Positions 1-64,000 of a stretch of 64,000 nt of DNA are shown piece after piece; the first letter of the stretch is position 1; the number at the start of each line of letters is the position of its first letter. This DNA comes from Streptomyces sp. WMMC940. Its GTDB lineage: Bacteria > Actinomycetota > Actinomycetes > Streptomycetales > Streptomycetaceae. Under the pieces are notes generated by a model. That model was given only the letters and a program-made list of their open reading frames with translations, was not told where the DNA came from and searched no databases. Location of the stretch: assembly GCF_027460265.1 (NCBI RefSeq), contig NZ_JAPZBC010000001.1, positions 1,426,001 to 1,490,000 on the forward strand. Reading direction: 5' to 3'. Made by a program: the position numbers and the translations under genes.

Positions 1-38
1 CGGCGGAGGAGCAGCCGTTCCTGGGCGGGGCGCGCTGA
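1..38 (+). CDS. 3' end of an upstream gene (partial)
   Basis: One plus-strand frame is open from the window edge and ends with TGA at 36-38, giving the tail AEEQPFLGGAR. The codons are GC3-rich, which fits the end of a real gene, but eleven residues do not identify a family. The rest of 39-122 shows no gene and separates this end from the convergent DUF6777 gene. Confidence 0.35.
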   Translation, partial: AEEQPFLGGAR

Positions 39-122
39 CGCCCCGGCGAGGGCAGGGCAGGCGTGGGCGGGGCGGAGGGGCCGTCCGTCGCCTCCGGTTC
101 ACCTCCCCGGCGATCGCCGTGG

Positions 123-1457
123 TCAGGGTGCCGGGGCCGGAGACGTCGGTGTGCCGGCGGGCGGGACGACGGCGTCCGGCAGTGACGGCGGGACGGGCTC
201 CTGGTCCTGGGGCGGAGGCCCCGTGGTCGGTGGCGGGTTCTCGGGGACGGTCTCCGGCGCCACCGGTGGCGGTGCGGGCGGTTCCTCGGGCGCGGGGCCG
301 GTGGGCGGCTCCGCGGGCGGCTCGCTGACGGTGGTCTCCTCCGGGGGGCGGCCCGGCGAGGTCTCCTCCCCCGGGCTGCGCGGGCCGGGCGTGTCGGTGC
401 CGTCGGTGGCCGGGCCGGGCGGCGACGTGTCGCCCGATCCGGGGCTCTCGCGCTCCGGGCTCCCGGAGGCCTCGTCGGACGGGCTGGCGGTCGCCTCCTC
501 GGGCGGGACGAGAACCGGGGTCGACGGGTCCCGCGGCGGTGGGGCCGGTTTGTCCTTCGCCCCGTCGTCGCCCCTCTCGCGGGCGAAGTAGTCGTGCTCC
601 GCGGGGTCGTACACGACGAAGACCTCGACGGGCCTCGGCGCCGGGGTGACGGCCACGGTCTCGGCCGGGTTGTAGCCGGGCCAGGCGTCGCCCCTGCGCT
701 CCGCGGGGCCGCGGACGAAGACCGGCGGCAGCAGCGGGTTGCCGCAGGCGCAGCGCACGCGGGGCACGCCGCGGTCGTCGACGAGAACGGCGGTGCCGGT
801 CTGCAGGACGGCCTGGTAGGGGTGGGCCGCGCCGTCCGTGAAACCGTGGTTGGTGACCCTGGTGTCCATCCGCAGGGTCACGGGGGTCAGGGAGCGCAGG
901 TACGCGGGGACCGCGGCCGGCGCGAGCCCGAGGGCCGAGGCGAAGGCCCGGTTCCGGTCCGGCTGGTCGGCGAGGAACCGGATCTGCTGCTCGGTGTCGC
1001 AGCTGGCGGTCTTCTCCGTGCCGCCGTAGAGGCCCGGCGTCGCACCGTCCACTCCCCGGGTGACGTGGGCGCCGGCCGGGGACGGGCTCGCCGGGGAGGC
1101 GGGCAGTTTGGCACGCGGCTGCGGGGTCCCGGGGACCTTCGCCGTCGACCGGGTGAAGGGGTCGGGGCCGGTCGCGGCCGCGGCCTGCAGCTGGATCTCG
1201 GTGCCGGTCCCGCCCGTACCGCCGGGCCGGGTGAGGACGACGACGAGCGCGGCGGCCACGACGACGGCCGCGGTGAGCACGGCGATCCTCGGAACCGAGC
1301 GCCACCAGGGGCCCGGACCGCCCGGACCGCCGCCCGCGGGGCCTGACGGTCCGCCGACCGGGGGCGCGGGCGGAGGCGGTGGCGGAGTCGCCTCCCCGCC
1401 CGAGAGCGGGCCGGAGGGAGGTCCTGCGGGTCGCCCCGACGGCGGTTGCGCGCTCAC
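123..1457 (-). CDS. DUF6777 domain-containing membrane protein
   Basis: Protein of 444 residues. The first 50 residues are rich in Pro and Gly, followed by one membrane segment at about 55-76 (VPRIAVLTAAVVVAAALVVV). The extracytoplasmic domain includes two Cys near CACGNP. From about residue 295 the protein is an acidic, Pro/Ser/Thr-rich tail typical of wall-spanning segments. The layout matches the Streptomyces DUF6777 family, whose function is unknown; it is likely a type II membrane protein exposed to the wall. The GTG at 1457 (VSAQPPSG) is chosen because the open frame further upstream (to 2039) is Arg/Pro-rich and overlaps the divergent streptophobe gene. Confidence 0.8.
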   Translation of the reverse strand: MSAQPPSGRPAGPPSGPLSGGEATPPPPPPAPPVGGPSGPAGGGPGGPGPWWRSVPRIAVLTAAVVVAAALVVVLTRPGGTGGTGTEIQLQAAAATGPDPFTRSTAKVPGTPQPRAKLPASPASPSPAGAHVTRGVDGATPGLYGGTEKTASCDTEQQIRFLADQPDRNRAFASALGLAPAAVPAYLRSLTPVTLRMDTRVTNHGFTDGAAHPYQAVLQTGTAVLVDDRGVPRVRCACGNPLLPPVFVRGPAERRGDAWPGYNPAETVAVTPAPRPVEVFVVYDPAEHDYFARERGDDGAKDKPAPPPRDPSTPVLVPPEEATASPSDEASGSPERESPGSGDTSPPGPATDGTDTPGPRSPGEETSPGRPPEETTVSEPPAEPPTGPAPEEPPAPPPVAPETVPENPPPTTGPPPQDQEPVPPSLPDAVVPPAGTPTSPAPAP

Positions 1458-1636
1458 GGGCCCTACTTCCCAGACCGGGACGTCCGTTCCCCGGGGGTCC
1501 CGGATCCACCGGCCGTGCCGGAGATCGAGAGTGCCTGTCCCCCAATTGTGTGCGCGGCCGCGGCGGGGCCCGCAAGCCGAACCGGTCGGAGCAGCCGGGC
1601 GGGCGGGCGGCGGTCCCCGCTGCTTACGGTGGCACC

Positions 1637-2911
1637 GTGAGCCAGCAGCCCCCCACCCCCCGGCGCGGCGGCGCGCACGGCCTGCGCGACTGGCGCGACG
1701 CGCTGGTGGCGGTCGTGGCGGGCTTCGCCGCGATGCTCGTCGTGGCCGCCGCGGGACTGTGGGCGGCGGGCGCGACGGACCTCCCCGAGAGTGCGTTCCC
1801 GCAGGTCGTGGCAGCGGTGGTGGTCCTGGCGGCCGGCGGTGAGGTGACGCTCGCCGGGGACGCGGGGTTCGTGGCGCAGTCCCAGGCCGAACTCGCGGTG
1901 ATGCCGCTGTCGGTGAGCCTCGTGGGGGCCCTGGTGACCGCGACGGCGTTCCTGCGTCCGCTGCGGCACCGCGCCGTGGCCGGGACCCGCGAACTGCTCG
2001 GCCGGTTCGCCCGGCTGGCGGTCCTGTGGCTGGCGGCACTCGCCGGCCTCACCGCCCTGGCGCGTAAGACGTTCCGGATCCCGCTCGCGGAGGACTCCCC
2101 GCTGTCCGACATCGGCGAGTTCCTGGACGCAGCCCCCCGGCTCGGCTTCCGCGCGGAGCTCGGGACCACCCTGCTGTACGGGCTGCTGTGGCTGATCGGG
2201 GTGACCGCCCTGGCCCTGATCGTGTCGCGCCGGGCTCCGCTGCCCCCGCGGCTGGTGCCCTTCCAGGAGGCGGTGCGTCCCGCTGCGTACGCGATGGTGT
2301 GGCTGCTGCTCGCGTACGTGGTCGTCGGGCTGTGCGCCGGCATCGTGGTCGCGGTGACCCAGGGGCACCCCGGGCGTACCTTCGCGGTGATCCTGCTCGG
2401 TCTGCCCAACCTCGCCTGGCCCGCGCTCACCCTCGGTCTCGGCGCCACCTGGGAGGGCAAGGTCGAGGGGCCGTTCGGACTGCCGATGCCGCAGGTGCTG
2501 GACACGGTGCTGCGCGGCGAGGACCTCTCGACGCTGAACGTGGCCACGCTGGCCGAGCAGGACGGGCGGGCGTGGTGGCTGGTGGTCCTCGCGGCGGTGC
2601 TGGTGCCCGCCGCGGCCTTCCTCGTGGCGGCGCGCTCCCCGGCACGGACCAGGCCCTGGCAGCACGCCCTGCGGATGGGCGTGGCCCTGGCCCTCACGGT
2701 GCTCTTCGTGTGTCTCACCGGCCGGGTCGCCGCGCGCTACGGCCTCTCGCTGCTCGGCGTCGGCGACCTCGGAGGGCTGGGCGGGGAGGTGTCGCTGCAG
2801 CCCCGGCTGTGGGCGGCGGTCGGCATCGGCCTCGGCTGGGGCCTCGTCGCCGGGCTGCTCGGCTCCCTGCTGGCGGCACCGGTACGGCGCCGTGGCGAGG
2901 TGGACGGCTGA
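1637..2911 (+). CDS. Streptophobe-family polytopic membrane protein
   Basis: Protein of 424 residues that begins MSQQPPTPRRGG from a GTG start and then consists mainly of about ten hydrophobic segments, starting with ALVAVVAGFAAMLVVAAAG. The length, the short cytosolic N-terminus and a loop around PFGLPMPQVLDTVLRGEDLS fit the streptophobe family, an actinobacterial membrane family with no established activity. It is divergent from the DUF6777 gene across 179 bp, which should hold both promoters. The longer open frame from 1379 is rejected because it overlaps the divergent gene's coding sequence and is Arg/Pro-rich. Confidence 0.8.
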   Translation: MSQQPPTPRRGGAHGLRDWRDALVAVVAGFAAMLVVAAAGLWAAGATDLPESAFPQVVAAVVVLAAGGEVTLAGDAGFVAQSQAELAVMPLSVSLVGALVTATAFLRPLRHRAVAGTRELLGRFARLAVLWLAALAGLTALARKTFRIPLAEDSPLSDIGEFLDAAPRLGFRAELGTTLLYGLLWLIGVTALALIVSRRAPLPPRLVPFQEAVRPAAYAMVWLLLAYVVVGLCAGIVVAVTQGHPGRTFAVILLGLPNLAWPALTLGLGATWEGKVEGPFGLPMPQVLDTVLRGEDLSTLNVATLAEQDGRAWWLVVLAAVLVPAAAFLVAARSPARTRPWQHALRMGVALALTVLFVCLTGRVAARYGLSLLGVGDLGGLGGEVSLQPRLWAAVGIGLGWGLVAGLLGSLLAAPVRRRGEVDG

Positions 2912-2934
2912 GCGGTCGCGGCCGGACGGACCGC
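2912..2934. terminator. Possible hairpin terminator between convergent genes
   Basis: GCGGTC at 2912-2917 pairs with GACCGC at 2929-2934 directly after the streptophobe stop codon. The loop is GC-rich and there is no U tract, as is usual in Streptomyces. It lies in the 77 bp gap between two convergent genes. Confidence 0.35.
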
Positions 2935-2988
2935 GCGGGGAGGGGCGCCGGCGCCGCCGATGGGGGCGGGGGGCGACCGGGCGTGGCG

Positions 2989-3606
2989 TCAGCCGGACGT
3001 GCCCCGACCGCGGCCCGTCTCGGTGATCTGCGTCGGTGGCGCCGGAGCCGCGGTCCTCCCGGGGGCGGTGGTGCGCCGGGGCGGCTGCGACGCCGACTCG
3101 CGCGGCGACTGCGGGGGCGCTGCGACGGCGAACGGGGCCAGCTGGGCGCCGTCGCAGTACACCCACCGCTCGTGCTCCGCGTCGTACAGCCAGAGCGTCT
3201 CCCCGTCCACGACCATCCCCAGCCGTATCCCCCGGGTGCGCCTTCGGAACGTCTCACGGTCGGCGCTGCCCGCGGCCAGCTCGTCCGCGGCCCGGCGGTA
3301 CTGGGCGAGCACCTCCTCCGCGCGGGCGAGCAGCGGCTGCGGATCGGACGTGCGGTCCAACGGCTGCCCGGCCGACGGCGGGGCCTGCGGGACGGCGACG
3401 AGCAGCCGCCCGTCGACCCAGGCCGACCATCCGTTGGCGCACATGACCCGCCCCCAGTCGCCGCGCCGGTCGACGAGTTCGACCGGCAGGAACGGGTCGA
3501 GTGGCACGCTCGGGCTGCTGACGTCGGGGGCCTGCCAGGTGGGCAGGCCGTCACCGGGGACGACGTGCGTCGGGCTGAAGCCCGGGACGGCGGTGGGCTC
3601 GGTCAT
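2989..3606 (-). CDS. Small cytosolic protein paired with FHA/ABC exporter
   Basis: Protein of about 205 residues with no signal peptide. Residues 30-75 (PVELVDRRGDWGRVMCANGW, then AWVDGRLL) look like an SH3-type small beta barrel. The middle is helical and charged (LLARAEEVLAQYRRAADELA), followed by a WxYD/WVYCDG-like beta motif. The C-terminus is Pro/Arg-rich and probably disordered. The ATG at 3606 begins 10 bp after the stop codon of the FHA/ABC gene, so the two are co-transcribed; a GTG at 3612 is an alternative. A regulatory or adaptor role for the exporter is inferred from position only. Confidence 0.7.
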   Translation of the reverse strand: MTEPTAVPGFSPTHVVPGDGLPTWQAPDVSSPSVPLDPFLPVELVDRRGDWGRVMCANGWSAWVDGRLLVAVPQAPPSAGQPLDRTSDPQPLLARAEEVLAQYRRAADELAAGSADRETFRRRTRGIRLGMVVDGETLWLYDAEHERWVYCDGAQLAPFAVAAPPQSPRESASQPPRRTTAPGRTAAPAPPTQITETGRGRGTSG

Positions 3607-3616
3607 CGGCACCCCG

Positions 3617-6184
3617 TCACTTCCGCATGACCGCGGGCTCGTGCCGCCGCAGCAGCATCGCGACGACGAACCAGAGCGCCACGCTGAGCAGCACCATCAC
3701 GCCCAGGTTCGTGAGCCACACCGACGCGGAGTGGTCGAAGAGCGGATCGGCGGTGTCCTTGCCGGGCACGATCCGGGCGAGGTCGACCGTGCTCGCCATC
3801 GCGGCGAAGGCCCAGCGTGCGGGCACCAGCCAGCCCAGCTGCTCCATGCCCAGCACGCCGTCGAGCTTCAGCAGGGCGCCGCAGAAGACGATCTGGACCA
3901 TGGTGAGGAGCACCAGCAGCGGCATGGTGACCTCCTCCTTGGGAACCAGCGCGGAGATCACGAGGCCGAGCATCATCGACGTGAACGACAGCAGCGCCAC
4001 GGCCAGGGTGATCTCGAGCAGCGGGGGCAGGAGCACGCCCTGGCCGCCGGGCGCGTTCAGGTCCACGCCGGCGAGGCCCACGAGGGTGAGGACGACCGCC
4101 TGGACGACCGTGATCGAGCCGAGCACCACGACCTTGGACGTCAGATAGGCGGATCTGGACAGGCCGACCGCCCGTTCCCGCCGGTAGATCACGCGCTCCT
4201 TCACCAGCTCGCGCACCGCGTTCGCCGCGCCCGTCAGCACCCCGCCGACGCAGAGCACGAGCAGGGCGTCCATGGTGGTGTCCAGCGTGAACTTGCTTCC
4301 CGCCAGGGCCCGGGCCATGACGCCCATCCCGAAGGGCAGCGCGATCATGATGACGATGAAGGTGCGGTCCGCGCTCAGCACGGACACATAGCGGCGGACC
4401 AGTGTGCCCAACTGCCCGAACCAACTCTGGGACTTGGGCGGTGGCGCCGCCGCCACCGGCCGGCGGTCCGGCGCGGCGCGCGGCTGGGGTCTGAGTGCGA
4501 TGTACTGGCGGTGCTGCGACGACGCCCGGTAGTCCCCCGCCCAGTCGCGGTCGTGGTCGTTCTCGAACGCCTCGAACGCCTCCGGCCACTGGTCGAAGCC
4601 GAAGAACTCCAGGGCGTCCTCGGGTGCGCCGAAGTAGGCGATCCGGCCGCCCGGCGCCATGACCAGCAGCCGGTCGCACACATCGAGGTTGAGCACGCTG
4701 TGGGTGACCACGATGACCGTACGGCCGTCGTCGGCGAGTCCGCGCAGCATGTGCATCACCGAGCGGTCCATGCCCGGGTCCAGGCCCGAGGTGGGCTCGT
4801 CGAGGAAGAGCAGCGACGGCTTCGTCAGCAGCTCCAGCGCAACGCTGACGCGTTTGCGCTGGCCGCCGGAGAGACTGTGGATGGGCTGGTCGGCGCGCTG
4901 CTCCAGGCCCAGTTCGCGGATGACCTCCTCGACCCTCGCCTCACGCTCCGCGGATGCCGTGTCCTCGGGGAAGCGCAGTTCGGCGGCGTAGCCGAGGGCC
5001 CGGCGCACGGTGAGCTGGACGTGCAGGATGTCGTCCTGCGGTACGAGCCCGATGCGGCGGCGGAGTTCGGCGTAGTCGCGGTACAGGTCGCGTCCGTCGT
5101 AGACGACGGTGCCGTGCTCGGCTGGGCGGAGCCCGGTGAGCGCGTTCAGGAGGGTCGACTTGCCGGCCCCGCTGGGTCCGACCACGGCGAGCAGGCACTT
5201 CTCGCCGACCGGGAACGACACGTGGTCGAGGAGCACCTTGCGGCCCTCGTCCACCGTGACGGCGAGGTCCTGCACGTCGAGCGAGATCTCGCCGGAGTCC
5301 ACGAACTCCTGCAGTTCGTCGCCGACGAGACGGAAGGTGGAGTGGCCGATGCCGACGGTGTCCCCTTCCGAGATCCCCGCCTCGGTCACCGGCTGGCCGT
5401 TGAGGTAGGTGCCGTTGTGGCTGTCGAGGTCGACGATCTCGTAGCGGCCGTCCAGGTGGGCGCGGAGCTCGGCGTGCCGGCGGGAGACGATGAGGTCGTC
5501 GATGACGATGTCGTTGTCGGCGGCTCGGCCGATGCGGACCGTGCGGGTGGGCAGCGGGCGTACGGTCGTGGGCTGCCGGAACGTGCTCGTGGCGGCGGCA
5601 CCCGTGGCGGCGGGCGGCGGCGGGGTCTCGGCGGGCCGGACCTCCGGTTCCCGCCGGGCCGCGGCCTCGCGGGCGCCCGGTGCGGGGCCGGCGGGCTCGC
5701 GGGCGCCGGACGCGGGGATCTCCGGCTCACGGTCCGGGGAGGGCGCTCCCCGCTCCCGGACGCCGGGTGGGGCGGTTCCGGACGCGGGTGCCGCGGGTGA
5801 CGGCCGGTCCGGACGCGGGGCCCCGCCCCGGGGGCGGGCCGCCGGCGCTGCCCCGGGCTCGGCCTCCGTGCCCACGAGCACGGCGCGCGGGCCGTCCTGC
5901 GGGTTGCCGAACCGGATGACGCTGCCCGGTCCCACGCCCCACTCGTGGACGCGGCGGCCTTCGGTGTACGTGCCGTTCGTGCTGTTCTCGTCCTCGACGG
6001 TCCAGTGGTCCGCGACGGTCCTGAGGACCGCGTGGTGCCAGGACACCCGGGCGTCGTCCAGGACGATGTCGCTCAGGGGGTCCCGCCCGACGTGGTACAC
6101 CCGGCCCGGGCTCATGAGCGTCGAGCCCCCGTCGGTTTCGATGACCAGCTCGGGCGCGGTCGGCGCAGCGGGCCGCTCAGCCAT
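3617..6184 (-). CDS. Double-FHA domain ABC transporter ATPase/permease fusion
   Basis: Protein of 855 residues. FHA domain 1 spans about 25-95 (GRDPLSDIVLDD, then SWHHA and NSTNGTY). A Pro/Ala/Arg-rich linker leads to FHA domain 2 at about 205-280 (IGRAADNDIVIDD, SRRHAEL, SHNGTYLNG). The nucleotide-binding domain has Walker A GPSGAGKST near 331, signature LSGGQRKRVSVALELL and Walker B LLFLDEPTSGLD near 460. An ABC-2/ABCG-type membrane domain fills 600-850 with six predicted helices. This is the architecture of mycobacterial Rv1747, an exporter whose FHA domains bind phosphothreonine made by Ser/Thr kinases. Activity is therefore probably phospho-regulated; the cargo is unknown. No kinase gene lies beside it. 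Confidence 0.9.
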   Translation of the reverse strand: MAERPAAPTAPELVIETDGGSTLMSPGRVYHVGRDPLSDIVLDDARVSWHHAVLRTVADHWTVEDENSTNGTYTEGRRVHEWGVGPGSVIRFGNPQDGPRAVLVGTEAEPGAAPAARPRGGAPRPDRPSPAAPASGTAPPGVRERGAPSPDREPEIPASGAREPAGPAPGAREAAARREPEVRPAETPPPPAATGAAATSTFRQPTTVRPLPTRTVRIGRAADNDIVIDDLIVSRRHAELRAHLDGRYEIVDLDSHNGTYLNGQPVTEAGISEGDTVGIGHSTFRLVGDELQEFVDSGEISLDVQDLAVTVDEGRKVLLDHVSFPVGEKCLLAVVGPSGAGKSTLLNALTGLRPAEHGTVVYDGRDLYRDYAELRRRIGLVPQDDILHVQLTVRRALGYAAELRFPEDTASAEREARVEEVIRELGLEQRADQPIHSLSGGQRKRVSVALELLTKPSLLFLDEPTSGLDPGMDRSVMHMLRGLADDGRTVIVVTHSVLNLDVCDRLLVMAPGGRIAYFGAPEDALEFFGFDQWPEAFEAFENDHDRDWAGDYRASSQHRQYIALRPQPRAAPDRRPVAAAPPPKSQSWFGQLGTLVRRYVSVLSADRTFIVIMIALPFGMGVMARALAGSKFTLDTTMDALLVLCVGGVLTGAANAVRELVKERVIYRRERAVGLSRSAYLTSKVVVLGSITVVQAVVLTLVGLAGVDLNAPGGQGVLLPPLLEITLAVALLSFTSMMLGLVISALVPKEEVTMPLLVLLTMVQIVFCGALLKLDGVLGMEQLGWLVPARWAFAAMASTVDLARIVPGKDTADPLFDHSASVWLTNLGVMVLLSVALWFVVAMLLRRHEPAVMRK

Positions 6185-6318
6185 GCGACGATTTTAACTT
6201 TTGCCCCCTTTGTCCGCCCGATCGGCGGGGTCGGCACGGCGGCGAGGAGGGCACGGGGAGCGGACTCAGGGACGGGCCGCCGGGTCAGGAGCCGCCCACC
6301 GCCCCGCGGGACCTCGGC

Positions 6319-7470
6319 TCAGGCGACGGACCCCACGGACCGGGCCGGCAGGCGCGGGCCGTCGTGATGGATCGGCGTGTGGGCGCCCGCCAGGGGCACG
6401 CCGGTGCCGCCGCGCCGGCCCGCGACGATCTCCGCGGCGATGGACACCGCCGTCTCCTCGGGCGTACGGGCCCCGAGGTCGAGGCCGATCGGCGAGCGCA
6501 GCCGGGCGAGTTCGAGTTCGCCGACGCCCGCCTCGCGCAGCCGGGCGTTGCGGTCCTCGTGGGTGCGGCGTGATCCCATCGCGCCGACGTAGGCGACGGG
6601 CAGCCGCAGGGCCCGTTCCAGCAGCGGTACGTCGAACTTGGCGTCGTGGGTGAGGACGCACAGCACCGTGCGTCCGTCGACATCGGTCGACTCCAGGTAG
6701 CGGTGCGGCCATTCGACGACGATCTCGTCCGCGTCGGGGAAGCGGGCCCGCGTCGCGAAGACCGGGCGGGCGTCGCACACGGTGACGTGGTACCCGAGGA
6801 ACTTGCCGACCCGGACGAGGGCGGAGGCGAAGTCGATGGCCCCGAAGACGATCATCCGGGGGGCGGGAACGCTGGACTCGACGAGCAGGGTGAGCGGACG
6901 TCCGCAGCGGGAGCCGTCCTCGCCGATACCGGCGGTGCCGGTGCGCCCCGCGTCCAGCAGGGCGCGGGCCTCGCCCGCGGCGGTGCGGTCGAGTTCGGGG
7001 TGGCCGCCGAGGGTGCCTTCGTACGAGCCGTCGCCACGGACGAGGAGGGCGCGGCCCATCAGCTCGCCGGGCCCGTCGGTGATCCGGGCGACCGCAGCGG
7101 CCTCCCCTCGTGACGCGGCGGCCAGCGCCGCCGCGACGACGCCCCTGCAGGGGGAGTCCGCGCGGACCGGGGTGACGAGGACGTCGATGATCCCGCCGCA
7201 GGTCAGCCCCACGGCGAAGGCGTCGTCGTCGCTGTAGCCGAAGCGCTCCAGGACGGTCCGGCCGTCCTCGAGCGCCTGCAGGCACAGATCGTAGACGGCG
7301 CCCTCCACGCATCCCCCGGAGACCGACCCGATGGCCGTGCCGTCACTGTCGACGGCGAGCGCGGCACCGGGCTGGCGGGGCGCGCTGCCGCCGACGGCCA
7401 CCACGGTGGCGACGGCGAAGTCACGTCCTTGCCCGACCCACCGGCCCAGCTCGTCGGCGATGTCCAGCAT
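6319..7470 (-). CDS. xdhC: XdhC/CoxI family molybdenum hydroxylase maturation factor
   Basis: Protein of 383 residues. The N-terminal XdhC/CoxI domain (DFAVATVVAVGGSAPRQPGA, then GSVSGGCVEGAV) is followed from about residue 195 by a Rossmann domain (PRMIVFGAIDFASALVRVG). XdhC proteins bind sulfurated molybdenum cofactor and insert it into xanthine dehydrogenase. The ATG at 7470 is chosen because the family match begins there; the 40 upstream in-frame residues run into the permease stop. It follows the purine permease by 47 bp in the same direction, so both are probably one transcript serving the xanthine dehydrogenase genes beyond. Confidence 0.9.
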   Translation of the reverse strand: MLDIADELGRWVGQGRDFAVATVVAVGGSAPRQPGAALAVDSDGTAIGSVSGGCVEGAVYDLCLQALEDGRTVLERFGYSDDDAFAVGLTCGGIIDVLVTPVRADSPCRGVVAAALAAASRGEAAAVARITDGPGELMGRALLVRGDGSYEGTLGGHPELDRTAAGEARALLDAGRTGTAGIGEDGSRCGRPLTLLVESSVPAPRMIVFGAIDFASALVRVGKFLGYHVTVCDARPVFATRARFPDADEIVVEWPHRYLESTDVDGRTVLCVLTHDAKFDVPLLERALRLPVAYVGAMGSRRTHEDRNARLREAGVGELELARLRSPIGLDLGARTPEETAVSIAAEIVAGRRGGTGVPLAGAHTPIHHDGPRLPARSVGSVA

Positions 7471-7517
7471 GTCGGTCTCCTCGGGGTTTCGTGGACGCGT
7501 GGAGGGCGCGGCCGGGG

Positions 7518-8981
7518 TCAGTGGACGCCCAGCCAGCCTTCGATCGGGTTCAGGGCGAAGAACACGATGAAGACCGCGGTCAGGACCCACATGAAGCCGC
7601 CCACCTCCCGGGACTTGCCCTGGGCGACCTTGATGGCGACGTACGCGATGACGCCCGCGGCGACACCGGGGGTGATGCTGTACGTGAACGGCATCAGCAC
7701 GACGGTGAGGAAGACCGGGACGGCGACGGAACGGTCGCCCCAGTCCACGTGCCTGGCGTTCTGCATCATCATCGCGCCGATGACGACCAGGGCCGCGGAG
7801 GCGACCTGGGGCGGCACGATCGCGGTGAGCGGGGTGAAGAAGAGGCAGGCCGCGAAGAACAGTCCGGTGACGACCGAGGCGAGGCCGGTCCGCGCGCCCT
7901 CGCCGACGCCGGTGGCGGACTCGACGAACACGGTCTGGCCGGAGCCGCCCGAGACACCGCCGACAGCACCGCCGGCGCCGTCGATGAACAGCGCCTTCGA
8001 CAGACCCGGCATCCGGCCGCGCTCGTCGGCCAGCTTGGCCTCGGTGCCGACTCCGATGATGGTGGCCATGGCGTCGAAGAAGCCGGCCAGCACCAGGGTG
8101 AAGACGATGAATCCGACGGTGATCGCGCCGACCTCGCCCCAGCCGCCGAACTCGACGTGCCCGAAGAGCGAGAAGTCGGGCATGGAGACGGCGCCGCCGG
8201 CGAGCTCCGGCGGGGACATGTTCCAGGCCTTGGCGTCGAGACCGGCGACGTTGTGGACGGCGACCGCGACGACGGTGCCGACGGCGATGCCGACGAGGAT
8301 GGCGCCGGGTATCCCACGGGCCTGCAGCATGAAGATCAGCAGCAGGGTGAAGCAGAAGATCAGTACCGGCCAGCCGGCGAGTTCACCGCCGGCGCCGAGG
8401 GTGACGGGCGGACCGAACTCCGCGCCCTTGCCGACGAACCCGGCCTTGACCAGGCCGATCAGCGCGATGAACAGGCCGATGCCCATGGTGATGCCGTGCT
8501 TGAGGGCCAGCGGGATCGAGTTCATGATCAGCTCGCGCAGCCCGGTCACCACCAGCAGGCAGATCACCACGCCGTACATCACGCACATGGCCATCGCCTG
8601 CGGCCAGGTCATCTGGGGGACGACCTGCGAGGCGAGGACGCCGGAGACGCTCAGGCCGGCCGCGAGGGCGAGCGGGACCTTGCCGACGAAGCCCATCAGC
8701 AGGGTCGTCGCCGCGGCCGCGAAGGCAGTCGCAGTGATGAGTCCCGGTTGGCTCAGGACGTTGCCGGCGACGTCCTTGCCGTTGAGGATCAGCGGGTTGA
8801 GCAGGAGGATGTACGCCATCGCCATGAAGGTGGTGATGCCGCCGCGCACCTCGCGCGCGACCGTCGATCCTCGTTCGGAGATGTGAAAGTACCGGTCGAG
8901 CCAGGACCGTCCGGCGGGGACGCGCGAGCCGGGGCCGGCGTCCTCAGCGGTGGTCCTCGGCTCCACTGACGACTGGGTCAT
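7518..8981 (-). CDS. NCS2/AzgA-type purine permease
   Basis: Protein of 487 residues with about 12-14 membrane helices after a polar N-terminus of 40 residues. The AzgA branch signatures are TTFMAMAYILLLNPLIL, the GLSVSGVLAS segment and SGGSGQTVFVESATGVGEG. Members are proton symporters for adenine, guanine, hypoxanthine or xanthine/uracil; the exact substrate cannot be read from sequence. Neighbouring xanthine dehydrogenase and XdhC genes make hypoxanthine or xanthine uptake likely. The ATG at 8981 gives MTQSSVEP. Confidence 0.9.
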   Translation of the reverse strand: MTQSSVEPRTTAEDAGPGSRVPAGRSWLDRYFHISERGSTVAREVRGGITTFMAMAYILLLNPLILNGKDVAGNVLSQPGLITATAFAAAATTLLMGFVGKVPLALAAGLSVSGVLASQVVPQMTWPQAMAMCVMYGVVICLLVVTGLRELIMNSIPLALKHGITMGIGLFIALIGLVKAGFVGKGAEFGPPVTLGAGGELAGWPVLIFCFTLLLIFMLQARGIPGAILVGIAVGTVVAVAVHNVAGLDAKAWNMSPPELAGGAVSMPDFSLFGHVEFGGWGEVGAITVGFIVFTLVLAGFFDAMATIIGVGTEAKLADERGRMPGLSKALFIDGAGGAVGGVSGGSGQTVFVESATGVGEGARTGLASVVTGLFFAACLFFTPLTAIVPPQVASAALVVIGAMMMQNARHVDWGDRSVAVPVFLTVVLMPFTYSITPGVAAGVIAYVAIKVAQGKSREVGGFMWVLTAVFIVFFALNPIEGWLGVH

Positions 8982-9298
8982 GGTTGCCTACTCCCAAGGT
9001 TCACAGGGGCACCCGCATCGCATCCGAGAACTGGCTCGGGCCACGGGATTTGGGATCTTGCGTTGGCTGCACGACCCGGGGGACGGCCCGAGACGAACGC
9101 TCTGCGGAAGGGGAACCCCGCCGGGGCGCCGGTCCGCAGTACTTCGGGTGTTGCTGGTGCCGGCACCACGGTGTGCGGTACCCGGCGGCCGGGGACGGAT
9201 CCCCGGAAGTACGGTCCCCTCGCGAGGGGGCCCGGGAGGCGTCCCGGGCGGGACGGCCCGGGGCCCGGGGGACGGTGGTCCCCCGGCACCCCCGCGGC
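8982..9298. other. Intergenic region: permease promoter side and xdh terminator
   Basis: 317 bp without a gene. The part next to 8981 must contain the permease promoter; no purine-riboswitch core is visible. The part next to 9299 is dense in GC hairpins: CCCCTCGCGAGGGG at 9216-9229, CCCGGGA/TCCCGGG at 9231-9248, and the terminator at 9265-9286. Confidence 0.6.
9265..9286 (-). terminator. Terminator of the xanthine dehydrogenase operon
   Basis: CCGGGGGAC at 9265-9273 and GTCCCCCGG at 9278-9286 form a perfect 9 bp stem with a 4-base loop, 12 bp beyond the stop of the molybdenum subunit gene. Two further palindromes lie just downstream. There is no U tract, which is normal for Streptomyces. Confidence 0.7.
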
Positions 9299-11707
9299 TC
9301 AGGTGCCGGTCAGGTGCTCCGGGCGAACCGGCGTCCTGTTGAGTTCCAGGCCCGTCGCGTCGCGGATCGCCGCGAGGACTGCCGGAGTGGAGGACAGCGT
9401 CGGCGCCTCACCGATGCCGCGAAGCCCGTACGGGGCGTGCTCGTCGGCGAGTTCGAGCACGTCGACCGGGATCGTCGGCGTGTCGAGGATGGTGGGGATC
9501 AGGTAGTCCGTGAAGGAGGGGTTGCGCACCTTCGCGGTCTTCGGGTCGACGATGATCTCCTCCATGACGGCCACTCCCAGACCCTGGGTGGTGCCGCCCT
9601 GGATCTGCCCGACGACGGACAGCGGGTTCAGCGCCTTGCCGACGTCCTGCGCACAGGCCAGCTCGACGACCTTCACCAGGCCCAGCTCCGTGTCCACCTC
9701 GACGACGGCGCGGTGCGCCGCGAACGAGTACTGGACGTGGCCGTTGCCCTGGCCGGTGCGCAGGTCGAAGGCCTCGGTCGGGCGGTGCCGCCACTCGGCC
9801 TCCACCTCGACGGCCTCGTCCTCCAGCACGTCCACCAGGTCGGCGAGGACCTCGCCGCCGTCGGTGACGACCTTGCCGCCTTCGAGCAGCAGTTCGGCGG
9901 TGGCCCAGGCCGGGTGGTGGGAGCCGAACTTGCGGCGGCCGATCTCCAGGACCTTCTCGCGGACCAGCTCGCAGGAGTTCTTCACCGCGCCGCCCGTGAC
10001 GTACGTCTGCCGGGAGGCGGAGGTGGAGCCTGCGGAGCCGACCTGGGTGTCGGCCGGGTGGATGGTCACCTGGGTCACGCCCAGTTCGGTACGGGCGATC
10101 TGGGCGTGCACGGTGACACCGCCCTGGCCGACCTCCGCCATCGCCGTGTGCACGGTGGCGACCGGCACTCCCCCGACGACCTCCACCCGGACCCTGGCGG
10201 TCGAGTAGTCGTCGAAGCCCTCGGAGAAACCGACGTTCTTGATGCCGACCGCGTAGCCGACACCGCGGACGACGCCCTCGCCGTGGGTGGTGTTGGACAG
10301 TCCGCCGGGCAGGGCGCGCACATCGGCCTCGCCGCCCGCGACCTCCCACTGTCGCTCCGGCGGCATCGGACGGGCCTTGACGCGGCGCAGCAGTTCCGCC
10401 ACCGGCGCCGGCGAGTCCACCGGCTGCCCGGTGGGCATGATCGTGCCCTGCTCCATGGCGTTGAGCTGCCGGAACTCCACCGGGTCCATGCCCAGTTCGG
10501 CCGCCAGCTTGTCCATCTGGGCCTCGTAGGCGAAGCAGGCCTGCACCGCGCCGAAACCGCGCATCGCGCCGCACGGCGGGTTGTTGGTGTAGAGCGCGAT
10601 GGCCTCGATGTCGACGTCGTCGACGACGTACGGGCCGACCGACAGCGAGGCGGCGTTGCCGACGACGGCCGGGGAGGCCGACGCGTACGCGCCGCCGTCC
10701 AGGACGATCCGGCACTTCAGGTGCGTGAGCTTGCCGTCCCTGGTGGCGCCGTGCTCGTAGTACAGCTTCGCCGGGTGCCGGTGCACATGGCCGAAGAAGG
10801 ACTCGAAGCGGTTGTAGACCATCTTCACGGGCTTGCCGGTGCGCAGCGCGAGGAGGCAGCCGTGGATCTGCATGGAGATGTCCTCGCGGCCGCCGAAGGC
10901 CCCGCCGACACCGGAGAGCGTCATCCGCACCTTCTCCTCGGGCAGGCCGAGGACCGGGGCGATCTGGCGGAGGTCTGAGTGCAGCCACTGGGTGGCCACG
11001 TACAGGTCGACACCGCCGTCCTCGGCGGGCACGGCGAGGCCGGACTCGGGGCCGAGGAAGGCCTGGTCCTGCATGCCGAAGACGTACTCGCCCTCGACGA
11101 TCACGTCGGCGCGCTCGCGGGCCCGGGCCGCGTCGCCGCGGACGATGGGCTGACGGTGCACGATGTTCGGGTGCGGGACGTGGCCGATGTGGTGGTCGTC
11201 GCGGTTCTCGTGGACCAGGACCGCGCCGGGGGCCGTCGCCGACTCCTCGTCGGTGATCAGCGGCAGCTCGGCGTAGTCGATCCTGATCTTGGCGGCGGCG
11301 CGGCGGGCGGTCTCCGGGTGGTCGGCGGCGACGAGGGCCACCGGCTCGCCGTGGTGGCGGACCTTCCCGTGCGCGAGGACCGGCGTGTCCTGGATCTCCA
11401 GGCCGTAGTTCTTCATCGCCGCGGGCAGGTCGTCGTAGGTGAGGACCGCGTGGACGCCGGGCACGGCCAGGGCCTCGGAGATGTCGATGGACCGGATCTC
11501 GGCGTGCGCGACGGTGGAACGCAGCGTGTGGCCCCACAGCATGTCCTCGTGCCACATGTCCGAGGAGTAGGCGAACTCGCCGGTGACCTTGAGGATGCCG
11601 TCGGGGCGGAGCGTGGACTCGCCGATGCCGCCCTTGGTCTGCGAGCCCTGGGTGACCTTGGTGGGAGTACCGGCCGGGGCGGCGGTGACTCGGGGGTCGA
11701 GCGCCAT
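9299..11707 (-). CDS. Xanthine dehydrogenase, molybdopterin-binding subunit
   Basis: Protein of 802 residues, the size of the large XDH subunit. Visible cofactor-pocket motifs are VGGAFGGRED, NNPPCGAMRGFGAVQA, EVGQGGVTVHAQIA and the C-terminal RGIGEAP, whose Glu matches the catalytic glutamate that activates the Mo-bound hydroxyl. It oxidises hypoxanthine to xanthine to urate with the Fe-S and FAD subunits encoded upstream. The ATG at 11707 is chosen because it lies 4 bp after the stop of the Fe-S subunit, giving a compact operon; the open frame to 12220 is a shadow of that gene. Confidence 0.93.
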   Translation of the reverse strand: MALDPRVTAAPAGTPTKVTQGSQTKGGIGESTLRPDGILKVTGEFAYSSDMWHEDMLWGHTLRSTVAHAEIRSIDISEALAVPGVHAVLTYDDLPAAMKNYGLEIQDTPVLAHGKVRHHGEPVALVAADHPETARRAAAKIRIDYAELPLITDEESATAPGAVLVHENRDDHHIGHVPHPNIVHRQPIVRGDAARARERADVIVEGEYVFGMQDQAFLGPESGLAVPAEDGGVDLYVATQWLHSDLRQIAPVLGLPEEKVRMTLSGVGGAFGGREDISMQIHGCLLALRTGKPVKMVYNRFESFFGHVHRHPAKLYYEHGATRDGKLTHLKCRIVLDGGAYASASPAVVGNAASLSVGPYVVDDVDIEAIALYTNNPPCGAMRGFGAVQACFAYEAQMDKLAAELGMDPVEFRQLNAMEQGTIMPTGQPVDSPAPVAELLRRVKARPMPPERQWEVAGGEADVRALPGGLSNTTHGEGVVRGVGYAVGIKNVGFSEGFDDYSTARVRVEVVGGVPVATVHTAMAEVGQGGVTVHAQIARTELGVTQVTIHPADTQVGSAGSTSASRQTYVTGGAVKNSCELVREKVLEIGRRKFGSHHPAWATAELLLEGGKVVTDGGEVLADLVDVLEDEAVEVEAEWRHRPTEAFDLRTGQGNGHVQYSFAAHRAVVEVDTELGLVKVVELACAQDVGKALNPLSVVGQIQGGTTQGLGVAVMEEIIVDPKTAKVRNPSFTDYLIPTILDTPTIPVDVLELADEHAPYGLRGIGEAPTLSSTPAVLAAIRDATGLELNRTPVRPEHLTGT

Positions 11708-11711
11708 GGTG

Positions 11712-12302
11712 TCAGACCGCCTCTCCCTGCCGGGCGGCCGCGAGGCGGACCGCGTCGAGGATCTTCTCGTAGCCGGTGCAGCGGCACAGATTGCCGGAGA
11801 GCGCCTCGCGGATGTCCGCGTCGGACGGGGAGGCGTTGTGCTCCAGCAGCTCGTCGGCGGCGACCAGCAGACCCGGGGTGCAGAAACCGCACTGCACGGC
11901 GCCGGCGTCGATGAACGCCTGCTGGACCGGGGACAGTTCGGTGCCCTCGCCGGTCTGCGAGTCGGTTCCCCCGGCGCTCCACTGCCGGGCCTCCTGCAGC
12001 GACGTACCGCAGGCGTCCGTGGCGCATCCGCCGTGTCCGTGCTCGGCACGCTGCCGGGCGAAGTCCGCCAGGCCCTCGACGGTGACGACCTCGCGGCCCT
12101 CCACCTGCCCGGCCGCGACCAGGCACGAGCACACCGGCACACCGTCGAGGCGGACCGTGCAGGAACCGCACTCGCCCTGCTCGCAGGCGTTCTTGGAGCC
12201 GGGCAGGCCCAGGCGCTCACGGAGCACGTAGAGGAGGCTCTCGCCCTCCCACACGTCGTCGGCTTCCTGCTTACGGCCGTTGACCGTGAAATTCACGCGC
12301 AT
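11712..12302 (-). CDS. Xanthine dehydrogenase, 2Fe-2S subunit
   Basis: Protein of 196 residues. The N-terminal plant-ferredoxin-like domain carries CEQGECGSC plus a later CSC, and the C-terminal all-helical domain carries CGFCTPG and CRCTGY, the eight Cys that hold two 2Fe-2S clusters. A Gly/Cys-containing insert of about 40 residues (HGHGGCATDACGTS) sits between the domains and is longer than in many homologues. The subunit passes electrons from molybdenum to FAD. It is the middle gene of the three-gene operon, 2 bp after the FAD gene. Confidence 0.93.
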   Translation of the reverse strand: MRVNFTVNGRKQEADDVWEGESLLYVLRERLGLPGSKNACEQGECGSCTVRLDGVPVCSCLVAAGQVEGREVVTVEGLADFARQRAEHGHGGCATDACGTSLQEARQWSAGGTDSQTGEGTELSPVQQAFIDAGAVQCGFCTPGLLVAADELLEHNASPSDADIREALSGNLCRCTGYEKILDAVRLAAARQGEAV

Positions 12303-12304
12303 GG

Positions 12305-13195
12305 TTATGCAGCTCCTTCAAGCGTGCGGCCGCTGCCGCGGTACTGCTCCCAGGTCCAGCCGAGCGTGCGCCGGGCCATGATGCCGACCGCGTGCCGGCG
12401 GTACTTGGCGGTGCCGCGGACGTCGTCGATCGGGTTGCAGGCGCCGGAGGCCAGCTCCGCGAACCGCTTGGCGATCGAGGGAGTGATGATCTTTCCGCTG
12501 TCCCAGAAGCCGCCGTCGCGGAGCGCGGCGTTGAGGAACTCCTCGGCGGCTTCGGCGCGTACCGGGGTGGGCGCGGCAGAGCCGATGCCGGTCCGCACGG
12601 TGCGGGTCTCGGGGTGCAGGGCGATGCCGAAGGCACACACGGCGATGACCATCGCGTTGCGGGTGCCGACCTTCGAGTACTGCTGCGGCCCGTCGGCCTT
12701 CTTGATGTGGACGGCCCTGATGAGCTCGTCCGCGGCGAGCGCGTTGCGCTTCACTCCGGTGTAGAACGCGTCGATCGGGATGGAACGGGTGCCCCGCACC
12801 GACTCGACCTCGACCTCGGCGCCGGCGGCCAGCAGGGCCGGGTGGGCGTCACCGGCGGGGGACGCGGTGCCGAGGTTGCCGCCGACGCCGCCGCGGTTGC
12901 GGATCTGCGGCGAGGCGACGGTGTGGGAGGCGAGCGCCAGGCCGGGCAGCTCGGTCCGGAGGTTCTCCATGATCCGCGTGTACGGAACGGAGGCGCCCAG
13001 CCGGACGGTCTCCTCTCCGACTTCCCACTCGCTCAGCTCGGTGATGCGGTTCAGGTCCAGGAGGTACTCGGGCCGACGGTGGTCGAAGTTGATCTCGACC
13101 ATGATGTCGGTGCCACCCGCGATGGGCACAGCAGTGGGGTGCTCGGCTTTCGCGGCGAGCGCCTCCTCCCAGCTGGCGGGGCGAAGGAAGTCCAT
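12305..13195 (-). CDS. Xanthine dehydrogenase, FAD-binding subunit
   Basis: Protein of 296 residues, typical for the middle subunit of molybdenum hydroxylases. FAD contacts are PIAGGTDIMVEI near the N-terminus and RNRGGVGGNLGTASPAGD near 100, followed by a CO dehydrogenase flavoprotein C-terminal domain. The ATG at 13195 (MDFLRPASWEEALA) is standard. It is the first gene of the operon, so the promoter lies in the 282 bp shared with the divergent pucR gene. Confidence 0.93.
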   Translation of the reverse strand: MDFLRPASWEEALAAKAEHPTAVPIAGGTDIMVEINFDHRRPEYLLDLNRITELSEWEVGEETVRLGASVPYTRIMENLRTELPGLALASHTVASPQIRNRGGVGGNLGTASPAGDAHPALLAAGAEVEVESVRGTRSIPIDAFYTGVKRNALAADELIRAVHIKKADGPQQYSKVGTRNAMVIAVCAFGIALHPETRTVRTGIGSAAPTPVRAEAAEEFLNAALRDGGFWDSGKIITPSIAKRFAELASGACNPIDDVRGTAKYRRHAVGIMARRTLGWTWEQYRGSGRTLEGAA

Positions 13196-13477
13196 GAGTG
13201 GCTCTCTTCTACGTGATTCGGTCGTTCACTGGGGCCCGGGGACGGCCGGCCCTGGCGGGATGTTCATGTCCTGTTAACGCGGTGTGGCCCAGTACACAAG
13301 GACCGCCTCGCCGGGTGCAGTCACCGAAACCATGAAGGAGTTGGCTGGTCGCCACCCTCGTCTTGTAGATTCGAACGAAAGGCGGAGACCGGTAACCTCT
13401 CCGTTTTCCTCCCGAAACCATCGGCACACCCCTCAACACAGTCCAACGGCACCACACGAAAGATCGGCGGCGACGAG
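13196..13477. promoter_or_regulatory. Divergent control region between xdh operon and pucR
   Basis: 282 bp between two divergent starts, notably less GC-rich toward pucR. It should hold both promoters and the PucR operator. The segment around 13367-13381 (GATTCGAACGAAAGG) contains a short TTCG/CGAA symmetry that could be half of an operator. No validated PucR box is known to me to match against, so no site is assigned. Confidence 0.5.
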
Positions 13478-15214
13478 ATGCGGCTGCGCGCACTGCTGGA
13501 GACCGACGCGCTGGGCCTGCGGCTGCTCGGCGGCGACGACGAGCTGGACCGCACCGTCCGCGGCGTGATGACGACCGACCTTCGCGACCCGAGCCGCTAC
13601 CTCTCGGGCGGTGAACTCGTACTCACCGGGCTCGCCTGGCGGCGCAGCGCCGATGACTCCGAGCCTTTTGTACGCATTCTCGCAAGCGCGGGGGTCGTCG
13701 GGCTGGCTGCCGGCGAGGCGGAGCTCGGAGACATCCCCGACGATCTCGTCCTGGCCTGCGAACGGCACAGGCTGCCGCTCTTCGCCGTGAACGAGGACGT
13801 GGCATTCGCAACGATCACCGAACACGTCGTGCGCCAGGTGTCGGGCGAGCGGGCCGGTGACCTGGCCGCCGTCGTCGACCGCCACCGCCGGCTGATGACC
13901 TCGGGCCCGGCGGGCGGCGGCCCGGAGGTCGTCCTCGATCTCCTCGGCTCCGACCTGGACCTTCGCGCCTGGGTACTCTCCCCCGCCGGGCGCCGGATCG
14001 CCGGGGCGGGCGAACCGCTGCCGCCGGGGACCGGCGCCGAACTGGCCGCCGAGCATCTGGCCGCGACCCGCACGGGGCGCCGCGGCCCGCACCGCGCCAC
14101 CGTCCGCGGCACCACGTATTCGCTGTTCCCGATCCGGAACACGGGCCGGGGCGCCGCACCGGCCTCCCGGGACGTCCGGGAGACCGTGCTGTCGGACTGG
14201 CTGCTGGCCGTGGAGGCCGACGCGTCCGACTGGCCCGCCGCCCGGCTCGACCTGCTGCAGGGCGTCACCCAGCTGATCGCCGTCGAACGGGACCGGCGGG
14301 AGGCGGCCCGCACGGTACGGCGCCGGCTGGCCCAGGAGGTCCTGGAACTCGTCCAGGCGGGCGCTCCGCCCGCCGAGATCGCCGCCCGCCTCAGGGTCGC
14401 CGCTCCCGTCCTGCTGCCGGGCCTCGGCACGGCGCCCCACTGGCAGGTCGTCGTGGCCCGGGTCGACTGGGACGCGGAGGGCGGCTCCGCCGTCGAGGCC
14501 GGGCCGGCCGCCCAGTCGCTCCTGGAGGAGATCCTCGTGGACCCGGCGGCGCCGGGCTCCGAGACCGCGGACCGGATCGCCGTCGCCCACAGCGGTGAGG
14601 AGGCCGTGGCGCTCGTCCCGCTGCCGGCGGTGCCGGCCGCTGCGGGCGAGGCGGGCGAGACGGGCGAGCCGCCCGAGGGACGGACCGACGAGCAGGGCCC
14701 CGGCCGGCACGACGGACCCGGGCTCCACGCGGACGCACTGCTCGAGGCGGTCCGCGAACCGCTCTCCGCGGGCCTCGCCGACGACGGCCGCCTCACCCTC
14801 GGCGTCAGCGCCGCCGTCCACTCCGCGGAAGGACTGCGCGGCGCCCTGGAGGAGGCCCGGCACGCCCGCCGCGTGGCAGCCGCCCGCCCCGGACGGGTGT
14901 GCGCGGCCGGCCACCACGAGCTGGCCTCGCACGTCCTGCTGCTGCCGTTCGTCCCCGACGACGTCCGCAGGGCGTTCACCGCCCGGCTCCTCGACCCGCT
15001 GCGCGACTACGACCGCCGCCATCGCGCCGAACTCATCCCGACGCTCGGGGCGTTCCTGGACTGCGACGGCTCGTGGACGCGCTGCGCGACCCGGCTCCAT
15101 CTGCACGTCAACACGCTGCGGTACCGGGTCGGGCGGATCGAGCAGCTGACGGGCCGGGACCTGTCGCGGCTGGAGGACAAGCTGGACTTCTTCCTGGCCC
15201 TGCGGATGAGCTGA
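13478..15214 (+). CDS. pucR: PucR-family transcriptional regulator of purine catabolism
   Basis: Protein of 578 residues. The N-terminal PucR ligand-sensing domain spans about 1-125 (LLGGDDELDRTVRGVMTTDL, then YLSGGELVLTG). The centre is a GGDEF-like regulatory region with an acidic Glu/Gly insert near 390. The C-terminal PucR helix-turn-helix (RCATRLHLHVNTLRYRVGRI) is at about 530-560. PucR proteins activate purine degradation genes in response to late intermediates such as allantoin. Divergent placement next to the xanthine dehydrogenase operon supports that target. The ATG at 13478 gives the conserved MRLRALLE start. Confidence 0.92.
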   Translation: MRLRALLETDALGLRLLGGDDELDRTVRGVMTTDLRDPSRYLSGGELVLTGLAWRRSADDSEPFVRILASAGVVGLAAGEAELGDIPDDLVLACERHRLPLFAVNEDVAFATITEHVVRQVSGERAGDLAAVVDRHRRLMTSGPAGGGPEVVLDLLGSDLDLRAWVLSPAGRRIAGAGEPLPPGTGAELAAEHLAATRTGRRGPHRATVRGTTYSLFPIRNTGRGAAPASRDVRETVLSDWLLAVEADASDWPAARLDLLQGVTQLIAVERDRREAARTVRRRLAQEVLELVQAGAPPAEIAARLRVAAPVLLPGLGTAPHWQVVVARVDWDAEGGSAVEAGPAAQSLLEEILVDPAAPGSETADRIAVAHSGEEAVALVPLPAVPAAAGEAGETGEPPEGRTDEQGPGRHDGPGLHADALLEAVREPLSAGLADDGRLTLGVSAAVHSAEGLRGALEEARHARRVAAARPGRVCAAGHHELASHVLLLPFVPDDVRRAFTARLLDPLRDYDRRHRAELIPTLGAFLDCDGSWTRCATRLHLHVNTLRYRVGRIEQLTGRDLSRLEDKLDFFLALRMS

Positions 15215-15869
15215 TCGGAGGGTGAGCCGACGCGGGGACGAGGGGACCCGGGGTAAGCCGACGCGGGGATGAGCCGACCGGGGGATGAGCCGACTGCGGC
15301 CCGGAGAGGACTGCAGCGGCCCGCGGCCTGCCGGGCCGGGGCGCGGCGCGCGGGTGCATGTTCGGGCTTCGGGCTTCGGGCTTCGGGCTTCGGGCTTCGG
15401 GCTTCGGGCTTCGGGCTTCGGGCTTCGGGCAGGAACGACCGGAGCCGCCGGGGGCCGTGGCTTCTCGTGGGGAGCGACCAGGGGACCGGAGGGCCGTCCG
15501 GGCGGAGTTCCGCGGGGACCGCCATCCGCCGGTCCGGCCGGCCCGACTGAGGCGGCGTCCACCGCGGAGGACCGAGCGGGAACGACGGACCCGGCGCCGA
15601 CCTGCGACGCAGCAGACGATCGCACACTCGCGAGGGGAATCGCTACGCACCCCGCGCGCGGTGAGGCCCCGTCAAGCGGCGTACATCCGTTCACCCGAAT
15701 GTCTGGGAATCATCGACCGGGCCCGTATCGCACCGGAATTGCACGGCCTTCGTCGATCAAACTCCCGACGATTGTGAATTGATTCACCAGACCCCTTGGC
15801 CACGCAGCCCGATCCGTGCTCTCATTCCGTCTGACTCAACAGCACAATGGCGCGCTTGGGGAGGGCAAT
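15215..15869. other. Intergenic region with tandem repeats
   Basis: 655 bp without a convincing gene. 15222-15300 holds imperfect repeats of GAGCCGACGCGGGGATGAG. 15361-15430 is a perfect 10 x 7 bp tandem array (separate entry). The last 150 bp are less GC-rich and should contain the promoter of the downstream gene. Open frames over the array are periodic peptides created by the repeat and are not supported. Confidence 0.6.
15361..15430. repeat. Perfect 7 bp tandem repeat, ten copies
   Basis: The unit TTCGGGC occurs exactly ten times in a row with no mismatch. Because 7 is not a multiple of 3, every frame reads the same heptapeptide cycle. It lies about 150 bp after the pucR stop codon. Perfect identity suggests recent slippage and probable copy-number variation between strains. 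Confidence 0.95.
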
Positions 15870-16649
15870 GTGGCGTATACCGCCATGTCTGGTTCCGGAA
15901 CCACAGCAAGTGACGATCCACTCCAGACCGCGGTATGGCGGCTGCGCTCGCGCGGCTGTTGGACGGACGCGGCAGCCCTCCTCGCCCCCCGCGCGACGTC
16001 CCCCGCGCTGACCGTGCAACGCGCCTCGCTCCTCGTGGAACGCTGTCTGTTCACCGGCGTCGGCTGGGCGGACGCGGAGGACGCCCTGCGCGCGGCGGAG
16101 GCCGCGGCGGGGGACGACGACGAGCGCGGCGCGGCCGCCTGCGAGCGCGGTCAACTCGCCTACGCCTCAACCGTGCTGGGCGTGCGCGACCGGGCCGACG
16201 AGGCGCGCGCCGCCCTCGGCCGGGCGGCCGCGCTGCTCGCACCGGAGGCGGCGGGCCGACCGCTCCTCGACTTCCGCCGGGGCCTGGTCGCCGAACACCT
16301 CGCCGACTCGGCACAGGCCGCCCGCGCGGCCTACCACCGCGCCCACGCCGGCGCCCTCGCCCACGGCGACACACTGCTGCTGTCCTTCACCTGGCGCCAT
16401 CTCGCCGCACTGGCCCTGCGCGACGGCGAACTCGCCGAGGCCCGGCAGGGGTTCACCGAATCACTGCGCATCCGCGAGGAGTTGGGCTATCTGATCGGCA
16501 CGGCCCCGGCACTGGCTGCGCTCGCCGACACCGAGCCTGAACCGGAGGCCACCCGCCTGCGCACGGAGGCCACCCGCCTCTTCCGTCTGCTCGGCGGCGT
16601 CCCGACCTGGCTCGCCGACCAACTGGCCCCGCCGGCCCCGGCGGCTTGA
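15870..16649 (+). CDS. TPR-like helical repeat protein
   Basis: Protein of 259 residues, Ala-rich and almost entirely helical, with paired helices resembling tetratricopeptide repeats, clearest at about 160-225 (ARAAYHRAHAGALAHGD, then DGELAEARQGFTESLRIREE). No enzyme motif, signal peptide or membrane helix is present. The GTG at 15870 is preferred because GGGGAGGG ends 5 bases before it; an ATG at 15885 and an upstream start at 15816 are alternatives. Function is unknown; such proteins usually act as scaffolds. Confidence 0.7.
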   Translation: MAYTAMSGSGTTASDDPLQTAVWRLRSRGCWTDAAALLAPRATSPALTVQRASLLVERCLFTGVGWADAEDALRAAEAAAGDDDERGAAACERGQLAYASTVLGVRDRADEARAALGRAAALLAPEAAGRPLLDFRRGLVAEHLADSAQAARAAYHRAHAGALAHGDTLLLSFTWRHLAALALRDGELAEARQGFTESLRIREELGYLIGTAPALAALADTEPEPEATRLRTEATRLFRLLGGVPTWLADQLAPPAPAA

Positions 16650-16650
16650 C

Positions 16651-16680
16651 ACGTCGAGTGCCGTCCCGGCGGCACGTCGC
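16651..16680 (+). terminator. Hairpin terminator after the TPR-like gene
   Basis: GTGCCG at 16658-16663 pairs with CGGCAC at 16670-16675 around a 6-base loop. Flanking CGTCG/ACGTCG bases extend the symmetry imperfectly. It starts within 10 bp of the stop codon. Confidence 0.5.
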
Positions 16681-16821
16681 GCCTCGCACCCCCGGTCGGT
16701 GCGGTTCTTGCCGCTCGGTGCGATGTTGCCGGCCGTGCGATGCTGCCGGCCGCTGCTCCCGGCAGCATGAACCGACCCAGGCGAACGCACCCGATCGGTC
16801 GGTCGACCGCCCCGCCGGTCG

Positions 16822-16835
16822 TGTGACATGTCACA
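16822..16835. promoter_or_regulatory. Perfect 14 bp palindrome TGTGACATGTCACA
   Basis: A perfect inverted repeat between two convergent genes, about 170 bp from one stop and 115 bp from the other. It resembles binding sites of GntR- or Crp-type dimers, but the half-site spacing is 4 rather than the 6 expected for Crp. No start codon nearby explains it. Confidence 0.4.
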
Positions 16836-16948
16836 GGTGACGGGTCCGCGGGCGCGACGCATCGCGTGCCGCCCCTCGGGCACGGCGCAATCCGTCGGGC
16901 ACGGCACGCCCCGTCGGGGCTGGGACGCGCCGGCGCACCGGCCGGTCA

Positions 16949-18517
16949 TCACGGGGCCCGCGCCGTGACGCGGAACAGCGTGTCGTCCGTACCGACGACG
17001 ATCGACCCCTCCTCCGGCACCGCCACCGCCCGGACCGGCGGGCCGGGTCGCAGCGGCAGGGCCTCCTCCGTACCGAAGCGGCGGAGTTCGACGAGTCCGT
17101 CCGCCCAGGCGACGGCCAGCGTCCGGCCGTGGACCGCGAGCGCGGTCACCGGGACACCCCGTTCCACGAACGGGGTGTGCTCCGGACGGCGGCCGGGCGT
17201 CCAGGTGCGAACCGTGCCGTCCGCGCCCCCGCTGCACACCAGCGGCGCCGGACCGTCCGACACGGCCACGGCGGTGACCCTGCCGCGGTGCGCGGCGGCC
17301 TGGTGCATGCCGTCGTAACCGAACGCGTGCAGCGATCCGTGACGGTCGCCGACCAGGACGAGCCTGGCAGTGGCGGCCAGTGCGGTGCCGGGATGCGCGT
17401 CCAGGGTGGCGGCCACCGCGTCCGTGAGCGGGGTGTCGCCGTGGGTGCGGAGGCGTCCCCGTTCGTCCAGCATCAGCAGGGTGCCGTCGGGCAGGGGGGC
17501 GAGCGCCGTGATCCGCACGGTCATGGTGGCCGTCCCCGGTGCGGGAGTGGCGTCGGCGGGGTGCACCGAACGTATCGCTCCGCGCTGATCGGCGACGAGC
17601 AGATGCCGCGACCAACGGCCCGTGCCCTGGGCGAGCGCCGCCACCGGGCCGGGCCAGGGCGGGGAGACATCGCCGCGCACCCGGGTCCAGTCGGACCGCC
17701 ACGGAGCCGCGGTGGCGAGGGCGTCGAGGGCCGGGCGAAGGCGGGGGTCGGCGTCGTCACCGAGCGAGGTGAGCAGGACGAGTGCCCGCTCGGCCGGCGA
17801 CTGTTCACGGATCAGCGACTGGCCGGCCCGGAACCAGGCCGCCCGCAGTCCGCCGTGCTCGTCCGGCTCACCGTGCCCCTCCGCGTCTCCCGCCGGCTCA
17901 CCGTGCCCCTCCGCGTCTCCTGCCGGACCGACGTGCCCCTTCGAACGCCGGTCCGGGCCGCCCATCCCGTCCGGGCCGCCGCCCGCGTCCGGGCGTTTTG
18001 CCGGACCGTCGTACGTGTCCGTGCGTCGCCCCCGGCCGTGGTTCTCGTTCGGGCGTCCGCGCGGGCCGTCAGCGCCGTGCTCGTAAGCGGCCGTCACGGC
18101 CACGGGATCCGCGGCACAGACCACGGCCGGGTCGCCGAGGTCCGGCGGTCCGGCGCGGACCGGCTCCACGAGGCGGTCACCGCTTCCGTCCGCCGCGGCA
18201 CCGGACGGAAGCGGCGCCCGTTCCGGGTCCGGGTCCGACGCGGGAGACCCGTCCCGTGCGACTCCCGGTTCCCGCCCGAGTGAGGTGACCAGCCGGATGT
18301 GGCCCAGGTCCCGCAGGGCGCGCACGAGTTCGGTCACCTCGGCCGGCTCCCCGCCGTCCGGCGGCGGAGGAGCGACGGCCACGCCCGTGAGACCGATGCC
18401 CGTCAGCGCGCCGACCAGTTCACCGGGGCTCCTGGCCACGACGCCGAACCGGTTGGCGAGGGCCCACACCGCGCCGCGCACGCTCTGGGCCGGAAGGGGG
18501 ACGACCGGGTCGCGCAC
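16949..18517 (-). CDS. Beta-propeller (WD40-like) repeat protein
   Basis: Protein of 522 residues. The first 100 residues resemble a small sensor or scaffold region (VWALANRFGVVARSPGELVG). A charged, Gly-rich linker follows and includes a 10-residue repeat GHGEPAGDAE. The C-terminal half from about 300 is a beta-propeller whose best blade reads VTAVAVSDGPAPLVCSGGAD then GTVRTW, with later blades LAVAWADGLVELRRF and SIVVGTDDTLFRV. No catalytic domain is seen. It starts from a GTG only 10 bp after the GntR regulator, so the two are likely one operon and may act together. Confidence 0.7.
   Translation of the reverse strand: MRDPVVPLPAQSVRGAVWALANRFGVVARSPGELVGALTGIGLTGVAVAPPPPDGGEPAEVTELVRALRDLGHIRLVTSLGREPGVARDGSPASDPDPERAPLPSGAAADGSGDRLVEPVRAGPPDLGDPAVVCAADPVAVTAAYEHGADGPRGRPNENHGRGRRTDTYDGPAKRPDAGGGPDGMGGPDRRSKGHVGPAGDAEGHGEPAGDAEGHGEPDEHGGLRAAWFRAGQSLIREQSPAERALVLLTSLGDDADPRLRPALDALATAAPWRSDWTRVRGDVSPPWPGPVAALAQGTGRWSRHLLVADQRGAIRSVHPADATPAPGTATMTVRITALAPLPDGTLLMLDERGRLRTHGDTPLTDAVAATLDAHPGTALAATARLVLVGDRHGSLHAFGYDGMHQAAAHRGRVTAVAVSDGPAPLVCSGGADGTVRTWTPGRRPEHTPFVERGVPVTALAVHGRTLAVAWADGLVELRRFGTEEALPLRPGPPVRAVAVPEEGSIVVGTDDTLFRVTARAP
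17865..17924. repeat. Two 30 bp tandem repeats inside the propeller gene
   Basis: The unit beginning GGCTCACCGTGCCCCT occurs at 17865-17894 and again at 17895-17924 with one mismatch, followed by a degenerate third copy. On the coding strand it yields a repeated GHGEPAGDAE decapeptide in the linker, so length changes would stay in frame. Confidence 0.85.
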
Positions 18518-18527
18518 CGCTCCCGCC

Positions 18528-19808
18528 CTAGCGGTCCGCGCCGTTGAAGTGCTCCCGTACGAGGGAGCTCACCACGGCCAGGTCCTGCACCATCAGCGCC
18601 TCCAGCAGGGCCGCGTGCTCGGCCGCGTCGGCCACGAGGTCCGCACGGCGCGGCGCGGGGGCGCTCAGCAGCGGCCACTGCGAGCGCCGGTGGAGGTCGT
18701 CGGCGACCGCGACGAGTTGGTCGTTGCCGGCGAGCGAGAGGACGGCGCGATGGAAGGCGCGGTCGGCCTCCGCGTAGCCGGCCCGGTCTCCGGTCGCGGC
18801 GGCGGCCGCGGTCGCCTCGGCGAGCGGCACGAGTTCGGCCCAGCGGGCGGCCGGGACGGTACGGGCGAGCCGCAGCATCACCGGCATCTCGATCAGGGCG
18901 CGGACCTCGGCCAGCTCGGCCAGTTCCCGGGCGGTGCGCACGACGACCCGGAAGCCGCGGTTGGGGATCGTCTCCACCGCGCCTTCGAGGGCGAGTTGCT
19001 GCATCGCCTCGCGTACGGGGGTGGCGGAGACACCGAACCGCTCGCCCAGCGCGGGGGCCGAGTAGACCTCGCCGGGGCGCAGTTCACCGCTGACGAGAGC
19101 CGCCCGGAGGGCGTCCACGATCTGGCCGCGCACGGAGTGCCGACGGACGACCGTGCCGGGCGCCGGGGGTTCGCTGTGGGTGTGCTCACCCCGGACGTGC
19201 GCGCCGGACGGCGACTCCGTACCGTCGTCATGCCTGCGCGGCGCGGGGGCCCCGGTGACGGACTGCTCCCTACCGGCCGCCTCGCCCCGGCCGCTGCCCC
19301 GCCCCCCGGAGGGAGGCCGGGCACCGGGCGCACGCTCCTCGCGGGTCTGACCGGCCACCGGGGCATGCGCCTCCCCGGGAAGGGGGGCCGCGGCGGGGTG
19401 GGGGCCCTGGGCGGACCGCTCCGCTCGGGCCCGGGCCGGAGCCGGACCGTGTGACGGACGCGGGCCGCCTTCCGGAACCGCGCCCTGGGCCGAAGGCGGG
19501 CCGCATGCGGGAGCCGGGCCGTGTGCCGGCGCGGAGCCATGAGCCGGAGCCGATCCCCGGGCGGGAACCGAGCCACTTGCCGCATCCGGTCCCTGGACCG
19601 GGCCCGGGAGCCCTCCGGAGCCGGAGCCGTTGTCCGGGCGGGTACCGGAGCCGGGACCGGAACGTGGGCCGGTATCGGAGCCGGGGCCGTGGCCGGAACG
19701 TGGGCCCGAACGGGGGCCGGGAGCGTGCTCCGCCCGCGTCTGCCCGGGAACGCGGAAGGACGCGGACGGCTGTGCCGCCGCATGGCCGCGCGCGCTGCCC
19801 TGCTCCAC
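18528..19808 (-). CDS. GntR-family (FadR/FCD) regulator with long disordered N-terminus
   Basis: Protein of about 426 residues, nearly twice the usual 230-250 of the subfamily. Residues 1-215 are Gly/Pro/Ser/Ala-rich and low in complexity. The winged HTH at about 220-285 (IVDALRAALVSGELRPGEVY, then GVSATPVREAMQQLALEGAV) is followed by an all-helical FCD ligand domain (EVRALIEMPVMLRLA, DRAFHRAVLSLAGN, EHAALLEALMVQD). The GTG at 19808 is chosen because GGAGGAGG lies 6 bases upstream. FCD domains usually bind carboxylic acids; the ligand is unknown. It is cotranscribed with the propeller gene and divergent from the ferric reductase. Confidence 0.85.
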   Translation of the reverse strand: MEQGSARGHAAAQPSASFRVPGQTRAEHAPGPRSGPRSGHGPGSDTGPRSGPGSGTRPDNGSGSGGLPGPVQGPDAASGSVPARGSAPAHGSAPAHGPAPACGPPSAQGAVPEGGPRPSHGPAPARARAERSAQGPHPAAAPLPGEAHAPVAGQTREERAPGARPPSGGRGSGRGEAAGREQSVTGAPAPRRHDDGTESPSGAHVRGEHTHSEPPAPGTVVRRHSVRGQIVDALRAALVSGELRPGEVYSAPALGERFGVSATPVREAMQQLALEGAVETIPNRGFRVVVRTARELAELAEVRALIEMPVMLRLARTVPAARWAELVPLAEATAAAAATGDRAGYAEADRAFHRAVLSLAGNDQLVAVADDLHRRSQWPLLSAPAPRRADLVADAAEHAALLEALMVQDLAVVSSLVREHFNGADR

Positions 19809-19911
19809 TCGGGTCCTCCTCCGCCTGCGCTCCGGGCCCGGCTCGCACGGCGCGGGTCCTGCGTGCACGATAAGCGGACGGGGTCACAGTTCAAACACCG
19901 ATCACATCGGG

Positions 19912-19930
19912 TAAGGTAAGGCTAACCTGC
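19912..19930. promoter_or_regulatory. Iron box (DmdR1/IdeR operator)
   Basis: TAAGGTAAGGCTAACCTGC matches the DmdR1/IdeR consensus TTAGGTTAGGCTAACCTAA at 15 of 19 positions, with the central AAGGCTAACCT intact. It ends 27 bp before the start of the FhuF-type reductase. Fe(II)-loaded repressor bound here would shut that gene off when iron is plentiful. The divergent GntR gene, 103 bp away, could also be affected. Confidence 0.85.
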
Positions 19931-19957
19931 CAACGATCGCGATTCGGTGGTCCCAGC

Positions 19958-20827
19958 ATGACGGTCCCCGCTGTCCTTCACGGCTCGCGGCCTCCCGCCC
20001 CCTCCCCCGCCACAACGCCCGTGACCGGCGCGTACGCACGGATGTCCGCGGTGTTCCCCGGGCTCGGCGTGCGAGAGCTCACGGAAGGCGAGCCGGCGCC
20101 GCGCGGAACCGGCTGGGTCGCGGCGGCCGACCTCGCGGCCGGCGGCGCCGCCCTCGACGCGTTCCTGGCGTGGGACGACGCACAAGTGCTGCAGGACTAC
20201 GGCCGGCAGGCCCGCCCGGACGTCGTCGCGAGCTTCGGGCTCCACCGCTACGCCTGGCCGGCCTGCCTGCTGATCACGGTGCCGTGGTTCCTGGAACGGC
20301 GTGTCCCTCGGCTGCCCGTCGGGGACGTCTCCTACCAGCGCGCCCGCAGCCGGATGGCGGTCCGCGTGCGCACCTTCTCCTGTCTGCCGGGCGACCCGGC
20401 GGCCGGACACCCCGGCGCGCGCGTGGTCGCCGACGAGGACGCACTGCGTGCGGAGGTGCGGGACGCCGTCACCGAGCACATGGAGGCGATCCTCGACAGC
20501 TTCGGCCCGCGCATGCGGCGCGGACGGCGCGCCCTGTGGGGCATGGCTACGGACGAGGTCGTCGAAGGGCTCTGGTACGTGGCGCACCTTCTCGGCGAGG
20601 AGCGCCGCGCCATGACGGAGTTGGAGGCGCTGCTCCCGGGCGCCACCAAGCCGTACGTCGGCACGGCCGGGTTCCGCGAGCTCACCGGGCCGTCCGGGGA
20701 GCCGCTGCCCACCAGGGACCGGGCGAGCTGCTGCATGTTCTACACGCTGCGCCCCGAGGACACCTGCGTCACCTGTCCCCGCACCTGCGACGCCGACCGG
20801 GTGCGGCGCCTCGCCGCACAGGGCTGA
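19958..20827 (+). CDS. FhuF-type 2Fe-2S ferric-siderophore reductase
   Basis: Protein of 289 residues. The C-terminal Cys set CCMFYTL at about 258 and CVTC near 270, followed by a further Cys in PRTC, matches the unusual C-C-x10-C-x2-C 2Fe-2S motif of FhuF reductases, which release iron from imported siderophores. The body is a siderophore-interacting fold (WPACLLITVPWFLERRVPRL). There is no signal peptide, so it is cytosolic. The upstream iron box supports induction under iron starvation. No siderophore biosynthesis or transport gene lies alongside. Confidence 0.88.
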   Translation: MTVPAVLHGSRPPAPSPATTPVTGAYARMSAVFPGLGVRELTEGEPAPRGTGWVAAADLAAGGAALDAFLAWDDAQVLQDYGRQARPDVVASFGLHRYAWPACLLITVPWFLERRVPRLPVGDVSYQRARSRMAVRVRTFSCLPGDPAAGHPGARVVADEDALRAEVRDAVTEHMEAILDSFGPRMRRGRRALWGMATDEVVEGLWYVAHLLGEERRAMTELEALLPGATKPYVGTAGFRELTGPSGEPLPTRDRASCCMFYTLRPEDTCVTCPRTCDADRVRRLAAQG

Positions 20828-21096
20828 CCCGGGCCGGCACTCCCCGGGGTTCGGCTCACGCCCGACGGCGCTCGAAGTTCGGCACCCCCGACGGCACGCT
20901 CGACCGACGTCCCGCGAGCTGCGGTAATCGAACTCAATTCCCTTCACCTGCCGGGATGTTCGAGCGAATGGCACCAATTCGCAGGTCATGCGGACCTGTT
21001 GGCGCTCTCTTGCCGTGAAACCCCTTGTCCGCGACGGCACTTCGGCCAATATGGCGCGCGAAACGCCCAACGCGATGCAGATGCAAGGGACACCGC
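20828..21096. other. Intergenic region before the DUF2637 gene
   Basis: 269 bp, less GC-rich than the genes around it, and without a supported gene. It should contain the promoter of the DUF2637 gene; I could not place -35 and -10 elements with confidence. Confidence 0.4.
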
Positions 21097-22152
21097 ATGA
21101 GACTGACCGACATATCGCTCGACTGGCTGCTTCCGGGCGGCGTGATGCTCGCAGGGGTCGGCGCGGCGGTCGCGGTGCTCGCGCGCGGCAGGCGCACCCG
21201 GGGCAGTGCCGCGACCGAGGACTCGTGGGAGCGCAGCGAGGAACGCCGCAGGCGCAAGGAGGCCGTCTACGGCACCGCGTCGTACCTCCTGCTCTTCTGC
21301 TGCGCCGCGGTCGCCGCGGCACTGTCGTTCCACGGCCTGGTCGGCTTCGGCCGGCAGAACCTGAACCTCTCCGGCGGCTGGGAGTACCTGGTCCCGTTCG
21401 GCCTCGACGGCGCCGCGATGTTCTGCTCGGTGCTCGCCGTGCGTGAGGCCAGCCACGGCGACGCCGCGCTCGGCTCACGCATCCTGGTCTGGCTGTTCGC
21501 CGGTGCGGCGGCCTGGTTCAACTGGGTCCACGCGCCGCGCGGGCTCGGTCACGACGGTGCCCCGCACTTCTTCGCGGGGATGTCGCTGTCCGCGGCCGTG
21601 CTCTTCGACCGGGCGCTGAAGCAGACCCGCAGGGCGGCGTTGCGCGAGCAGGGCCTGGTGCCCCGGCCGCTGCCGCAGATCCGGGTCGTGCGGTGGCTGC
21701 GGGCGCCCCGTGAGACGTTCGGTGCCTGGTCGCTGATGCTGCTCGAAGGAGTGCGCACCCTCGACGAGGCGGTCGACGAGGTACGCGAGGACCGGCGCCG
21801 GAACGAGCAGGAGCGCATGCGCCGTCGCGATCACGAGAAGCTGGAGCGGGCACGGCTGCGGGCGCTCAGCCGGCAGCACCGGGCGTGGGGGCGGCGCGGC
21901 GGACGGCAGGTGGAGGTCACCACCACCGTGAGCGGCGGTCTCCCCGGCTCCGCACCGGCCGTCGGAGCCGTCGTGGAGCCCGCCAAGGCCGAGTCCGGCC
22001 AACTGCCGTCGCGCTCAAGGCCCTCCCTGCAGGCCGTCAAGGGCAGTGACCCCGTCACGGTCGACCTCACGGCCGAGGACGACACCCAGGCGCTGCCGCG
22101 TCTCGAGTCCCTCGAGCAGAAACTCAAGCATCTCGAGCAACAGTTCGGCTGA
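21097..22152 (+). CDS. DUF2637 membrane protein
   Basis: Protein of 351 residues. It has an N-terminal helix (WLLPGGVMLAGVGAAVAVLA), then three more membrane segments at about 65-85, 105-125 and 140-165. A charged cytosolic stretch (EDRRRNEQERMRRRDHEKLE) forms a probable coiled coil, and a short C-terminal coiled coil reads LESLEQKLKHLEQQF. DUF2637 proteins include the spread (Spd) proteins of actinomycete conjugative elements and many chromosomal copies. No transfer or integrase genes are nearby, so this looks like a chromosomal copy. The ATG at 21097 has AAGGGA 6 bases upstream; the frame upstream to 21025 is not supported. Confidence 0.8.
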   Translation: MRLTDISLDWLLPGGVMLAGVGAAVAVLARGRRTRGSAATEDSWERSEERRRRKEAVYGTASYLLLFCCAAVAAALSFHGLVGFGRQNLNLSGGWEYLVPFGLDGAAMFCSVLAVREASHGDAALGSRILVWLFAGAAAWFNWVHAPRGLGHDGAPHFFAGMSLSAAVLFDRALKQTRRAALREQGLVPRPLPQIRVVRWLRAPRETFGAWSLMLLEGVRTLDEAVDEVREDRRRNEQERMRRRDHEKLERARLRALSRQHRAWGRRGGRQVEVTTTVSGGLPGSAPAVGAVVEPAKAESGQLPSRSRPSLQAVKGSDPVTVDLTAEDDTQALPRLESLEQKLKHLEQQFG

Positions 22153-22169
22153 CACCGCACGGTACCGGC

Positions 22170-22200
22170 ACGGGCGGGCCCCTTCACGGGTCCCGCCCGT
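22170..22200 (+). terminator. Terminator of the DUF2637 gene
   Basis: ACGGGCGGG at 22170-22178 and CCCGCCCGT at 22192-22200 form a perfect 9 bp stem, with an inner CCC/GGG pairing in the loop. It begins 17 bp after the stop codon. Confidence 0.75.
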
Positions 22201-22503
22201 CCGCGTCGAACCCGCCCGGCGGCGCGTCGCACCCGCGTTCAACGGCGTCGTGGGCCGACCCGCGCTGCACATCGCGACGTACGGACCGGTACGGGGCTCG
22301 CGCCTCCCCAACGATCGGCCCCGAGCCTCGCGCCTCCCCAACGATCGGCCCCGAGCCTCGCGTCCGGCTCACGGTCGGCGCCGAGCCTCACTCCCAACTC
22401 CGGCGCCCCGGGCGTCATAGCCCTCCGCGTGAGCGATACCCCGGACCCCACCCCGCACGCACTCCGGCCGGCGTCGACGCGTCCATACCTCCCGTCACGC
22501 CGG
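22201..22503. other. Intergenic region with tandem repeat
   Basis: 303 bp with no supported gene between the terminator and the convergent ATPase gene. It contains the 30 bp repeats at 22296-22385 and otherwise no recognisable signal. Confidence 0.5.
22296..22385. repeat. 30 bp tandem repeat, two good copies plus one degenerate
   Basis: Units at 22296-22325 and 22326-22355 share CTCGCGCCTCCCCAACGATC followed by GGCCCCGAG and differ at the first base. A third copy at 22356-22385 is diverged in its middle. There are no spacers, so this is not a CRISPR array. Confidence 0.9.
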
Positions 22504-22917
22504 TCACGCCGGTCCACCGTGCAGTTCGAACCACACCGCCTTGCCGAGGCCGTGGGCCCGTACACCCCACGCGTCAGCGAGGCTCTGCACCAGCAGCAGG
22601 CCCCTTCCGTGCGTGCTCTCGTCGGGCACGGGCTCCGCGGGCGGCTCCACCAGCCCGGTCGTGAAGTCCCTTACCTCGACCCGCAGTCGTGCGGGTGCCA
22701 CCGTCGCCGTGACGACCGCCCCGTCCTCCGTGTGCACCAACGCGTTCGTCACCAGTTCACTGGTCAGCAGCTCCGCCACCTCGGCCGAGCCCGGCTCGCC
22801 CCAGTGGCCCAGCAGGGCCCGCAGAGCCCTTCTCACCTCCGGTACCGCCCTGAGGTCCGCGCGCCTCACGCTGCGTCGCAACTGCGCGGCGCCCGAACCC
22901 TCCTGACGTCCCGCCAT
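22504..22917 (-). CDS. HATPase_c/RsbW-like ATP-binding regulatory protein
   Basis: Protein of 137 residues with the GHKL ATPase fold of anti-sigma-factor kinases. The N box is ELLTSELVTNALVHT, the G1 box sits around VEVRDFTTG and the G2 box is HGRGLLLVQSLADAWGV. Streptomyces carries dozens of such single-domain proteins, usually binding a sigma factor or anti-anti-sigma partner; no partner gene is adjacent. The ATG at 22917 is chosen because GGTGGGGG lies just upstream and the family match starts shortly after; upstream residues to 22983 are Arg/Asp-rich. Confidence 0.85.
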   Translation of the reverse strand: MAGRQEGSGAAQLRRSVRRADLRAVPEVRRALRALLGHWGEPGSAEVAELLTSELVTNALVHTEDGAVVTATVAPARLRVEVRDFTTGLVEPPAEPVPDESTHGRGLLLVQSLADAWGVRAHGLGKAVWFELHGGPA

Positions 22918-23038
22918 TTTCCCCCACCGCACGTCGGAACGGTCCCTTCCCCTTCGGTCGTCCCGTCCGGCTCGAACAGGCACTCCCGGAATGCATGCCC
23001 CGCGGACGTGCCGCCACGCATGCCGATCTCACCCGGAG

Positions 23039-24781
23039 TCACGGACGCGGCACGTTCCGCAGGTTCGAGCGCGCCATCTGGACCATCCGGCCGACGCCGC
23101 CGTCCAGCACGATCTTGCTCGCGGAGAGCGCGAAACCCGTGACCATCTCGGCGCTGATCCTCGGTGGGATGGACAGGGCGTTGGGGTCGGTGACGACGTC
23201 GACGAGGGCCGGGCCGTCGTGCGCGAAGGCGTCCTTGAGCGCGCCCGCGAGCTGCTTCGGCTTCTCGACCCGGACGCCGTACATCCCCACGGCCCGGGCC
23301 AGCTCGGCGAAGTCCGGGTTGAGGTTGCCGGTTCCGTACGAAGGCAGACCCGCGACCAGCATCTCCAGCTCGACCATACTCAGCGAGGAGTTGTTGAACA
23401 GCACGATCTTGACCGGCAGGTCGTGCTGCCGCAGGGTGAGCAAGTCGCCCATCAGCATGGTGAGTCCGCCGTCGCCGGACATCGAGACGACCTGGCGGTC
23501 GCGGTTGACGAACTGGGCGCCGATGGCCTGCGGCAGAGCGTTCGCCATCGAGCCGTGGCTGAAGGAGCCGATGATGCGCCGCCGGCCGTTCGGGGTGACG
23601 TAGCGGGCCGCCCAGACGTTGCACATGCCCGTGTCCACGGTGAACACCGCGTCGTCAGCGGCGAGTTCGTCGAGCACGGACGCCACGTACTCCGGGTGGA
23701 TGGGCACGTGCCTGTCGACCTTGCGGGTGTACGCCTTGATCACGCCCTCCAGCGCCTCCGCGTGCTTCTTCAGCATCTTGTCGAGGAAGCGCCGGTCGTC
23801 CTTCAGCCGCACGCGCGGGATGAGACAGCGGAGCGTCTCACGCACATCACCCCAGACGGCGAGATCGAGTTTGGATCGGCGGCCGAGGTTCTCGGGCCGG
23901 ATGTCGACCTGGGCGATCCTCACGTCGCCCGGCAGGAAGGCGTTGTACGGGAAGTCCGTGCCGAGCAGGATCAGCAGGTCGCACTCGTGGGTGGCCTCGT
24001 AGGCGGCGCCGTAGCCGAGCAGTCCGCTCATGCCGACGTCGTACGGGTTGTCGTACTGGATCCACTCCTTGCCGCGGAGCGCATGCCCGACGGGTGACTT
24101 GACGCGCTCCGCGAACTGCATGACCTCGTGGTGCGCGCCCGCGGTGCCGCTGCCGCAGAAGAGCGTCACGCGGTCCGCCTCGTCGATCATCCGGGCCAGG
24201 GCGTCGATCTCCACGTCGCCGGGCCGGACGGTGGGGCGCGAGGTGACGAGGGCGTGCTCGATCGACTTCTCCGGCGCGGGACGGGAGGCGATGTCACCCG
24301 GGAGAGCTACGACGCTGACGCCGCTGCGGCCGATGGCCTGCTGGACCGCGGTCTGCAGCAGGCGCGGCATCTGCTGCGGGTTGGAGATCAGCTCGCAGTA
24401 GTGGCTGCATTCCTTGAACAGCTGGTCCGGATGGGTCTCCTGGAAGTAACCGAGACCGATCTCGGACGACGGGATGTGCGAGGCGAGGGCGAGGACCGGG
24501 GCCATGGAGCGATGGGCGTCGTACAGGCCGTTGATCAGGTGCAGATTGCCGGGGCCGCAGGAGCCGGCGCACGCGGCGAGCCGGCCCGAGATCTGCGCCT
24601 CGGCGCCGGCGGCGAACGCGGCCGTCTCCTCGTGGCGGACCTGGACCCAGTCGATCGCGGAGTTGCGGCGGATGGCGTCGACGACGGGGTTGAGGCTGTC
24701 ACCGACGACTCCGTACAGCCGCCGCACGCCGGCGCGGACGAGGATGTCGACGAACTGTTCTGCGACGTTCTGCTTGGCCAT
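23039..24781 (-). CDS. poxB: Pyruvate dehydrogenase (quinone) / pyruvate oxidase, ThDP-dependent
   Basis: Protein of 580 residues with the three ThDP-enzyme domains. The N-terminal Pyr domain holds the catalytic Glu in VQVRHEETAAFAAGAEA. The middle domain has the FAD/nucleotide-binding stretch DLLILLGTDFPYNAFLPGD. The C-terminal PP domain has the ThDP/Mg motif MSGDGGLTMLMGDLLTL ending in LFNNSS. The length and the QETHPDQLFKECSHYCELI region match PoxB, which decarboxylates pyruvate to acetate and CO2 while reducing membrane quinone. The C-terminus resembles the lipid-binding peptide only loosely. It stands 121 bp after the ATPase gene start and is probably transcribed alone. Confidence 0.9.
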   Translation of the reverse strand: MAKQNVAEQFVDILVRAGVRRLYGVVGDSLNPVVDAIRRNSAIDWVQVRHEETAAFAAGAEAQISGRLAACAGSCGPGNLHLINGLYDAHRSMAPVLALASHIPSSEIGLGYFQETHPDQLFKECSHYCELISNPQQMPRLLQTAVQQAIGRSGVSVVALPGDIASRPAPEKSIEHALVTSRPTVRPGDVEIDALARMIDEADRVTLFCGSGTAGAHHEVMQFAERVKSPVGHALRGKEWIQYDNPYDVGMSGLLGYGAAYEATHECDLLILLGTDFPYNAFLPGDVRIAQVDIRPENLGRRSKLDLAVWGDVRETLRCLIPRVRLKDDRRFLDKMLKKHAEALEGVIKAYTRKVDRHVPIHPEYVASVLDELAADDAVFTVDTGMCNVWAARYVTPNGRRRIIGSFSHGSMANALPQAIGAQFVNRDRQVVSMSGDGGLTMLMGDLLTLRQHDLPVKIVLFNNSSLSMVELEMLVAGLPSYGTGNLNPDFAELARAVGMYGVRVEKPKQLAGALKDAFAHDGPALVDVVTDPNALSIPPRISAEMVTGFALSASKIVLDGGVGRMVQMARSNLRNVPRP

Positions 24782-24808
24782 GGATCCATCTATCCACGGC
24801 TCCGGCGG

Positions 24809-26470
24809 TCACGCCTCCCAGACGGCGCACGCCGTACGGTCGTCGGCGTAGCCCTTCACCCTCAGCTGGGTGTCGGCCAGGTAGGTGGCGAGACCGGGCG
24901 GTTCCGTCCCGGCCCAGCGTTCCGCCAGTTCCTCGGCGAGTGCGGCCTCGCCGCGCAGGGGGTCGGCGAGGCCGTTGCTGCAGAGCAGCAGCGTGTCCCC
25001 CGGGCGGGCCACGGACGCACGGAACCGGAACGGTTCGGCGGGCGGTGGGACGGGCGCGTCGATGTGCGGCGACGGGGGTGTCGTGACGCCGAGGTCCATG
25101 GTGAGCCGATCGCCGTCACGGGCCCCGGCGGGCGGGGAGCCGTAGCTGACGACGGGTTCTCCGGCCGGGGTGTCCGGCAGGGACGGCTCGAGGTCCTGCC
25201 AGCCGCCGTCGCGCAGGCGGAACAGCCCGCCCTCGCCGACCCCGAAGAACACCCGGGTGCGGCAGCCGGGATCGGCGGACAGCAGCAGGCACCGAAGGCT
25301 CGCCGTGTACTCCTCCGGTGTCACGCCCAGCTCGGCGGCGCGGGCGCGGAGCTTGCCGAAGGAACGGTCGATGAGCCGGTGGAGCCCCGACTTCAGGTCG
25401 CCGCGCCGGCCGGCCCGTATGTCCTCGGCGAGCCGGGCGTGGCTGCGGCCGACGGCGCCGCCGATCCAGCGGCAGGCGTCGGCGGCGGCCAGGTGGGCGC
25501 CTTCCGCGGCCCGTGCGCCGGTGGCCACGGCGACCAGTACGAGGGCCCCCTCACCGGCACCGAAGCGTGCGGTGAGCAATGCGTCGCGGCGGGGCTCACC
25601 GCGGTATCGGGCCGAGTCCCCCCGCACGGAGGCGGCCCGCAGGGTGAACGCGCCGTATCGCGCACCGTCCAGCACGGTGTCCGCGACGATCCCGTCGAGC
25701 TCGTCCGGATCCGCGGCGGGCAGTGCGGTGGGCTCGGCGTCGTACGTGGGCGGCCGGTCCCCCACGTACCCGCCCCTGCCCCTGCCTCCGGTGCCCTCCT
25801 TGCGTCGTGGCCACGGCACGGCCCCGCGTCGCCCCGCGTTCCGGGTCACCCGATCGGAGGGCGCGTCGGCCGCTCCGGCGGGAGGCGCGGCGGGCTTCGG
25901 CGGGAGTGCCGCGGGCGGCCCTCCCGCGGGGTCCCCCACGGGCTCGGCACCGGCCGCGGCGGGCGGGGGCGTCACCGGCGCGGGGACGGGCGGGGCGGCA
26001 GAGGTCGCAGGGACGGGCGGGACTGACGAGGCGTCGGGCGCGGATCCGCCGGGGGCCGTCGGTGGCGGCGCGACCGGCGGGGGCGGCGACGGTACGGAGG
26101 ACGAGGGCAGCGGGCTCTCGACGCCCGGCGCGGGCGGCGGCGCCGGCGGAGGCGGAGGTGCGGCGGAGACAGTGGGAGCAGTGGGGGCAGGCCACCCGGG
26201 TTCGGTGCGGGACGCGCGCGGGTCCTCGGCGGAACCCGTCGGGGTGGACGGGGCGGCGGGCGGCTCCCAAGGGGCGCCGCCACCGCGGCGGGACGGGCGC
26301 CACCAGGTGCCCCGGGCCCCTTCGGGACCCACCGTGTCCACCGCGGAGTCGAAACGGTCGTCGAGTGTGTCGCCCGCCGGCGCGGCGGGACCGGTGTCCG
26401 GGGCGGACTCGTCGTACAGCCGGTTCCACCAGTCGTCGCCCGCGGCGGGCCTCTCCCCCTGCTGACTCAT
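24809..26470 (-). CDS. PP2C-fold protein with degenerate metal site
   Basis: Protein of 553 residues. Residues 1-250 are Pro/Ala-rich and probably disordered. From about 255 the PP2C fold is recognisable (RGDSARYRGEPRRDALLTAR, RPGDTLLLCSNGLADPL, C-terminal DDRTACAVWEA). Active PP2C enzymes use Asp in VADGMGGH and CSDGL to bind two metals; here these read VATGARA (about 313) and CSNGL (about 498), so both Asp are replaced. The final DDRTA Asp is kept. It is therefore likely a pseudophosphatase or a weak, altered enzyme. The ATG at 26470 starts MSQQGERP; upstream residues are shadows. Confidence 0.75.
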   Translation of the reverse strand: MSQQGERPAAGDDWWNRLYDESAPDTGPAAPAGDTLDDRFDSAVDTVGPEGARGTWWRPSRRGGGAPWEPPAAPSTPTGSAEDPRASRTEPGWPAPTAPTVSAAPPPPPAPPPAPGVESPLPSSSVPSPPPPVAPPPTAPGGSAPDASSVPPVPATSAAPPVPAPVTPPPAAAGAEPVGDPAGGPPAALPPKPAAPPAGAADAPSDRVTRNAGRRGAVPWPRRKEGTGGRGRGGYVGDRPPTYDAEPTALPAADPDELDGIVADTVLDGARYGAFTLRAASVRGDSARYRGEPRRDALLTARFGAGEGALVLVAVATGARAAEGAHLAAADACRWIGGAVGRSHARLAEDIRAGRRGDLKSGLHRLIDRSFGKLRARAAELGVTPEEYTASLRCLLLSADPGCRTRVFFGVGEGGLFRLRDGGWQDLEPSLPDTPAGEPVVSYGSPPAGARDGDRLTMDLGVTTPPSPHIDAPVPPPAEPFRFRASVARPGDTLLLCSNGLADPLRGEAALAEELAERWAGTEPPGLATYLADTQLRVKGYADDRTACAVWEA

Positions 26471-26872
26471 GCCCTTATTGTCCACCGCGGGGGCCGCACG
26501 AAAACGGCGTATTCCGCAATGTCCCGGTCCACAGGCATGTCCGCCGGGCGTCCCCACCCCCCACGGGAAGGACGCCCGCCGGACGTTCGGGTGGTCAGCG
26601 CACGCCGGGCGCCCGGCCGTTGACGCCGGTGGTCGTCGCGTGGTGTGTGCCGTCCGGGCGGTGCGTGTCGGGTCCGTGGTGTGGGTACTGCTGCTGTGAT
26701 GTGTGCGCTGGTGCGACACCGGTTGTCCGTCCGGTGCTCGTGGTGGCGCCACATCGGCAGAGCCGGAAGCCCTCTGGGGACGATGCCGGGCGGCGGGTTT
26801 ACGCCGTGGCCGGTTTCCGCCACGATCGTGTCCGCAGCAGGCGGAACGGTGAGGTCCGGGGAGGGCTCAGGG
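26471..26872. promoter_or_regulatory. Divergent control region
   Basis: 402 bp between the PP2C-like gene and the regulator, less GC-rich and visibly GT-rich around 26625-26700. The regulator frame stays open back through this region (ATG at 26699), but there is no ribosome binding site there. It should contain both promoters; no operator was identified. Confidence 0.5.
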
Positions 26873-28093
26873 GTGCTGGGAGCAATAGGTCTCGACGCGA
26901 GGCAGGAGTCGGCGTATCGCGCACTGGTGGCGCTGGGCGCCGCGGAGGTGGCCGACCTGGCACACCGGCTCGCGCTCCCGGAGGCCGACACCGAACGGGC
27001 GCTGCGGCTGCTGGAGCGTCAGGGACTGGCCGCGCAGTCGTCCGCGCGCGCCGACCGCTGGGTGGCGGCACCGCCGGGAGTGGCACTCGGCGCCCTGCTC
27101 ACCCAGCACCGCCACGAACTCGAGCAGGCGGAACTCGCTGCGGCACTGCTGGCCCGGGAGTACCGGGTGGAGTCCACGGAAGCGCCCGTGCACGACCTGG
27201 TCGAGGTGGTCACCGGGGCCGGAGCGGTGGCGCACCGCTTCCTGCAGCTCCAACTGGGCGCGTCCCAGGAGGTGTGCGCGCTCGTCAGCGGGCAGCCGAC
27301 GGTCGTCTCGGGAACGGACCACGAGGCGGAGGAACGGGCGGCGCAGCGTGGCGTCGCGTACCGCGTGGTCATCGAGCGCGAGGTGCTGACGCTGCCGACG
27401 GGGCTGGTCGAGGTGTCGGCCTCGCTCGGCCGCGACGAGCAGGTCCGGGTCGTGGACCGGGTGCCGACCAGACTCGTCGTCGCCGACCGGACGCTGGCGA
27501 TGGTCCCGCTGACGGGGAGCGGCTCGGAGCCGGCGGCACTGGTGGTCCACGCGAGCGGACTGCTGGAGTCGCTGACCGGTCTGTTCGAGGCCGTGTGGCG
27601 GGAGGCGCTGCCGCTGCGCCTCGGCGGGAGCGGCGAGGTGACGGAGGACGGCCCCGGGGGCCCGGACGCCACGGACCTGGGGATCCTCTCGCTGCTGCTC
27701 GCGGGCATGACGGACGCGAGCGTCGCCAAGCAGCTCGACCTCGGCCTCCGCACGGTCCAGCGGCGGGTGAAGGGCCTCATGGACCTGGCCGGCGTGACGA
27801 CCAGGCTGCAACTCGGCTGGCACGCGTACGAGAAGGGCTGGGTGGCACGCTCGGCCGGCGAGCGCCGGTCGCGCGGCCCGGGCACGAGTGCGGCCGCGGT
27901 CTCCGGGGCGGAAGGGCCGGCCGCCGAGGCGGACGCCGGCGACGCGGGCTTCGCGGCGTTCGCGGTGCCGTCCGCAGCCGCGGGACTGCCGGGGACGGAT
28001 GCGGATGGGGCGGAAGCGCGCATCGGGGCGGCCGGCGCCGGGTTTGCCCAAGCGACCGCCGTCGACGCGGGAACGGCGGCTGTCGCGGGGTGA
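26873..28093 (+). CDS. TrmB/LuxR-type transcriptional regulator
   Basis: Protein of 406 residues. A TrmB-like winged HTH at about 5-65 (ARQESAYRALVALGAAEVAD) leads into a phospholipase-D-like sensor domain. The C-terminal LuxR-type HTH is at about 270-335 (LGILSLLLAGMTDASVAKQL, then LRTVQRRVKGLMDLAG). The last 70 residues are Ala/Gly-rich. This two-HTH plan is common in Streptomyces regulators of secondary metabolism and morphology. The GTG at 26873 is chosen because GGGGAGGG lies 7 bases upstream and the HTH match begins at once. Its target is unknown. Confidence 0.82.
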   Translation: MLGAIGLDARQESAYRALVALGAAEVADLAHRLALPEADTERALRLLERQGLAAQSSARADRWVAAPPGVALGALLTQHRHELEQAELAAALLAREYRVESTEAPVHDLVEVVTGAGAVAHRFLQLQLGASQEVCALVSGQPTVVSGTDHEAEERAAQRGVAYRVVIEREVLTLPTGLVEVSASLGRDEQVRVVDRVPTRLVVADRTLAMVPLTGSGSEPAALVVHASGLLESLTGLFEAVWREALPLRLGGSGEVTEDGPGGPDATDLGILSLLLAGMTDASVAKQLDLGLRTVQRRVKGLMDLAGVTTRLQLGWHAYEKGWVARSAGERRSRGPGTSAAAVSGAEGPAAEADAGDAGFAAFAVPSAAAGLPGTDADGAEARIGAAGAGFAQATAVDAGTAAVAG

Positions 28094-28798
28094 GCGAAGG
28101 GGGTGATCGGCCGCCTGGTGCGCGGAGGTCGGCCGAGACCCGGCACTCCGTCCGGATCCACCCCGGTTCGGTGGACGCGCAGATCGGCCGGCTGGATCCG
28201 GGTCCGGCGTCGAGCCACGGACCGGCCGAGCGTTCGTCCACGGCCGCGGTCCCGGAACCGTACGGCAGCCGCGAGGTACGGCGGACATCCGCTTACCGGA
28301 CACCCCGACGAGCCCCGGAACCGTGGGCCGACCGCAGGGCACGGCGCACACCCCCGCACCGGAGGCCCGACGACCCTCTCTCGATCCGGTCCACCGCTTC
28401 CCGGGCGGGCAGGCCGGGCACGTCGCTCACCGCGTACGGGCCGCGGTGGGCCGGCCTCGACGGATCCCGGCCCCGTCCCGCGCCCGCTCGGCATCCGCCC
28501 GGGCGCGCGGTCCGCCGGGCGTACGGGCGTGGATGACGCGGGGGCGCACCGGTACCCGCGCCTGTGTGCCGCCGACGCCCGGCCGGCGGGCCGACGCGTG
28601 GTTCCGGGACCCGGAAGCGCCGGATCCACGTGGGTCGCGCTCCGGGGCCCGGTCGGCACTGCCCGGTCGGCAGGCGCCCCGTACCGCCGCGGACGGCGCG
28701 GCCCGGCGGCCCGCCGCCGGGTCCCGGGGGAGCTCCCCCGGGACCCGGTGGGCGCCCGGACGCCCGGACCCCCTGGGGCCCCGGGAACCCCTGCGGAA
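28094..28798. other. Gene-poor 705 bp between convergent genes
   Basis: No frame here shows a known domain, a ribosome binding site or a convincing codon pattern; the long plus-strand frame is Arg/Pro-rich and continues antisense through rsgA. The only clear signal is the 32 bp palindrome at 28717-28748. The stretch could be decayed coding sequence. Confidence 0.5.
28717..28748. terminator. 32 bp perfect palindrome, bidirectional terminator
   Basis: CCGGGTCCCGGGGGAG at 28717-28732 is followed at once by its exact reverse complement at 28733-28748, with no loop bases. It lies 50 bp beyond the rsgA stop codon and faces the end of the regulator gene, so it can terminate both strands. Confidence 0.8.
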
Positions 28799-29977
28799 TC
28801 AGCGCACGCGGCCGCTCCGCTTCGCCTCGCCCGCCGCGCGGCCCTCCGCGAGCTTGCGCTGCCAGTCGCGGCGGATCTCCGCACGGACTCGGGCGTCGGT
28901 CTTCGCGACGATGCGCCGGTTCTCGCGGACGAGCTTGCGGTAGCTGTCCAGTCGGCGTTGCGGCAGCGAGCCGTCGGCGAGTGCCGCGAGCACGGCGCAG
29001 CCCGGCTCCGACTCATGGGCGCAGTCGTGGAAACGGCAGTCCGCGGCCAGGTCCTCGATCTCCGAGAAGACCTGGCCCACACCGGCGCCCGCGTCGAAGA
29101 GGCCGACCCCCCGCAGCCCGGGAGTGTCGATGAGCACGCCGCCGCCGGGGAGGAGCAGCAGGTTCCGGGTCGTCGTCGTATGACGGCCCTTCCCGTCGAC
29201 GCCTCGCGTGGACTGCACGTCCATGGCGTCCTCGCCGAGCAGCGTGTTCGCCAACGTGGACTTCCCCGCGCCGGAGACGCCGAGCAGCACGCTCGTACCG
29301 TCGGAGACGACCGCCGCGAGGACGTCCATACCCTCCCCGGTCATCGAGCTGACCGGAAGCACCTGGACGCCGGGGGCCGTGGTCTCCACGTCCTGCACCA
29401 GGTACGACAGGGCGGTCACGTCCGGCACCAGATCGGCCTTGGTGAGGACGACGAGCGGCTGCGCCCCGCTCTCCCAGGCCAGCGCCAGGAACCGTTCGAT
29501 CCGTCCGAGGTCCGGCTCGACGGCGAGCGATACGGCGATGATCGCGTGATCGACGTTGGCGGCGAGGATCTGCCCCTCGGACCGCTGGGACGAGGTGGAG
29601 CGCACGAAGGCGGTGCGCCGCGGCAGGTACGCCCGTACGTAGCGGGGGCTGCCGCCCTCCGGGTCGACGGCAGCCCAGTCGCCGGTGCAGATCACACGGA
29701 GCGGGTCGTGCGGCGTGACGAACGCCGTGTCGGCGCGGACGGTCCCGGCCGCGGTGACGACGTCGCACTGGCCACGGTCGACCCGTACGACCCGCCCGGG
29801 CACCAGTCCGCGTTCGGCGTACGGCGCGAACGCGGCCGTGAGGTCGCCGTCCCAGCCGTAGGAGGCGAGCGGGTGCGCCGCCCCGCGGCCGGTGGCGGAG
29901 GCGCCGTGAGGAGAGTGCGGGGAGGAGCCCGCGGAGGGAGTTTCGGAAGAAGAGTGGGCAGAGGAGGGGAGAGACAA
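28799..29977 (-). CDS. rsgA: Ribosome small-subunit-dependent GTPase RsgA
   Basis: Protein of 392 residues. It has an N-terminal OB-fold (VVRVDRGQCDVVTAAGTVRA) and a circularly permuted GTPase domain in the order G4 (VLTKADLV), G1 (GVSGAGKSTLANTLLG), G3 (DTPGLRG). The C-terminal zinc site reads CRFHDCAHESEPGC. RsgA checks maturation of the 30S subunit and its GTPase is stimulated by the ribosome. A TTG at 29977 is chosen because GAAGGG lies 6 bases before it and no other start fits; the first 30 residues are Ser-rich and poorly conserved. A translated micro-ORF lies just upstream. It ends in a strong palindromic terminator. Confidence 0.9.
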   Translation of the reverse strand: MSLPSSAHSSSETPSAGSSPHSPHGASATGRGAAHPLASYGWDGDLTAAFAPYAERGLVPGRVVRVDRGQCDVVTAAGTVRADTAFVTPHDPLRVICTGDWAAVDPEGGSPRYVRAYLPRRTAFVRSTSSQRSEGQILAANVDHAIIAVSLAVEPDLGRIERFLALAWESGAQPLVVLTKADLVPDVTALSYLVQDVETTAPGVQVLPVSSMTGEGMDVLAAVVSDGTSVLLGVSGAGKSTLANTLLGEDAMDVQSTRGVDGKGRHTTTTRNLLLLPGGGVLIDTPGLRGVGLFDAGAGVGQVFSEIEDLAADCRFHDCAHESEPGCAVLAALADGSLPQRRLDSYRKLVRENRRIVAKTDARVRAEIRRDWQRKLAEGRAAGEAKRSGRVR

Positions 29978-30042
29978 GGGAGACCCTTCACACGGGTGGC
30001 CCCGGCAACGCGCGCACGGGCGTGCGACAAGGAAGGAGCAGG

Positions 30043-30114
30043 TCAGCCGGTGACCACGGAAATAGGGGTGATGAACTTCGGGTTCCGGGCAGCGCCCGGC
30101 ACGATGACCGTCAT
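30043..30114 (-). CDS. Micro-ORF upstream of rsgA (candidate leader peptide)
   Basis: A 23-residue peptide, MTVIVPGAARNPKFITPISV plus VTG, starts from an ATG preceded by GGAGGTGAGG at 30121-30130, an almost complete anti-Shine-Dalgarno match. An in-frame ATG at 30150 would give 35 residues but has no binding site. The stop codon lies 65 bp before the rsgA start. Its position and strong initiation signal suggest a leader peptide or a micro-protein; there is no known family I can name. Confidence 0.5.
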   Translation of the reverse strand: MTVIVPGAARNPKFITPISVVTG

Positions 30115-30120
30115 CAACGT

Positions 30121-30130
30121 CCTCACCTCC
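30121..30130 (-). promoter_or_regulatory. Strong ribosome binding site of the rsgA micro-ORF
   Basis: On the minus strand this reads GGAGGTGAGG, pairing with 8 or more bases of the 16S rRNA tail. It is far stronger than the site of rsgA itself, which starts with TTG. Confidence 0.75.
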
Positions 30131-30383
30131 GTGTGTGTCTCGATGCCCATGGCCGTGTCTCGCGCACGGCGGCGACGCCACACTAGCCGGTCGCCCACAC
30201 CGTGCCAACGGGTTTTCGGTACGCCGCCGCCGGGCGTCGGCGGCGTACCCGCTGCGGTGGCGACCGCCCCGATTCTGTTGAAGGGTGTCAGGGAGCGGCC
30301 GCCCGCCCTTGACCGGTGGCCGTCTGTCCTGGCCCGCCCTGCCCCGGGATGAACACGAATTGACGCGAATGAGGTGAGCGGCC

Positions 30384-31175
30384 GTGGCGAGCACTTCACC
30401 CGGGGTGCCGGGCACGCCGTGCTGGGTGAGCCTGACGACGCAGGACATGCGGGCCGCCCAGGACTTCTACGGCGCGGTGTTCGGATGGGAGTTCGCGCCG
30501 GACGTCCAGGCGGAGGGGTATGTGGTCGCCCACGCGGACGGCGAACCGGTCGCCGGTCTCGTGGAGTCCGCGCAGAGCATGGGGGTCCGGCTGCCGGTCG
30601 CCTGGACGGCGTACTTCGTGGCCGAGAGCGCCGACGCGGCGGCCGGACGTGTACGGGAGCGGGGCGGGACGGTCGCCGTGGGGCCGCTGGCCTTCGGCCG
30701 GGGGCGGATCGCCTGGGCGGCCGATCCGCTGGACGCCGCGTTCTGCATCTGGGAGGGGCCGGCCTCCCCGGGGTGGCGGGCGGGCCGGGGAACCGGCGCC
30801 GTGGCGTGGCTGGAGCTTCACACCAGGGACCCGTTCGCGTCCGCGATGTTCTACGGCGGGGTGTTCGAATGGGACGCCCATCCGGACGCCATCGACGTGC
30901 GCTACGAGCACGACCGCGTGATGCTGCGGGCCGGGGGCCGCACGGTGGCGGGGATGTACGGCGGCGTCCCGGAGTCGGCGGAGCCCGCGATCCGCCCCCA
31001 GTGGCACGTCCACTTCTGCCGCGACGACGTGGACGGGGCGACGGCCCGCGCGGCCGCGGCGCACGGCACCGTCGTGACGCCCCCGCAGGAGACCCCGCTC
31101 GGGCGAACGGCGACGATCCGTGACCCGGAAGGGGGACTCTTCCATCTGTCGTCCGCCGAGGACGACCCCTCCTGA
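30384..31175 (+). CDS. Two-domain VOC/glyoxalase family protein
   Basis: Protein of 263 residues made of two tandem VOC modules. Module 1 opens with CWVSLTTQDMRAAQDFYGAV, and module 2 at about 135 opens with VAWLELHTRDPFASAMFYGG; each has the F-Y-G-x-V-F-x-W motif. Metal-ligand candidates are the His of LELHTRD and of QWHVHF and the C-terminal Glu near IRDPEGGLFHL. The size matches Streptomyces VOC proteins of the CFP-30B type. The substrate is unknown. The GTG at 30384 follows GAGGTGAG. Confidence 0.85.
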   Translation: MASTSPGVPGTPCWVSLTTQDMRAAQDFYGAVFGWEFAPDVQAEGYVVAHADGEPVAGLVESAQSMGVRLPVAWTAYFVAESADAAAGRVRERGGTVAVGPLAFGRGRIAWAADPLDAAFCIWEGPASPGWRAGRGTGAVAWLELHTRDPFASAMFYGGVFEWDAHPDAIDVRYEHDRVMLRAGGRTVAGMYGGVPESAEPAIRPQWHVHFCRDDVDGATARAAAAHGTVVTPPQETPLGRTATIRDPEGGLFHLSSAEDDPS

Positions 31176-31245
31176 CGCACCGCCCCGCCTCGGTGACCCG
31201 AACCTCGGGCTCCCGCCCCCTCGCCACGCTCACACCCCACCGTCA

Positions 31246-31261
31246 TGTGACTTCGATCACA
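31246..31261. promoter_or_regulatory. Crp-type operator TGTGA-N6-TCACA
   Basis: TGTGACTTCGATCACA is an exact match to the palindromic Crp consensus TGTGA-N6-TCACA. It lies 104 bp before the amidase start. Streptomyces Crp binds related GTG-N6-CAC sites and controls germination and cell-wall hydrolase genes. A second imperfect symmetry (GTGATGTTTCAC, 31277-31288) follows 15 bp later. Confidence 0.7.
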
Positions 31262-31364
31262 AGCGGGGTGGCGGCTGTGATGTTTCACCGCTCCGACCCG
31301 CTGAACTGGTCGGGTGCTCCTGATGCGGGAGGGCCACCGGGAAACCCGGAAACATCACTGAGGG

Positions 31365-34121
31365 GTGGGGCATTTGAGCCCGCGCAGGTCGCACGCGTAT
31401 CGACCGTTGAGCTTGAGACGCCGGGCGTGGCTGACGCTCGGCGCCGTGGTCCTGGGGGGAGCCGGCGTGGTCACGGTGGCCACCGCGAATCCGTCCGACC
31501 CGCCGCGGCCGGCCGGGCCGCCGGAGCGGGTGGCGAAGCTGCGGACCCTCGCGCTGGCCCGGGGCGGCGCCACGGAGCGCGAACTGCCGGCCACCGACGC
31601 GGCACCGTTCTCTCTGGTCGGCATCGGCTGGGACGGTGACGCCGCCCAGCTCGACGGCACGGCGCAGGTCCGTACCCGTGACGCCGCGACCGGCAAGTGG
31701 TCCGGCTGGCAGTCGGTCGAGTTCGACGCGCACCGCCCCGACGGTGCGGAGGGTGCGAAGCGGGCGGCCTCGGAGCCGCTGTGGGTCGGCCCGTCGACCG
31801 CCGTTCAGGTGCGCGTCCACTCGGGCAGGTCCGGACGGGCCCTGCCCAAGGGGCTGAAACTGCACATGGTGGACCCGGGCGTCAGCAAGGCGGAGTCGAG
31901 GAACCCGGCCGCCCCGTCCGTACGGCTGAGCTCACCCGGCCCGGGCATGGACAACGCCGCGTTCCCGGTGGAGGAGACGACCTCCGCGACGGTCACCGAC
32001 ACGGCCGCTCCCTCGGAGACGTCCACACAGGAGCCGCTGCCGAGCGACCCGCCGGCCCCGTCGGACACCGTCACCCCGACCGACACGGCCACCGGCACCG
32101 CCACCCCGACCGCGACACCGACACCGACCAAGCCCGTCGCGCTGCCGTCCACGGTCCGGCAGCCCCCGATCATCGGCCGAGCGCAGTGGGGCGCGGACGA
32201 GTCGCTGGTCGCAGACCCCGCCGAGTACATCGAGAAGATCCAGGCGGTCTACCTCCACCACACGGTGGGGACCAACGACTACAGCTGCGCCGAGTCCGCT
32301 GCGCTGGTACGCGGCATCATGACGTACCACGTCAAGACCGAAGGCTGGAACGACCTCGGCTACAACTTCCTGGTCGACAAGTGCGGCCAGATCTTCGAGG
32401 GCCGAGGCGGCGGCGTCGACCTGCCCGTCAAGGGCGCCCACACCTACGGCTTCAACAGCTACTCCACCGGAATCGCACTGCTCGGCGACTTCGAGGGCGA
32501 TCCGGCGACCGGCAAGCCCGCCGGCCGGCCGTCGAAGGCGGCGCTGCGGTCGGCGGCCAGGGTCGCCGCGTGGAAGCTCGGCCAGTACGGCGGCAACCCG
32601 AAGGGCACCGTCACACTGACCGCGCAGGGCAACACCGGCAAGTACACGACCGGCCAGTCCGCGACGATGAACGTGATCTCCGGGCACCGCGACGCGTTCG
32701 CGACGGCCTGCCCCGGCAAGAACCTGTACGCCAAGCTCCCCGCCGTCCGGGACTTCGCCGCCGGTCCCGGCCGGAACTCCGCGATCCCGACGAGCGACTA
32801 CAACCGCGACGGCATCAGCGACCTGGTCGCGGCGCTGCCCAGGGCCGACGGCGGAGCCGGCCGGGTGACCGTCCTGCCGGGCACCACGGACGGGCCGAGC
32901 AGAACGGTGCGGACCGTGATCGGTCAGAACAGCACCGGCGTGCCCGGCGATTCGGAGGGGGGCGACCAGTTCGGCACCAGCTCCTCCTGGGGCGACTACA
33001 ACGGTGACGGCCACGCCGACCTGGTCGTCGGCACCCCCGGCGAGGACGACGAGTCCGGCCACACCGACACCGGCTCGGTGACCGTCCTGACCGGGCCCAA
33101 TCTCAACTCCGGTGTCAGCTACATGACTTCACCCGCCTACCGGGTCACGGGCGACAAGCTCGGCACCGCCGTCACCACCGGCGACTTCAACGCCGACGGC
33201 ACGGCGGACGTCCTGTCGGTGGCGCCGGGCAAGCCGGGCCGCTGGTGGGTCTTCGAGTCCAGGAACCCCACGTACGCCACGAAGGCCGGCTGGCTGAGCA
33301 ACACCGCCAACACCTCGGTGGTCTCCTTCGCCTCCGCGGCGAGCGGCGACTTCGACAACGACGGCTACGCGGACGCGGCCGTCACCTACCGCGACTCGGC
33401 GGGCGTCGGCCGGCTGCTCGCCCTCAAGGGCTCGGCCGCCGGACTGCAGCGGGTCGGCATCCTCTACCCGCGCGGCGGCCGCTCGCTGGCGGCGGGCGAC
33501 ATCAACGGCGACGGCTACGACGACCTCGTCATCGGCCAGCCGAACGCCACCGAGTCCGGTCACACCGCGAAGGGCGGGGCCGTCGCCACCGTCCTGGGAT
33601 CCGCGACGGGGCTGACCACGACCGGCCGCCAGACCTTCCAGCAGAACACCACGGGCATCCCCGACTCCGACGAGTCCGGTGACACCATGGGCGCCTCGGT
33701 CGCCATCGGTGACGTCGACCTCGACGGGTACGGCGACATCCTGACCGGCCTGCCCGGCGAGGACCTCACCCGGGGCGGTGTCAGCCGGTCCAACGCCGGG
33801 CAGGCCATCCTGATCCGCGGCTCCGCCACGGGTATGACGGCCACCGGGTCGGTCGCCTACCACCAGGACACCACCGGCGTACCCGGCTCGACCGAGCCGA
33901 ACGACCGGCTCGGCTCCGCCGTGTCGCTGACGGACCTGTCGGGCAACTCGCGGGCGGACCTGGCCCTGGGCGCGGACGGCGAGGACGCGAACAACGGCAC
34001 GATCCTGCAGTTGGACAACAGCAGCGCCTCCGGCGTCATCCCCTCCTCGGGCGTCTACTACGGCCGGACACTGCTCGGCGCGCCCGCTGGTGTCGGCATC
34101 GGCCGGCTGATCACCCCATGA
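31365..34121 (+). CDS. Secreted PGRP/amidase-2 with seven-blade FG-GAP propeller
   Basis: Protein of 918 residues. A signal peptide (RRRAWLTLGAVVLGGAGVVT) precedes a beta domain and a Thr/Pro-rich linker at about 210-260. The PGRP/N-acetylmuramoyl-L-alanine amidase domain spans about 267-450; zinc ligands are the His in YLHHTVG (about 297), the His in SGHRD (about 438) and the Cys in ACPG. The C-terminus (about 478-900) has seven FG-GAP blades with calcium loops such as DYNRDGISD, DYNGDGHAD and DINGDGYDD. It should cleave the muramoyl-alanine bond in peptidoglycan outside the cell. The start is GTG 31365; a TTG at 31374 is possible. The Crp-like site upstream suggests nutrient or developmental control. 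Confidence 0.92.
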   Translation: MGHLSPRRSHAYRPLSLRRRAWLTLGAVVLGGAGVVTVATANPSDPPRPAGPPERVAKLRTLALARGGATERELPATDAAPFSLVGIGWDGDAAQLDGTAQVRTRDAATGKWSGWQSVEFDAHRPDGAEGAKRAASEPLWVGPSTAVQVRVHSGRSGRALPKGLKLHMVDPGVSKAESRNPAAPSVRLSSPGPGMDNAAFPVEETTSATVTDTAAPSETSTQEPLPSDPPAPSDTVTPTDTATGTATPTATPTPTKPVALPSTVRQPPIIGRAQWGADESLVADPAEYIEKIQAVYLHHTVGTNDYSCAESAALVRGIMTYHVKTEGWNDLGYNFLVDKCGQIFEGRGGGVDLPVKGAHTYGFNSYSTGIALLGDFEGDPATGKPAGRPSKAALRSAARVAAWKLGQYGGNPKGTVTLTAQGNTGKYTTGQSATMNVISGHRDAFATACPGKNLYAKLPAVRDFAAGPGRNSAIPTSDYNRDGISDLVAALPRADGGAGRVTVLPGTTDGPSRTVRTVIGQNSTGVPGDSEGGDQFGTSSSWGDYNGDGHADLVVGTPGEDDESGHTDTGSVTVLTGPNLNSGVSYMTSPAYRVTGDKLGTAVTTGDFNADGTADVLSVAPGKPGRWWVFESRNPTYATKAGWLSNTANTSVVSFASAASGDFDNDGYADAAVTYRDSAGVGRLLALKGSAAGLQRVGILYPRGGRSLAAGDINGDGYDDLVIGQPNATESGHTAKGGAVATVLGSATGLTTTGRQTFQQNTTGIPDSDESGDTMGASVAIGDVDLDGYGDILTGLPGEDLTRGGVSRSNAGQAILIRGSATGMTATGSVAYHQDTTGVPGSTEPNDRLGSAVSLTDLSGNSRADLALGADGEDANNGTILQLDNSSASGVIPSSGVYYGRTLLGAPAGVGIGRLITP

Positions 34122-34276
34122 GCCGGTGACCCCCGCACCACGACCGGCGGGGCGGCACGGGTGACGCACGGGTGGTGACCCGGGACCGGTAACACGTCAC
34201 ACGCCGCCGCACACGCCACCACCGGGGAGCGGCGCCGCACCGTGCGTCTTCGCACCCTGCGGCGCCGCATGGCGGC

Positions 34277-34320
34277 GACGGACGGCCGGACCCCAGGAGA
34301 AGGGGGCCCGGCCGTCCGTC
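34277..34320. terminator. Hairpin terminator after the amidase gene
   Basis: GACGGACGGCCGG at 34277-34289 and CCGGCCGTCCGTC at 34308-34320 form a perfect 13 bp stem, with extra CCCC/GGGG pairing inside the loop. The symmetry allows it to work for both convergent genes. Confidence 0.8.
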
Positions 34321-34392
34321 GTCCCGGCAGCACGGCGCGGGCGGGGCCGCCGCCCTCCCCGCCCGAGTGGGGGCCGTATCCGCTCCGCACCT

Positions 34393-34713
34393 GTGCTCGG
34401 CCGTGCGTGTGAGGGCGTTCGGGCCGGAGCGCGCTTCGAGGTGTGGGCGGCCACATCGAGCCGGCCGACGGGCACGGGCGGTCTCCACCTGGAGCACCGC
34501 GACGTCGCGGAAGGACCCGGCGAGGACGCTACGGGCGCGCTGACCGGCGGGTGGGGGCCTGTGCGCCCGATCCCGGCGACGCCGCGCGCCCGGGCGCTGT
34601 CGGCGGAACTCACGGGAGTGGACGCCTTCGTGCCCGGCCGCAGGCCCGGACGCCCTTCCCGCCCGCTGACCGTCGCGTCGCTCTCCCCTGCGCACCGGGA
34701 CGGGCACCGGTGA
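34393..34713 (+). CDS. Possible small hypothetical protein
   Basis: An open frame of 106 codons from a GTG whose third positions are almost all G or C, the pattern of coding sequence here. The product has no signal peptide, membrane segment or domain I recognise, and no clear ribosome binding site. It ends 4 bp before the end of the convergent DUF488 gene. It could be a decayed or spurious ORF. Confidence 0.25.
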   Translation: MLGRACEGVRAGARFEVWAATSSRPTGTGGLHLEHRDVAEGPGEDATGALTGGWGPVRPIPATPRARALSAELTGVDAFVPGRRPGRPSRPLTVASLSPAHRDGHR

Positions 34714-34717
34714 GCGG

Positions 34718-35095
34718 CTACCGGCTCGCCGGCGGCTCGGCGGACCTCTCCAGCACGTCGACGAGCGTGGGCACATGGCTGCCCTCGACTCTCTTCACCG
34801 AGGTGACGAGGGTGACCGGGCCGCCGCGGACGAGTGCGCGCAGCCGCTCCAGGGCCTGCGCCGCCGCGCCGTCCTCGAGTTCCGTGCGGTAGCGGGCGTC
34901 GAACTCCTCGTACCGCGAGCGGTCGTGGTGGTACCAGCCGCGCAACTCACCCGACGGGGCGACCTCCTTGAGCCACGCATCGACGGCGGCCCGCTCCTTG
35001 GAGACGCCGCGCGGCCAGAGCCGGTCGACGAGCACACGGGTGCCGTCGTCCGGGCGGGGGGTGTCGTAGACCCTGCGCACTTTGATGGTCGCCAT
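34718..35095 (-). CDS. DUF488 family protein
   Basis: Protein of 125 residues beginning MATIKVRRVYDTPRPDDGTR, with the family core VLVDRLWPRGVSKERAAVDA then WLKEVAPSGELRGWYHHD. The C-terminal half holds the conserved LVTSVKR segment. DUF488 proteins are small, widespread and without an assigned activity. The ATG at 35095 is the natural start. It is divergent from the SPFH operon across 118 bp. Confidence 0.88.
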   Translation of the reverse strand: MATIKVRRVYDTPRPDDGTRVLVDRLWPRGVSKERAAVDAWLKEVAPSGELRGWYHHDRSRYEEFDARYRTELEDGAAAQALERLRALVRGGPVTLVTSVKRVEGSHVPTLVDVLERSAEPPASR

Positions 35096-35157
35096 GCCGT
35101 CAGCCTGCTGGGCGGGATGGCGCGGTGCAAGCGCGGGCATCCGAATTACGTCGTATT

Positions 35158-35186
35158 GACGATAAGCAGTCCGCCTCGATATCGTC
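35158..35186. promoter_or_regulatory. Candidate operator in an AT-rich divergent region
   Basis: GACGATA at 35158-35164 and its reverse complement TATCGTC at 35180-35186 flank 15 bp, in an unusually AT-rich patch (AATTACGTCGTATTGACGAT) for this genome. It sits 28 bp before the SPFH start codon. Related GACGTA/TATCGTC words nearby suggest overlapping half-sites. The binding protein is unknown. Confidence 0.5.
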
Positions 35187-35213
35187 TCTATGACGAAAAG
35201 AGGGGGTCGCCAC

Positions 35214-36248
35214 ATGGCCGACATCACCAGGCGCTTCGGTTGGCGCCATCTGCGTTCCGCGCCCACCGCACACGTCCGCCACCACCGCCATGGCCGGCTC
35301 GTCCACGACGGACCCGGCCTCAGCTTCTGGTTCCGGGCCCTGACCGCCGCACTGTCCGAGGTCCCCGTCGACGACCGGGAACTGGCCATGACCTTCCACG
35401 CCCGGACGTCCGACTTCCAGGACGTGTCCGTGCAGGCGACCGTGACGTACCGGATCAGCGACCCGGCGACGGCCGCCGCCCGGCTGGACTTCTCCGTCGA
35501 CCCGGACACCGGCGCCTGGCGGGGAGCTCCACTGGAGCAGATCTCGACCCTGCTGACCGAGACGGCCCAGCAGCACGCGCTGGACGTGCTGGCCCGCACC
35601 CCGCTGTCGGCGGCCCTGGTCGACGGTGTCGCCGCCGTGCGGGAGCGGATCTCCGGCGGGCTCGGCGCGGAACCGCGGCTGTCCGCCACGGGCATCGAGG
35701 TGGTGGCCGTGCGCGTGATCGCCCTGCGGCCCGAACCCGAGGTCGAACGGGCCCTGCGCACCCCCGCCCGCGAGCAGATACAGCAGGAGGCCGACCGCGC
35801 GACGTACGAGCGGCGGGCGGTGGCCGTGGAACGGGAGCGGGCCATCGCCGAGAACGAGCTGGCCAGCAGGATCGAACTCGCGCGCCGGGAAGAGCAGTTG
35901 GTCGACCAGAAGGGCACCAACGCCCGGCGCGAGGCCGAGGAGAGCGCCGCGGCCGACGCCGTGCGCGCCGAGGCCGAGGCCGCCCGGAAGGTGCGACTCG
36001 CCAAGGCCGAGGCCACCGCGGCGCGCGAGGTGGGCGAAGCCCGCGCCGGGGCCCAGGCCGCATGGCTCCGGGTGCACTCCGAGGCCGACCCGTCGACCCT
36101 GCACGCCCTGGCCGTCACCCGGCTCGCGGAGAACCTGCCGCGCGTCGACAGCATCACCCTCTCCCCCGACGTCCTCACCGGACTGCTCGCGCGGCTGGGC
36201 GGGACGGGAACTGGAGCGGGAGCGGGAGCGGGAGCGGAGGGAGCGTGA
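35214..36248 (+). CDS. SPFH/band 7 (stomatin/flotillin-like) protein
   Basis: Protein of 344 residues. The SPFH core covers about 10-190 (LVHDGPGLSFWFRALTAALS, SVQATVTYRISDP, LSATGIEVVAVRVIALRPEP). A long charged coiled coil follows at about 195-290 (QEADRATYERRAVAVERERA). The C-terminus is Gly/Ala-rich. There is no N-terminal membrane helix, so association with the membrane would be peripheral. SPFH proteins build ring-shaped scaffolds in membrane microdomains. The ATG at 35214 is chosen because AGAGGGGG lies 8 bases upstream; an ATG at 35190 has none. Its stop overlaps the next gene by 4 bp, so the two proteins are translationally coupled. Confidence 0.85.
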   Translation: MADITRRFGWRHLRSAPTAHVRHHRHGRLVHDGPGLSFWFRALTAALSEVPVDDRELAMTFHARTSDFQDVSVQATVTYRISDPATAAARLDFSVDPDTGAWRGAPLEQISTLLTETAQQHALDVLARTPLSAALVDGVAAVRERISGGLGAEPRLSATGIEVVAVRVIALRPEPEVERALRTPAREQIQQEADRATYERRAVAVERERAIAENELASRIELARREEQLVDQKGTNARREAEESAAADAVRAEAEAARKVRLAKAEATAAREVGEARAGAQAAWLRVHSEADPSTLHALAVTRLAENLPRVDSITLSPDVLTGLLARLGGTGTGAGAGAGAEGA

Positions 36249-37207
36249 GTCTCGCCCCGCGCGCCGTGATCGTGCACCGCACCACCGAGTACGAGGAGCT
36301 GCTCGCCCGTCACGGCACGCACGGCCAGGCCGAGTTCTTCCTCACCTCCCGCGGCCGGAGCATCCGTGAGGTCGCCGAGCGGCACCGGCGCAGCCGCCAG
36401 GCACTGGCCGCCGTCTCGGCGGCCGTGCCCGCCCGGTGGCGACGGGCCCGGGTGGAGCGGTCGGACCTCGACCGGTTCCTGTTCGCGCCCGAGGACGTGG
36501 TGGTCGTGGCCGGACAGGACGGGCTCGTCGCCAACACGGCGAAGTACCTGGCCGGTCAGCCGGTGGTGGGCATCGACACCGATCCCGGCCGCAACACCGG
36601 CGTACTGGTACGGCACGGGGCCGAGGACACGGGGCGGCTGCTGCAGGCCGCCGTGGGCCGCGGGGCCACGACGGACGAACTCACCATGGTGGAGGCGATC
36701 GCCGACGACACCCAGCGGCTCGTCGCGCTCAACGAGATCTACCTGGGCCGTCCCGACCACCAGACATCACGCTACCGGCTGGAACTCGACGGCGGCCGGG
36801 GCGGCGGGGGCGGCACGAGCGGCGGGAAGGCCGGGGGTGCCGGTCACGGGTCCGAGGAGGTCACGGCCGGCGAGGCCCAGGCGTCCTCCGGGGTGCTCGT
36901 CGGCACCGGAACGGGTGCGACCGGCTGGCTGCGGTCGCTGTGGGGAGAACGCGGCGGCGGCCGGCCGCTGCCGGCACCCGGCGAGGCCCGGCTCCTCTGG
37001 TTCGTCCGGGAGGCCTGGCCCTCCCCCACGACCGGGACTTCGCTGGTCGACGGGGACCTGACGGCCGGGCGCGGACTGCGCCTCACCGTCGAGTGCGACC
37101 GGCTGGTGGCCTTCGGTGACGGCATGGAGTCCGACGCGCTGGAGCTCACCTGGGGTCAGTCGGTCCGTGTGGGGGTGTCGGACACGTCGCTGAGGCTCCT
37201 CGTCTGA
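36245..37207 (+). CDS. NAD kinase-like (ATP-NAD kinase fold) protein coupled to SPFH
   Basis: Protein of 320 residues. After an N-terminal 75-residue region, residues 85-110 (DVVVVAGQDGLVANTAKYLA) match the NAD kinase GGDGT loop but read GQDGL. The acidic NE motif (LVALNEIYLGRP) near 160 and the GDGxxxxTxTGSTA loop (SSGVLVGTGTGATGWLRSL) near 220 are kept. A Gly-rich insert lies between them. It may phosphorylate NAD or another nucleotide or sugar, or bind it as a sensor. The GTG at 36245 overlaps the SPFH stop (GTGA). Phosphate-donor specificity cannot be read from sequence. Confidence 0.75.
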   Translation: MSLAPRAVIVHRTTEYEELLARHGTHGQAEFFLTSRGRSIREVAERHRRSRQALAAVSAAVPARWRRARVERSDLDRFLFAPEDVVVVAGQDGLVANTAKYLAGQPVVGIDTDPGRNTGVLVRHGAEDTGRLLQAAVGRGATTDELTMVEAIADDTQRLVALNEIYLGRPDHQTSRYRLELDGGRGGGGGTSGGKAGGAGHGSEEVTAGEAQASSGVLVGTGTGATGWLRSLWGERGGGRPLPAPGEARLLWFVREAWPSPTTGTSLVDGDLTAGRGLRLTVECDRLVAFGDGMESDALELTWGQSVRVGVSDTSLRLLV

Positions 37208-37243
37208 CCGCACTTCCGGGAGAGGACCGCACTTCCGGGAGAG
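37206..37243. repeat. 19 bp perfect tandem duplication at a stop codon
   Basis: GACCGCACTTCCGGGAGAG occurs at 37206-37224 and again at 37225-37243. The first copy overlaps the stop codon of the NAD kinase-like gene, so it is probably a recent slippage duplication in the 3' untranslated region. Confidence 0.9.
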
Positions 37244-37529
37244 GGAGGCGTCGGCCCCGCCTGCCGGAGGGGGTGGGGTGGCGGGCGGGGCCGTTCGCGG
37301 GGCGGCGAGGGGGTGCCGCCCCCTTCGTGGGGGCTGTCGCGCGCTTCGGATACCCGGGACGTACGGGTTCATGCGGGGCGATGTCGAGGAGTCCCGCGCC
37401 GGTCTGCACCCGACCCGAACGGGCACGACCAGCCCGGCCGACTCGGCGGCCGCCCGAATCGACAACGACACCACGGCCCGCCCGGCCCAGCGACCGCCCG
37501 AATCGAACAACAACACCGCCCGGCCCGGC
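37208..37529. other. Intergenic region between convergent genes
   Basis: 322 bp. It holds the 19 bp duplication and the hairpin at 37318-37334. No gene is supported. Confidence 0.5.
37318..37334. terminator. Hairpin terminator, GCCCCC-TTCGT-GGGGGC
   Basis: A perfect 6 bp GC stem with a TTCGT loop, 110 bp after the NAD kinase-like gene and 195 bp beyond the convergent AccE-like gene. It can act on both strands. Confidence 0.55.
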
Positions 37530-37775
37530 TCAGCGGCCTCCCGGGTCGAACGCCGTCACCGTTCGGTCCCGTTCCCGCCATGAGCCGCAGGGCTGGAAGC
37601 CGCCGCCCCAGGCGCGGTCCCAGTGGGCGCGCCGCGCTCCGCCGTCCGGTTCGCCTCCGCCGGCGGCGGCTCGGGCCGTCGAGCGGCGGTGGGCGACGAC
37701 GGTCAGCACGGCCATGACTGCGGCCAGTTCCTCGGCGTCCGGAGTGCCGTGCACGATACGCAGTTCCACGTCCAC
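37530..37775 (-). CDS. Acyl-CoA carboxylase epsilon-like small protein
   Basis: Protein of 81 residues. The N-terminus LRIVHGTPDAEELAAVMAVL fits the epsilon subunit of actinobacterial acyl-CoA carboxylases, which has a short RxxxGxPxxEELAAxxAVL helix followed by a basic region with Trp residues (here AHWDRAWGGGF and GSWRERD). Epsilon subunits stabilise the alpha-beta carboxylase that makes malonyl- or methylmalonyl-CoA. The GTG at 37775 starts 6 bp after the stop of the P450 gene, so the two are coupled. The adjacent type III PKS uses malonyl-CoA, which suggests a supply role; that link is inference. No carboxylase alpha or beta gene is in the window. Confidence 0.65.
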   Translation of the reverse strand: MDVELRIVHGTPDAEELAAVMAVLTVVAHRRSTARAAAGGGEPDGGARRAHWDRAWGGGFQPCGSWRERDRTVTAFDPGGR

Positions 37776-37781
37776 GCGTCC

Positions 37782-39029
37782 TCACCACCTCACCGGGAGG
37801 GACTTGGGCCCGCGGATCAGCGCGCCCTCCTGCCAGGCGATCTCCTCCTCGGGCACCGCGAGGGCCAGCCGCGGGTAGCGGCGCAGGAGCGTCGCCAGCA
37901 TCACCTCGGACTCCATCCGCGCCAGCATCGGGCCCACGCAGTGGTGCGGGCCGTACCCGAAGGACAGATGCGCGGCCGCGGAACGGCCGAGGTCCAGGGT
38001 GTGCGGGTCGGGGAAGACCGAGGGGTCCCGGTTCGCGGCCAGGTACGAGCAGTGGACGGCCTCGCCGGCTCCGATGCGCACGCCGCCGACCTCCACGTCC
38101 TCGGTGGCGATCCTCGGCAGGCCCACGCCGTTGCGGTGCGGGACGAAGCGCAGCAGCTCCTCGACCGCCCGCGGCAGCAGTTCGGGCTCGGCGCGCAGCC
38201 GCGCCAGCTGCTCCGGACGGGTGAGAAGGGCGAACACCATGTTTGCGCTGTTGTTGCGGACCGCGTGCGCGCCGCTCACGAGGATCGCCGTCGCCATCGA
38301 CAGCGCCTCGTCATCACTGATCTCCCCGTCGGAGGCGGCGGCGGCGAGCACCCCGGCCAGATCGTTCGCGGGTTCCGCGCGCCGGCGGACGAGCAGCGCC
38401 TCGACGACCTCGCGTACCGACTTCCTCCCAGCCTGACTGCGGGCCGGAGCGGCACCCGGCGTCATGATCACGTCCGTCCAGGAGATCATGCGGGCGCGGT
38501 CCTCCTCCGGCAGCCCCAGCAGATCGCCGACGACGGACAGCGGGAACGGCCCGTGCAGGTACCGCACCAGATCGGCCGGGGCACCGTGCCGCTCCATCTC
38601 GTCCAGCAGTGCGTCCGCGGTCCGCTGGGCCCGGGGTCTCAGGCGCTCCATGCTGCCGCCGGTGAAGGCGCGGGCGACGACCCGGCGCATGGTCGTGAGA
38701 TGCGGAGGGTCCGTGTAGTTGAGGGAGGCGTGCCTGTCGGCGATGGCATGCGGGGAACCGCTGGTCACGTCCCGGTCGGCGAGGGCCCGGCGGCTGAACC
38801 GGGGGTCCGAGGTGACGGACCTGACGTCCTCGTGGCGCGTCACGAGCCAGGCGGTGCCCCGGCCGTACGGAAGCCGGATGCGTGCCACCGGCTCGTCCCG
38901 GAGGACCGTGGTCAGGAACGGGTCGAAGTCCAGCGCCCTCAGGTCCTTGAGGCTCCAGTGGCGAACGCCCCCGTCCCCCCGCGGACCGGGTCCGGACACG
39001 GCCGGCGTCCCGGGTTCTGACGTCTTCAC
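37782..39029 (-). CDS. Cytochrome P450, CYP158-like
   Basis: Protein of 415 residues. The heme loop is SFGYGPHHCVGPMLARMESE, with the ligand at about Cys364. The K-helix is in EELLRFVPHRNGVG and the ERR-triad Arg follows. The I-helix reads VSGAHAVRNNSANM, so the usual acid-alcohol (E/D-T) pair is absent, as in CYP158A2. PHRNGVGLPRIATEDVEVGG and SYLAANRDPSVFPDP closely match the CYP158 family, which couples flaviolin. It is divergent from rppA and paralogous to the P450 in that operon. The GTG at 39029 has GGGGAG upstream. It likely dimerises or otherwise oxidises flaviolin-type phenols. Confidence 0.88.
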   Translation of the reverse strand: MKTSEPGTPAVSGPGPRGDGGVRHWSLKDLRALDFDPFLTTVLRDEPVARIRLPYGRGTAWLVTRHEDVRSVTSDPRFSRRALADRDVTSGSPHAIADRHASLNYTDPPHLTTMRRVVARAFTGGSMERLRPRAQRTADALLDEMERHGAPADLVRYLHGPFPLSVVGDLLGLPEEDRARMISWTDVIMTPGAAPARSQAGRKSVREVVEALLVRRRAEPANDLAGVLAAAASDGEISDDEALSMATAILVSGAHAVRNNSANMVFALLTRPEQLARLRAEPELLPRAVEELLRFVPHRNGVGLPRIATEDVEVGGVRIGAGEAVHCSYLAANRDPSVFPDPHTLDLGRSAAAHLSFGYGPHHCVGPMLARMESEVMLATLLRRYPRLALAVPEEEIAWQEGALIRGPKSLPVRW

Positions 39030-39130
39030 GTTCAACTCCCCACGTCGACGCCCGATGCCGCCGCGGCCCCTGATCACGCCGGGTGAGCGGAGCGGGCGGC
39101 GTTCAACGGCTTCGACATCCCTTCCCGGTC

Positions 39131-39240
39131 GCCGCGCCGTCCGGACGGCACCGACGCGCCATCACCCGGACGGACCAGCACCTCGCGGACGCCGCGCGGT
39201 CCGGACGGCATGGGCGGGCCATCACCCGGACGGACCAGCC
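39131..39240. repeat. Two 50 bp direct repeats in the divergent THN promoter region
   Basis: 39131-39180 and 39191-39240 are about 90 percent identical, with shared ends GTCCGGACGGCA and CCATCACCCGGACGGACCAG, and start exactly 60 bp apart. Each copy contains a CCGTCCGGACGG-like palindrome. They fill the 292 bp between the divergent P450 and rppA, where operators are expected. Confidence 0.85.
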
Positions 39241-39321
39241 ACAAGGGCTTTCCTCGGCGGGCGCGAACGGGTGACCTCCCGGATCCTTTTGGAGGGGAAC
39301 GCGAGAGAAGGGCGCACCATC

Positions 39322-40398
39322 ATGGCCACTCTGTGCCGACCGGCGGTGTCCGTACCCGAACACGTGATCACCATGGAGCAGACGCTGGACCTGGCGCGGG
39401 CCGTTCACGCGGACCACCCACAACTGGACCTGGCGCTGCGCCTGATCCGGAACACCGGGGTGGAGAAGCGGCACCTGGTGCAGCCGATCGAGGAGACGCT
39501 GAGGCACCCCGGCTTCGAACGCCGCAACGCCCTCTACGAGTCCGAGGCGAAGGCCCGGGTGCCCTCGGTGATCGAGCGGGCGCTGGCCGACGCCGAGCTC
39601 AGGCCCGTCGACATAGACGTGATCATCTACGTGTCGTGCACCGGCTTCATGATGCCCTCGCTCACTGCCTGGCTGATCAACTCCATGGGCTTCCGCACGG
39701 ACGCGCGTCAGGTGCCGATCGCCCAGCTCGGCTGCGCGGCCGGGGGCGCAGCGGTCAACCGGGCCCATGACTTCTGCACGGCGTACCCGGAGGCCAACGC
39801 CCTCATCGTGGCGTGCGAGTTCTGTTCGCTGTGCTACCAGCCGACCGATCTGGACGTGGGCAATCTGCTGTCCAACGGGCTCTTCGGTGACGGTCTGGCC
39901 GCTGCCGTGGTGCGCGGCAGGGGCGGACACGGTGTCGCCCTGGAGCGCAACGGCTCCTACCTGGTGCGGGACACCGAGGACTGGATCGCCTACGACGTCC
40001 GCTCCACGGGCTTCCACTTCAAGCTCGACCGACGGGTGCCCGGCACCATGGAACCACTGGCGCCGGCGCTCAGGGAGCTCGCGGCCGAACACGGCTGGGA
40101 CGCCGCCTCGCTGGACTTCTACATCATCCACGCGGGCGGTCCACGCATCCTCGACGACCTGGGGAAGTACCTCGGGGTGCCGCCCGAGGCGTTCCGGTTC
40201 AGCAGGGCCACGCTCACCGAGTACGGGAACATAGCCAGCGCCGTCGTCCTCGACGCCCTGCGCCGGCTGTTCGACGAGGGCTCGACCCGGCACACCGCAC
40301 GCGGCATCCTCGCCGGCTTCGGCCCCGGCATCACCGCGGAGATGAGTCTGGGGCGCTGGACCGAGGCCGAGGCTCCTGCTCCGGCGGGGAGGTGCTGA
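39322..40398 (+). CDS. rppA: 1,3,6,8-Tetrahydroxynaphthalene synthase (type III PKS)
   Basis: Protein of 358 residues. The chalcone synthase fold has its nucleophile at Cys138 in IAQLGCAAGGAA. The catalytic His lies in FYIIHAGGPRIL and the Asn in TLTEYGNIASAVV. The N-terminus MATLCRPAVSVPEHVITME and most of the body closely follow Streptomyces RppA. The enzyme condenses five malonyl-CoA to tetrahydroxynaphthalene, which oxidises to flaviolin and red-brown pigments. The ATG at 39322 has AGAAGGG upstream. It is the first gene of a tight operon with a CYP158-type P450 and a cupin, the arrangement of S. coelicolor SCO1206-1208. Confidence 0.95.
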   Translation: MATLCRPAVSVPEHVITMEQTLDLARAVHADHPQLDLALRLIRNTGVEKRHLVQPIEETLRHPGFERRNALYESEAKARVPSVIERALADAELRPVDIDVIIYVSCTGFMMPSLTAWLINSMGFRTDARQVPIAQLGCAAGGAAVNRAHDFCTAYPEANALIVACEFCSLCYQPTDLDVGNLLSNGLFGDGLAAAVVRGRGGHGVALERNGSYLVRDTEDWIAYDVRSTGFHFKLDRRVPGTMEPLAPALRELAAEHGWDAASLDFYIIHAGGPRILDDLGKYLGVPPEAFRFSRATLTEYGNIASAVVLDALRRLFDEGSTRHTARGILAGFGPGITAEMSLGRWTEAEAPAPAGRC

Positions 40399-40400
40399 CC

Positions 40401-41800
<1,400 letters not shown>

Positions 41801-41804
<4 letters not shown>

Positions 41805-42370
41805 CGTCCCACGTACAGCACCCACGGGCAGCGGAGGGCGACCGCCCCGCCCCGGCCGAGGGCCTGCTGGTGCCCGCGGGCCACGGCCGTACGCTGCGCG
41901 CGGCTGCCCAGGAGGTGACGTTCAAGGTCACCGGTGCGCATTCCCGTGTGTCGTCCAGCTTCGAGGTGGTCGTCCCTCCGGGGTTCGACGTCGGGGCGCA
42001 TGTGCACGCCCGGAGCGAGGAGCTCTTCTACGTGCTCGACGGCGAGCTGGAGATGCTCGCCTTCGAGCCGCGGGTGCGGACGGACGGCGACTGGCGGGAC
42101 TGGGAGTCACCGAGCGGGCGGCGTCCGGTGCGTGCGGGTCCGGGCACGGTCGTCGTGGTGCCGCCCGGCTGTCCGCACGCGTTCGCCAACCGGACCGGGA
42201 AGCCGGCGAGGATGTTCTTCCAGGCGTCCCCTCCGCCGGACCACGAACGGTATTTCGAGGAGCTGATCGCCATCCTCGACGCGGGGGGCCCGCCCGATCA
42301 CGGGGCGATCGCCGAGCTCCGGGCCCGTTACGACATCGAGCAGCTCACTCCCCTGCGCCACGAGGCGTGA
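41801..42370 (+). CDS. Cupin-domain quinone-forming oxygenase (MomA-like)
   Basis: Protein of 189 residues with a single cupin barrel. Motif 1 is GFDVGAHVHARSEELFYVLD with His, His and Glu metal ligands, and motif 2 is PPGCPHAFANRTG with the last His. In S. antibioticus, MomA, a cupin monooxygenase encoded beside the rppA gene, turns tetrahydroxynaphthalene into flaviolin, and SCO1208 has the same position. The same role is inferred here. The GTG at 41801 overlaps the P450 stop (GTGA), so all three genes rppA, P450 and cupin are translationally linked. Confidence 0.85.
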
Positions 42371-42416
42371 ACGCGCGCCGGCCGCGGAGAGCGTGCGCCG
42401 ACGGGCTCGACGAGTC

Positions 42417-42692
42417 CTACGGGACCGACGCGTCCGGCGGACTCACCGGGTCCGCCGGACTCCTGCGGTGCAGCCCCGTCACCAGACCGAACAACGCCAC
42501 CTCGTTGCCGACGAGGCCCGCAGCGGCGAGGGCTTCGTCCGCCTCCGCCATGGGGGCGCTGAGCAGCACGGGAGGCGGCGGGGCGTCGGCACCGGGAGGT
42601 TCGGCGAGCGCGGCGCGCACGGCGCCGAGGAGCCGCACGTACGCCTGGGCGGCGGCTCGTTCACGGGACGTCATCACAGCGGTGGCACTCAT
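42417..42692 (-). CDS. Small conserved hypothetical protein
   Basis: Protein of 91 residues starting MSATAVMTSRERAAAQAYVR. The first half forms an amphipathic helix (AAAQAYVRLLGAVRAALAEP), then a Pro-rich hinge, then a second helix with ALAAAGLVGNEVALFGLVTG. No domain, signal peptide or membrane helix is evident. The ATG at 42692 has AGAGGAAC upstream. Its 3' end faces the cupin gene 46 bp away, so it is convergent with the pigment operon; a functional link is not shown. Confidence 0.6.
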   Translation of the reverse strand: MSATAVMTSRERAAAQAYVRLLGAVRAALAEPPGADAPPPPVLLSAPMAEADEALAAAGLVGNEVALFGLVTGLHRRSPADPVSPPDASVP

Positions 42693-42902
42693 CGGTCGGC
42701 CGTTCCTCTCGGGTCGTCTCGCGTCATATGTGACGGTGCACCCGCCACCCTGCCGCACGCCACTGACAACGCCTCCCCGTCGCACCCCCGTTGCGGTGAC
42801 CGCTCCCGCCGCCTTCCCGTCGGTCCGACCAGTCGGTATGTTCCTGGTCACCGGCCGGTGCAGGACGGCGCACGACGTGGCACGACGGACCAGGGAGGGG
42901 CC

Positions 42903-44069
42903 ATGACCGACACCGGGGCACGCATCGAGGGCCACTGCGACGCACGGTTCGCCGCGGTGCGCACCGCCTTCGAGGAGAACTTCGCCGAACGCGGCGAACT
43001 GGGCGCCGCCGTAACGGTCCGGGCGGGCGGACGGGCGGTCGTCGATCTGTGGGGCGGCTGGGCGGACGCGGCGCGCACCCGGCCGTGGGAGCGGGACACC
43101 GTGGTCAACGTCTGGTCGACGACGAAGGGCCCGACAGCACTGTGCGCGCACGTCCTCGCCGACCGGGGGCTGCTGGACCTGGATGCACCGGTCGCCTCGT
43201 ACTGGCCGGAGTTCGCCTCCGCCGGCAAGGAGTCCGTCCTCGTCCGCCATCTGCTGTCGCACCGCTCCGGGCTCGCCGGACTGCGGGAGCCACACTCGTT
43301 CGCCCAACTCCGCGACTGGGAGCTGACGGTGTCCCGGCTGGCCGCGACCGAGCCGTGGTGGACGCCCGGAACCAGGTCCGGCTACCACGCGATGACGTAC
43401 GGCTTCCTGATCGGCGAGGTGGTGCGGCGCGTCACCGGACTGCTGCCCGGCGCGTTCCTGCGCGAGTCGGTGACGGGGCCGTTCGGCGTCGACTTCGCCG
43501 TGGGACTGCCGGACGAGGAGTACCACCGCGCCGCCGAACTGGTGCACGCGCCCGCCGCATCGGACAGCGAACAGGCCGCCGTATTTGCCCAGTTGGAACC
43601 CGTGGCACTGGCCGCCCTGGTCAACCCGGCGGTGGGCGCGGGGGAGGCCAACAGCCCGCTTTGGCGTGCCGCCGAGATCCCGGCCGCCAACGGTCACGGT
43701 ACGGCCCGGGCGGTCGCCGAGCTGTACGGGATCGTCGCCTCGGGCGGTCTGCTCGGTGGGCGGCGGGTGCTGTCGGCCACCGCCGCCGAACGGGTCCGCG
43801 AAGGCCAGGGGCCCTGCCGGGACCTCGTCCTCGGCGCGGGCTTCGCCCATGACACGGAGGTCGCGCTCGGGCTGTGGCTGAGCGGCCCCAACGGGTCGTA
43901 CGGCCCCAACCCGCGCGCGGTCGGCCACGACGGCTTCGGCGGCTCCTGCGGGCTCGCGGACCCGGAGGCGGAACTGTCGATGGGGTACGTCATGAACCGC
44001 ATGGGCTCACGGATCGCCGACGATCCACGGAAGATGGCGCTGGTCGAGGCGGTGTACCGGGCCCTGTGA
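42903..44069 (+). CDS. Serine hydrolase of the beta-lactamase/EstB family
   Basis: Protein of 388 residues with the class C beta-lactamase fold. The SxxK motif is STTK at residues 72-75 (NVWSTTKGPTAL), the second motif lies near SGYHAMTYGF at about 160, and a C-terminal GHDGFGGSCG replaces the KTG box, as in EstB-type esterases. No signal peptide is present, so it is cytosolic, which argues for esterase rather than penicillin-binding activity. The ATG at 42903 follows GGGAGGGG. The substrate is unknown. Confidence 0.9.
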   Translation: MTDTGARIEGHCDARFAAVRTAFEENFAERGELGAAVTVRAGGRAVVDLWGGWADAARTRPWERDTVVNVWSTTKGPTALCAHVLADRGLLDLDAPVASYWPEFASAGKESVLVRHLLSHRSGLAGLREPHSFAQLRDWELTVSRLAATEPWWTPGTRSGYHAMTYGFLIGEVVRRVTGLLPGAFLRESVTGPFGVDFAVGLPDEEYHRAAELVHAPAASDSEQAAVFAQLEPVALAALVNPAVGAGEANSPLWRAAEIPAANGHGTARAVAELYGIVASGGLLGGRRVLSATAAERVREGQGPCRDLVLGAGFAHDTEVALGLWLSGPNGSYGPNPRAVGHDGFGGSCGLADPEAELSMGYVMNRMGSRIADDPRKMALVEAVYRAL

Positions 44070-44208
44070 CGTGGACACCGGGCCGGCGCGGACACCGGAG
44101 CGGGCGGTGCATCCGACCGGCCCGGAGTCGACGCAGGCACCGGAGCCGACGCGGGCACGGGGAACACCGGCACCGGGGACGGCGCCGGCGGCCGCGGCGG
44201 GACGGCGG

Positions 44209-45327
44209 TCACGGAGCGGTCGGAAGGGTCACCTCGAAGCGGCAGCCGCCCGACACGTTGTGCACCCCGGCGCGTCCTTCGTGCGCTTCCACGATGCCCC
44301 TGACGATCGCGAGGCCGAGGCCCGCCCCGGCGGGAGGGGTGCGGGCCTCGCTGCCGCGCCAGCCGGTGTCGAAGACCCGCGGCAGATCCTCCTCCGGGAT
44401 ACCCCCGCAGCCGTCGGTGACGGACAGGACGACGGAGCCCTCGCGGCGTTCGGCGGCGACCGCGACCGTGCCGTCGGCCGGGGTCCGCCGGATCGCGTTC
44501 ACCAGCAGATTGGCCAGGACCCGCGTCATCTCCTCGGCGTCGACCTCGATCGGCACCTGCTCCACCCGGTCCCCCACGAGCCGTACCCCGTGCTCCCGGG
44601 CCAGCGGGACGGCACCCGCCAGGGCCTCGCCGACCAGGTCGTGCACGGACATCCGCGTGGGTGTCAGCGCGAGCGCTCCGGCGTGGATGCGGGACAGTTC
44701 GAAGAGGTCGCCGACCATCCGGTTCATCCGCTCGACCTCCGCACGGATCTGCCGGAAGTACCGCTGGGGGTCGGGTACGACCCCGTCCTCCAGCGCCTCC
44801 GACATGGCCCGCAGCCCGGCGAGCGGGGTCCGCAGATCGTGCGAGATCCAGGCGACGAGTTCCCGTCGGGAGGACTCCAGCGCCCGTTCCCGCTCCCGGG
44901 ACTCGGCGAGCCTGGCACTGGTGGCGGCGAGTTCCCGGCCCAGCTCGGCGAGTTCGGCCGTGGCTTCCCCCCCGGGCGCGGCGAAGCTGCCGTCCTCCCC
45001 GAAGGTCCGGGCGGCGAGGGCGAGTTCGCGGCTGCGCGCGACGACCCAGCGGCCGAGCAGCAGGGCCGTGGCGAGGGACACGACCGCGGCCATCGCGACG
45101 ACCGTGGTGACGACGGTCAGATCGTGCGGGGACAGGAACATCGCCCGGGCGACCGCCAGGGTTCCGGCGAGCATCGCCACGACGGCCACGCCGGCGACCA
45201 CGGTCAGGGAGACGGTGAGGGACCTCCGGCGGAGCATCCGCAGCACGACGGCACCGGCCAGTCCCGCCGCGGCGGCGCCGAGGAACGCGAAGAGGGCGAT
45301 GAGGAGGACGTCACGCACGGCACTCAC
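44209..45327 (-). CDS. Sensor histidine kinase
   Basis: Protein of 372 residues. Three membrane helices lie at about 5-110 (LLIALFAFLGAAAAGLAGAV, LTVVAGVAVVAMLAGTLAVA, VTTVVAMAAVVSLATALLLG), with very little extracellular sequence, so it probably senses inside or within the membrane. A linker leads to the HisKA domain with the phospho-His in AWISHDLRTPLAGLRAMSE and an HATPase with N box NLLVNAIRRTP, DGCGGIP and GAGLGLAIVRG. The GTG at 45327 overlaps the response regulator stop by 3 bp (GTGA), so they form one two-component operon. Confidence 0.92.
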   Translation of the reverse strand: MSAVRDVLLIALFAFLGAAAAGLAGAVVLRMLRRRSLTVSLTVVAGVAVVAMLAGTLAVARAMFLSPHDLTVVTTVVAMAAVVSLATALLLGRWVVARSRELALAARTFGEDGSFAAPGGEATAELAELGRELAATSARLAESRERERALESSRRELVAWISHDLRTPLAGLRAMSEALEDGVVPDPQRYFRQIRAEVERMNRMVGDLFELSRIHAGALALTPTRMSVHDLVGEALAGAVPLAREHGVRLVGDRVEQVPIEVDAEEMTRVLANLLVNAIRRTPADGTVAVAAERREGSVVLSVTDGCGGIPEEDLPRVFDTGWRGSEARTPPAGAGLGLAIVRGIVEAHEGRAGVHNVSGGCRFEVTLPTAP

Positions 45328-46133
45328 GCCCCTTCCGCCGGGTCGGTGCCCGCGCCCGGGACGCCCCCGCCTCGGCGGCCCGGTTGCACGTCGGACGCGC
45401 GCGTCGATGCCGCCGGCCGTTCGGGTACCGGTTCCGGTTCCGGTACCGCGGGCGCGTCGAAGCGGTAGCCGACGCCCCAGACGGTATGGATCAGGCGCGG
45501 CCGGGCCGGATCGTCCTCGATCTTGCCGCGCAGCCGGCGCACATGCACGGTGACGGTCGACAGATCGCCGAAGTCCCAGCCCCACACCTCCTGCATCAGC
45601 CGCTCCCGCCCGATGGCCAGCCCGCGGTGGCGCATGAGGTGCAGGAGCAGATCGAACTCCCTCAGGGTCAGACCGATTTCCGCGCCGTTCTTGGTGACCC
45701 GGCGGGCGGCCGGGTCCACGGTGATCCCGGCGCAGCTGAGCACGGGCCCGCCCGGGTCCGCGTCGGCGGCCGCCCGGCCGCGCCGCAGTACGGACTCGAC
45801 CCGCAACACCAGCTCGCGCGGGCTGAACGGCTTGGTGACGTAGTCGTCCGCGCCGGTCTCGAGACCGAGGATCCGGTCGTCCTCGTCCCCGCGCGCGGTC
45901 AACATGATCACCGGAACCGGTCCCCGGCCGCGGAGCCTGCGGCAGACCTCGAGGCCGTCCATGCCGGGCAGCATCAGATCGAGGACCACCAGGTCCGGCC
46001 ACCGCTCTCCGGCGGCCTCCAGGGCTCCGGGCCCGTCCGCGGCGCGGGCCACCGTGAACCCGGCGCGTTCCAGATAGCCGGTGACCACTTCGGCGACGGT
46101 CGGATCGTCGTCGACGACCAGGATGTTCTGCAT
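45324..46133 (-). CDS. OmpR/PhoB-family response regulator
   Basis: Protein of 269 residues. The receiver domain begins MQNILVVDDDPTVAEVVTGY, with phospho-Asp in LVVLDLMLPGMDG and Lys in TKPFSPREL. The winged-helix DNA-binding domain spans about 130-225 (LTLREFDLLLHLMRHRGLAI, DLSTVTVHVRRLRGKIEDD, VWGVGYRFD). A Pro/Gly-rich tail of 45 residues follows, unusual for the family. It starts from an ATG at 46133 and precedes the kinase gene with overlap. Confidence 0.93.
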   Translation of the reverse strand: MQNILVVDDDPTVAEVVTGYLERAGFTVARAADGPGALEAAGERWPDLVVLDLMLPGMDGLEVCRRLRGRGPVPVIMLTARGDEDDRILGLETGADDYVTKPFSPRELVLRVESVLRRGRAAADADPGGPVLSCAGITVDPAARRVTKNGAEIGLTLREFDLLLHLMRHRGLAIGRERLMQEVWGWDFGDLSTVTVHVRRLRGKIEDDPARPRLIHTVWGVGYRFDAPAVPEPEPVPERPAASTRASDVQPGRRGGGVPGAGTDPAEGA

Positions 46134-46394
46134 GCCCCCAGTCTTGTCCCCCCGGACCCCGGGGCGCGCGCCCCACCCCTTACGAATCGATGACGCCGCC
46201 TCGCGCGCCGCTGCCACGTCGGACACGGCACCCCCCGGGACGGCGGTGCCCGGTGCGGTGCGATTCCGGAGGAGCGCCCGCGACGTCCGGCAGGACGATG
46301 CCGTCCTCGGCTCTCCCCGGCCCACGCGGAAGAGCCGGCGGCCGTGTCCGATTCCTTCAAGACCGCGCCGCGTCGCCACCCCTACGGTGGCCGC

Positions 46395-46805
46395 ATGACC
46401 CCACGACTCGATGCCGTCGGCCTGGTCGTCTCCGACATGGCCGCCTCGCTCGCCTTCTACCGCCGGCTCGGCCTGGACATCCCCGAGGGGGCCGAGTCCG
46501 CGCCGCACGTCGAGGCCGTGCTGCCCGGTGGGCCGCGCGTGCTGTTCGACACCGAGGACACCATCCGCTCCTTCGACCCGGACTGGACCCGGCCCGAGGG
46601 CGGGGACCGGGTGGGTCTCGCCTTCCTCTGCGAGAGTCCCGCCGAGGTGGACAAGGTGTACGAAGAGCTCGTCGGGGCGGGACACCGCGGCCACCTCGCG
46701 CCCTGGGACGCGGACTGGGGACAGCGCTACGCGGTCGTCCTCGATCCGGACGGTGCCGGGGTGTCGCTGTTCGCGGGCCAGGACCCGGCGGTCAGCTCCG
46801 CGTAG
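46395..46805 (+). CDS. Single-domain VOC/glyoxalase-like protein
   Basis: Protein of 136 residues, one VOC repeat pair. It opens RLDAVGLVVSDMAASLAFYR and ends YAVVLDPDGAGVSLFAGQ; the DPDG turn is typical. The usual metal-binding His at the first strand is replaced (AVGLVV), so it may be a binding protein rather than an enzyme; some such proteins bind antibiotics. Its last 79 bp overlap the 3' end of the convergent AraC-type regulator. Confidence 0.85.
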   Translation: MTPRLDAVGLVVSDMAASLAFYRRLGLDIPEGAESAPHVEAVLPGGPRVLFDTEDTIRSFDPDWTRPEGGDRVGLAFLCESPAEVDKVYEELVGAGHRGHLAPWDADWGQRYAVVLDPDGAGVSLFAGQDPAVSSA

Positions 46806-47473
46806 CGCCCGAGGGTGAGCCCGGCCAAGGCCCGCATCTCGCGTGCCAGGTGCGCCTGGTCGGAGCAGCCCGCGGCCAGGGCGGCCTCCGCGTACGGCAC
46901 GCCGTCCCGTACGAGGGCCAGCGCACGCTGCAGCCGCAGTACGCGGGCGAGGGTCTTCGGCCCGTAGCCGAAGGCGTCCAGGGAGCGGCGGTGCAGCAGG
47001 CGGGCGCCCAGCCCGACGGCCGCGGCGGTCGCGGCCACGGTCGCGCCCGCGTCCAGCTCCTCCGCGACGGCCCGCAGCACCGGGTCGGGCGGGGGCGAGT
47101 GCGCCGCGTGCCGCAGGGCCACGGCCTCCAGCGCGGCGGTCCGGTCCGGCGCGTCGGTGACCCGGTCCGCCAGGGGGCGCACCTGGCGCGCGGGCCAGAC
47201 GTCGGTGAGGTCCACGCGCAGGTCACGCAGTTCGTGGGCCGGGACGCCGAAGAAGGCGGGCGCGGCGCCGGGCGGGAAGCGTACGCCTGCATAGGCGGCT
47301 CGCACGCCGTCGGGAGCCTGTGCATGGGTGTCGGGTCCGGCGACCAGCAGCCGGCCCTCGGTCCAGAGCAGGTCCATACAGCCGTCGGGCAGGACGGGCA
47401 CCACCGGGCCGGGCCCGGGCTCGTTGTGCCAGAGGACGGCACCGGGCAGCAGGGAGGCCCGTTCCGCGTACAT
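46727..47473 (-). CDS. AraC-family transcriptional regulator
   Basis: Protein of 248 residues. An N-terminal cupin-like domain (DUF6597 type; VPVLPDGCMDLLWTEGRLLV, then GPDTHAQAPDG) is followed by a C-terminal AraC double HTH (VAATAAAVGLGARLLHRRSL, GYGPKTLARVLRLQRAL, AALAAGCSDQAHLAREMRAL). The ATG at 47473 is used. It overlaps the VOC gene tail-to-tail by 79 bp, so each transcript is antisense to the other over that stretch. It probably regulates that VOC gene or its own, by position. Confidence 0.88.
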   Translation of the reverse strand: MYAERASLLPGAVLWHNEPGPGPVVPVLPDGCMDLLWTEGRLLVAGPDTHAQAPDGVRAAYAGVRFPPGAAPAFFGVPAHELRDLRVDLTDVWPARQVRPLADRVTDAPDRTAALEAVALRHAAHSPPPDPVLRAVAEELDAGATVAATAAAVGLGARLLHRRSLDAFGYGPKTLARVLRLQRALALVRDGVPYAEAALAAGCSDQAHLAREMRALAGLTLGRYAELTAGSWPANSDTPAPSGSRTTA

Positions 47474-47617
47474 GCTGTCGAGGCTAGGACATGCGCCGGA
47501 CGTTCCGCCCCTCCTCGGTCCTGCGTCCCCCGTCCTCCGGGCTCCTCCCCTGCGTGCGACCGGCTTCTCCCACACCCTCCGGGCTCCCCGCGCTCCGTCC
47601 CCGAGGCCTCCCCCTCG

Positions 47618-48922
47618 TCAGAGCTTCTGCTCCCCCTTGTCCTTGTCACGAGCGTCCTTGTCTCGACCGTCCTGGTCACGACCGTCCTGGTCACGACCGT
47701 CCTGGTCACGAGAAGCCCGGTCACGAGAAGTCCCGTTGTCCCGGTCGCCCCGGTTGCCCTTGTCGCGGGCGTCCTTGTCACGCGCGGCCCGGATGTCCCG
47801 GTCGCGGTGCTCCCGGCTCCCGTGCAGCCGGGAGCGCACATCGTCCGGCGGCAGGAACTTCGACCAGCGCTCGGGGAACTCCGAGGGCATGTCCCCGCCG
47901 CCCTCCTCCCAGTCCTCGCTCTCCCCCTCCGCCGCCCGGGCACGGGCGACCAGCTCGGCGACGTGGGCGGCCCGGACGCGCTGGTTGGCGGCCCGGGCGG
48001 CGGCCGTGGCGACCGACGGCCACACACGGTCGATCGCGGCGTTGACGGCGGCGCCGACGAGGACCGCGAACGCCGAGATGCCGATCCACAGCAGCACCGC
48101 GATGGGCGCGGCGAGGGAGCCGTAGATGGTGGGGCCTTCGACGGTGCTGGTCAGATAGATGCGGAGCAGGAAGCTCCCGAGCACCCACATGCCGAGGGCC
48201 ACCAGTGCGCCCGGGACGTCCTCCACCCAGGGCGAACGGACCGGCACGGACACGTGGTACAGCGTGGTGAGGAAGGCGACCGACAGCAGGATCACCACCG
48301 GCCAGTACAGGACGCTGACGAGGTCCGCGCCGAACGGCACGAACTCGACGACCCGGTCCGGGCCGACCACGGCGAGCGGCAGTACCACGGCGCCGATCAG
48401 CAGGGCGATCAGATAGAGCAGGAACGCCAGCAGCCGGGTGGCGACGATGCCGCGCTGGCCGTCGAGTCCGTACATCACGGTGATGGTGTCGATGAAGACG
48501 TTCACCGCGCGGGAGCCCGACCACAGGGCGATCGCGAAACCGAGGGAGATGACGTCGGGGCGGCCGCCGCGGGTGACGTCCTCCAGTAGGGGTTTGGCGA
48601 TGTCGTTGACGCCGCGGTCGGACAGGACGGTACCGGCGGCGCGGAGGATGTTCTCCTGGATGGAGGCGACGGTGGTGGTGCTGGTCCAGTCGTCGACGTA
48701 GCCGAGGAGGCCGAGCAGGCCCAGCATCAGCGGCGGCAGGGACAGCAGGGTGAAGAACGCGGCCTCGGCCGCGAGCCCCAGGATGCGGTACTCGATGCAC
48801 GAATTGACCGTGTCCTTCAGCAGCAGCCAGGCGAGCTTCCGCTTGGAGACGTTGCGGTAGAGGACTCGGACCCGGTGGAGCCGGCCGGCGGGCCGGTCAG
48901 GTGTTTCGTTTGCTGCCTGCAC
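47618..48922 (-). CDS. YihY/BrkB-family inner membrane protein
   Basis: Protein of 434 residues. The family core with six membrane helices runs from about 45 to 310 (YRILGLAAEAAFFTLLSLPP, LGFAIALWSGSRAVNVFIDT, YGSLAAPIAVLLWIGISAFA). The C-terminal 90 residues are highly charged and end in RDQDG pentapeptide repeats encoded by 15 bp tandem units. The family is widespread; no substrate is established. The GTG at 48922 fits the conserved start, but an AAGGAGGT sequence directly overlaps it, so start choice is not secure. It begins 17 bp from the divergent AidB start. Confidence 0.88.
   Translation of the reverse strand: MQAANETPDRPAGRLHRVRVLYRNVSKRKLAWLLLKDTVNSCIEYRILGLAAEAAFFTLLSLPPLMLGLLGLLGYVDDWTSTTTVASIQENILRAAGTVLSDRGVNDIAKPLLEDVTRGGRPDVISLGFAIALWSGSRAVNVFIDTITVMYGLDGQRGIVATRLLAFLLYLIALLIGAVVLPLAVVGPDRVVEFVPFGADLVSVLYWPVVILLSVAFLTTLYHVSVPVRSPWVEDVPGALVALGMWVLGSFLLRIYLTSTVEGPTIYGSLAAPIAVLLWIGISAFAVLVGAAVNAAIDRVWPSVATAAARAANQRVRAAHVAELVARARAAEGESEDWEEGGGDMPSEFPERWSKFLPPDDVRSRLHGSREHRDRDIRAARDKDARDKGNRGDRDNGTSRDRASRDQDGRDQDGRDQDGRDKDARDKDKGEQKL
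47666..47710. repeat. 15 bp tandem repeat, three perfect copies
   Basis: ACCGTCCTGGTCACG occurs three times without mismatch within the brkB-like gene, flanked by degenerate units. On the coding strand each gives RDQDG. The unit keeps the frame. Confidence 0.95.
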
Positions 48923-48939
48923 CTCCTTACCGTATCGGC
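48923..48939. promoter_or_regulatory. 17 bp divergent gap between BrkB-like and AidB-like genes
   Basis: The two start codons face away from each other with only 17 bp between. There is no room for two promoters and ribosome binding sites, so each promoter must lie inside the other gene or the mRNAs are leaderless. AAGGAGGT (minus strand) sits at 48921-48928. Confidence 0.6.
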
Positions 48940-50613
48940 ATGGCGACCAGCACCCACACCGTGACCAACCAGCCTCCGCCCCTGGTGGCGTACGACGTGT
49001 TCGCCGCGGACCGGGCGCTCGCCGAGGCCGTCGAGCGGCACCTGGACCCGTCGGTCCTCGGCGCGGCGCGGCGGGAGCTGTCGGAGCTCGGCCGGGCCGC
49101 CGGCTCGGCCCAGGCACAGCGCTGGGCGGTCGAGGCCGACACGAACCCGCCGGTGCTGCGCACGCACGACCGGTACGGCAACCGGATCGACGAGGTCGAC
49201 TTCCATCCGGCGTGGCACCGGCTGCTGGGCAAGGCGGTCGCCTCGGGGCTGACGAACGCCTGGGGACGGCCCGGCGGGCACGTCCGGCGTGCGGCCGGGT
49301 TCCTGGTGTGGTCGCAGGCGGAGGCCGGGCACGGCTGTCCGGTGTCGATGACGCACGCCGCGGTGCCCGCGCTGCGCACCGACCCCGAGCTCGCGGCGGA
49401 GTGGGAGCCGCGGCTGACGTCCGGGGTCTACGCGCAGGGGCTGCGGCCGGCCGCGCGGAAGCCGGGCGTGCTGTTCGGGATGGGCATGACGGAGAAGCAG
49501 GGCGGCAGTGACGTACGCGCGATCACGACCCGGGCCGTGCCGCTGGCCCCGGCCGGGGAGTACGAACTGACCGGGCACAAGTGGTTCTGCTCGGCGCCGA
49601 TGAGCGACGGGTTCCTGGTGCTGGCCCAGGCCCCCGGGGGACTGGCGTGCTTCCTGGTGCCCCGGGTGCTGGACGACGGGACGCGGAACGTGTTCGCGAT
49701 CCAGCGGCTGAAGGACAAGCTGGGCAACCGGTCGAACGCGTCGGCCGAGGTGGAGTTCGCCGGCACGTGGGCGCGCCGGGTCGGCGAGGAGGGGCGCGGG
49801 GTGCGCGCCATCATCGGGATGGTGGCGGCCACCAGGCTCGACTGCGTGCTCGGCTCGGCGGCCCTGATGCGGCAGGCGGTGGCGCAGGCCGTCCACCACG
49901 CCGAGTACCGGAGCGCGTTCGGGGGCCCGCTCGTCGACAAGCCGCTGATGCGCAACGTTCTGGCCGATCTGGCGTTGGAGTCGGAGGCGGCGACGGTGCT
50001 CGCGATGCGGCTGGCCGCGGCCTACGACGCCGTGGGCGAGGGCTCGGAGTCGGAGCGGGCGCTGCTGCGGATCGCGGTACCGGCGGCCAAGTACTGGGTC
50101 ACCAAGCGGTGCACGCCGGTGGTGGCGGAGGCACTGGAGTGCCTGGGCGGGAACGGCTACGTGGAGGAGTCGGGGATGCCGCGGCTGCTGCGGGAGTCCC
50201 CGCTGAACTCCGTGTGGGAGGGATCGGGCAACGTCCAGGCGCTGGACGTGCTGCGGGCGCTGCGGGGGGCGCCCCGGGCCGCGGGGCGGAGCGGGCGGGA
50301 GGTGCTTCCCGTGGACGCCTTCCTCCGGGAGGTGGGCCTGGCCCGGGGCGCCGACCACCGGCTGGACGGTGCGATCAAGGCGCTGCTGACGGAGCTGGCG
50401 GACCTGGAGTCCGCGGAGGTGCGGGCTCGGCGGCTGGCGGAGCGGATGGCGCTGGTGCTCCAGGGGTCGCTGCTGGTGCGCTGGGCGCCGCCGGAGGTCG
50501 CGGACGCGTTCTGCGCCTCGCGGCTGGGCGGTGACTGGGGGTCGGCGTTCGGCACACTGCCGTACGGGCTGAACCAGGCGGCAGTGGTGGAACGGGCGCG
50601 CGTGGAGGTGTGA
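48940..50613 (+). CDS. aidB: AidB-type acyl-CoA dehydrogenase family protein
   Basis: Protein of 557 residues, longer than ordinary acyl-CoA dehydrogenases (about 390) and equal to AidB. FAD and fold motifs are GMGMTEKQGGSDVRAITT and YELTGHKWFCSAPMSDGFLV, with the C-terminal helical core LGGNGYVEESGMPRLLRESP then LNSVWEGSGNVQALD. E. coli AidB binds DNA and lessens alkylation damage; its catalytic role is unclear. The ATG at 48940 has no ribosome binding site, so the mRNA may be leaderless. A hairpin terminator follows at 50691-50720. Confidence 0.9.
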   Translation: MATSTHTVTNQPPPLVAYDVFAADRALAEAVERHLDPSVLGAARRELSELGRAAGSAQAQRWAVEADTNPPVLRTHDRYGNRIDEVDFHPAWHRLLGKAVASGLTNAWGRPGGHVRRAAGFLVWSQAEAGHGCPVSMTHAAVPALRTDPELAAEWEPRLTSGVYAQGLRPAARKPGVLFGMGMTEKQGGSDVRAITTRAVPLAPAGEYELTGHKWFCSAPMSDGFLVLAQAPGGLACFLVPRVLDDGTRNVFAIQRLKDKLGNRSNASAEVEFAGTWARRVGEEGRGVRAIIGMVAATRLDCVLGSAALMRQAVAQAVHHAEYRSAFGGPLVDKPLMRNVLADLALESEAATVLAMRLAAAYDAVGEGSESERALLRIAVPAAKYWVTKRCTPVVAEALECLGGNGYVEESGMPRLLRESPLNSVWEGSGNVQALDVLRALRGAPRAAGRSGREVLPVDAFLREVGLARGADHRLDGAIKALLTELADLESAEVRARRLAERMALVLQGSLLVRWAPPEVADAFCASRLGGDWGSAFGTLPYGLNQAAVVERARVEV

Positions 50614-50690
50614 GCGGCGGCATCGCGCGCCGGTGGCCGCACCAGTGCGCCTTTGGCAGGTGAGTCGGAGCTGACCTGCGCAATAGCGGG

Positions 50691-50720
50691 GGGTGGTGCT
50701 GCGCCGACACGGCACCACCC
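50691..50720 (+). terminator. Hairpin terminator after aidB
   Basis: GGGTGGTGC at 50691-50699 and GCACCACCC at 50712-50720 form a perfect 9 bp stem around 12 bases, 78 bp past the aidB stop codon. Confidence 0.65.
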
Positions 50721-50820
50721 TCCGCTCATGTCACCTTCACCCACCTGTCGTTCGTTGGCCAGAGTTGCAGACCGTTGCAGAAGTTGTCCGAACTCCGCTT
50801 CCGGGTACGGGCACGGGCGG

Positions 50821-50876
50821 CACGATGGATCCGGACGGTCCGCGGCGGCACGATGGATCCGGACGGTCCGCGGCGG
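50821..50876. repeat. 28 bp perfect tandem duplication
   Basis: The unit starting CACGATGGATCCGGACGGTC occurs at 50821-50848 and 50849-50876 without mismatch. Each contains GGATCC and CGGACGGTCCG symmetry. It lies about 160 bp before the GAF regulator start. Confidence 0.9.
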
Positions 50877-51034
50877 CACGCGCGCCGAGCCGAACCGAAC
50901 CGATACGGCACGACCGGCCCGCAGCATCGCGAGGGCCGGCCGGCCCGGCGTCTGGAACAAGCCCGGCTTCTTCGGCCACCACGCGCACGACCGACCTGCA
51001 CCGAACGGCGCCGACGACGACGGGGGGACTTCCG

Positions 51035-52366
51035 ATGAGGAACACGGCTCTGGACATCTCACGGCTGAGCGCCGCCGACGCCGCGCACGCGGCCCACGTG
51101 CTGCACGAGGTGCACGCGGCGACGCTGGCCGGGCGCCGCCCGCCGGTCCCGCCCCGAGCGGTCATCGACGCGTCCTGGCAGCGGATGCTGCGGCTGGGGC
51201 TGGACCCCGACCGCTCCACGAGCAGCGTGCTGCTGCAGCGGGACGAGCTGGAGCACCGGCGGCGGTCCAGCGTGCTCGGCGAGGTGATGCACACGCTGAG
51301 CGGCGGGCTCACCGCGATCGCCGACGCCTCCCTGCAGATCATGGTGGTGACGGACTGTCAGGGCCGGGTGCTGTGGCGGGAGGGGAACGCGGGTGTGCTC
51401 CGGCAGGCCGGCACCATCTGTCTGGAGGAGGGCGCTGCCTGGAGCGAGGACAGCACCGGCACCAACGCCATCGGCACCGCGCTCGCGGCCCGGCGGCCGG
51501 TCCAGGTGCACTCGGCGGAGCACTTCGTCCACACGCTGCACAACTGGACCTGCGCGGCCGCGCCGGTGCAGGACCCTCGCGACGGCCGGCTGCTCGGCAT
51601 CGTCGACGTCAGCGGGCCGGCGTCCAGCTTCCATCCGGCGACCCTCGCGCTCGTCAGGTCGGTGGCGCAGCTCGCCGAGGCGGAGCTGCGGGAGCGCCAT
51701 CTGCGGCAGATCGAACGGCTCCGCTCCGTCGCGGCGCCGATCCTGTGCCGGGTCGGCGGCCGGGCACTCGCCGTGGACGTGCACGGCTGGACGGCGGCCG
51801 TGACCGGAATGGCGCCGGTGGACCGGCTGCCGCTGCCCAAGTCGTTCCACGCGGGCCGGGTGTGGCTGCCGTCGCTGGGCGTGTGCACCGTCGAACCGCT
51901 GCCCGGGGGCTGGCTGGTGCGCCCCGACGAGCCGCGGCCGGCGGAGTCCGCGGGACGGGTCGTCCTGGACCTGAGCCGGGCCCGCCGCTGGTCGGTCGCG
52001 GTCCACGGCCCCGCCGGCGGCTGGACGCAGGAACTCAGCCCCCGCCACGCCGAGCTGCTGTACGTGCTGGCGGTGCATCCGCAGGGGCGCACGGCCGCGG
52101 AGCTCGCGGGCGATGTGTTCGGCGACCCGACGCGCACGGTCACGGTGCGCGCTGAAATGTCACGTGTGAGGCGCTACCTGTCGGGTGTGCTGGCACACCG
52201 CCCGTACCGCTTCAGCGAGGAGGTCGACGTGGAGGTCGTGCTTCCCCCGCACCTCGCGGACCTGCTGCCGCACTCCTCGGCCCCGGCCGTGGCGGAGGCG
52301 CGGACCGGGGCCGAGGAGGAGACGCGGACCGGGACGGAAGCCAGGGAACGGACCGGGCCCGGCTGA
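51035..52366 (+). CDS. GAF-domain transcriptional regulator with C-terminal winged helix
   Basis: Protein of 443 residues. A GAF domain fills about 75-215 (LQIMVVTDCQGRVLWREGNA, WSEDSTGTNAIGTALAARRP, HNWTCAAAPVQDPRDGRLLG), the pattern seen in AcoR-type activators. There is no AAA+ ATPase domain, so it is not a sigma-54 activator. The C-terminus at about 330-400 (LSPRHAELLYVLAVHPQGRT, TVTVRAEMSRVRRYLSG) is a winged-helix-like domain. The ATG at 51035 has GGGGGGAC upstream. The stop lies in the first copy of a 33 bp tandem array. Confidence 0.85.
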   Translation: MRNTALDISRLSAADAAHAAHVLHEVHAATLAGRRPPVPPRAVIDASWQRMLRLGLDPDRSTSSVLLQRDELEHRRRSSVLGEVMHTLSGGLTAIADASLQIMVVTDCQGRVLWREGNAGVLRQAGTICLEEGAAWSEDSTGTNAIGTALAARRPVQVHSAEHFVHTLHNWTCAAAPVQDPRDGRLLGIVDVSGPASSFHPATLALVRSVAQLAEAELRERHLRQIERLRSVAAPILCRVGGRALAVDVHGWTAAVTGMAPVDRLPLPKSFHAGRVWLPSLGVCTVEPLPGGWLVRPDEPRPAESAGRVVLDLSRARRWSVAVHGPAGGWTQELSPRHAELLYVLAVHPQGRTAAELAGDVFGDPTRTVTVRAEMSRVRRYLSGVLAHRPYRFSEEVDVEVVLPPHLADLLPHSSAPAVAEARTGAEEETRTGTEARERTGPG

Positions 52367-52475
52367 CGCGTTGCGGAGGCACGGACCGGGCCCGGCTGAC
52401 GCGTTGCGGAGGCACGGACCGGGCCCGGCTGACGCGTTGCGGAGGCACGGACCGGGCCCGGCTGACGCGTTGCGG
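52348..52475. repeat. 33 bp tandem repeat, nearly four copies
   Basis: The unit ACGGACCGGGCCCGGCTGAC plus GCGTTGCGGAGGC is perfect at 52348-52380, 52381-52413 and 52414-52446, with a partial fourth to about 52475. The first copy encodes the last residues and stop (TGA) of the GAF regulator. Each unit repeats that in-frame stop, so expansion would not lengthen the protein. CCGGGCCCGG inside each unit is self-complementary. Confidence 0.95.
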
Positions 52476-52655
52476 GCGCTCGGGCCCGATGCCAGGCTGA
52501 AAGTTGTCGGCCCTGAGGCGCCGTGGCGGACGCCGACGGGCTCTGCCGACGCCCCCGCCCGACGGCGCGGGGTGCGCCCACCTGATCCACAGTGCGACCG
52601 GTGGGGCCGGAGGGCAGGGGGCCGGGGCCGGGCGCGCGCTCCTCGAGGAGTTCAC

Positions 52656-54041
52656 ATGGACGGCGCCGCTCTCGATGCGCTGCGTGAGGCCCTGCGCGGG
52701 CCGGTGGTGGGTCCGCAGGACCCCGAGTACGACGGGACCCGGGCGATCTACAACGCGATGATCGACCGGCGTCCGGCCGCGTTCGCGCGGTGCGTGGATG
52801 CCGCGGACGTGATGCGTACCGTCACCTTCGCCCGCCAGCGGGACCTGGAGCTCGCCGTACGCGGCGGCGGCCACAGCGGCCCCGGGCTCTGCCTGGTCGA
52901 CGGCGCCCTCACCCTCGATCTGTCCCTGATGCGCTGGGTGCGCGTGGATCCCGTGACCCGCACCGCGCGGGTCGGGGGCGGCTCCGTGCTCGGCGATCTG
53001 GACCACGCCGGTCACGGTTTCGGGCTGGCGACCCCCGCGGGCATCATGTCGACGACGGGCGTCGGCGGCCTGACCCTCGGCGGCGGCCACGGCTATCTGA
53101 CCCGCCGGTTCGGCCTGACGGCCGACAACCTGATCGGCGCGGACGTCGTGCTCGCGGACGGCACCTTCGTCACCGTCTCCGAGGACGAGCGGCCCGACCT
53201 TCTCTGGGCCCTGCGCGGCGGAGGCGGCAACTTCGGCGTCGTCACCTCCTTCACGTACCGGCTGCACCCCGTGGACACGGTGGGGGTCGCCATCACCGTG
53301 TGGCCGGTGGAGAGCACCCGCGAGGTACTGGACTGGTACCGCACGTTCCTGCCGGGAGCCCCTCGCGACGTCTACGGCTTCTTCGCCTTGCTGTCCGTGC
53401 CGCCGGGCCCGCCGTTCCCCGAGGAGATCCACGGACGGAAGGTGTGCGGTGTGGTGTGGTGCGGGACCGGGTCCCCGGAGCGGCCGGGTCCCGACGAGCT
53501 CTCCTCCGCCGTGAGCGAGCCGGCGCCGCCGCTGTTCCACTTCGCGGCGACGATGCCCTATCCCGCGCTGCAGGCCATGTTCGACGGGCTGATCCCGACG
53601 GGACTGCAGTGGTACTGGCGGGGCGACTTCTTCGACCGGATCACGGACGGCGCGATCGACGTGCACCTGAAGTACGGGGAGAACCTGCCGACGCCGCTGT
53701 CGACGATGCACCTGTACCCCGTCGACGGGGCCGCCCACGACGTGGCGCCCGGCGACACCGCGTGGGCCTACCGTGACGCGGTCTGGTCGGGGGTCATCGC
53801 CGGCATCGACCCGGACCCGGCGAACGCCGCGCTCATCAGGCAGTGGGCGGTCGACTACTGGAACGCCCTCCACCCGTTCTCGATGGGCGGCGCCTACGTG
53901 AACTTCATGGGCGCCGACGAGGGCCAGGACCGGGTCCGGGCCACGTACCGGGACCACCACGACCGGCTCCGGGAGATCAAGCGCCGCTACGACCCGGAGA
54001 ACTTCCTCCACGCCAACCAGAACATCCCGCCCGCCGCCTGA
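52656..54041 (+). CDS. FAD-linked oxidase of the BBE (berberine bridge) family
   Basis: Protein of 461 residues. The FAD domain carries RGGGHSGPGLCLVDG, whose His is the expected 8-alpha covalent FAD link, and GVGGLTLGGGHGYLTRRFGL, where the Cys used by bicovalent members is absent. The C-terminal BBE segment reads YRDHHDRLREIKRRYDPENF. These enzymes oxidise alcohols, sugars or phenols using O2. There is no signal peptide, so this one appears cytosolic. The ATG at 52656 follows GAGGAG. The substrate is unknown. Confidence 0.9.
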   Translation: MDGAALDALREALRGPVVGPQDPEYDGTRAIYNAMIDRRPAAFARCVDAADVMRTVTFARQRDLELAVRGGGHSGPGLCLVDGALTLDLSLMRWVRVDPVTRTARVGGGSVLGDLDHAGHGFGLATPAGIMSTTGVGGLTLGGGHGYLTRRFGLTADNLIGADVVLADGTFVTVSEDERPDLLWALRGGGGNFGVVTSFTYRLHPVDTVGVAITVWPVESTREVLDWYRTFLPGAPRDVYGFFALLSVPPGPPFPEEIHGRKVCGVVWCGTGSPERPGPDELSSAVSEPAPPLFHFAATMPYPALQAMFDGLIPTGLQWYWRGDFFDRITDGAIDVHLKYGENLPTPLSTMHLYPVDGAAHDVAPGDTAWAYRDAVWSGVIAGIDPDPANAALIRQWAVDYWNALHPFSMGGAYVNFMGADEGQDRVRATYRDHHDRLREIKRRYDPENFLHANQNIPPAA

Positions 54042-54356
54042 CCGCCCGAGTCCCGGGGTGCCGGCCCCGGGCAACGGCGCGCCGGACCCCCGGACCCGCC
54101 CCGGCCGGTCCCGCGTCCACCCATGCCGTGGCGCACCTCCCGGTACCGGGCCGACCGCCGACCGGCATGTGGACAGGCAGCCGCCATATGGACCGGCGGC
54201 AACCCGGTACCGCGGCCGTGCGCCGGATGCCGGGTGCGGATGCCGGGTGCCGGGTGGGCCGCCCGGCACCGCACCGCGTGCGGCGTCCAGCCCGTCGGGC
54301 CGCACGGACGGGGTCCGCTTTGTCCCGGGCGGGGCGCCCGTGGTTCCCTGACGGTC
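54042..54356. other. Intergenic region, no feature identified
   Basis: 315 bp, very GC-rich, with a minor GCCGGGTGC-type repeat around 54221-54262. It must hold the promoter of the acetyltransferase gene, but none stands out. Confidence 0.4.
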
Positions 54357-54923
54357 ATGAGCATCACCGTGACCACGTGGTCCCTGGAGCAGACCTCGTC
54401 CTCCGATCTGCGTCCCGCTGCCGAGCCCTCGGGGGACGTCCGGATCGTGCGCGCCGAGGTCCCCTCGCCGGAGTTCAGCCGCTTCCTCTACACGGCGGTC
54501 GGCGGGGACATCGACTGGACCGACCGGCTGGGCCTGACGTACGCGCAGTGGGAGGAGACGCTCACCAGGCCGGGGGTCGAGACGTGGGTCGCGTACGAGC
54601 GGGGCACACCCGCCGGGTACGTCGAGCTGGAGGCCCAGGAGGAGGGTGCCGTCGAGATCGTCTACTTCGGACTGATCCCGGCGTTCCGCGGCAGGCGGAT
54701 CGGCGGCCATCTGCTGTCGTACGGCACCGCCCGCGCCTGGGACCTCGCGGAGCGCTGGCCGGGGCGCGTGCCGACGAAGCGGGTCTGGCTGCACACCTGT
54801 TCCAAGGACGGCCCGCACGCGATGGACAACTATCTGCGCCGGGGCTTCGCGCTCTTCGACACCAAGGTGGAGGAGGAGCCGGAGGTCGCCATACCCGGGC
54901 CCTGGCCCGGCGCCCCGGGCTGA
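54357..54923 (+). CDS. GNAT-family N-acetyltransferase
   Basis: Protein of 188 residues. The acetyl-CoA binding motif A is VEIVYFGLIPAFRGRRIGGH then LLSYGTARA, and the final strands are VWLHTCSKDGPHAMDNYLRR and GF. The order fits single-domain GNAT proteins of the small-molecule or protein N-acetyltransferase type; the substrate is unknown. The ATG at 54357 is used; upstream in-frame residues to 54123 are Arg/Pro/Cys-rich and unsupported. Confidence 0.9.
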   Translation: MSITVTTWSLEQTSSSDLRPAAEPSGDVRIVRAEVPSPEFSRFLYTAVGGDIDWTDRLGLTYAQWEETLTRPGVETWVAYERGTPAGYVELEAQEEGAVEIVYFGLIPAFRGRRIGGHLLSYGTARAWDLAERWPGRVPTKRVWLHTCSKDGPHAMDNYLRRGFALFDTKVEEEPEVAIPGPWPGAPG

Positions 54924-55108
54924 CCCCCGACCCGTGATCCCGGCCGGCGCCCTCGATCGACGCCGGCCTGCCGACCCCGCCCAGGCCCCGCCCAGAACCC
55001 CCGCTGCGGCACCCTCGGCCGGCCCCGCGGGCCCGATCCGGAGCCCGGTCGGCGCACGGCGCTCCGGCCCGGCCCCGGCGTCCTCGGGCCGGGTGACCGA
55101 CCCCACAT

Positions 55109-55136
55109 TGTCTCATGATGCGGGACACTCTTGTCC
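55109..55136. promoter_or_regulatory. Candidate operator region of the sulfur operon
   Basis: In the least GC-rich stretch before the leader peptide, TGTCTC (55109-55114) faces GGGACA (55122-55127), and GGACA (55123-55127) faces TGTCC (55132-55136) around CTCT. The overlapping symmetries suggest a dimer binding site near the promoter. I do not know the regulator. Confidence 0.45.
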
Positions 55137-55188
55137 AAATGATGGATAGCGGTGGACTGGGTCCAAAGTCCCGTGACACGCTTCCGTC

Positions 55189-55272
55189 ATGTCTCGAGCT
55201 GGAATTGCCTTGGTGAGTCGGCGGCACGTCGACCTCGGCCGCATGTCCAGCGCCATGTGTCGCGCGGCCTGA
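55189..55272 (+). CDS. Cysteine-type leader peptide of the sulfur assimilation operon
   Basis: A 27-residue ORF. Its core LVSRRHVDLGRMSSAMCR matches the actinobacterial putative leader peptide family found before sulfur and cysteine genes (typical core SRRHVDLxRxxSAxCR). A Cys codon lies four codons before the stop. When charged Cys-tRNA is scarce, a ribosome stalled there could alter RNA folding and allow transcription or translation of the downstream genes. The ATG at 55189 has no clear ribosome binding site; a GTG at 55213 would start the conserved part. The structural genes begin 150 bp later. Confidence 0.8.
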   Translation: MSRAGIALVSRRHVDLGRMSSAMCRAA

Positions 55273-55281
55273 GTGTCCCCG

Positions 55282-55297
55282 GGGGCCCGTCGGCCCC
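55282..55297 (+). promoter_or_regulatory. Candidate attenuator hairpin after the leader peptide
   Basis: GGGGCC at 55282-55287 and GGCCCC at 55292-55297 form a 6 bp stem with a CGTC loop, 9 bp after the leader stop. Its position suits the regulatory stem of a ribosome-mediated attenuator; alternative pairings were not calculated. Confidence 0.45.
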
Positions 55298-55422
55298 GGC
55301 ACCAGTTCCCCCGCGTTCCCTGAGATCCCCGACCTCCGCGCATCGCCGCGCCCGCCCGTGAAACCGGGTGCTCATGTGCAGGTCAGAGCCGACCTCCCGT
55401 AGTCCCGAAGGACGTAACCGCC

Positions 55423-57120
55423 ATGGCCGCCACCCCCGGAAAGCCCGCCACCGCCACGCCCCGCCGCAAGGCCGGACGCCACCGCGGCGAGGGCCAGTGG
55501 GCCGTTGGCCACTTCACACCTCTGAACGGCAACGAGCAGTTCAAGAAGGACGACGACGGTCTCAATGTACGGACACGTATTGAGACGATCTACTCCAAGC
55601 GCGGATTCGACTCGATCGACCCGAACGACCTCCGCGGCCGCATGCGCTGGTGGGGCCTGTACACCCAGCGCCGGCCCGGGATCGACGGCGGCAAGACCGC
55701 GATCCTGGAGCCGGAGGAACTGGACGACGAGTACTTCATGCTGCGCGTCCGCATCGACGGCGGGCGGCTGACCACCGAGCAACTGCGCGTCATCGGCGAG
55801 ATCTCGCAGGAGTTCGCACGCGGCACCGCCGACATCACCGACCGGCAGAACGTCCAGTACCACTGGATCCGCATCGAGGACGTGCCCGAGATCTGGGAGC
55901 GGCTGGAGGCCGTCGGCCTGTCCACCACCGAGGCTTGCGGTGACACCCCGCGCGTCATCCTCGGCTCCCCGGTCGCGGGCATCGCCGAGGACGAGATCGT
56001 CGACGGCACCCCGGCCATCGACGAGATCCAGCGCCGGATCGTCGGCAACAAGGCGTTCTCGAACCTCCCCCGCAAGTTCAAGTCGGCGATCTCCGGCTCG
56101 CCGCTGCTGGACGTGGCGCACGAGATCAACGACATCGCCTTCGTCGGGGTGAACCACCCCGAGCACGGCCCCGGCTTCGACCTGTGGGTCGGCGGTGGCC
56201 TCTCCACCAACCCGAAGATCGGCGTCCGGCTGGGCGCCTGGGTGCCGCTGGACGAGGTTCCGGACGTCTACGAGGGCGTCATCTCGATCTTCCGCGACTA
56301 CGGCTACCGGCGGCTGCGCACCCGTGCGCGGCTGAAGTTCCTGGTCGCCGACTGGGGCGCGGAGAAGTTCCGCCGGGTGCTGGAGGACGAGTACCTGGGG
56401 CGCCCGCTGACCGACGGTCCGGCGCCCGAACAGCCCCTGCAGCGCTGGCGCGACCACGTCGGTGTGCACCGGCAGAAGGACGGCCGCTTCTACGTCGGCT
56501 TCGCCCCGCGTGTCGGCCGGGTCGACGGAGCCACCCTCACCAAGATCGCCGAGGTGGCGGAGGCGCACGGCTCGGGCCGGGTGCGTACCACCGCCGAGCA
56601 GAAGATGATCGTCCTCGACATCGAGGAGTCACAGGTCGAGTCGCTGGTGTCCGGGCTGGAGTCGCTGGACCTGCGGGTCGCTCCGTCCCCGTTCCGCCGC
56701 GGCACGATGGCCTGCACCGGCATCGAGTTCTGCAAGCTGGCCATCGTCGAGACCAAGGCCCGCGGTGCCGCGCTGATCGAGGAACTCGAGCGCCGCATCC
56801 CGGATTTCGACGAGCCGATCACGATCAACATCAACGGATGCCCCAATGCCTGCGCCCGTATCCAGGTCGCGGACATCGGTCTCAAGGGCCAGCTGGTGCT
56901 GGACGAGAACGGCGAGCAGGTGGAGGGCTTCCAGGTCCACCTGGGCGGTGCGCTGGGCCTGGAGGCCGGATTCGGCCGCAAGGTCCGCGGACTGAAGGTC
57001 ACCGCGGCGGAGCTCCCCGACTACGTCGAGCGCGTGCTGGGACGCTTCCAGGTGGAGCGCGAGGACGGCGAGCGCTTCGCCGCCTGGGTGGCTCGCGCAA
57101 GCGAGGAGTCACTCTCATGA
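55423..57120 (+). CDS. sirA: Ferredoxin-dependent assimilatory sulfite reductase
   Basis: Protein of 565 residues, the NirA/SirA type that reduces sulfite to sulfide with six electrons from ferredoxin using siroheme and a 4Fe-4S cluster. Cluster Cys are in ACTGIEFCKLA (near 430) and ININGCPNACAR (near 470). In mycobacterial NirA an active-site Tyr-Cys cross-link is known; the matching Tyr (WWGLYTQRRPG) and Cys (STTEACGDTPR) are present here, which favours sulfite over nitrite. It is the first enzyme gene of the operon and overlaps the next tiny ORF by 4 bp (ATGA). Confidence 0.93.
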   Translation: MAATPGKPATATPRRKAGRHRGEGQWAVGHFTPLNGNEQFKKDDDGLNVRTRIETIYSKRGFDSIDPNDLRGRMRWWGLYTQRRPGIDGGKTAILEPEELDDEYFMLRVRIDGGRLTTEQLRVIGEISQEFARGTADITDRQNVQYHWIRIEDVPEIWERLEAVGLSTTEACGDTPRVILGSPVAGIAEDEIVDGTPAIDEIQRRIVGNKAFSNLPRKFKSAISGSPLLDVAHEINDIAFVGVNHPEHGPGFDLWVGGGLSTNPKIGVRLGAWVPLDEVPDVYEGVISIFRDYGYRRLRTRARLKFLVADWGAEKFRRVLEDEYLGRPLTDGPAPEQPLQRWRDHVGVHRQKDGRFYVGFAPRVGRVDGATLTKIAEVAEAHGSGRVRTTAEQKMIVLDIEESQVESLVSGLESLDLRVAPSPFRRGTMACTGIEFCKLAIVETKARGAALIEELERRIPDFDEPITININGCPNACARIQVADIGLKGQLVLDENGEQVEGFQVHLGGALGLEAGFGRKVRGLKVTAAELPDYVERVLGRFQVEREDGERFAAWVARASEESLS

Positions 57121-57212
57121 GCCACGCACGCGCGGCCACCCGGCCGCAGCCGACCACGCAGCCCGCACCCCCGCGCCGCGCGGGCGGAGAAGCGAAAGGG
57201 GACGTGCGGTGA
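57117..57212 (+). CDS. Tiny coupled ORF between sirA and the zinc ribbon gene
   Basis: A 31-codon frame (MSHARAATRPQPTTQPAPPR and 11 more residues), Pro/Arg-rich and without a domain. Its ATG overlaps the sirA stop (ATGA) and its stop overlaps the next GTG (CGGTGA), so it forms an unbroken translational bridge. It may be a real micro-protein or only a coupling device. Confidence 0.4.
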   Translation: MSHARAATRPQPTTQPAPPRRAGGEAKGDVR

Positions 57213-57388
57213 GCGAGCGGGCTGCCCCTTTCCACTGTCCCTACTGCGGCGACGAGGATCTTCGTCCGAACGAGCAGGGCCACGGCGCCTGGGAATGCGC
57301 GTCGTGCAACAGGGCCTTCCAGCTGAAGTTCCTCGGGCTGCTCGCCCGCGGGGTTCGGCGCAACGACGACGGAGGGGACGCGATATGA
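57209..57388 (+). CDS. Small zinc-ribbon protein of the cys operon
   Basis: Protein of 59 residues from a GTG start. Two Cys pairs, CPYC near 10 and CASC near 31, form a zinc ribbon between HCPYCGDEDLRPNEQG and NRAFQLKFLGL. It lies between sulfite reductase and APS reductase, overlapping the tiny ORF before it and cysH after it by 4 bp (ATGA). Conserved small proteins occur at this place in other Streptomyces; a role in redox or cofactor handling during sulfur reduction is a guess. Confidence 0.8.
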   Translation: MSERAAPFHCPYCGDEDLRPNEQGHGAWECASCNRAFQLKFLGLLARGVRRNDDGGDAI

Positions 57389-58095
57389 CGGCGGTACGGA
57401 CCCGACGGACCGGGGACGAGCTCAGGTCGCTGGCCGAGGCGGCCGGGCGGGACCTCGAGGAGGCGTCCGCCCTGGACATCCTGACGTGGGCGGCGGAGAC
57501 CTTCGGCCCGCGCTTCTGCGTCACCTCCTCCATGGAGGACGCGGTCGTGGCCCATCTGGCCTCGCGCGCCTTCCCCGGGGTCGACGTGGTCTTCCTGGAC
57601 ACCGGCTACCACTTTCCCGAGACCATCGGCACGCGTGACGCGGTCGGGGCCGTGATGGACGTCAACCTCATCACGCTCACCCCGCGCCGGTCGGTGGCGG
57701 AGCAGGACGCCGAGCACGGCCCGCGGCTGCACGACCGCGACCCCGACCTGTGCTGCGCGCTGCGCAAGGTCGAGCCCCTCGAGGAGGGGCTCGCCGCCTA
57801 CGACGCCTGGGCTACCGGCCTGCGCCGCGACGAGTCCCCGACCAGGGCGGGCACCCCCGTCGTCGGCTGGGACGAGAAGCGCCGGAAGGTCAAGGTCTCG
57901 CCGATCGCCCGCTGGACACAGGCGGACGTGGACGGATACGTCGCGGAACACGGCGTCCTCACCAACCCGCTGCTCATGGACGGTTACGCCTCGGTGGGCT
58001 GCGCACCCTGCACCCGACGGGTGCTCGAGGGCGAGGACGCGCGAGCCGGCCGATGGGCGGGGCGCGCGAAGACCGAGTGCGGGCTGCACGGCTGA
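57385..58095 (+). CDS. cysH: Phosphoadenylyl/adenylyl-sulfate reductase
   Basis: Protein of 236 residues. The PAPS-reductase core has the P-loop-like SSMEDAVVAH and LDTGYHFPETIGTRD. Cys pairs CCALRK near 119 and CAPC near 212, plus the C-terminal ECGLH nucleophile, identify the 4Fe-4S APS-reducing subgroup, which turns APS into sulfite and AMP. The ATG at 57385 overlaps the previous stop. A cysC gene follows, so APS can also go to PAPS. Confidence 0.95.
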   Translation: MTAVRTRRTGDELRSLAEAAGRDLEEASALDILTWAAETFGPRFCVTSSMEDAVVAHLASRAFPGVDVVFLDTGYHFPETIGTRDAVGAVMDVNLITLTPRRSVAEQDAEHGPRLHDRDPDLCCALRKVEPLEEGLAAYDAWATGLRRDESPTRAGTPVVGWDEKRRKVKVSPIARWTQADVDGYVAEHGVLTNPLLMDGYASVGCAPCTRRVLEGEDARAGRWAGRAKTECGLHG

Positions 58096-58160
58096 TGACG
58101 GCGCCCGCGACCACAGCAGACCATCCGACCGAACCGACCCTGAATCAACGGGAGATGCAC

Positions 58161-58694
58161 GTGACTGGGGCCACGATCTGGCTCACGGGGCTGCCGAGCG
58201 CGGGCAAGACCACCATCGCGCACGAGCTGGCCGGCCGGCTGCGCGGCGAGGGCCACCGCGTCGAGGTGCTCGACGGCGACGAGATCCGCGAGTTCCTGTC
58301 CGCGGGCCTCGGTTTCAGCCGTGAGGACCGGCACACCAACGTCCAGCGGATCGGTTTCGTCGCCGAACTGCTGGCGTCCAACGGTGTGACGGTCCTGGTG
58401 CCGGTGATCGCCCCGTACGCGGACAGCCGCGAGGCCGTCCGCAAACGGCACGGTGCCGAGGGCACGCCGTATGTGGAGGTGCACGTGGCGACCCCGGTCG
58501 ACGTGTGCGCGGTGCGCGACGTCAAGGGTCTGTACGCCCGGCAGGCGGCCGGCGAGATCAGTGGCCTGACCGGTGTGGACGACCCGTACGAGGCACCGGA
58601 GTCCCCGGACCTGCGGATCGAGTCGCACACTCAGACCGTGCAGGAGTCGGCGCAGGCGCTGCACGCGCTGCTCATCGAGAGGGGACTGGCATGA
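58161..58694 (+). CDS. cysC: Adenylyl-sulfate kinase
   Basis: Protein of 177 residues. The P-loop is LTGLPSAGKTTIAHELAGRL; EVLDGDEIREFLSAGLGFSR and DVKGLYARQAAGEISGLTGV are the APS kinase motifs. It makes PAPS from APS and ATP. The GTG at 58161 is chosen because CGGGAG lies 6 bases upstream and the family match begins at residue 3. An ATG at 58095, which overlaps the cysH stop, would add 22 unconserved residues and is the main alternative. Its stop overlaps the cysD start by 4 bp. Confidence 0.9.
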   Translation: MTGATIWLTGLPSAGKTTIAHELAGRLRGEGHRVEVLDGDEIREFLSAGLGFSREDRHTNVQRIGFVAELLASNGVTVLVPVIAPYADSREAVRKRHGAEGTPYVEVHVATPVDVCAVRDVKGLYARQAAGEISGLTGVDDPYEAPESPDLRIESHTQTVQESAQALHALLIERGLA

Positions 58695-59629
58695 CGACCA
58701 GCATCGACGTCGTGGGCGAGAGCACGGACAGCCCGTACGCGCTGACGCACCTGGACGCTCTGGAGTCCGAGGCGGTGCACATCTTCCGCGAGGTGGCGGG
58801 CGAGTTCGAGCGGCCGGTGGTCCTCTTCTCCGGCGGCAAGGACTCCATCGTCATGCTGCATCTCGCGCTGAAGGCCTTCGCTCCCGCGGCGATCCCGTTC
58901 TCGCTGCTGCACGTGGACACGGGGCACAACTTCCCCGAGGTCATCGAGTACCGGGACCGTGTGGTCGCGCAACACGGTCTGCGTCTCCATGTGGCCTCCG
59001 TACAGGACTACATCGACCGCGGTGTGCTCCGCGAGCGTCCCGACGGCACCCGTAACCCGCTGCAGACCGTTCCGCTGACGGAGGCCATCCAGCAGCACCG
59101 CTTCGACGCGGTGTTCGGCGGCGGACGGCGCGACGAGGAGAAGGCCCGGGCCAAGGAGCGGGTGTTCTCGCTGCGCGATGAGTTCTCCCAGTGGGACCCG
59201 CGGCGCCAGCGCCCCGAGCTGTGGCAGCTCTACAACGGCCGCCACGCGCCCGGTGAGCACGTCCGTGTGTTCCCCCTCTCCAACTGGACCGAGCTGGACG
59301 TCTGGCAGTACATCCAGCGCGAGCGGATCGAGCTGCCGGAGATCTACTTCGCCCACGAGCGGGAGGTCTTCGCCCGTAACGGAATGTGGCTGACCGCCGG
59401 CGACTGGGGCGGCCCGAAGGACGGCGAGACGCCCGAGAAGCGGCTGATCCGCTACCGCACCGTCGGCGACATGTCCTGCACGGGCGCCGTCGACTCCGAC
59501 GCCTCCACGCTGGACGCCGTGATCGCCGAGATCGCCGCCTCCCGGCTCACCGAGCGGGGAGCGACCCGCGCCGACGACAAGCTGTCCGAGGCCGCGATGG
59601 AAGACCGCAAGCGCGAAGGGTACTTCTAG
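58691..59629 (+). CDS. cysD: Sulfate adenylyltransferase small subunit
   Basis: Protein of 312 residues with the PP-loop VVLFSGGKDSIVMLHLALKA and the C-terminal family end REGYF. Together with CysN it makes APS from sulfate and ATP. Further conserved runs are HVDTGHNFPEVIEYRD and FGGGRRDEEKARAKERVFSL. The ATG at 58691 overlaps the cysC stop (ATGA); cysN begins 2 bp after it. Confidence 0.96.
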   Translation: MTTSIDVVGESTDSPYALTHLDALESEAVHIFREVAGEFERPVVLFSGGKDSIVMLHLALKAFAPAAIPFSLLHVDTGHNFPEVIEYRDRVVAQHGLRLHVASVQDYIDRGVLRERPDGTRNPLQTVPLTEAIQQHRFDAVFGGGRRDEEKARAKERVFSLRDEFSQWDPRRQRPELWQLYNGRHAPGEHVRVFPLSNWTELDVWQYIQRERIELPEIYFAHEREVFARNGMWLTAGDWGGPKDGETPEKRLIRYRTVGDMSCTGAVDSDASTLDAVIAEIAASRLTERGATRADDKLSEAAMEDRKREGYF

Positions 59630-59631
59630 AC

Positions 59632-60972
59632 ATGACCAGCTCCACCGAGCAGTCGGCCGAGCAGTTGTCGGCCACCACCCTGCTGCGCTTCGCCACCGCC
59701 GGTTCCGTCGACGACGGCAAGTCCACCCTGGTGGGCCGGCTGCTGCACGACTCCAAGTCGGTGCTCGCCGACCAGCTGGAGGCCGTCGAGCACGCCTCCC
59801 GCTCCCGTGGCCAGGAGGCTCCCGACCTGGCGCTGCTGACCGACGGTCTGCGGGCCGAGCGGGAACAGGGCATCACGATCGACGTGGCGTACCGTTACTT
59901 CGCCACTCCTCGGAGGCGGTTCATCCTTGCCGACACGCCGGGGCACGTGCAGTACACCCGGAACATGGTCACGGGCGCCTCGACGGCCGAGCTGACGGTG
60001 ATCCTCGTCGACGCCCGCAACGGCGTGGTCGAGCAGACCCGCCGGCACGCCGCGATCGCCGCGCTGCTGCGCGTCCCGCACGTCGTCCTCGCCGTGAACA
60101 AGATGGACCTGGTCGGCTACGAGGAGTCCGTCTTCGCCGCGATCGCAGAGGAGTTCACCGCGTACGCGAGCGAGCTGGGCGTCCCGGAGATCACCGCGAT
60201 CCCGATCTCGGCGCTGTCCGGCGACAACGTGGTGGACCCCTCCGCGAACATGGACTGGTACGGCGGCCCGACGGTGCTGGAGCATCTGGAGTCCGTGCCG
60301 GTGAGCCACGATCTGACCAGCTGCCACGCACGCTTCCCGGTGCAGTACGTGATCCGTCCGCAGACCGCCGAGCACCCGGACTACCGCGGCTACGCGGGCC
60401 AGATCGCCGCCGGCACGTTCCGCGTCGGCGAGGGCGTGACCGTGCTGCCGTCGGGCCGCACGTCGAGGATCGCGGGGATCGACCTGCTGGGCGAGCCGGT
60501 GGACGTCGCCTGGACCCCGCAGTCGGTGACGCTGTTGCTGGAGGACGACGTCGACGTCTCCCGCGGCGACATCGTCGTGCCGAGCGACGACGCGCCCGCC
60601 ACGACGCAGGACGTCGAGGCCACGGTCTGCCATGTCGCCGACACCCCGCTCACGGTGGGCGCGCGGGTGCTGCTGAAGCACACCACCCGCACGGTGAAGG
60701 CGATCGTGAAGGAGATCCCGTCGCGGCTGACGCTCGACGACCTGTCCCAGCATCCGGCTCCCGGGCAGCTGGTGGCCAACGACATCGGCAGGGTCCGGGT
60801 CCGCACCGCCGAGCCGCTGGCGCTCGACGCGTACGCGGACTCCCGCCGTACCGGGTCCTTCCTGCTGATCGACCCCGCGGACGGTACGACCCTGGCGGCC
60901 GGTATGGCGGGCGAGTCCTTCGCCACCGCCGATGCCGCGCCGGTCCAGGACGACGAGGGGTGGGACTTCTGA
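59632..60972 (+). CDS. cysN: Sulfate adenylyltransferase large subunit (GTPase)
   Basis: Protein of 446 residues related to EF-Tu. G1 is AGSVDDGKSTLVGRLLHDSK, G2/switch has GITIDVAYRYFAT, G3 is LADTPGHVQYTRNM, and G4 is AVNKMDLVGY. GTP hydrolysis drives APS formation by CysD. The length equals stand-alone CysN; it is not a CysNC fusion, in line with a separate cysC upstream. The start is 2 bp after cysD. Confidence 0.96.
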   Translation: MTSSTEQSAEQLSATTLLRFATAGSVDDGKSTLVGRLLHDSKSVLADQLEAVEHASRSRGQEAPDLALLTDGLRAEREQGITIDVAYRYFATPRRRFILADTPGHVQYTRNMVTGASTAELTVILVDARNGVVEQTRRHAAIAALLRVPHVVLAVNKMDLVGYEESVFAAIAEEFTAYASELGVPEITAIPISALSGDNVVDPSANMDWYGGPTVLEHLESVPVSHDLTSCHARFPVQYVIRPQTAEHPDYRGYAGQIAAGTFRVGEGVTVLPSGRTSRIAGIDLLGEPVDVAWTPQSVTLLLEDDVDVSRGDIVVPSDDAPATTQDVEATVCHVADTPLTVGARVLLKHTTRTVKAIVKEIPSRLTLDDLSQHPAPGQLVANDIGRVRVRTAEPLALDAYADSRRTGSFLLIDPADGTTLAAGMAGESFATADAAPVQDDEGWDF

Positions 60973-61073
60973 TGACGATCGACGCGTACGCGACCTTCGC
61001 CAAGGAGGGCGGCCGCGTGGGCAGCGGTGTGCTCGGCGCGGGTTCGGGAGGTGTCACGCGATGTGTCCGATGA
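60972..61073 (+). CDS. Tiny coupled ORF after cysN
   Basis: A 33-codon frame (MTIDAYATFAKEGGRVGSGV and 13 more residues, ending TRCVR) that shares one base with the cysN stop (TGATG). No domain is recognisable. It ends with a Cys codon three codons before the stop, which loosely recalls the operon leader peptide. It could be a real micro-protein, a secondary leader, or chance. Confidence 0.35.
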   Translation: MTIDAYATFAKEGGRVGSGVLGAGSGGVTRCVR

Positions 61074-61198
61074 CCGGCGCGACACCCCGACCGCGCCCCG
61101 GACGAAGACACAGACCTGCCGATCTCCCGGCCGCGTCCCGCACCACCCGGCACCACCGGGGGACGTGAGCACCGGGCCCCCGAGAGGAAACGCCTCCC

Positions 61199-62308
61199 GT
61201 GCCTGCATCCCGTACGACCCTGCGCCGCGGTCTCGCCGCCGCCGCGGCGCTCCCCCTGCTGGCCGTCGCGTCCACCGCCTGCGGCTACGGCTCCCAGGCA
61301 AAGGACGACGAGAGGCCCGTGGTGGCCGCCGAGGGCAGGAAGCTCTCCGCAGACACCGTCCGCGTCGGCTACCTCCCGAACCTGACCCACGCCACCGCCC
61401 TCGTCGGCGTCCAGGAGGGGATCATCCAGAAGGAGCTCGGCGGCACCAGGCTCACGCCGCAGGCCTTCAACGCGGGCCCGTCCGCGATCGAGGCCCTCAA
61501 CGGCGGCTCCCTCGACATCGGCTTCATCGGCCCCTCGCCGTCCGTCAACGGGTACGTGAAGTCCAAGGGCAAGAACCTGCGGATCGTCTCCGGTTCCGCG
61601 TCCGGTGGCGTGAAACTCGTCGTCGACCCGGACCGGATCAAGACCCTGGACGACGTCAGGGGCAAGCGGATCGCCACCCCGCAGAAGGGCAACACCCAGG
61701 ACGTCGCGTTCCTGAACTGGGCCTCCGGCAAGGGCTGGAAGGTCGACGCGGAGAGCGGCGAGGGCGACGTCTCGGTGGTTCGCACGGACAACAAGATCAC
61801 CCCGGGCGCCTACAAGTCCGGCTCGATCGACGGCGCCTGGGTGCCGGAGCCGACCGCGTCCCAGCTGGTCTCCGAGGGCGCGAGGGTCCTCCTCGACGAG
61901 ACGGCGCTGTGGCCCGGCGGGAAGTTCGTGATCACCAACGTCATCGTGTCGCAGACGTTCCTGAAGGAGCACCCGGACGTCGTCGAGGCCGTGCTCCGCG
62001 GCACGGTGAGGACGAACGCCTGGATCAACGCCAACCCGGAGAAGGCCAAGGCGTCCGCCAACGCGGCCCTGAAGGCCGAGACCGGCAAGGCGCTCGCCCC
62101 GGAGGTCATCGACCCGGCCTGGCCGAGCATCCGGGTCACGGACGACCCGCTGGCCGCCACGCTCAGGACGCAGTCCGAGTGGGCGGTGAAGGCCGAGCTC
62201 ATCGACGAGCCCGACCTGAACGGCATCTACGACCTGACTCTGCTGAACAAGGTGCTGAAGGCCGAAGGAAGGCCCGGGGTCGCCGACGCCGGCCTCGGCG
62301 CGAAGTAG
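61199..62308 (+). CDS. Sulfonate/nitrate-type ABC transporter substrate-binding lipoprotein
   Basis: Protein of 369 residues. The signal peptide (LRRGLAAAAALPLLAVASTA) ends at Cys28 followed by GYGSQ; the lipobox reads S-T-A-C, atypical in having Ser instead of Leu at -3. The periplasmic-binding fold of the SsuA/TauA/NrtA group follows (VRVGYLPNLTHATALVGVQE, FNAGPSAIEALNGGSLDIGF, SIDGAWVPEPTASQL). It probably binds sulfate esters or alkanesulfonates on the outer face of the membrane. The GTG at 61199 has GAGAGGAAA upstream. It is co-transcribed with cysN and the ATPase and permease genes. Confidence 0.9.
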   Translation: MPASRTTLRRGLAAAAALPLLAVASTACGYGSQAKDDERPVVAAEGRKLSADTVRVGYLPNLTHATALVGVQEGIIQKELGGTRLTPQAFNAGPSAIEALNGGSLDIGFIGPSPSVNGYVKSKGKNLRIVSGSASGGVKLVVDPDRIKTLDDVRGKRIATPQKGNTQDVAFLNWASGKGWKVDAESGEGDVSVVRTDNKITPGAYKSGSIDGAWVPEPTASQLVSEGARVLLDETALWPGGKFVITNVIVSQTFLKEHPDVVEAVLRGTVRTNAWINANPEKAKASANAALKAETGKALAPEVIDPAWPSIRVTDDPLAATLRTQSEWAVKAELIDEPDLNGIYDLTLLNKVLKAEGRPGVADAGLGAK

Positions 62309-62351
62309 GCACGCGAGTCCCCGAACCGAAAGTTCCCAGGAGGTGACGACC

Positions 62352-63143
62352 ATGGCCACCACGCTTGCCGAGGCCGCCGTGGACACCACAGCGGTGTCGC
62401 ACGCCGCCAGGATCGAGCACGTCTCGAAGTCCTTCTCCGGTCCGGCCGGATCGCAGCTCGTCCTCGACGACATCAGTCTCGATGTCGCCGCCGGCGAGTT
62501 CGTCACCATCCTCGGGGCGTCGGGATGCGGCAAGTCCACGCTGCTCAACCTGGTCGCGGGGCTGGACCGGCCGAGCACCGGGTCCATCGAGACGCCCGGC
62601 GGACGGCCCGCCCTGATGTTCCAGGAGCACGCCCTCTTCCCGTGGCTGACCGCGGGCAAGAACATCGAACTCGCCCTGCGGCTGCGCGGGGTCCCCAAGG
62701 CCGGGCGCCGGGCCGAGGCCGAGCGGCTGCTGGAGCTGGTCCGACTCGGCGGCGCGCACGGCAAGCGCGTCCACGAGCTGTCCGGCGGCATGCGCCAGCG
62801 GGTCGCCCTGGCGCGGGCGCTCGCGCAGGACAGCGATCTGCTGCTGATGGACGAGCCGTTCGCGGCGCTCGACGCCATCACGCGTGACGTGCTGCACGGC
62901 GAGCTGACCCGGATCTGGCGCGAGACGAACGTGTCGGTCCTGTTCGTCACGCACAACGTCCGCGAGGCGGTGCGGCTCGCCCAGCGCGTGGTCCTGCTGT
63001 CCTCACGGCCCGGCCGGGTGGCCCGCGAGTGGGCCGTGGACATCCCGCAGCCGCGCCGTATCGAGGACGCCGCAGTGGCGGAGCTGTCCGTCGAGATCAC
63101 TGAACAACTGCGTGGGGAGATCCGCCGACATGGCCAGCACTGA
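62352..63143 (+). CDS. ABC transporter ATPase, SsuB/TauB type
   Basis: Protein of 263 residues. Walker A GASGCGKSTLLN, Q-loop MFQEHALFPWLT, signature LSGGMRQRVALARAL, Walker B LLLMDEPFAALD, and H-loop LFVTHNVREAVRLAQRV are all intact. It energises uptake with the lipoprotein and permease. The ATG at 62352 has AGGAGGTGA upstream; a GTG at 62343 lies inside that site and is rejected. Its last 14 bp overlap the permease gene. Confidence 0.94.
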   Translation: MATTLAEAAVDTTAVSHAARIEHVSKSFSGPAGSQLVLDDISLDVAAGEFVTILGASGCGKSTLLNLVAGLDRPSTGSIETPGGRPALMFQEHALFPWLTAGKNIELALRLRGVPKAGRRAEAERLLELVRLGGAHGKRVHELSGGMRQRVALARALAQDSDLLLMDEPFAALDAITRDVLHGELTRIWRETNVSVLFVTHNVREAVRLAQRVVLLSSRPGRVAREWAVDIPQPRRIEDAAVAELSVEITEQLRGEIRRHGQH

Positions 63144-64000
63144 AGTCCGCGACGGCGTCACGAAGGCGGGCACGTCCCCCGCCGGGCGCGACGACCTCGC
63201 CGGTCTCGAGGCCGGCCTGGACGCGCTCGACGCCGTCGAGATCCGCCGCACGCCGGTGCGCGAGCTCCTCGTGAAGAAGGTCGTGCCGCCGGTCGTGGCG
63301 GTCGCCCTCGTCCTCGTGGTGTGGCAGGTCCTGGTCTCGGCACAGGTCACGACCGAGGACAAGCTGCCCGCGCCGTCCGCGGTGTGGACGGGTCTGTCCG
63401 ACATGTGGCTGCAGGGCACCCTGTTCGACGTCATCTGGACCAGCGTGTCGCGCGGTCTCTTCGGCTTCCTGCTGGCCCTCGCCATCGGCACCCCGCTCGG
63501 TCTGCTCGTGGCACGGGTGAAGTTCGTCCGTGCCGCGATCGGACCGATCCTGTCCGGTCTGCAGTCGCTGCCGTCGGTGGCGTGGGTGCCGCCGGCCGTC
63601 ATCTGGCTGGGCCTGAACGACTCGATGATGTACGCGGTGATCCTGCTCGGCGCGGTGCCGTCGATCGCGAACGGACTCGTGTCCGGCGTCGACCAGGTGC
63701 CGCCGCTGTTCCTGCGGGCCGGACGGACGCTCGGCGCCACCGGCCTGAAGGGCACCTGGCACATCGTCATGCCGGCCGCCCTGCCGGGCTATCTGGCGGG
63801 TCTGAAGCAGGGCTGGGCCTTCTCCTGGCGCTCGCTGATGGCGGCGGAGATCATCGCCTCCTCCCCCGACCTGGGTCTCGGCCTCGGCCAGCTGCTGGAG
63901 AACGGCCGCAACAACATCGACATGCCCGGAGTGTTCCTCGCGATCCTCCTGATCCTGATCGTCGGCATCGCCGTCGATCTGCTCGTCTTCAGCCCGCTGG
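63130..64000 (+). CDS. ABC transporter permease, SsuC/TauC type (partial, runs off the window)
   Basis: At least 290 residues, cut by the window end. A polar N-terminus of about 50 residues precedes membrane helices (VVPPVVAVALVLVVWQVLVS, FGFLLALAIGTPLGLLV and others). The cytosolic EAA loop is AGRTLGATGLKGTWHIVMPA, the site that docks the ATPase. The family is the BPD_transp_1 permease of sulfonate, taurine and nitrate importers. The ATG at 63130 lies within the end of the ATPase gene, so translation is coupled. Only the last helix or so is probably missing. Confidence 0.93.
   Translation, partial: MASTEVRDGVTKAGTSPAGRDDLAGLEAGLDALDAVEIRRTPVRELLVKKVVPPVVAVALVLVVWQVLVSAQVTTEDKLPAPSAVWTGLSDMWLQGTLFDVIWTSVSRGLFGFLLALAIGTPLGLLVARVKFVRAAIGPILSGLQSLPSVAWVPPAVIWLGLNDSMMYAVILLGAVPSIANGLVSGVDQVPPLFLRAGRTLGATGLKGTWHIVMPAALPGYLAGLKQGWAFSWRSLMAAEIIASSPDLGLGLGQLLENGRNNIDMPGVFLAILLILIVGIAVDLLVFSPL

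Follow-up and report, generated by a model that had tools for sequence, protein, structure and literature searches.

A conserved micro-ORF with a fixed UGU codon, probably a cysteine-sensing leader peptide, ahead of sirA-cysHCDN in Streptomyces sp. WMMC940, and a candidate second leader inside the operon

The window (the whole 64,000-nucleotide stretch of DNA analysed here, from a genome of 7.67 Mb) closes with a run of sulfur genes, all on the forward (+) strand. The sulfite reductase gene sirA (55423..57120; NIR_SIR and NIR_SIR_ferr) is followed by a 31-aa ORF without an NCBIfam hit (57117..57212), a 59-aa CxxC-rich ORF between sirA and cysH that has sub-cut-off zinc-ribbon matches alone (57209..57388), cysH (57385..58095; PAPS_reduct), cysC (58095..58694; APS_kinase, start set by sequence), cysD (58691..59629; PAPS_reduct domain, named from context) and cysN (59632..60972; GTP_EFTU, start set by sequence). 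The genes of a transporter come next: an SsuA-like substrate-binding lipoprotein (61199..62308; NMT1_2), an ABC transporter ATPase (62343..63143, with 62352 as an alternative start; ABC_tran) and a putative ABC permease, named from its ORF and position, that extends past the window end (63112..63999). Micro-ORF 1 lies 150 bp upstream of sirA, and micro-ORF 2 lies between cysN and the SsuA-like gene. A 125 bp gap separates micro-ORF 2 from the lipoprotein start at 61199, and the gap before the ATPase is 43 bp if that gene starts at 62352; the spacings given in the sequence-only reading are therefore right when micro-ORF 2 is counted as a gene and the later ATPase start is used.

Micro-ORF 1 (55189-55272, +) has an ATG start, 27 codons and a TGA stop, with the product MSRAGIALVSRRHVDLGRMSSAMCRAA; its sole Cys is codon 24, a TGT (55258..55260, +). 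It scores 32.6 bits against NF042934, a cis_reg_atten model for a "putative leader peptide" that consists of a 19-position core with a membership threshold of at least 27 bits, and 31.0 bits in a genome-wide search with the same model. The window SirA shares 94% identity with the Streptomyces pacificus protein, and a SirA contig scan supplied 80 comparison loci, the best 80 of 556 confirmed, all from Streptomyces. The leader was picked up in 78 of these 80 loci by a strict pattern and in 79, plus the window, by a looser one. Micro-ORF 1 is more than a chance ORF because 80 of the 81 records carry an in-frame copy ahead of sirA; the 81st (L065) is truncated by a contig end and holds just 116 bp upstream of the gene. 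The 27-codon ORF with a near-terminal Cys codon, as described in the sequence-only reading, is thus a conserved feature.

The sirA leaders share the near-invariant core ALVSRRHVDLxRxSSAxC. In all 80 sequences codon 8 is TTG, codon 10 is AGT and codon 24 is TGT, spellings that make up 0.7%, 0.9% and 1.0% of the codons for their amino acids in sirA of the same genomes. Codon conservation in general does not mark the leader as special: its mean over 61 sequences and 16 columns is 0.946, while the best 18-codon stretch of sirA reaches 0.957. Among the leader codons, just these rare-codon identities stand out.

At E <= 0.001, NF042934 had matches in at least 144 of the 197 genomes from the class (at least 65 of 90 genera) and exceeded its cut-off in at least 128, these survey counts being lower bounds with at most 43 candidates scored per genome; it matched in none of 14 control genomes. 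We examined 114 family loci, found by a peptide HMM together with a pattern demanding D/E and C: five from the window's own genome (L009 being below the cut-off), 29 from the class survey and 80 picked from the top of the matches listed, with L103 dropped for want of a core, so that 113 were read. In 94 of them a relative of one of 13 reference proteins is encoded within 1.4 kb downstream, namely a sulfurtransferase (47), SirA (14), a cysteine dioxygenase (12), CysM (10), CysH (6), an SsuA-like protein (2), CysD (1), SsuB (1, weak) or an isopenicillin-N-synthase-like oxygenase (1); 19 are unassigned. The four above-cut-off copies in the window's genome stand before sirA, cysO-cysM, a cysteine dioxygenase gene and a sulfurtransferase gene, and the sub-cut-off copy (L009, 1492-1578) precedes the gene for the oxygenase. 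L190 and L196 have the leader ahead of a gene that by eye resembles that of a 2-oxoacid:ferredoxin oxidoreductase subunit and is no obvious sulfur gene. The cysteine dioxygenase loci (for example L006, 1501-1572) put the leader ahead of a cysteine-degrading enzyme, where a sensor opened by shortage would be odd. Family match, conservation and the genes downstream of its relatives together support micro-ORF 1 as a cysteine-type leader peptide, as had been proposed from the letters alone, and it probably senses cysteine shortage.

The spelling of the key Cys codon is the same across the family: it is TGT in 113 of 113 loci (90 genomes, 45 genera). For the other Cys codons of the same stretch, the 105 peptides that lack Cys runs use TGC 122 times and TGT 10 times (Fisher p 3e-56, with loci treated as independent and no phylogenetic correction, while 30 of the 113 come from the window's genus); with the eight Cys-run peptides counted too the totals become 150 TGC and 33 TGT, and the Cys codons of the downstream ORFs are 237 TGC and 46 TGT. 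The loci were collected by a peptide search, which leaves the third codon base free of selection by method. ARAGORN, applied to each of the 66 tRNA-match loci in the window genome, detected one tRNA-Cys gene, with anticodon GCA, and made no call at one weaker match (3977216-3977287). This single tRNA would read both Cys codons, and therefore charging of isoacceptors cannot explain the fixed UGU. Nor does retention for base pairing account for it: over the 113 loci the third base is paired at 0.45 against 0.53 for its neighbours, and changing it from U to C is predicted to stabilise the fold in 52% and destabilise it in 27%. Attenuation theory links leader codon bias to selective charging of isoacceptor tRNAs (PMC1183508); a UGU that is fixed over 113 loci and 45 genera beside one tRNA-Cys departs from this, and some other property of how one codon is decoded must matter. 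We infer that the GCA tRNA reads UGU more slowly, by wobble.

Upstream of the leader we see a probable −35 element, TGGACT (55153..55158, +; TGGACT in 77 and TGGACC in 3 of 80 sequences), and a probable −10 element, CACGCT (55177..55182, +; CACGCT in 74, CAGGCT in 5 and AACGCT in 1). A scan for consensus sigma-70 promoters found none upstream of micro-ORF 1. The TGGAC/CAnGCT pair sits at a constant −36/−12 relative to the leader ATG in all 80 sequences, none of which has a Shine-Dalgarno-like motif 5' of that ATG; sirA is preceded by a Shine-Dalgarno in 79 of the 80. A leaderless transcript starting at or near the leader ATG is likely because of the fixed pair and the missing Shine-Dalgarno.

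Farther upstream are two dyads, as had been noticed before, when an additional protein operator was suggested. The proximal one, the candidate NdgR operator GTCCAAATGATGGAT (55133..55147, unstranded; −56 to −42 from the leader ATG), matches a 15-bp NdgR motif obtained by ChIP-seq in S. coelicolor (PMC4340878) and is conserved. The best match to this motif falls at −56 in 77 of the 80 sequences, with 1.66 mismatches on average where shuffled sequences have 4.43; the copy in the window departs from the motif at 3 positions, a level reached by 123 of 500 shuffles and so not significant alone, and the whole window holds 251 places with at most 3 mismatches where 166 are expected. NdgR ChIP-seq binding upstream of the S. 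coelicolor cysI-cysHCDN operon (PMC4340878) adds to the motif, and together they support a protein operator upstream of the leader. The distal dyad, TTGTCTC-N7-GGGACA (55108..55127, unstranded), is a possible second operator from its sequence, of variable symmetry among orthologues; in several species it forms a near-perfect palindrome, CTTGTCTC...GGGACAAG.

We aligned 59 chosen leader sequences for RNA structure; the other 21 of the 80, whose loops hold insertions or whose spacers diverge, were removed by hand, a choice that favours structure. Hairpin P1, inside the ORF at codons 4-21 (55199..55250, +), contains the rare codons TTG8 and AGT10 and has 98.3% of its cells paired, mostly through invariant pairs. 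P2 usually runs from the second base of codon 25 through the stop codon, beginning one base after the UGU; 88-92% of its cells are paired. The window's predicted form of P2 (55269..55305, +) also spans the stop codon but is atypical in starting eight bases after the UGU, some 7 bases later than usual. The GC hairpin that had been noted after the ORF is present (GGGGCC-CGUC-GGCCCC, 55282-55297) and proves to be an apical extension of P2, found in similar form in L018. Eight other leaders (L036, L038, L061, L063, L072, L080, L091 and L097) have long P2-loop insertions of differing sequence in a comparable place. P3, in the spacer, has 88% of its cells paired, and P4 (GUCC-CGAA-GGAC, 55402..55413, +), which contains the sirA Shine-Dalgarno, 95.2%. 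Over the whole structure both partners have changed in 13 cells, where shuffles give 3.9 (none of 500 as high). P2 alone has 6 such cells against 1.7 (1 of 500), but counted by pair it has 3 in which both partners have changed, against 1.4, a number that 39 of 500 shuffles reach, so that covariation offers modest support for P2.

Conserved hairpins P2 and P4 appear in the 59 chosen sequences. The fold energy of the whole leader shows no excess over shuffles (z −0.04), and a scan of 54950-55450 found no intrinsic terminator. The GC hairpin has no U-run. The sequence-only reading had raised a possible attenuator; one of the classical kind is not supported, given the negative terminator scan and the single regulatory codon. 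About half of bases 20-40 past the leader stop are C, and 12-15% are G; this C-richness is no evidence of a Rho site, the best 40-base C-minus-G stretch averaging 14.8 against 14.5 in shuffled spacers. The hairpins kept 3' of the Cys codon and at the sirA Shine-Dalgarno would allow translational or Rho-linked control.

The reading we prefer, to which we give a probability of about two-thirds (0.66), is that micro-ORF 1 is a cysteine-sensing leader working through ribosome stalling at the UGU, by analogy with mycobacterial leaders. RNA polymerase would start at or next to the leader ATG, and translation would initiate without a Shine-Dalgarno. Under a shortage of Cys-tRNA, the ribosome would stall with codon 24 in its A site; the usual P2 begins one base after the UGU, which would place its 5' arm under the stalled ribosome. 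A changed fold, or shielding of the nascent RNA from Rho, would then raise sirA-cysHCDN expression. With plentiful cysteine the ribosome would finish the leader, P2 would form and expression would stay low. NdgR would work separately, at initiation. The ORF, its conservation, the TGT, the hairpins and the operator-like site are read from the DNA, and translation, stalling and a response to cysteine we infer. Several things count against this reading: there is one Cys codon, where modelling has the sensitivity of attenuation grow with many regulatory codons (PMC1183508); the terminator scan was negative; and the whole-leader z-score, the modest support for P2, the atypical P2 of the window, a spacer no richer in C than its shuffles and the cysteine dioxygenase loci add to this.

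The weakness of one codon for codon-only control (PMC1183508) is also a point in favour of an arrest peptide, in which R-x-[H/A]-V-D-L-x-R would act in the exit tunnel and cysteine, or some other metabolite of sulfur, would cause translation to arrest at the UGU, the peptide rather than the codon alone being the sensor. The residues do persist over the 113 loci while wobble bases vary (Arg −4: G57 C29 T15 A12), pointing to selection on the peptide, but part of that conservation arises by construction from the peptide HMM and the D/E and C pattern by which the loci were found, and peptide sensing itself does not explain the UGU spelling; we think this account unlikely. That the peptide is conserved merely through hairpin P1 is ruled out for the family by the variable wobble bases of other leaders; among the sirA leaders P1 may still have a role.

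The same free variation of wobble bases in the leaders of other genes speaks against a structured RNA, in which P1-P4 would serve as the binding site of a ligand or protein, with the ORF incidental. Such an element would fit an almost invariant P1 within the ORF that contains rare codons; mostly invariant pairs are, however, weak evidence, no Rfam match was found in 54900-55600, and when codons 4-22 are recoded synonymously the fold is almost as good (31 distinct regions; z from −2.4 to 0.2, mean −1.1), and we give it very little credence. Control at initiation by NdgR and other factors, with little or no sensing role for micro-ORF 1, has on its side the position of the NdgR motif at −56 and, at the S. 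coelicolor operon, the NdgR binding together with a response to diamide (PMC4340878). It leaves unexplained the conserved peptide, the fixed TGT and the recurrence of this leader, over 45 genera, ahead of sulfur genes of several kinds, and seems improbable as the whole explanation.

Micro-ORF 2 (60972..61073, +; 33 aa, MTIDAYATFAKEGGRVGSGVLGAGSGGVTRCVR), whose start overlaps the cysN stop, is a candidate second, internal cysteine leader. It is present in 67 of 71 Streptomyces records, window included (10 of the 81 sirA records, of 12 kb or shorter, were outside this search, and L047 and L069, without a transporter match, were dropped). In the window's family it occurs in 109 of 121 genomes and 13 of 17 genera; across the order it was found in 77 of 99 genomes, all of them from the window's genus (77 of 84) and none from two other families (0 of 15). 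In its RC motif the Cys codon (61062..61064, +, with CGA just before) is TGT in 67 of 67 records and in 49 of 50 further loci, the window being counted among the latter and L256 being the exception; in all 50, cysN and a binding-protein gene adjoin it. We found no NCBIfam match for it and, by a crude scan, no promoter-like site. A hairpin is predicted 3' of its Cys codon; the U of the TGT falls within the predicted stem, so a pairing role for that U is possible. The CGATGT is not a hidden start codon, L243 and L249 having GACTGT or CAGTGT yet keeping the TGT.

In the sequence-only reading, one small peptide could control sulfate reduction and sulfonate uptake together. A second conserved micro-ORF with a near-terminal TGT stands before the transporter genes, and therefore this is doubtful; in addition, the portion of the NdgR target table examined, with SCO5563 and then SCO6097 (cysN) to SCO6102 (cysI), includes no transporter gene (PMC4340878). 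Micro-ORF 2 would probably repeat the cysteine check for the transporter genes, which suggests stepwise cysteine control inside one operon. Micro-ORF 1 itself is unremarkable within its known leader family; the two unusual observations are the fixed UGU and the candidate second leader, and we met no mention of either in those parts of the open-access literature that were searched. We offer, as a tentative proposal that may well be wrong, that cysteine leaders of Actinomycetes depend on UGU itself, the sensor being a single codon read by wobble that follows a conserved nascent peptide, and that the Streptomyces sulfur operon has two unrelated leaders of this kind in series, the second (AKEGGRxGSG...GGVxRC) belonging to an undescribed family that would gate sulfonate-type uptake apart from sulfate reduction.

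Among known systems, NF042934 is the closest in sequence, micro-ORF 1 exceeding its curated cut-off with the same core; it differs in being a peptide model with no mechanism attached, of which the TGT rule is apparently no part. Polycysteine leaderless leaders of mycobacteria were reportedly described by Canestrari et al. in 2020, to which we take two models of Cys-rich leaders, NF042936 (Ms4527A) and NF042933 (Ms5788A), to be tied. Micro-ORF 1, with one Cys, scores 29.7 bits against NF042936 and 14.7 bits against NF042933, below the cut-off of 45 in both cases. It resembles the mycobacterial leaders in being a short, probably leaderless ORF with Cys coded near its end, sulfur genes after it and no obvious terminator (PMC1262725, PMC4633059, PMC9031893), and differs in having one Cys rather than a run. 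The mycobacterial leaders are reported to work through cysteine-dependent translation attenuation (PMC9031893, PMC13236596); a comparative study described Mycobacterium cysteine leaders without terminators and proposed Rho, in a passage that calls the prediction weak (PMC1262725). Of the eight leader peptides given in an S. lividans survey, none is assigned to cysteine (PMC8079986). The classical attenuators (trp, his, leu) likewise have a leader ORF with codons for the pathway product ahead of an operon and a biased codon choice, of which the rare codons of the leu leader are the textbook case (PMC1183508); they differ from the present leader, for which no terminator was found in 54950-55450, a single regulatory codon is present and no second tRNA-Cys was detected. 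The S. coelicolor NdgR regulon, as treated in the NdgR passages of PMC4340878, differs in that the leader is absent from that account; it is alike in having the same gene order (SCO6102-SCO6097), and its targets include cysI (SCO6102, a putative nitrite/sulfite reductase gene with cysH, cysC, cysD and cysN beside it), cysM and cysA, whose relatives by annotation in the window genome all bear the leader (L005 and L008 in the case of cysM and cysA).
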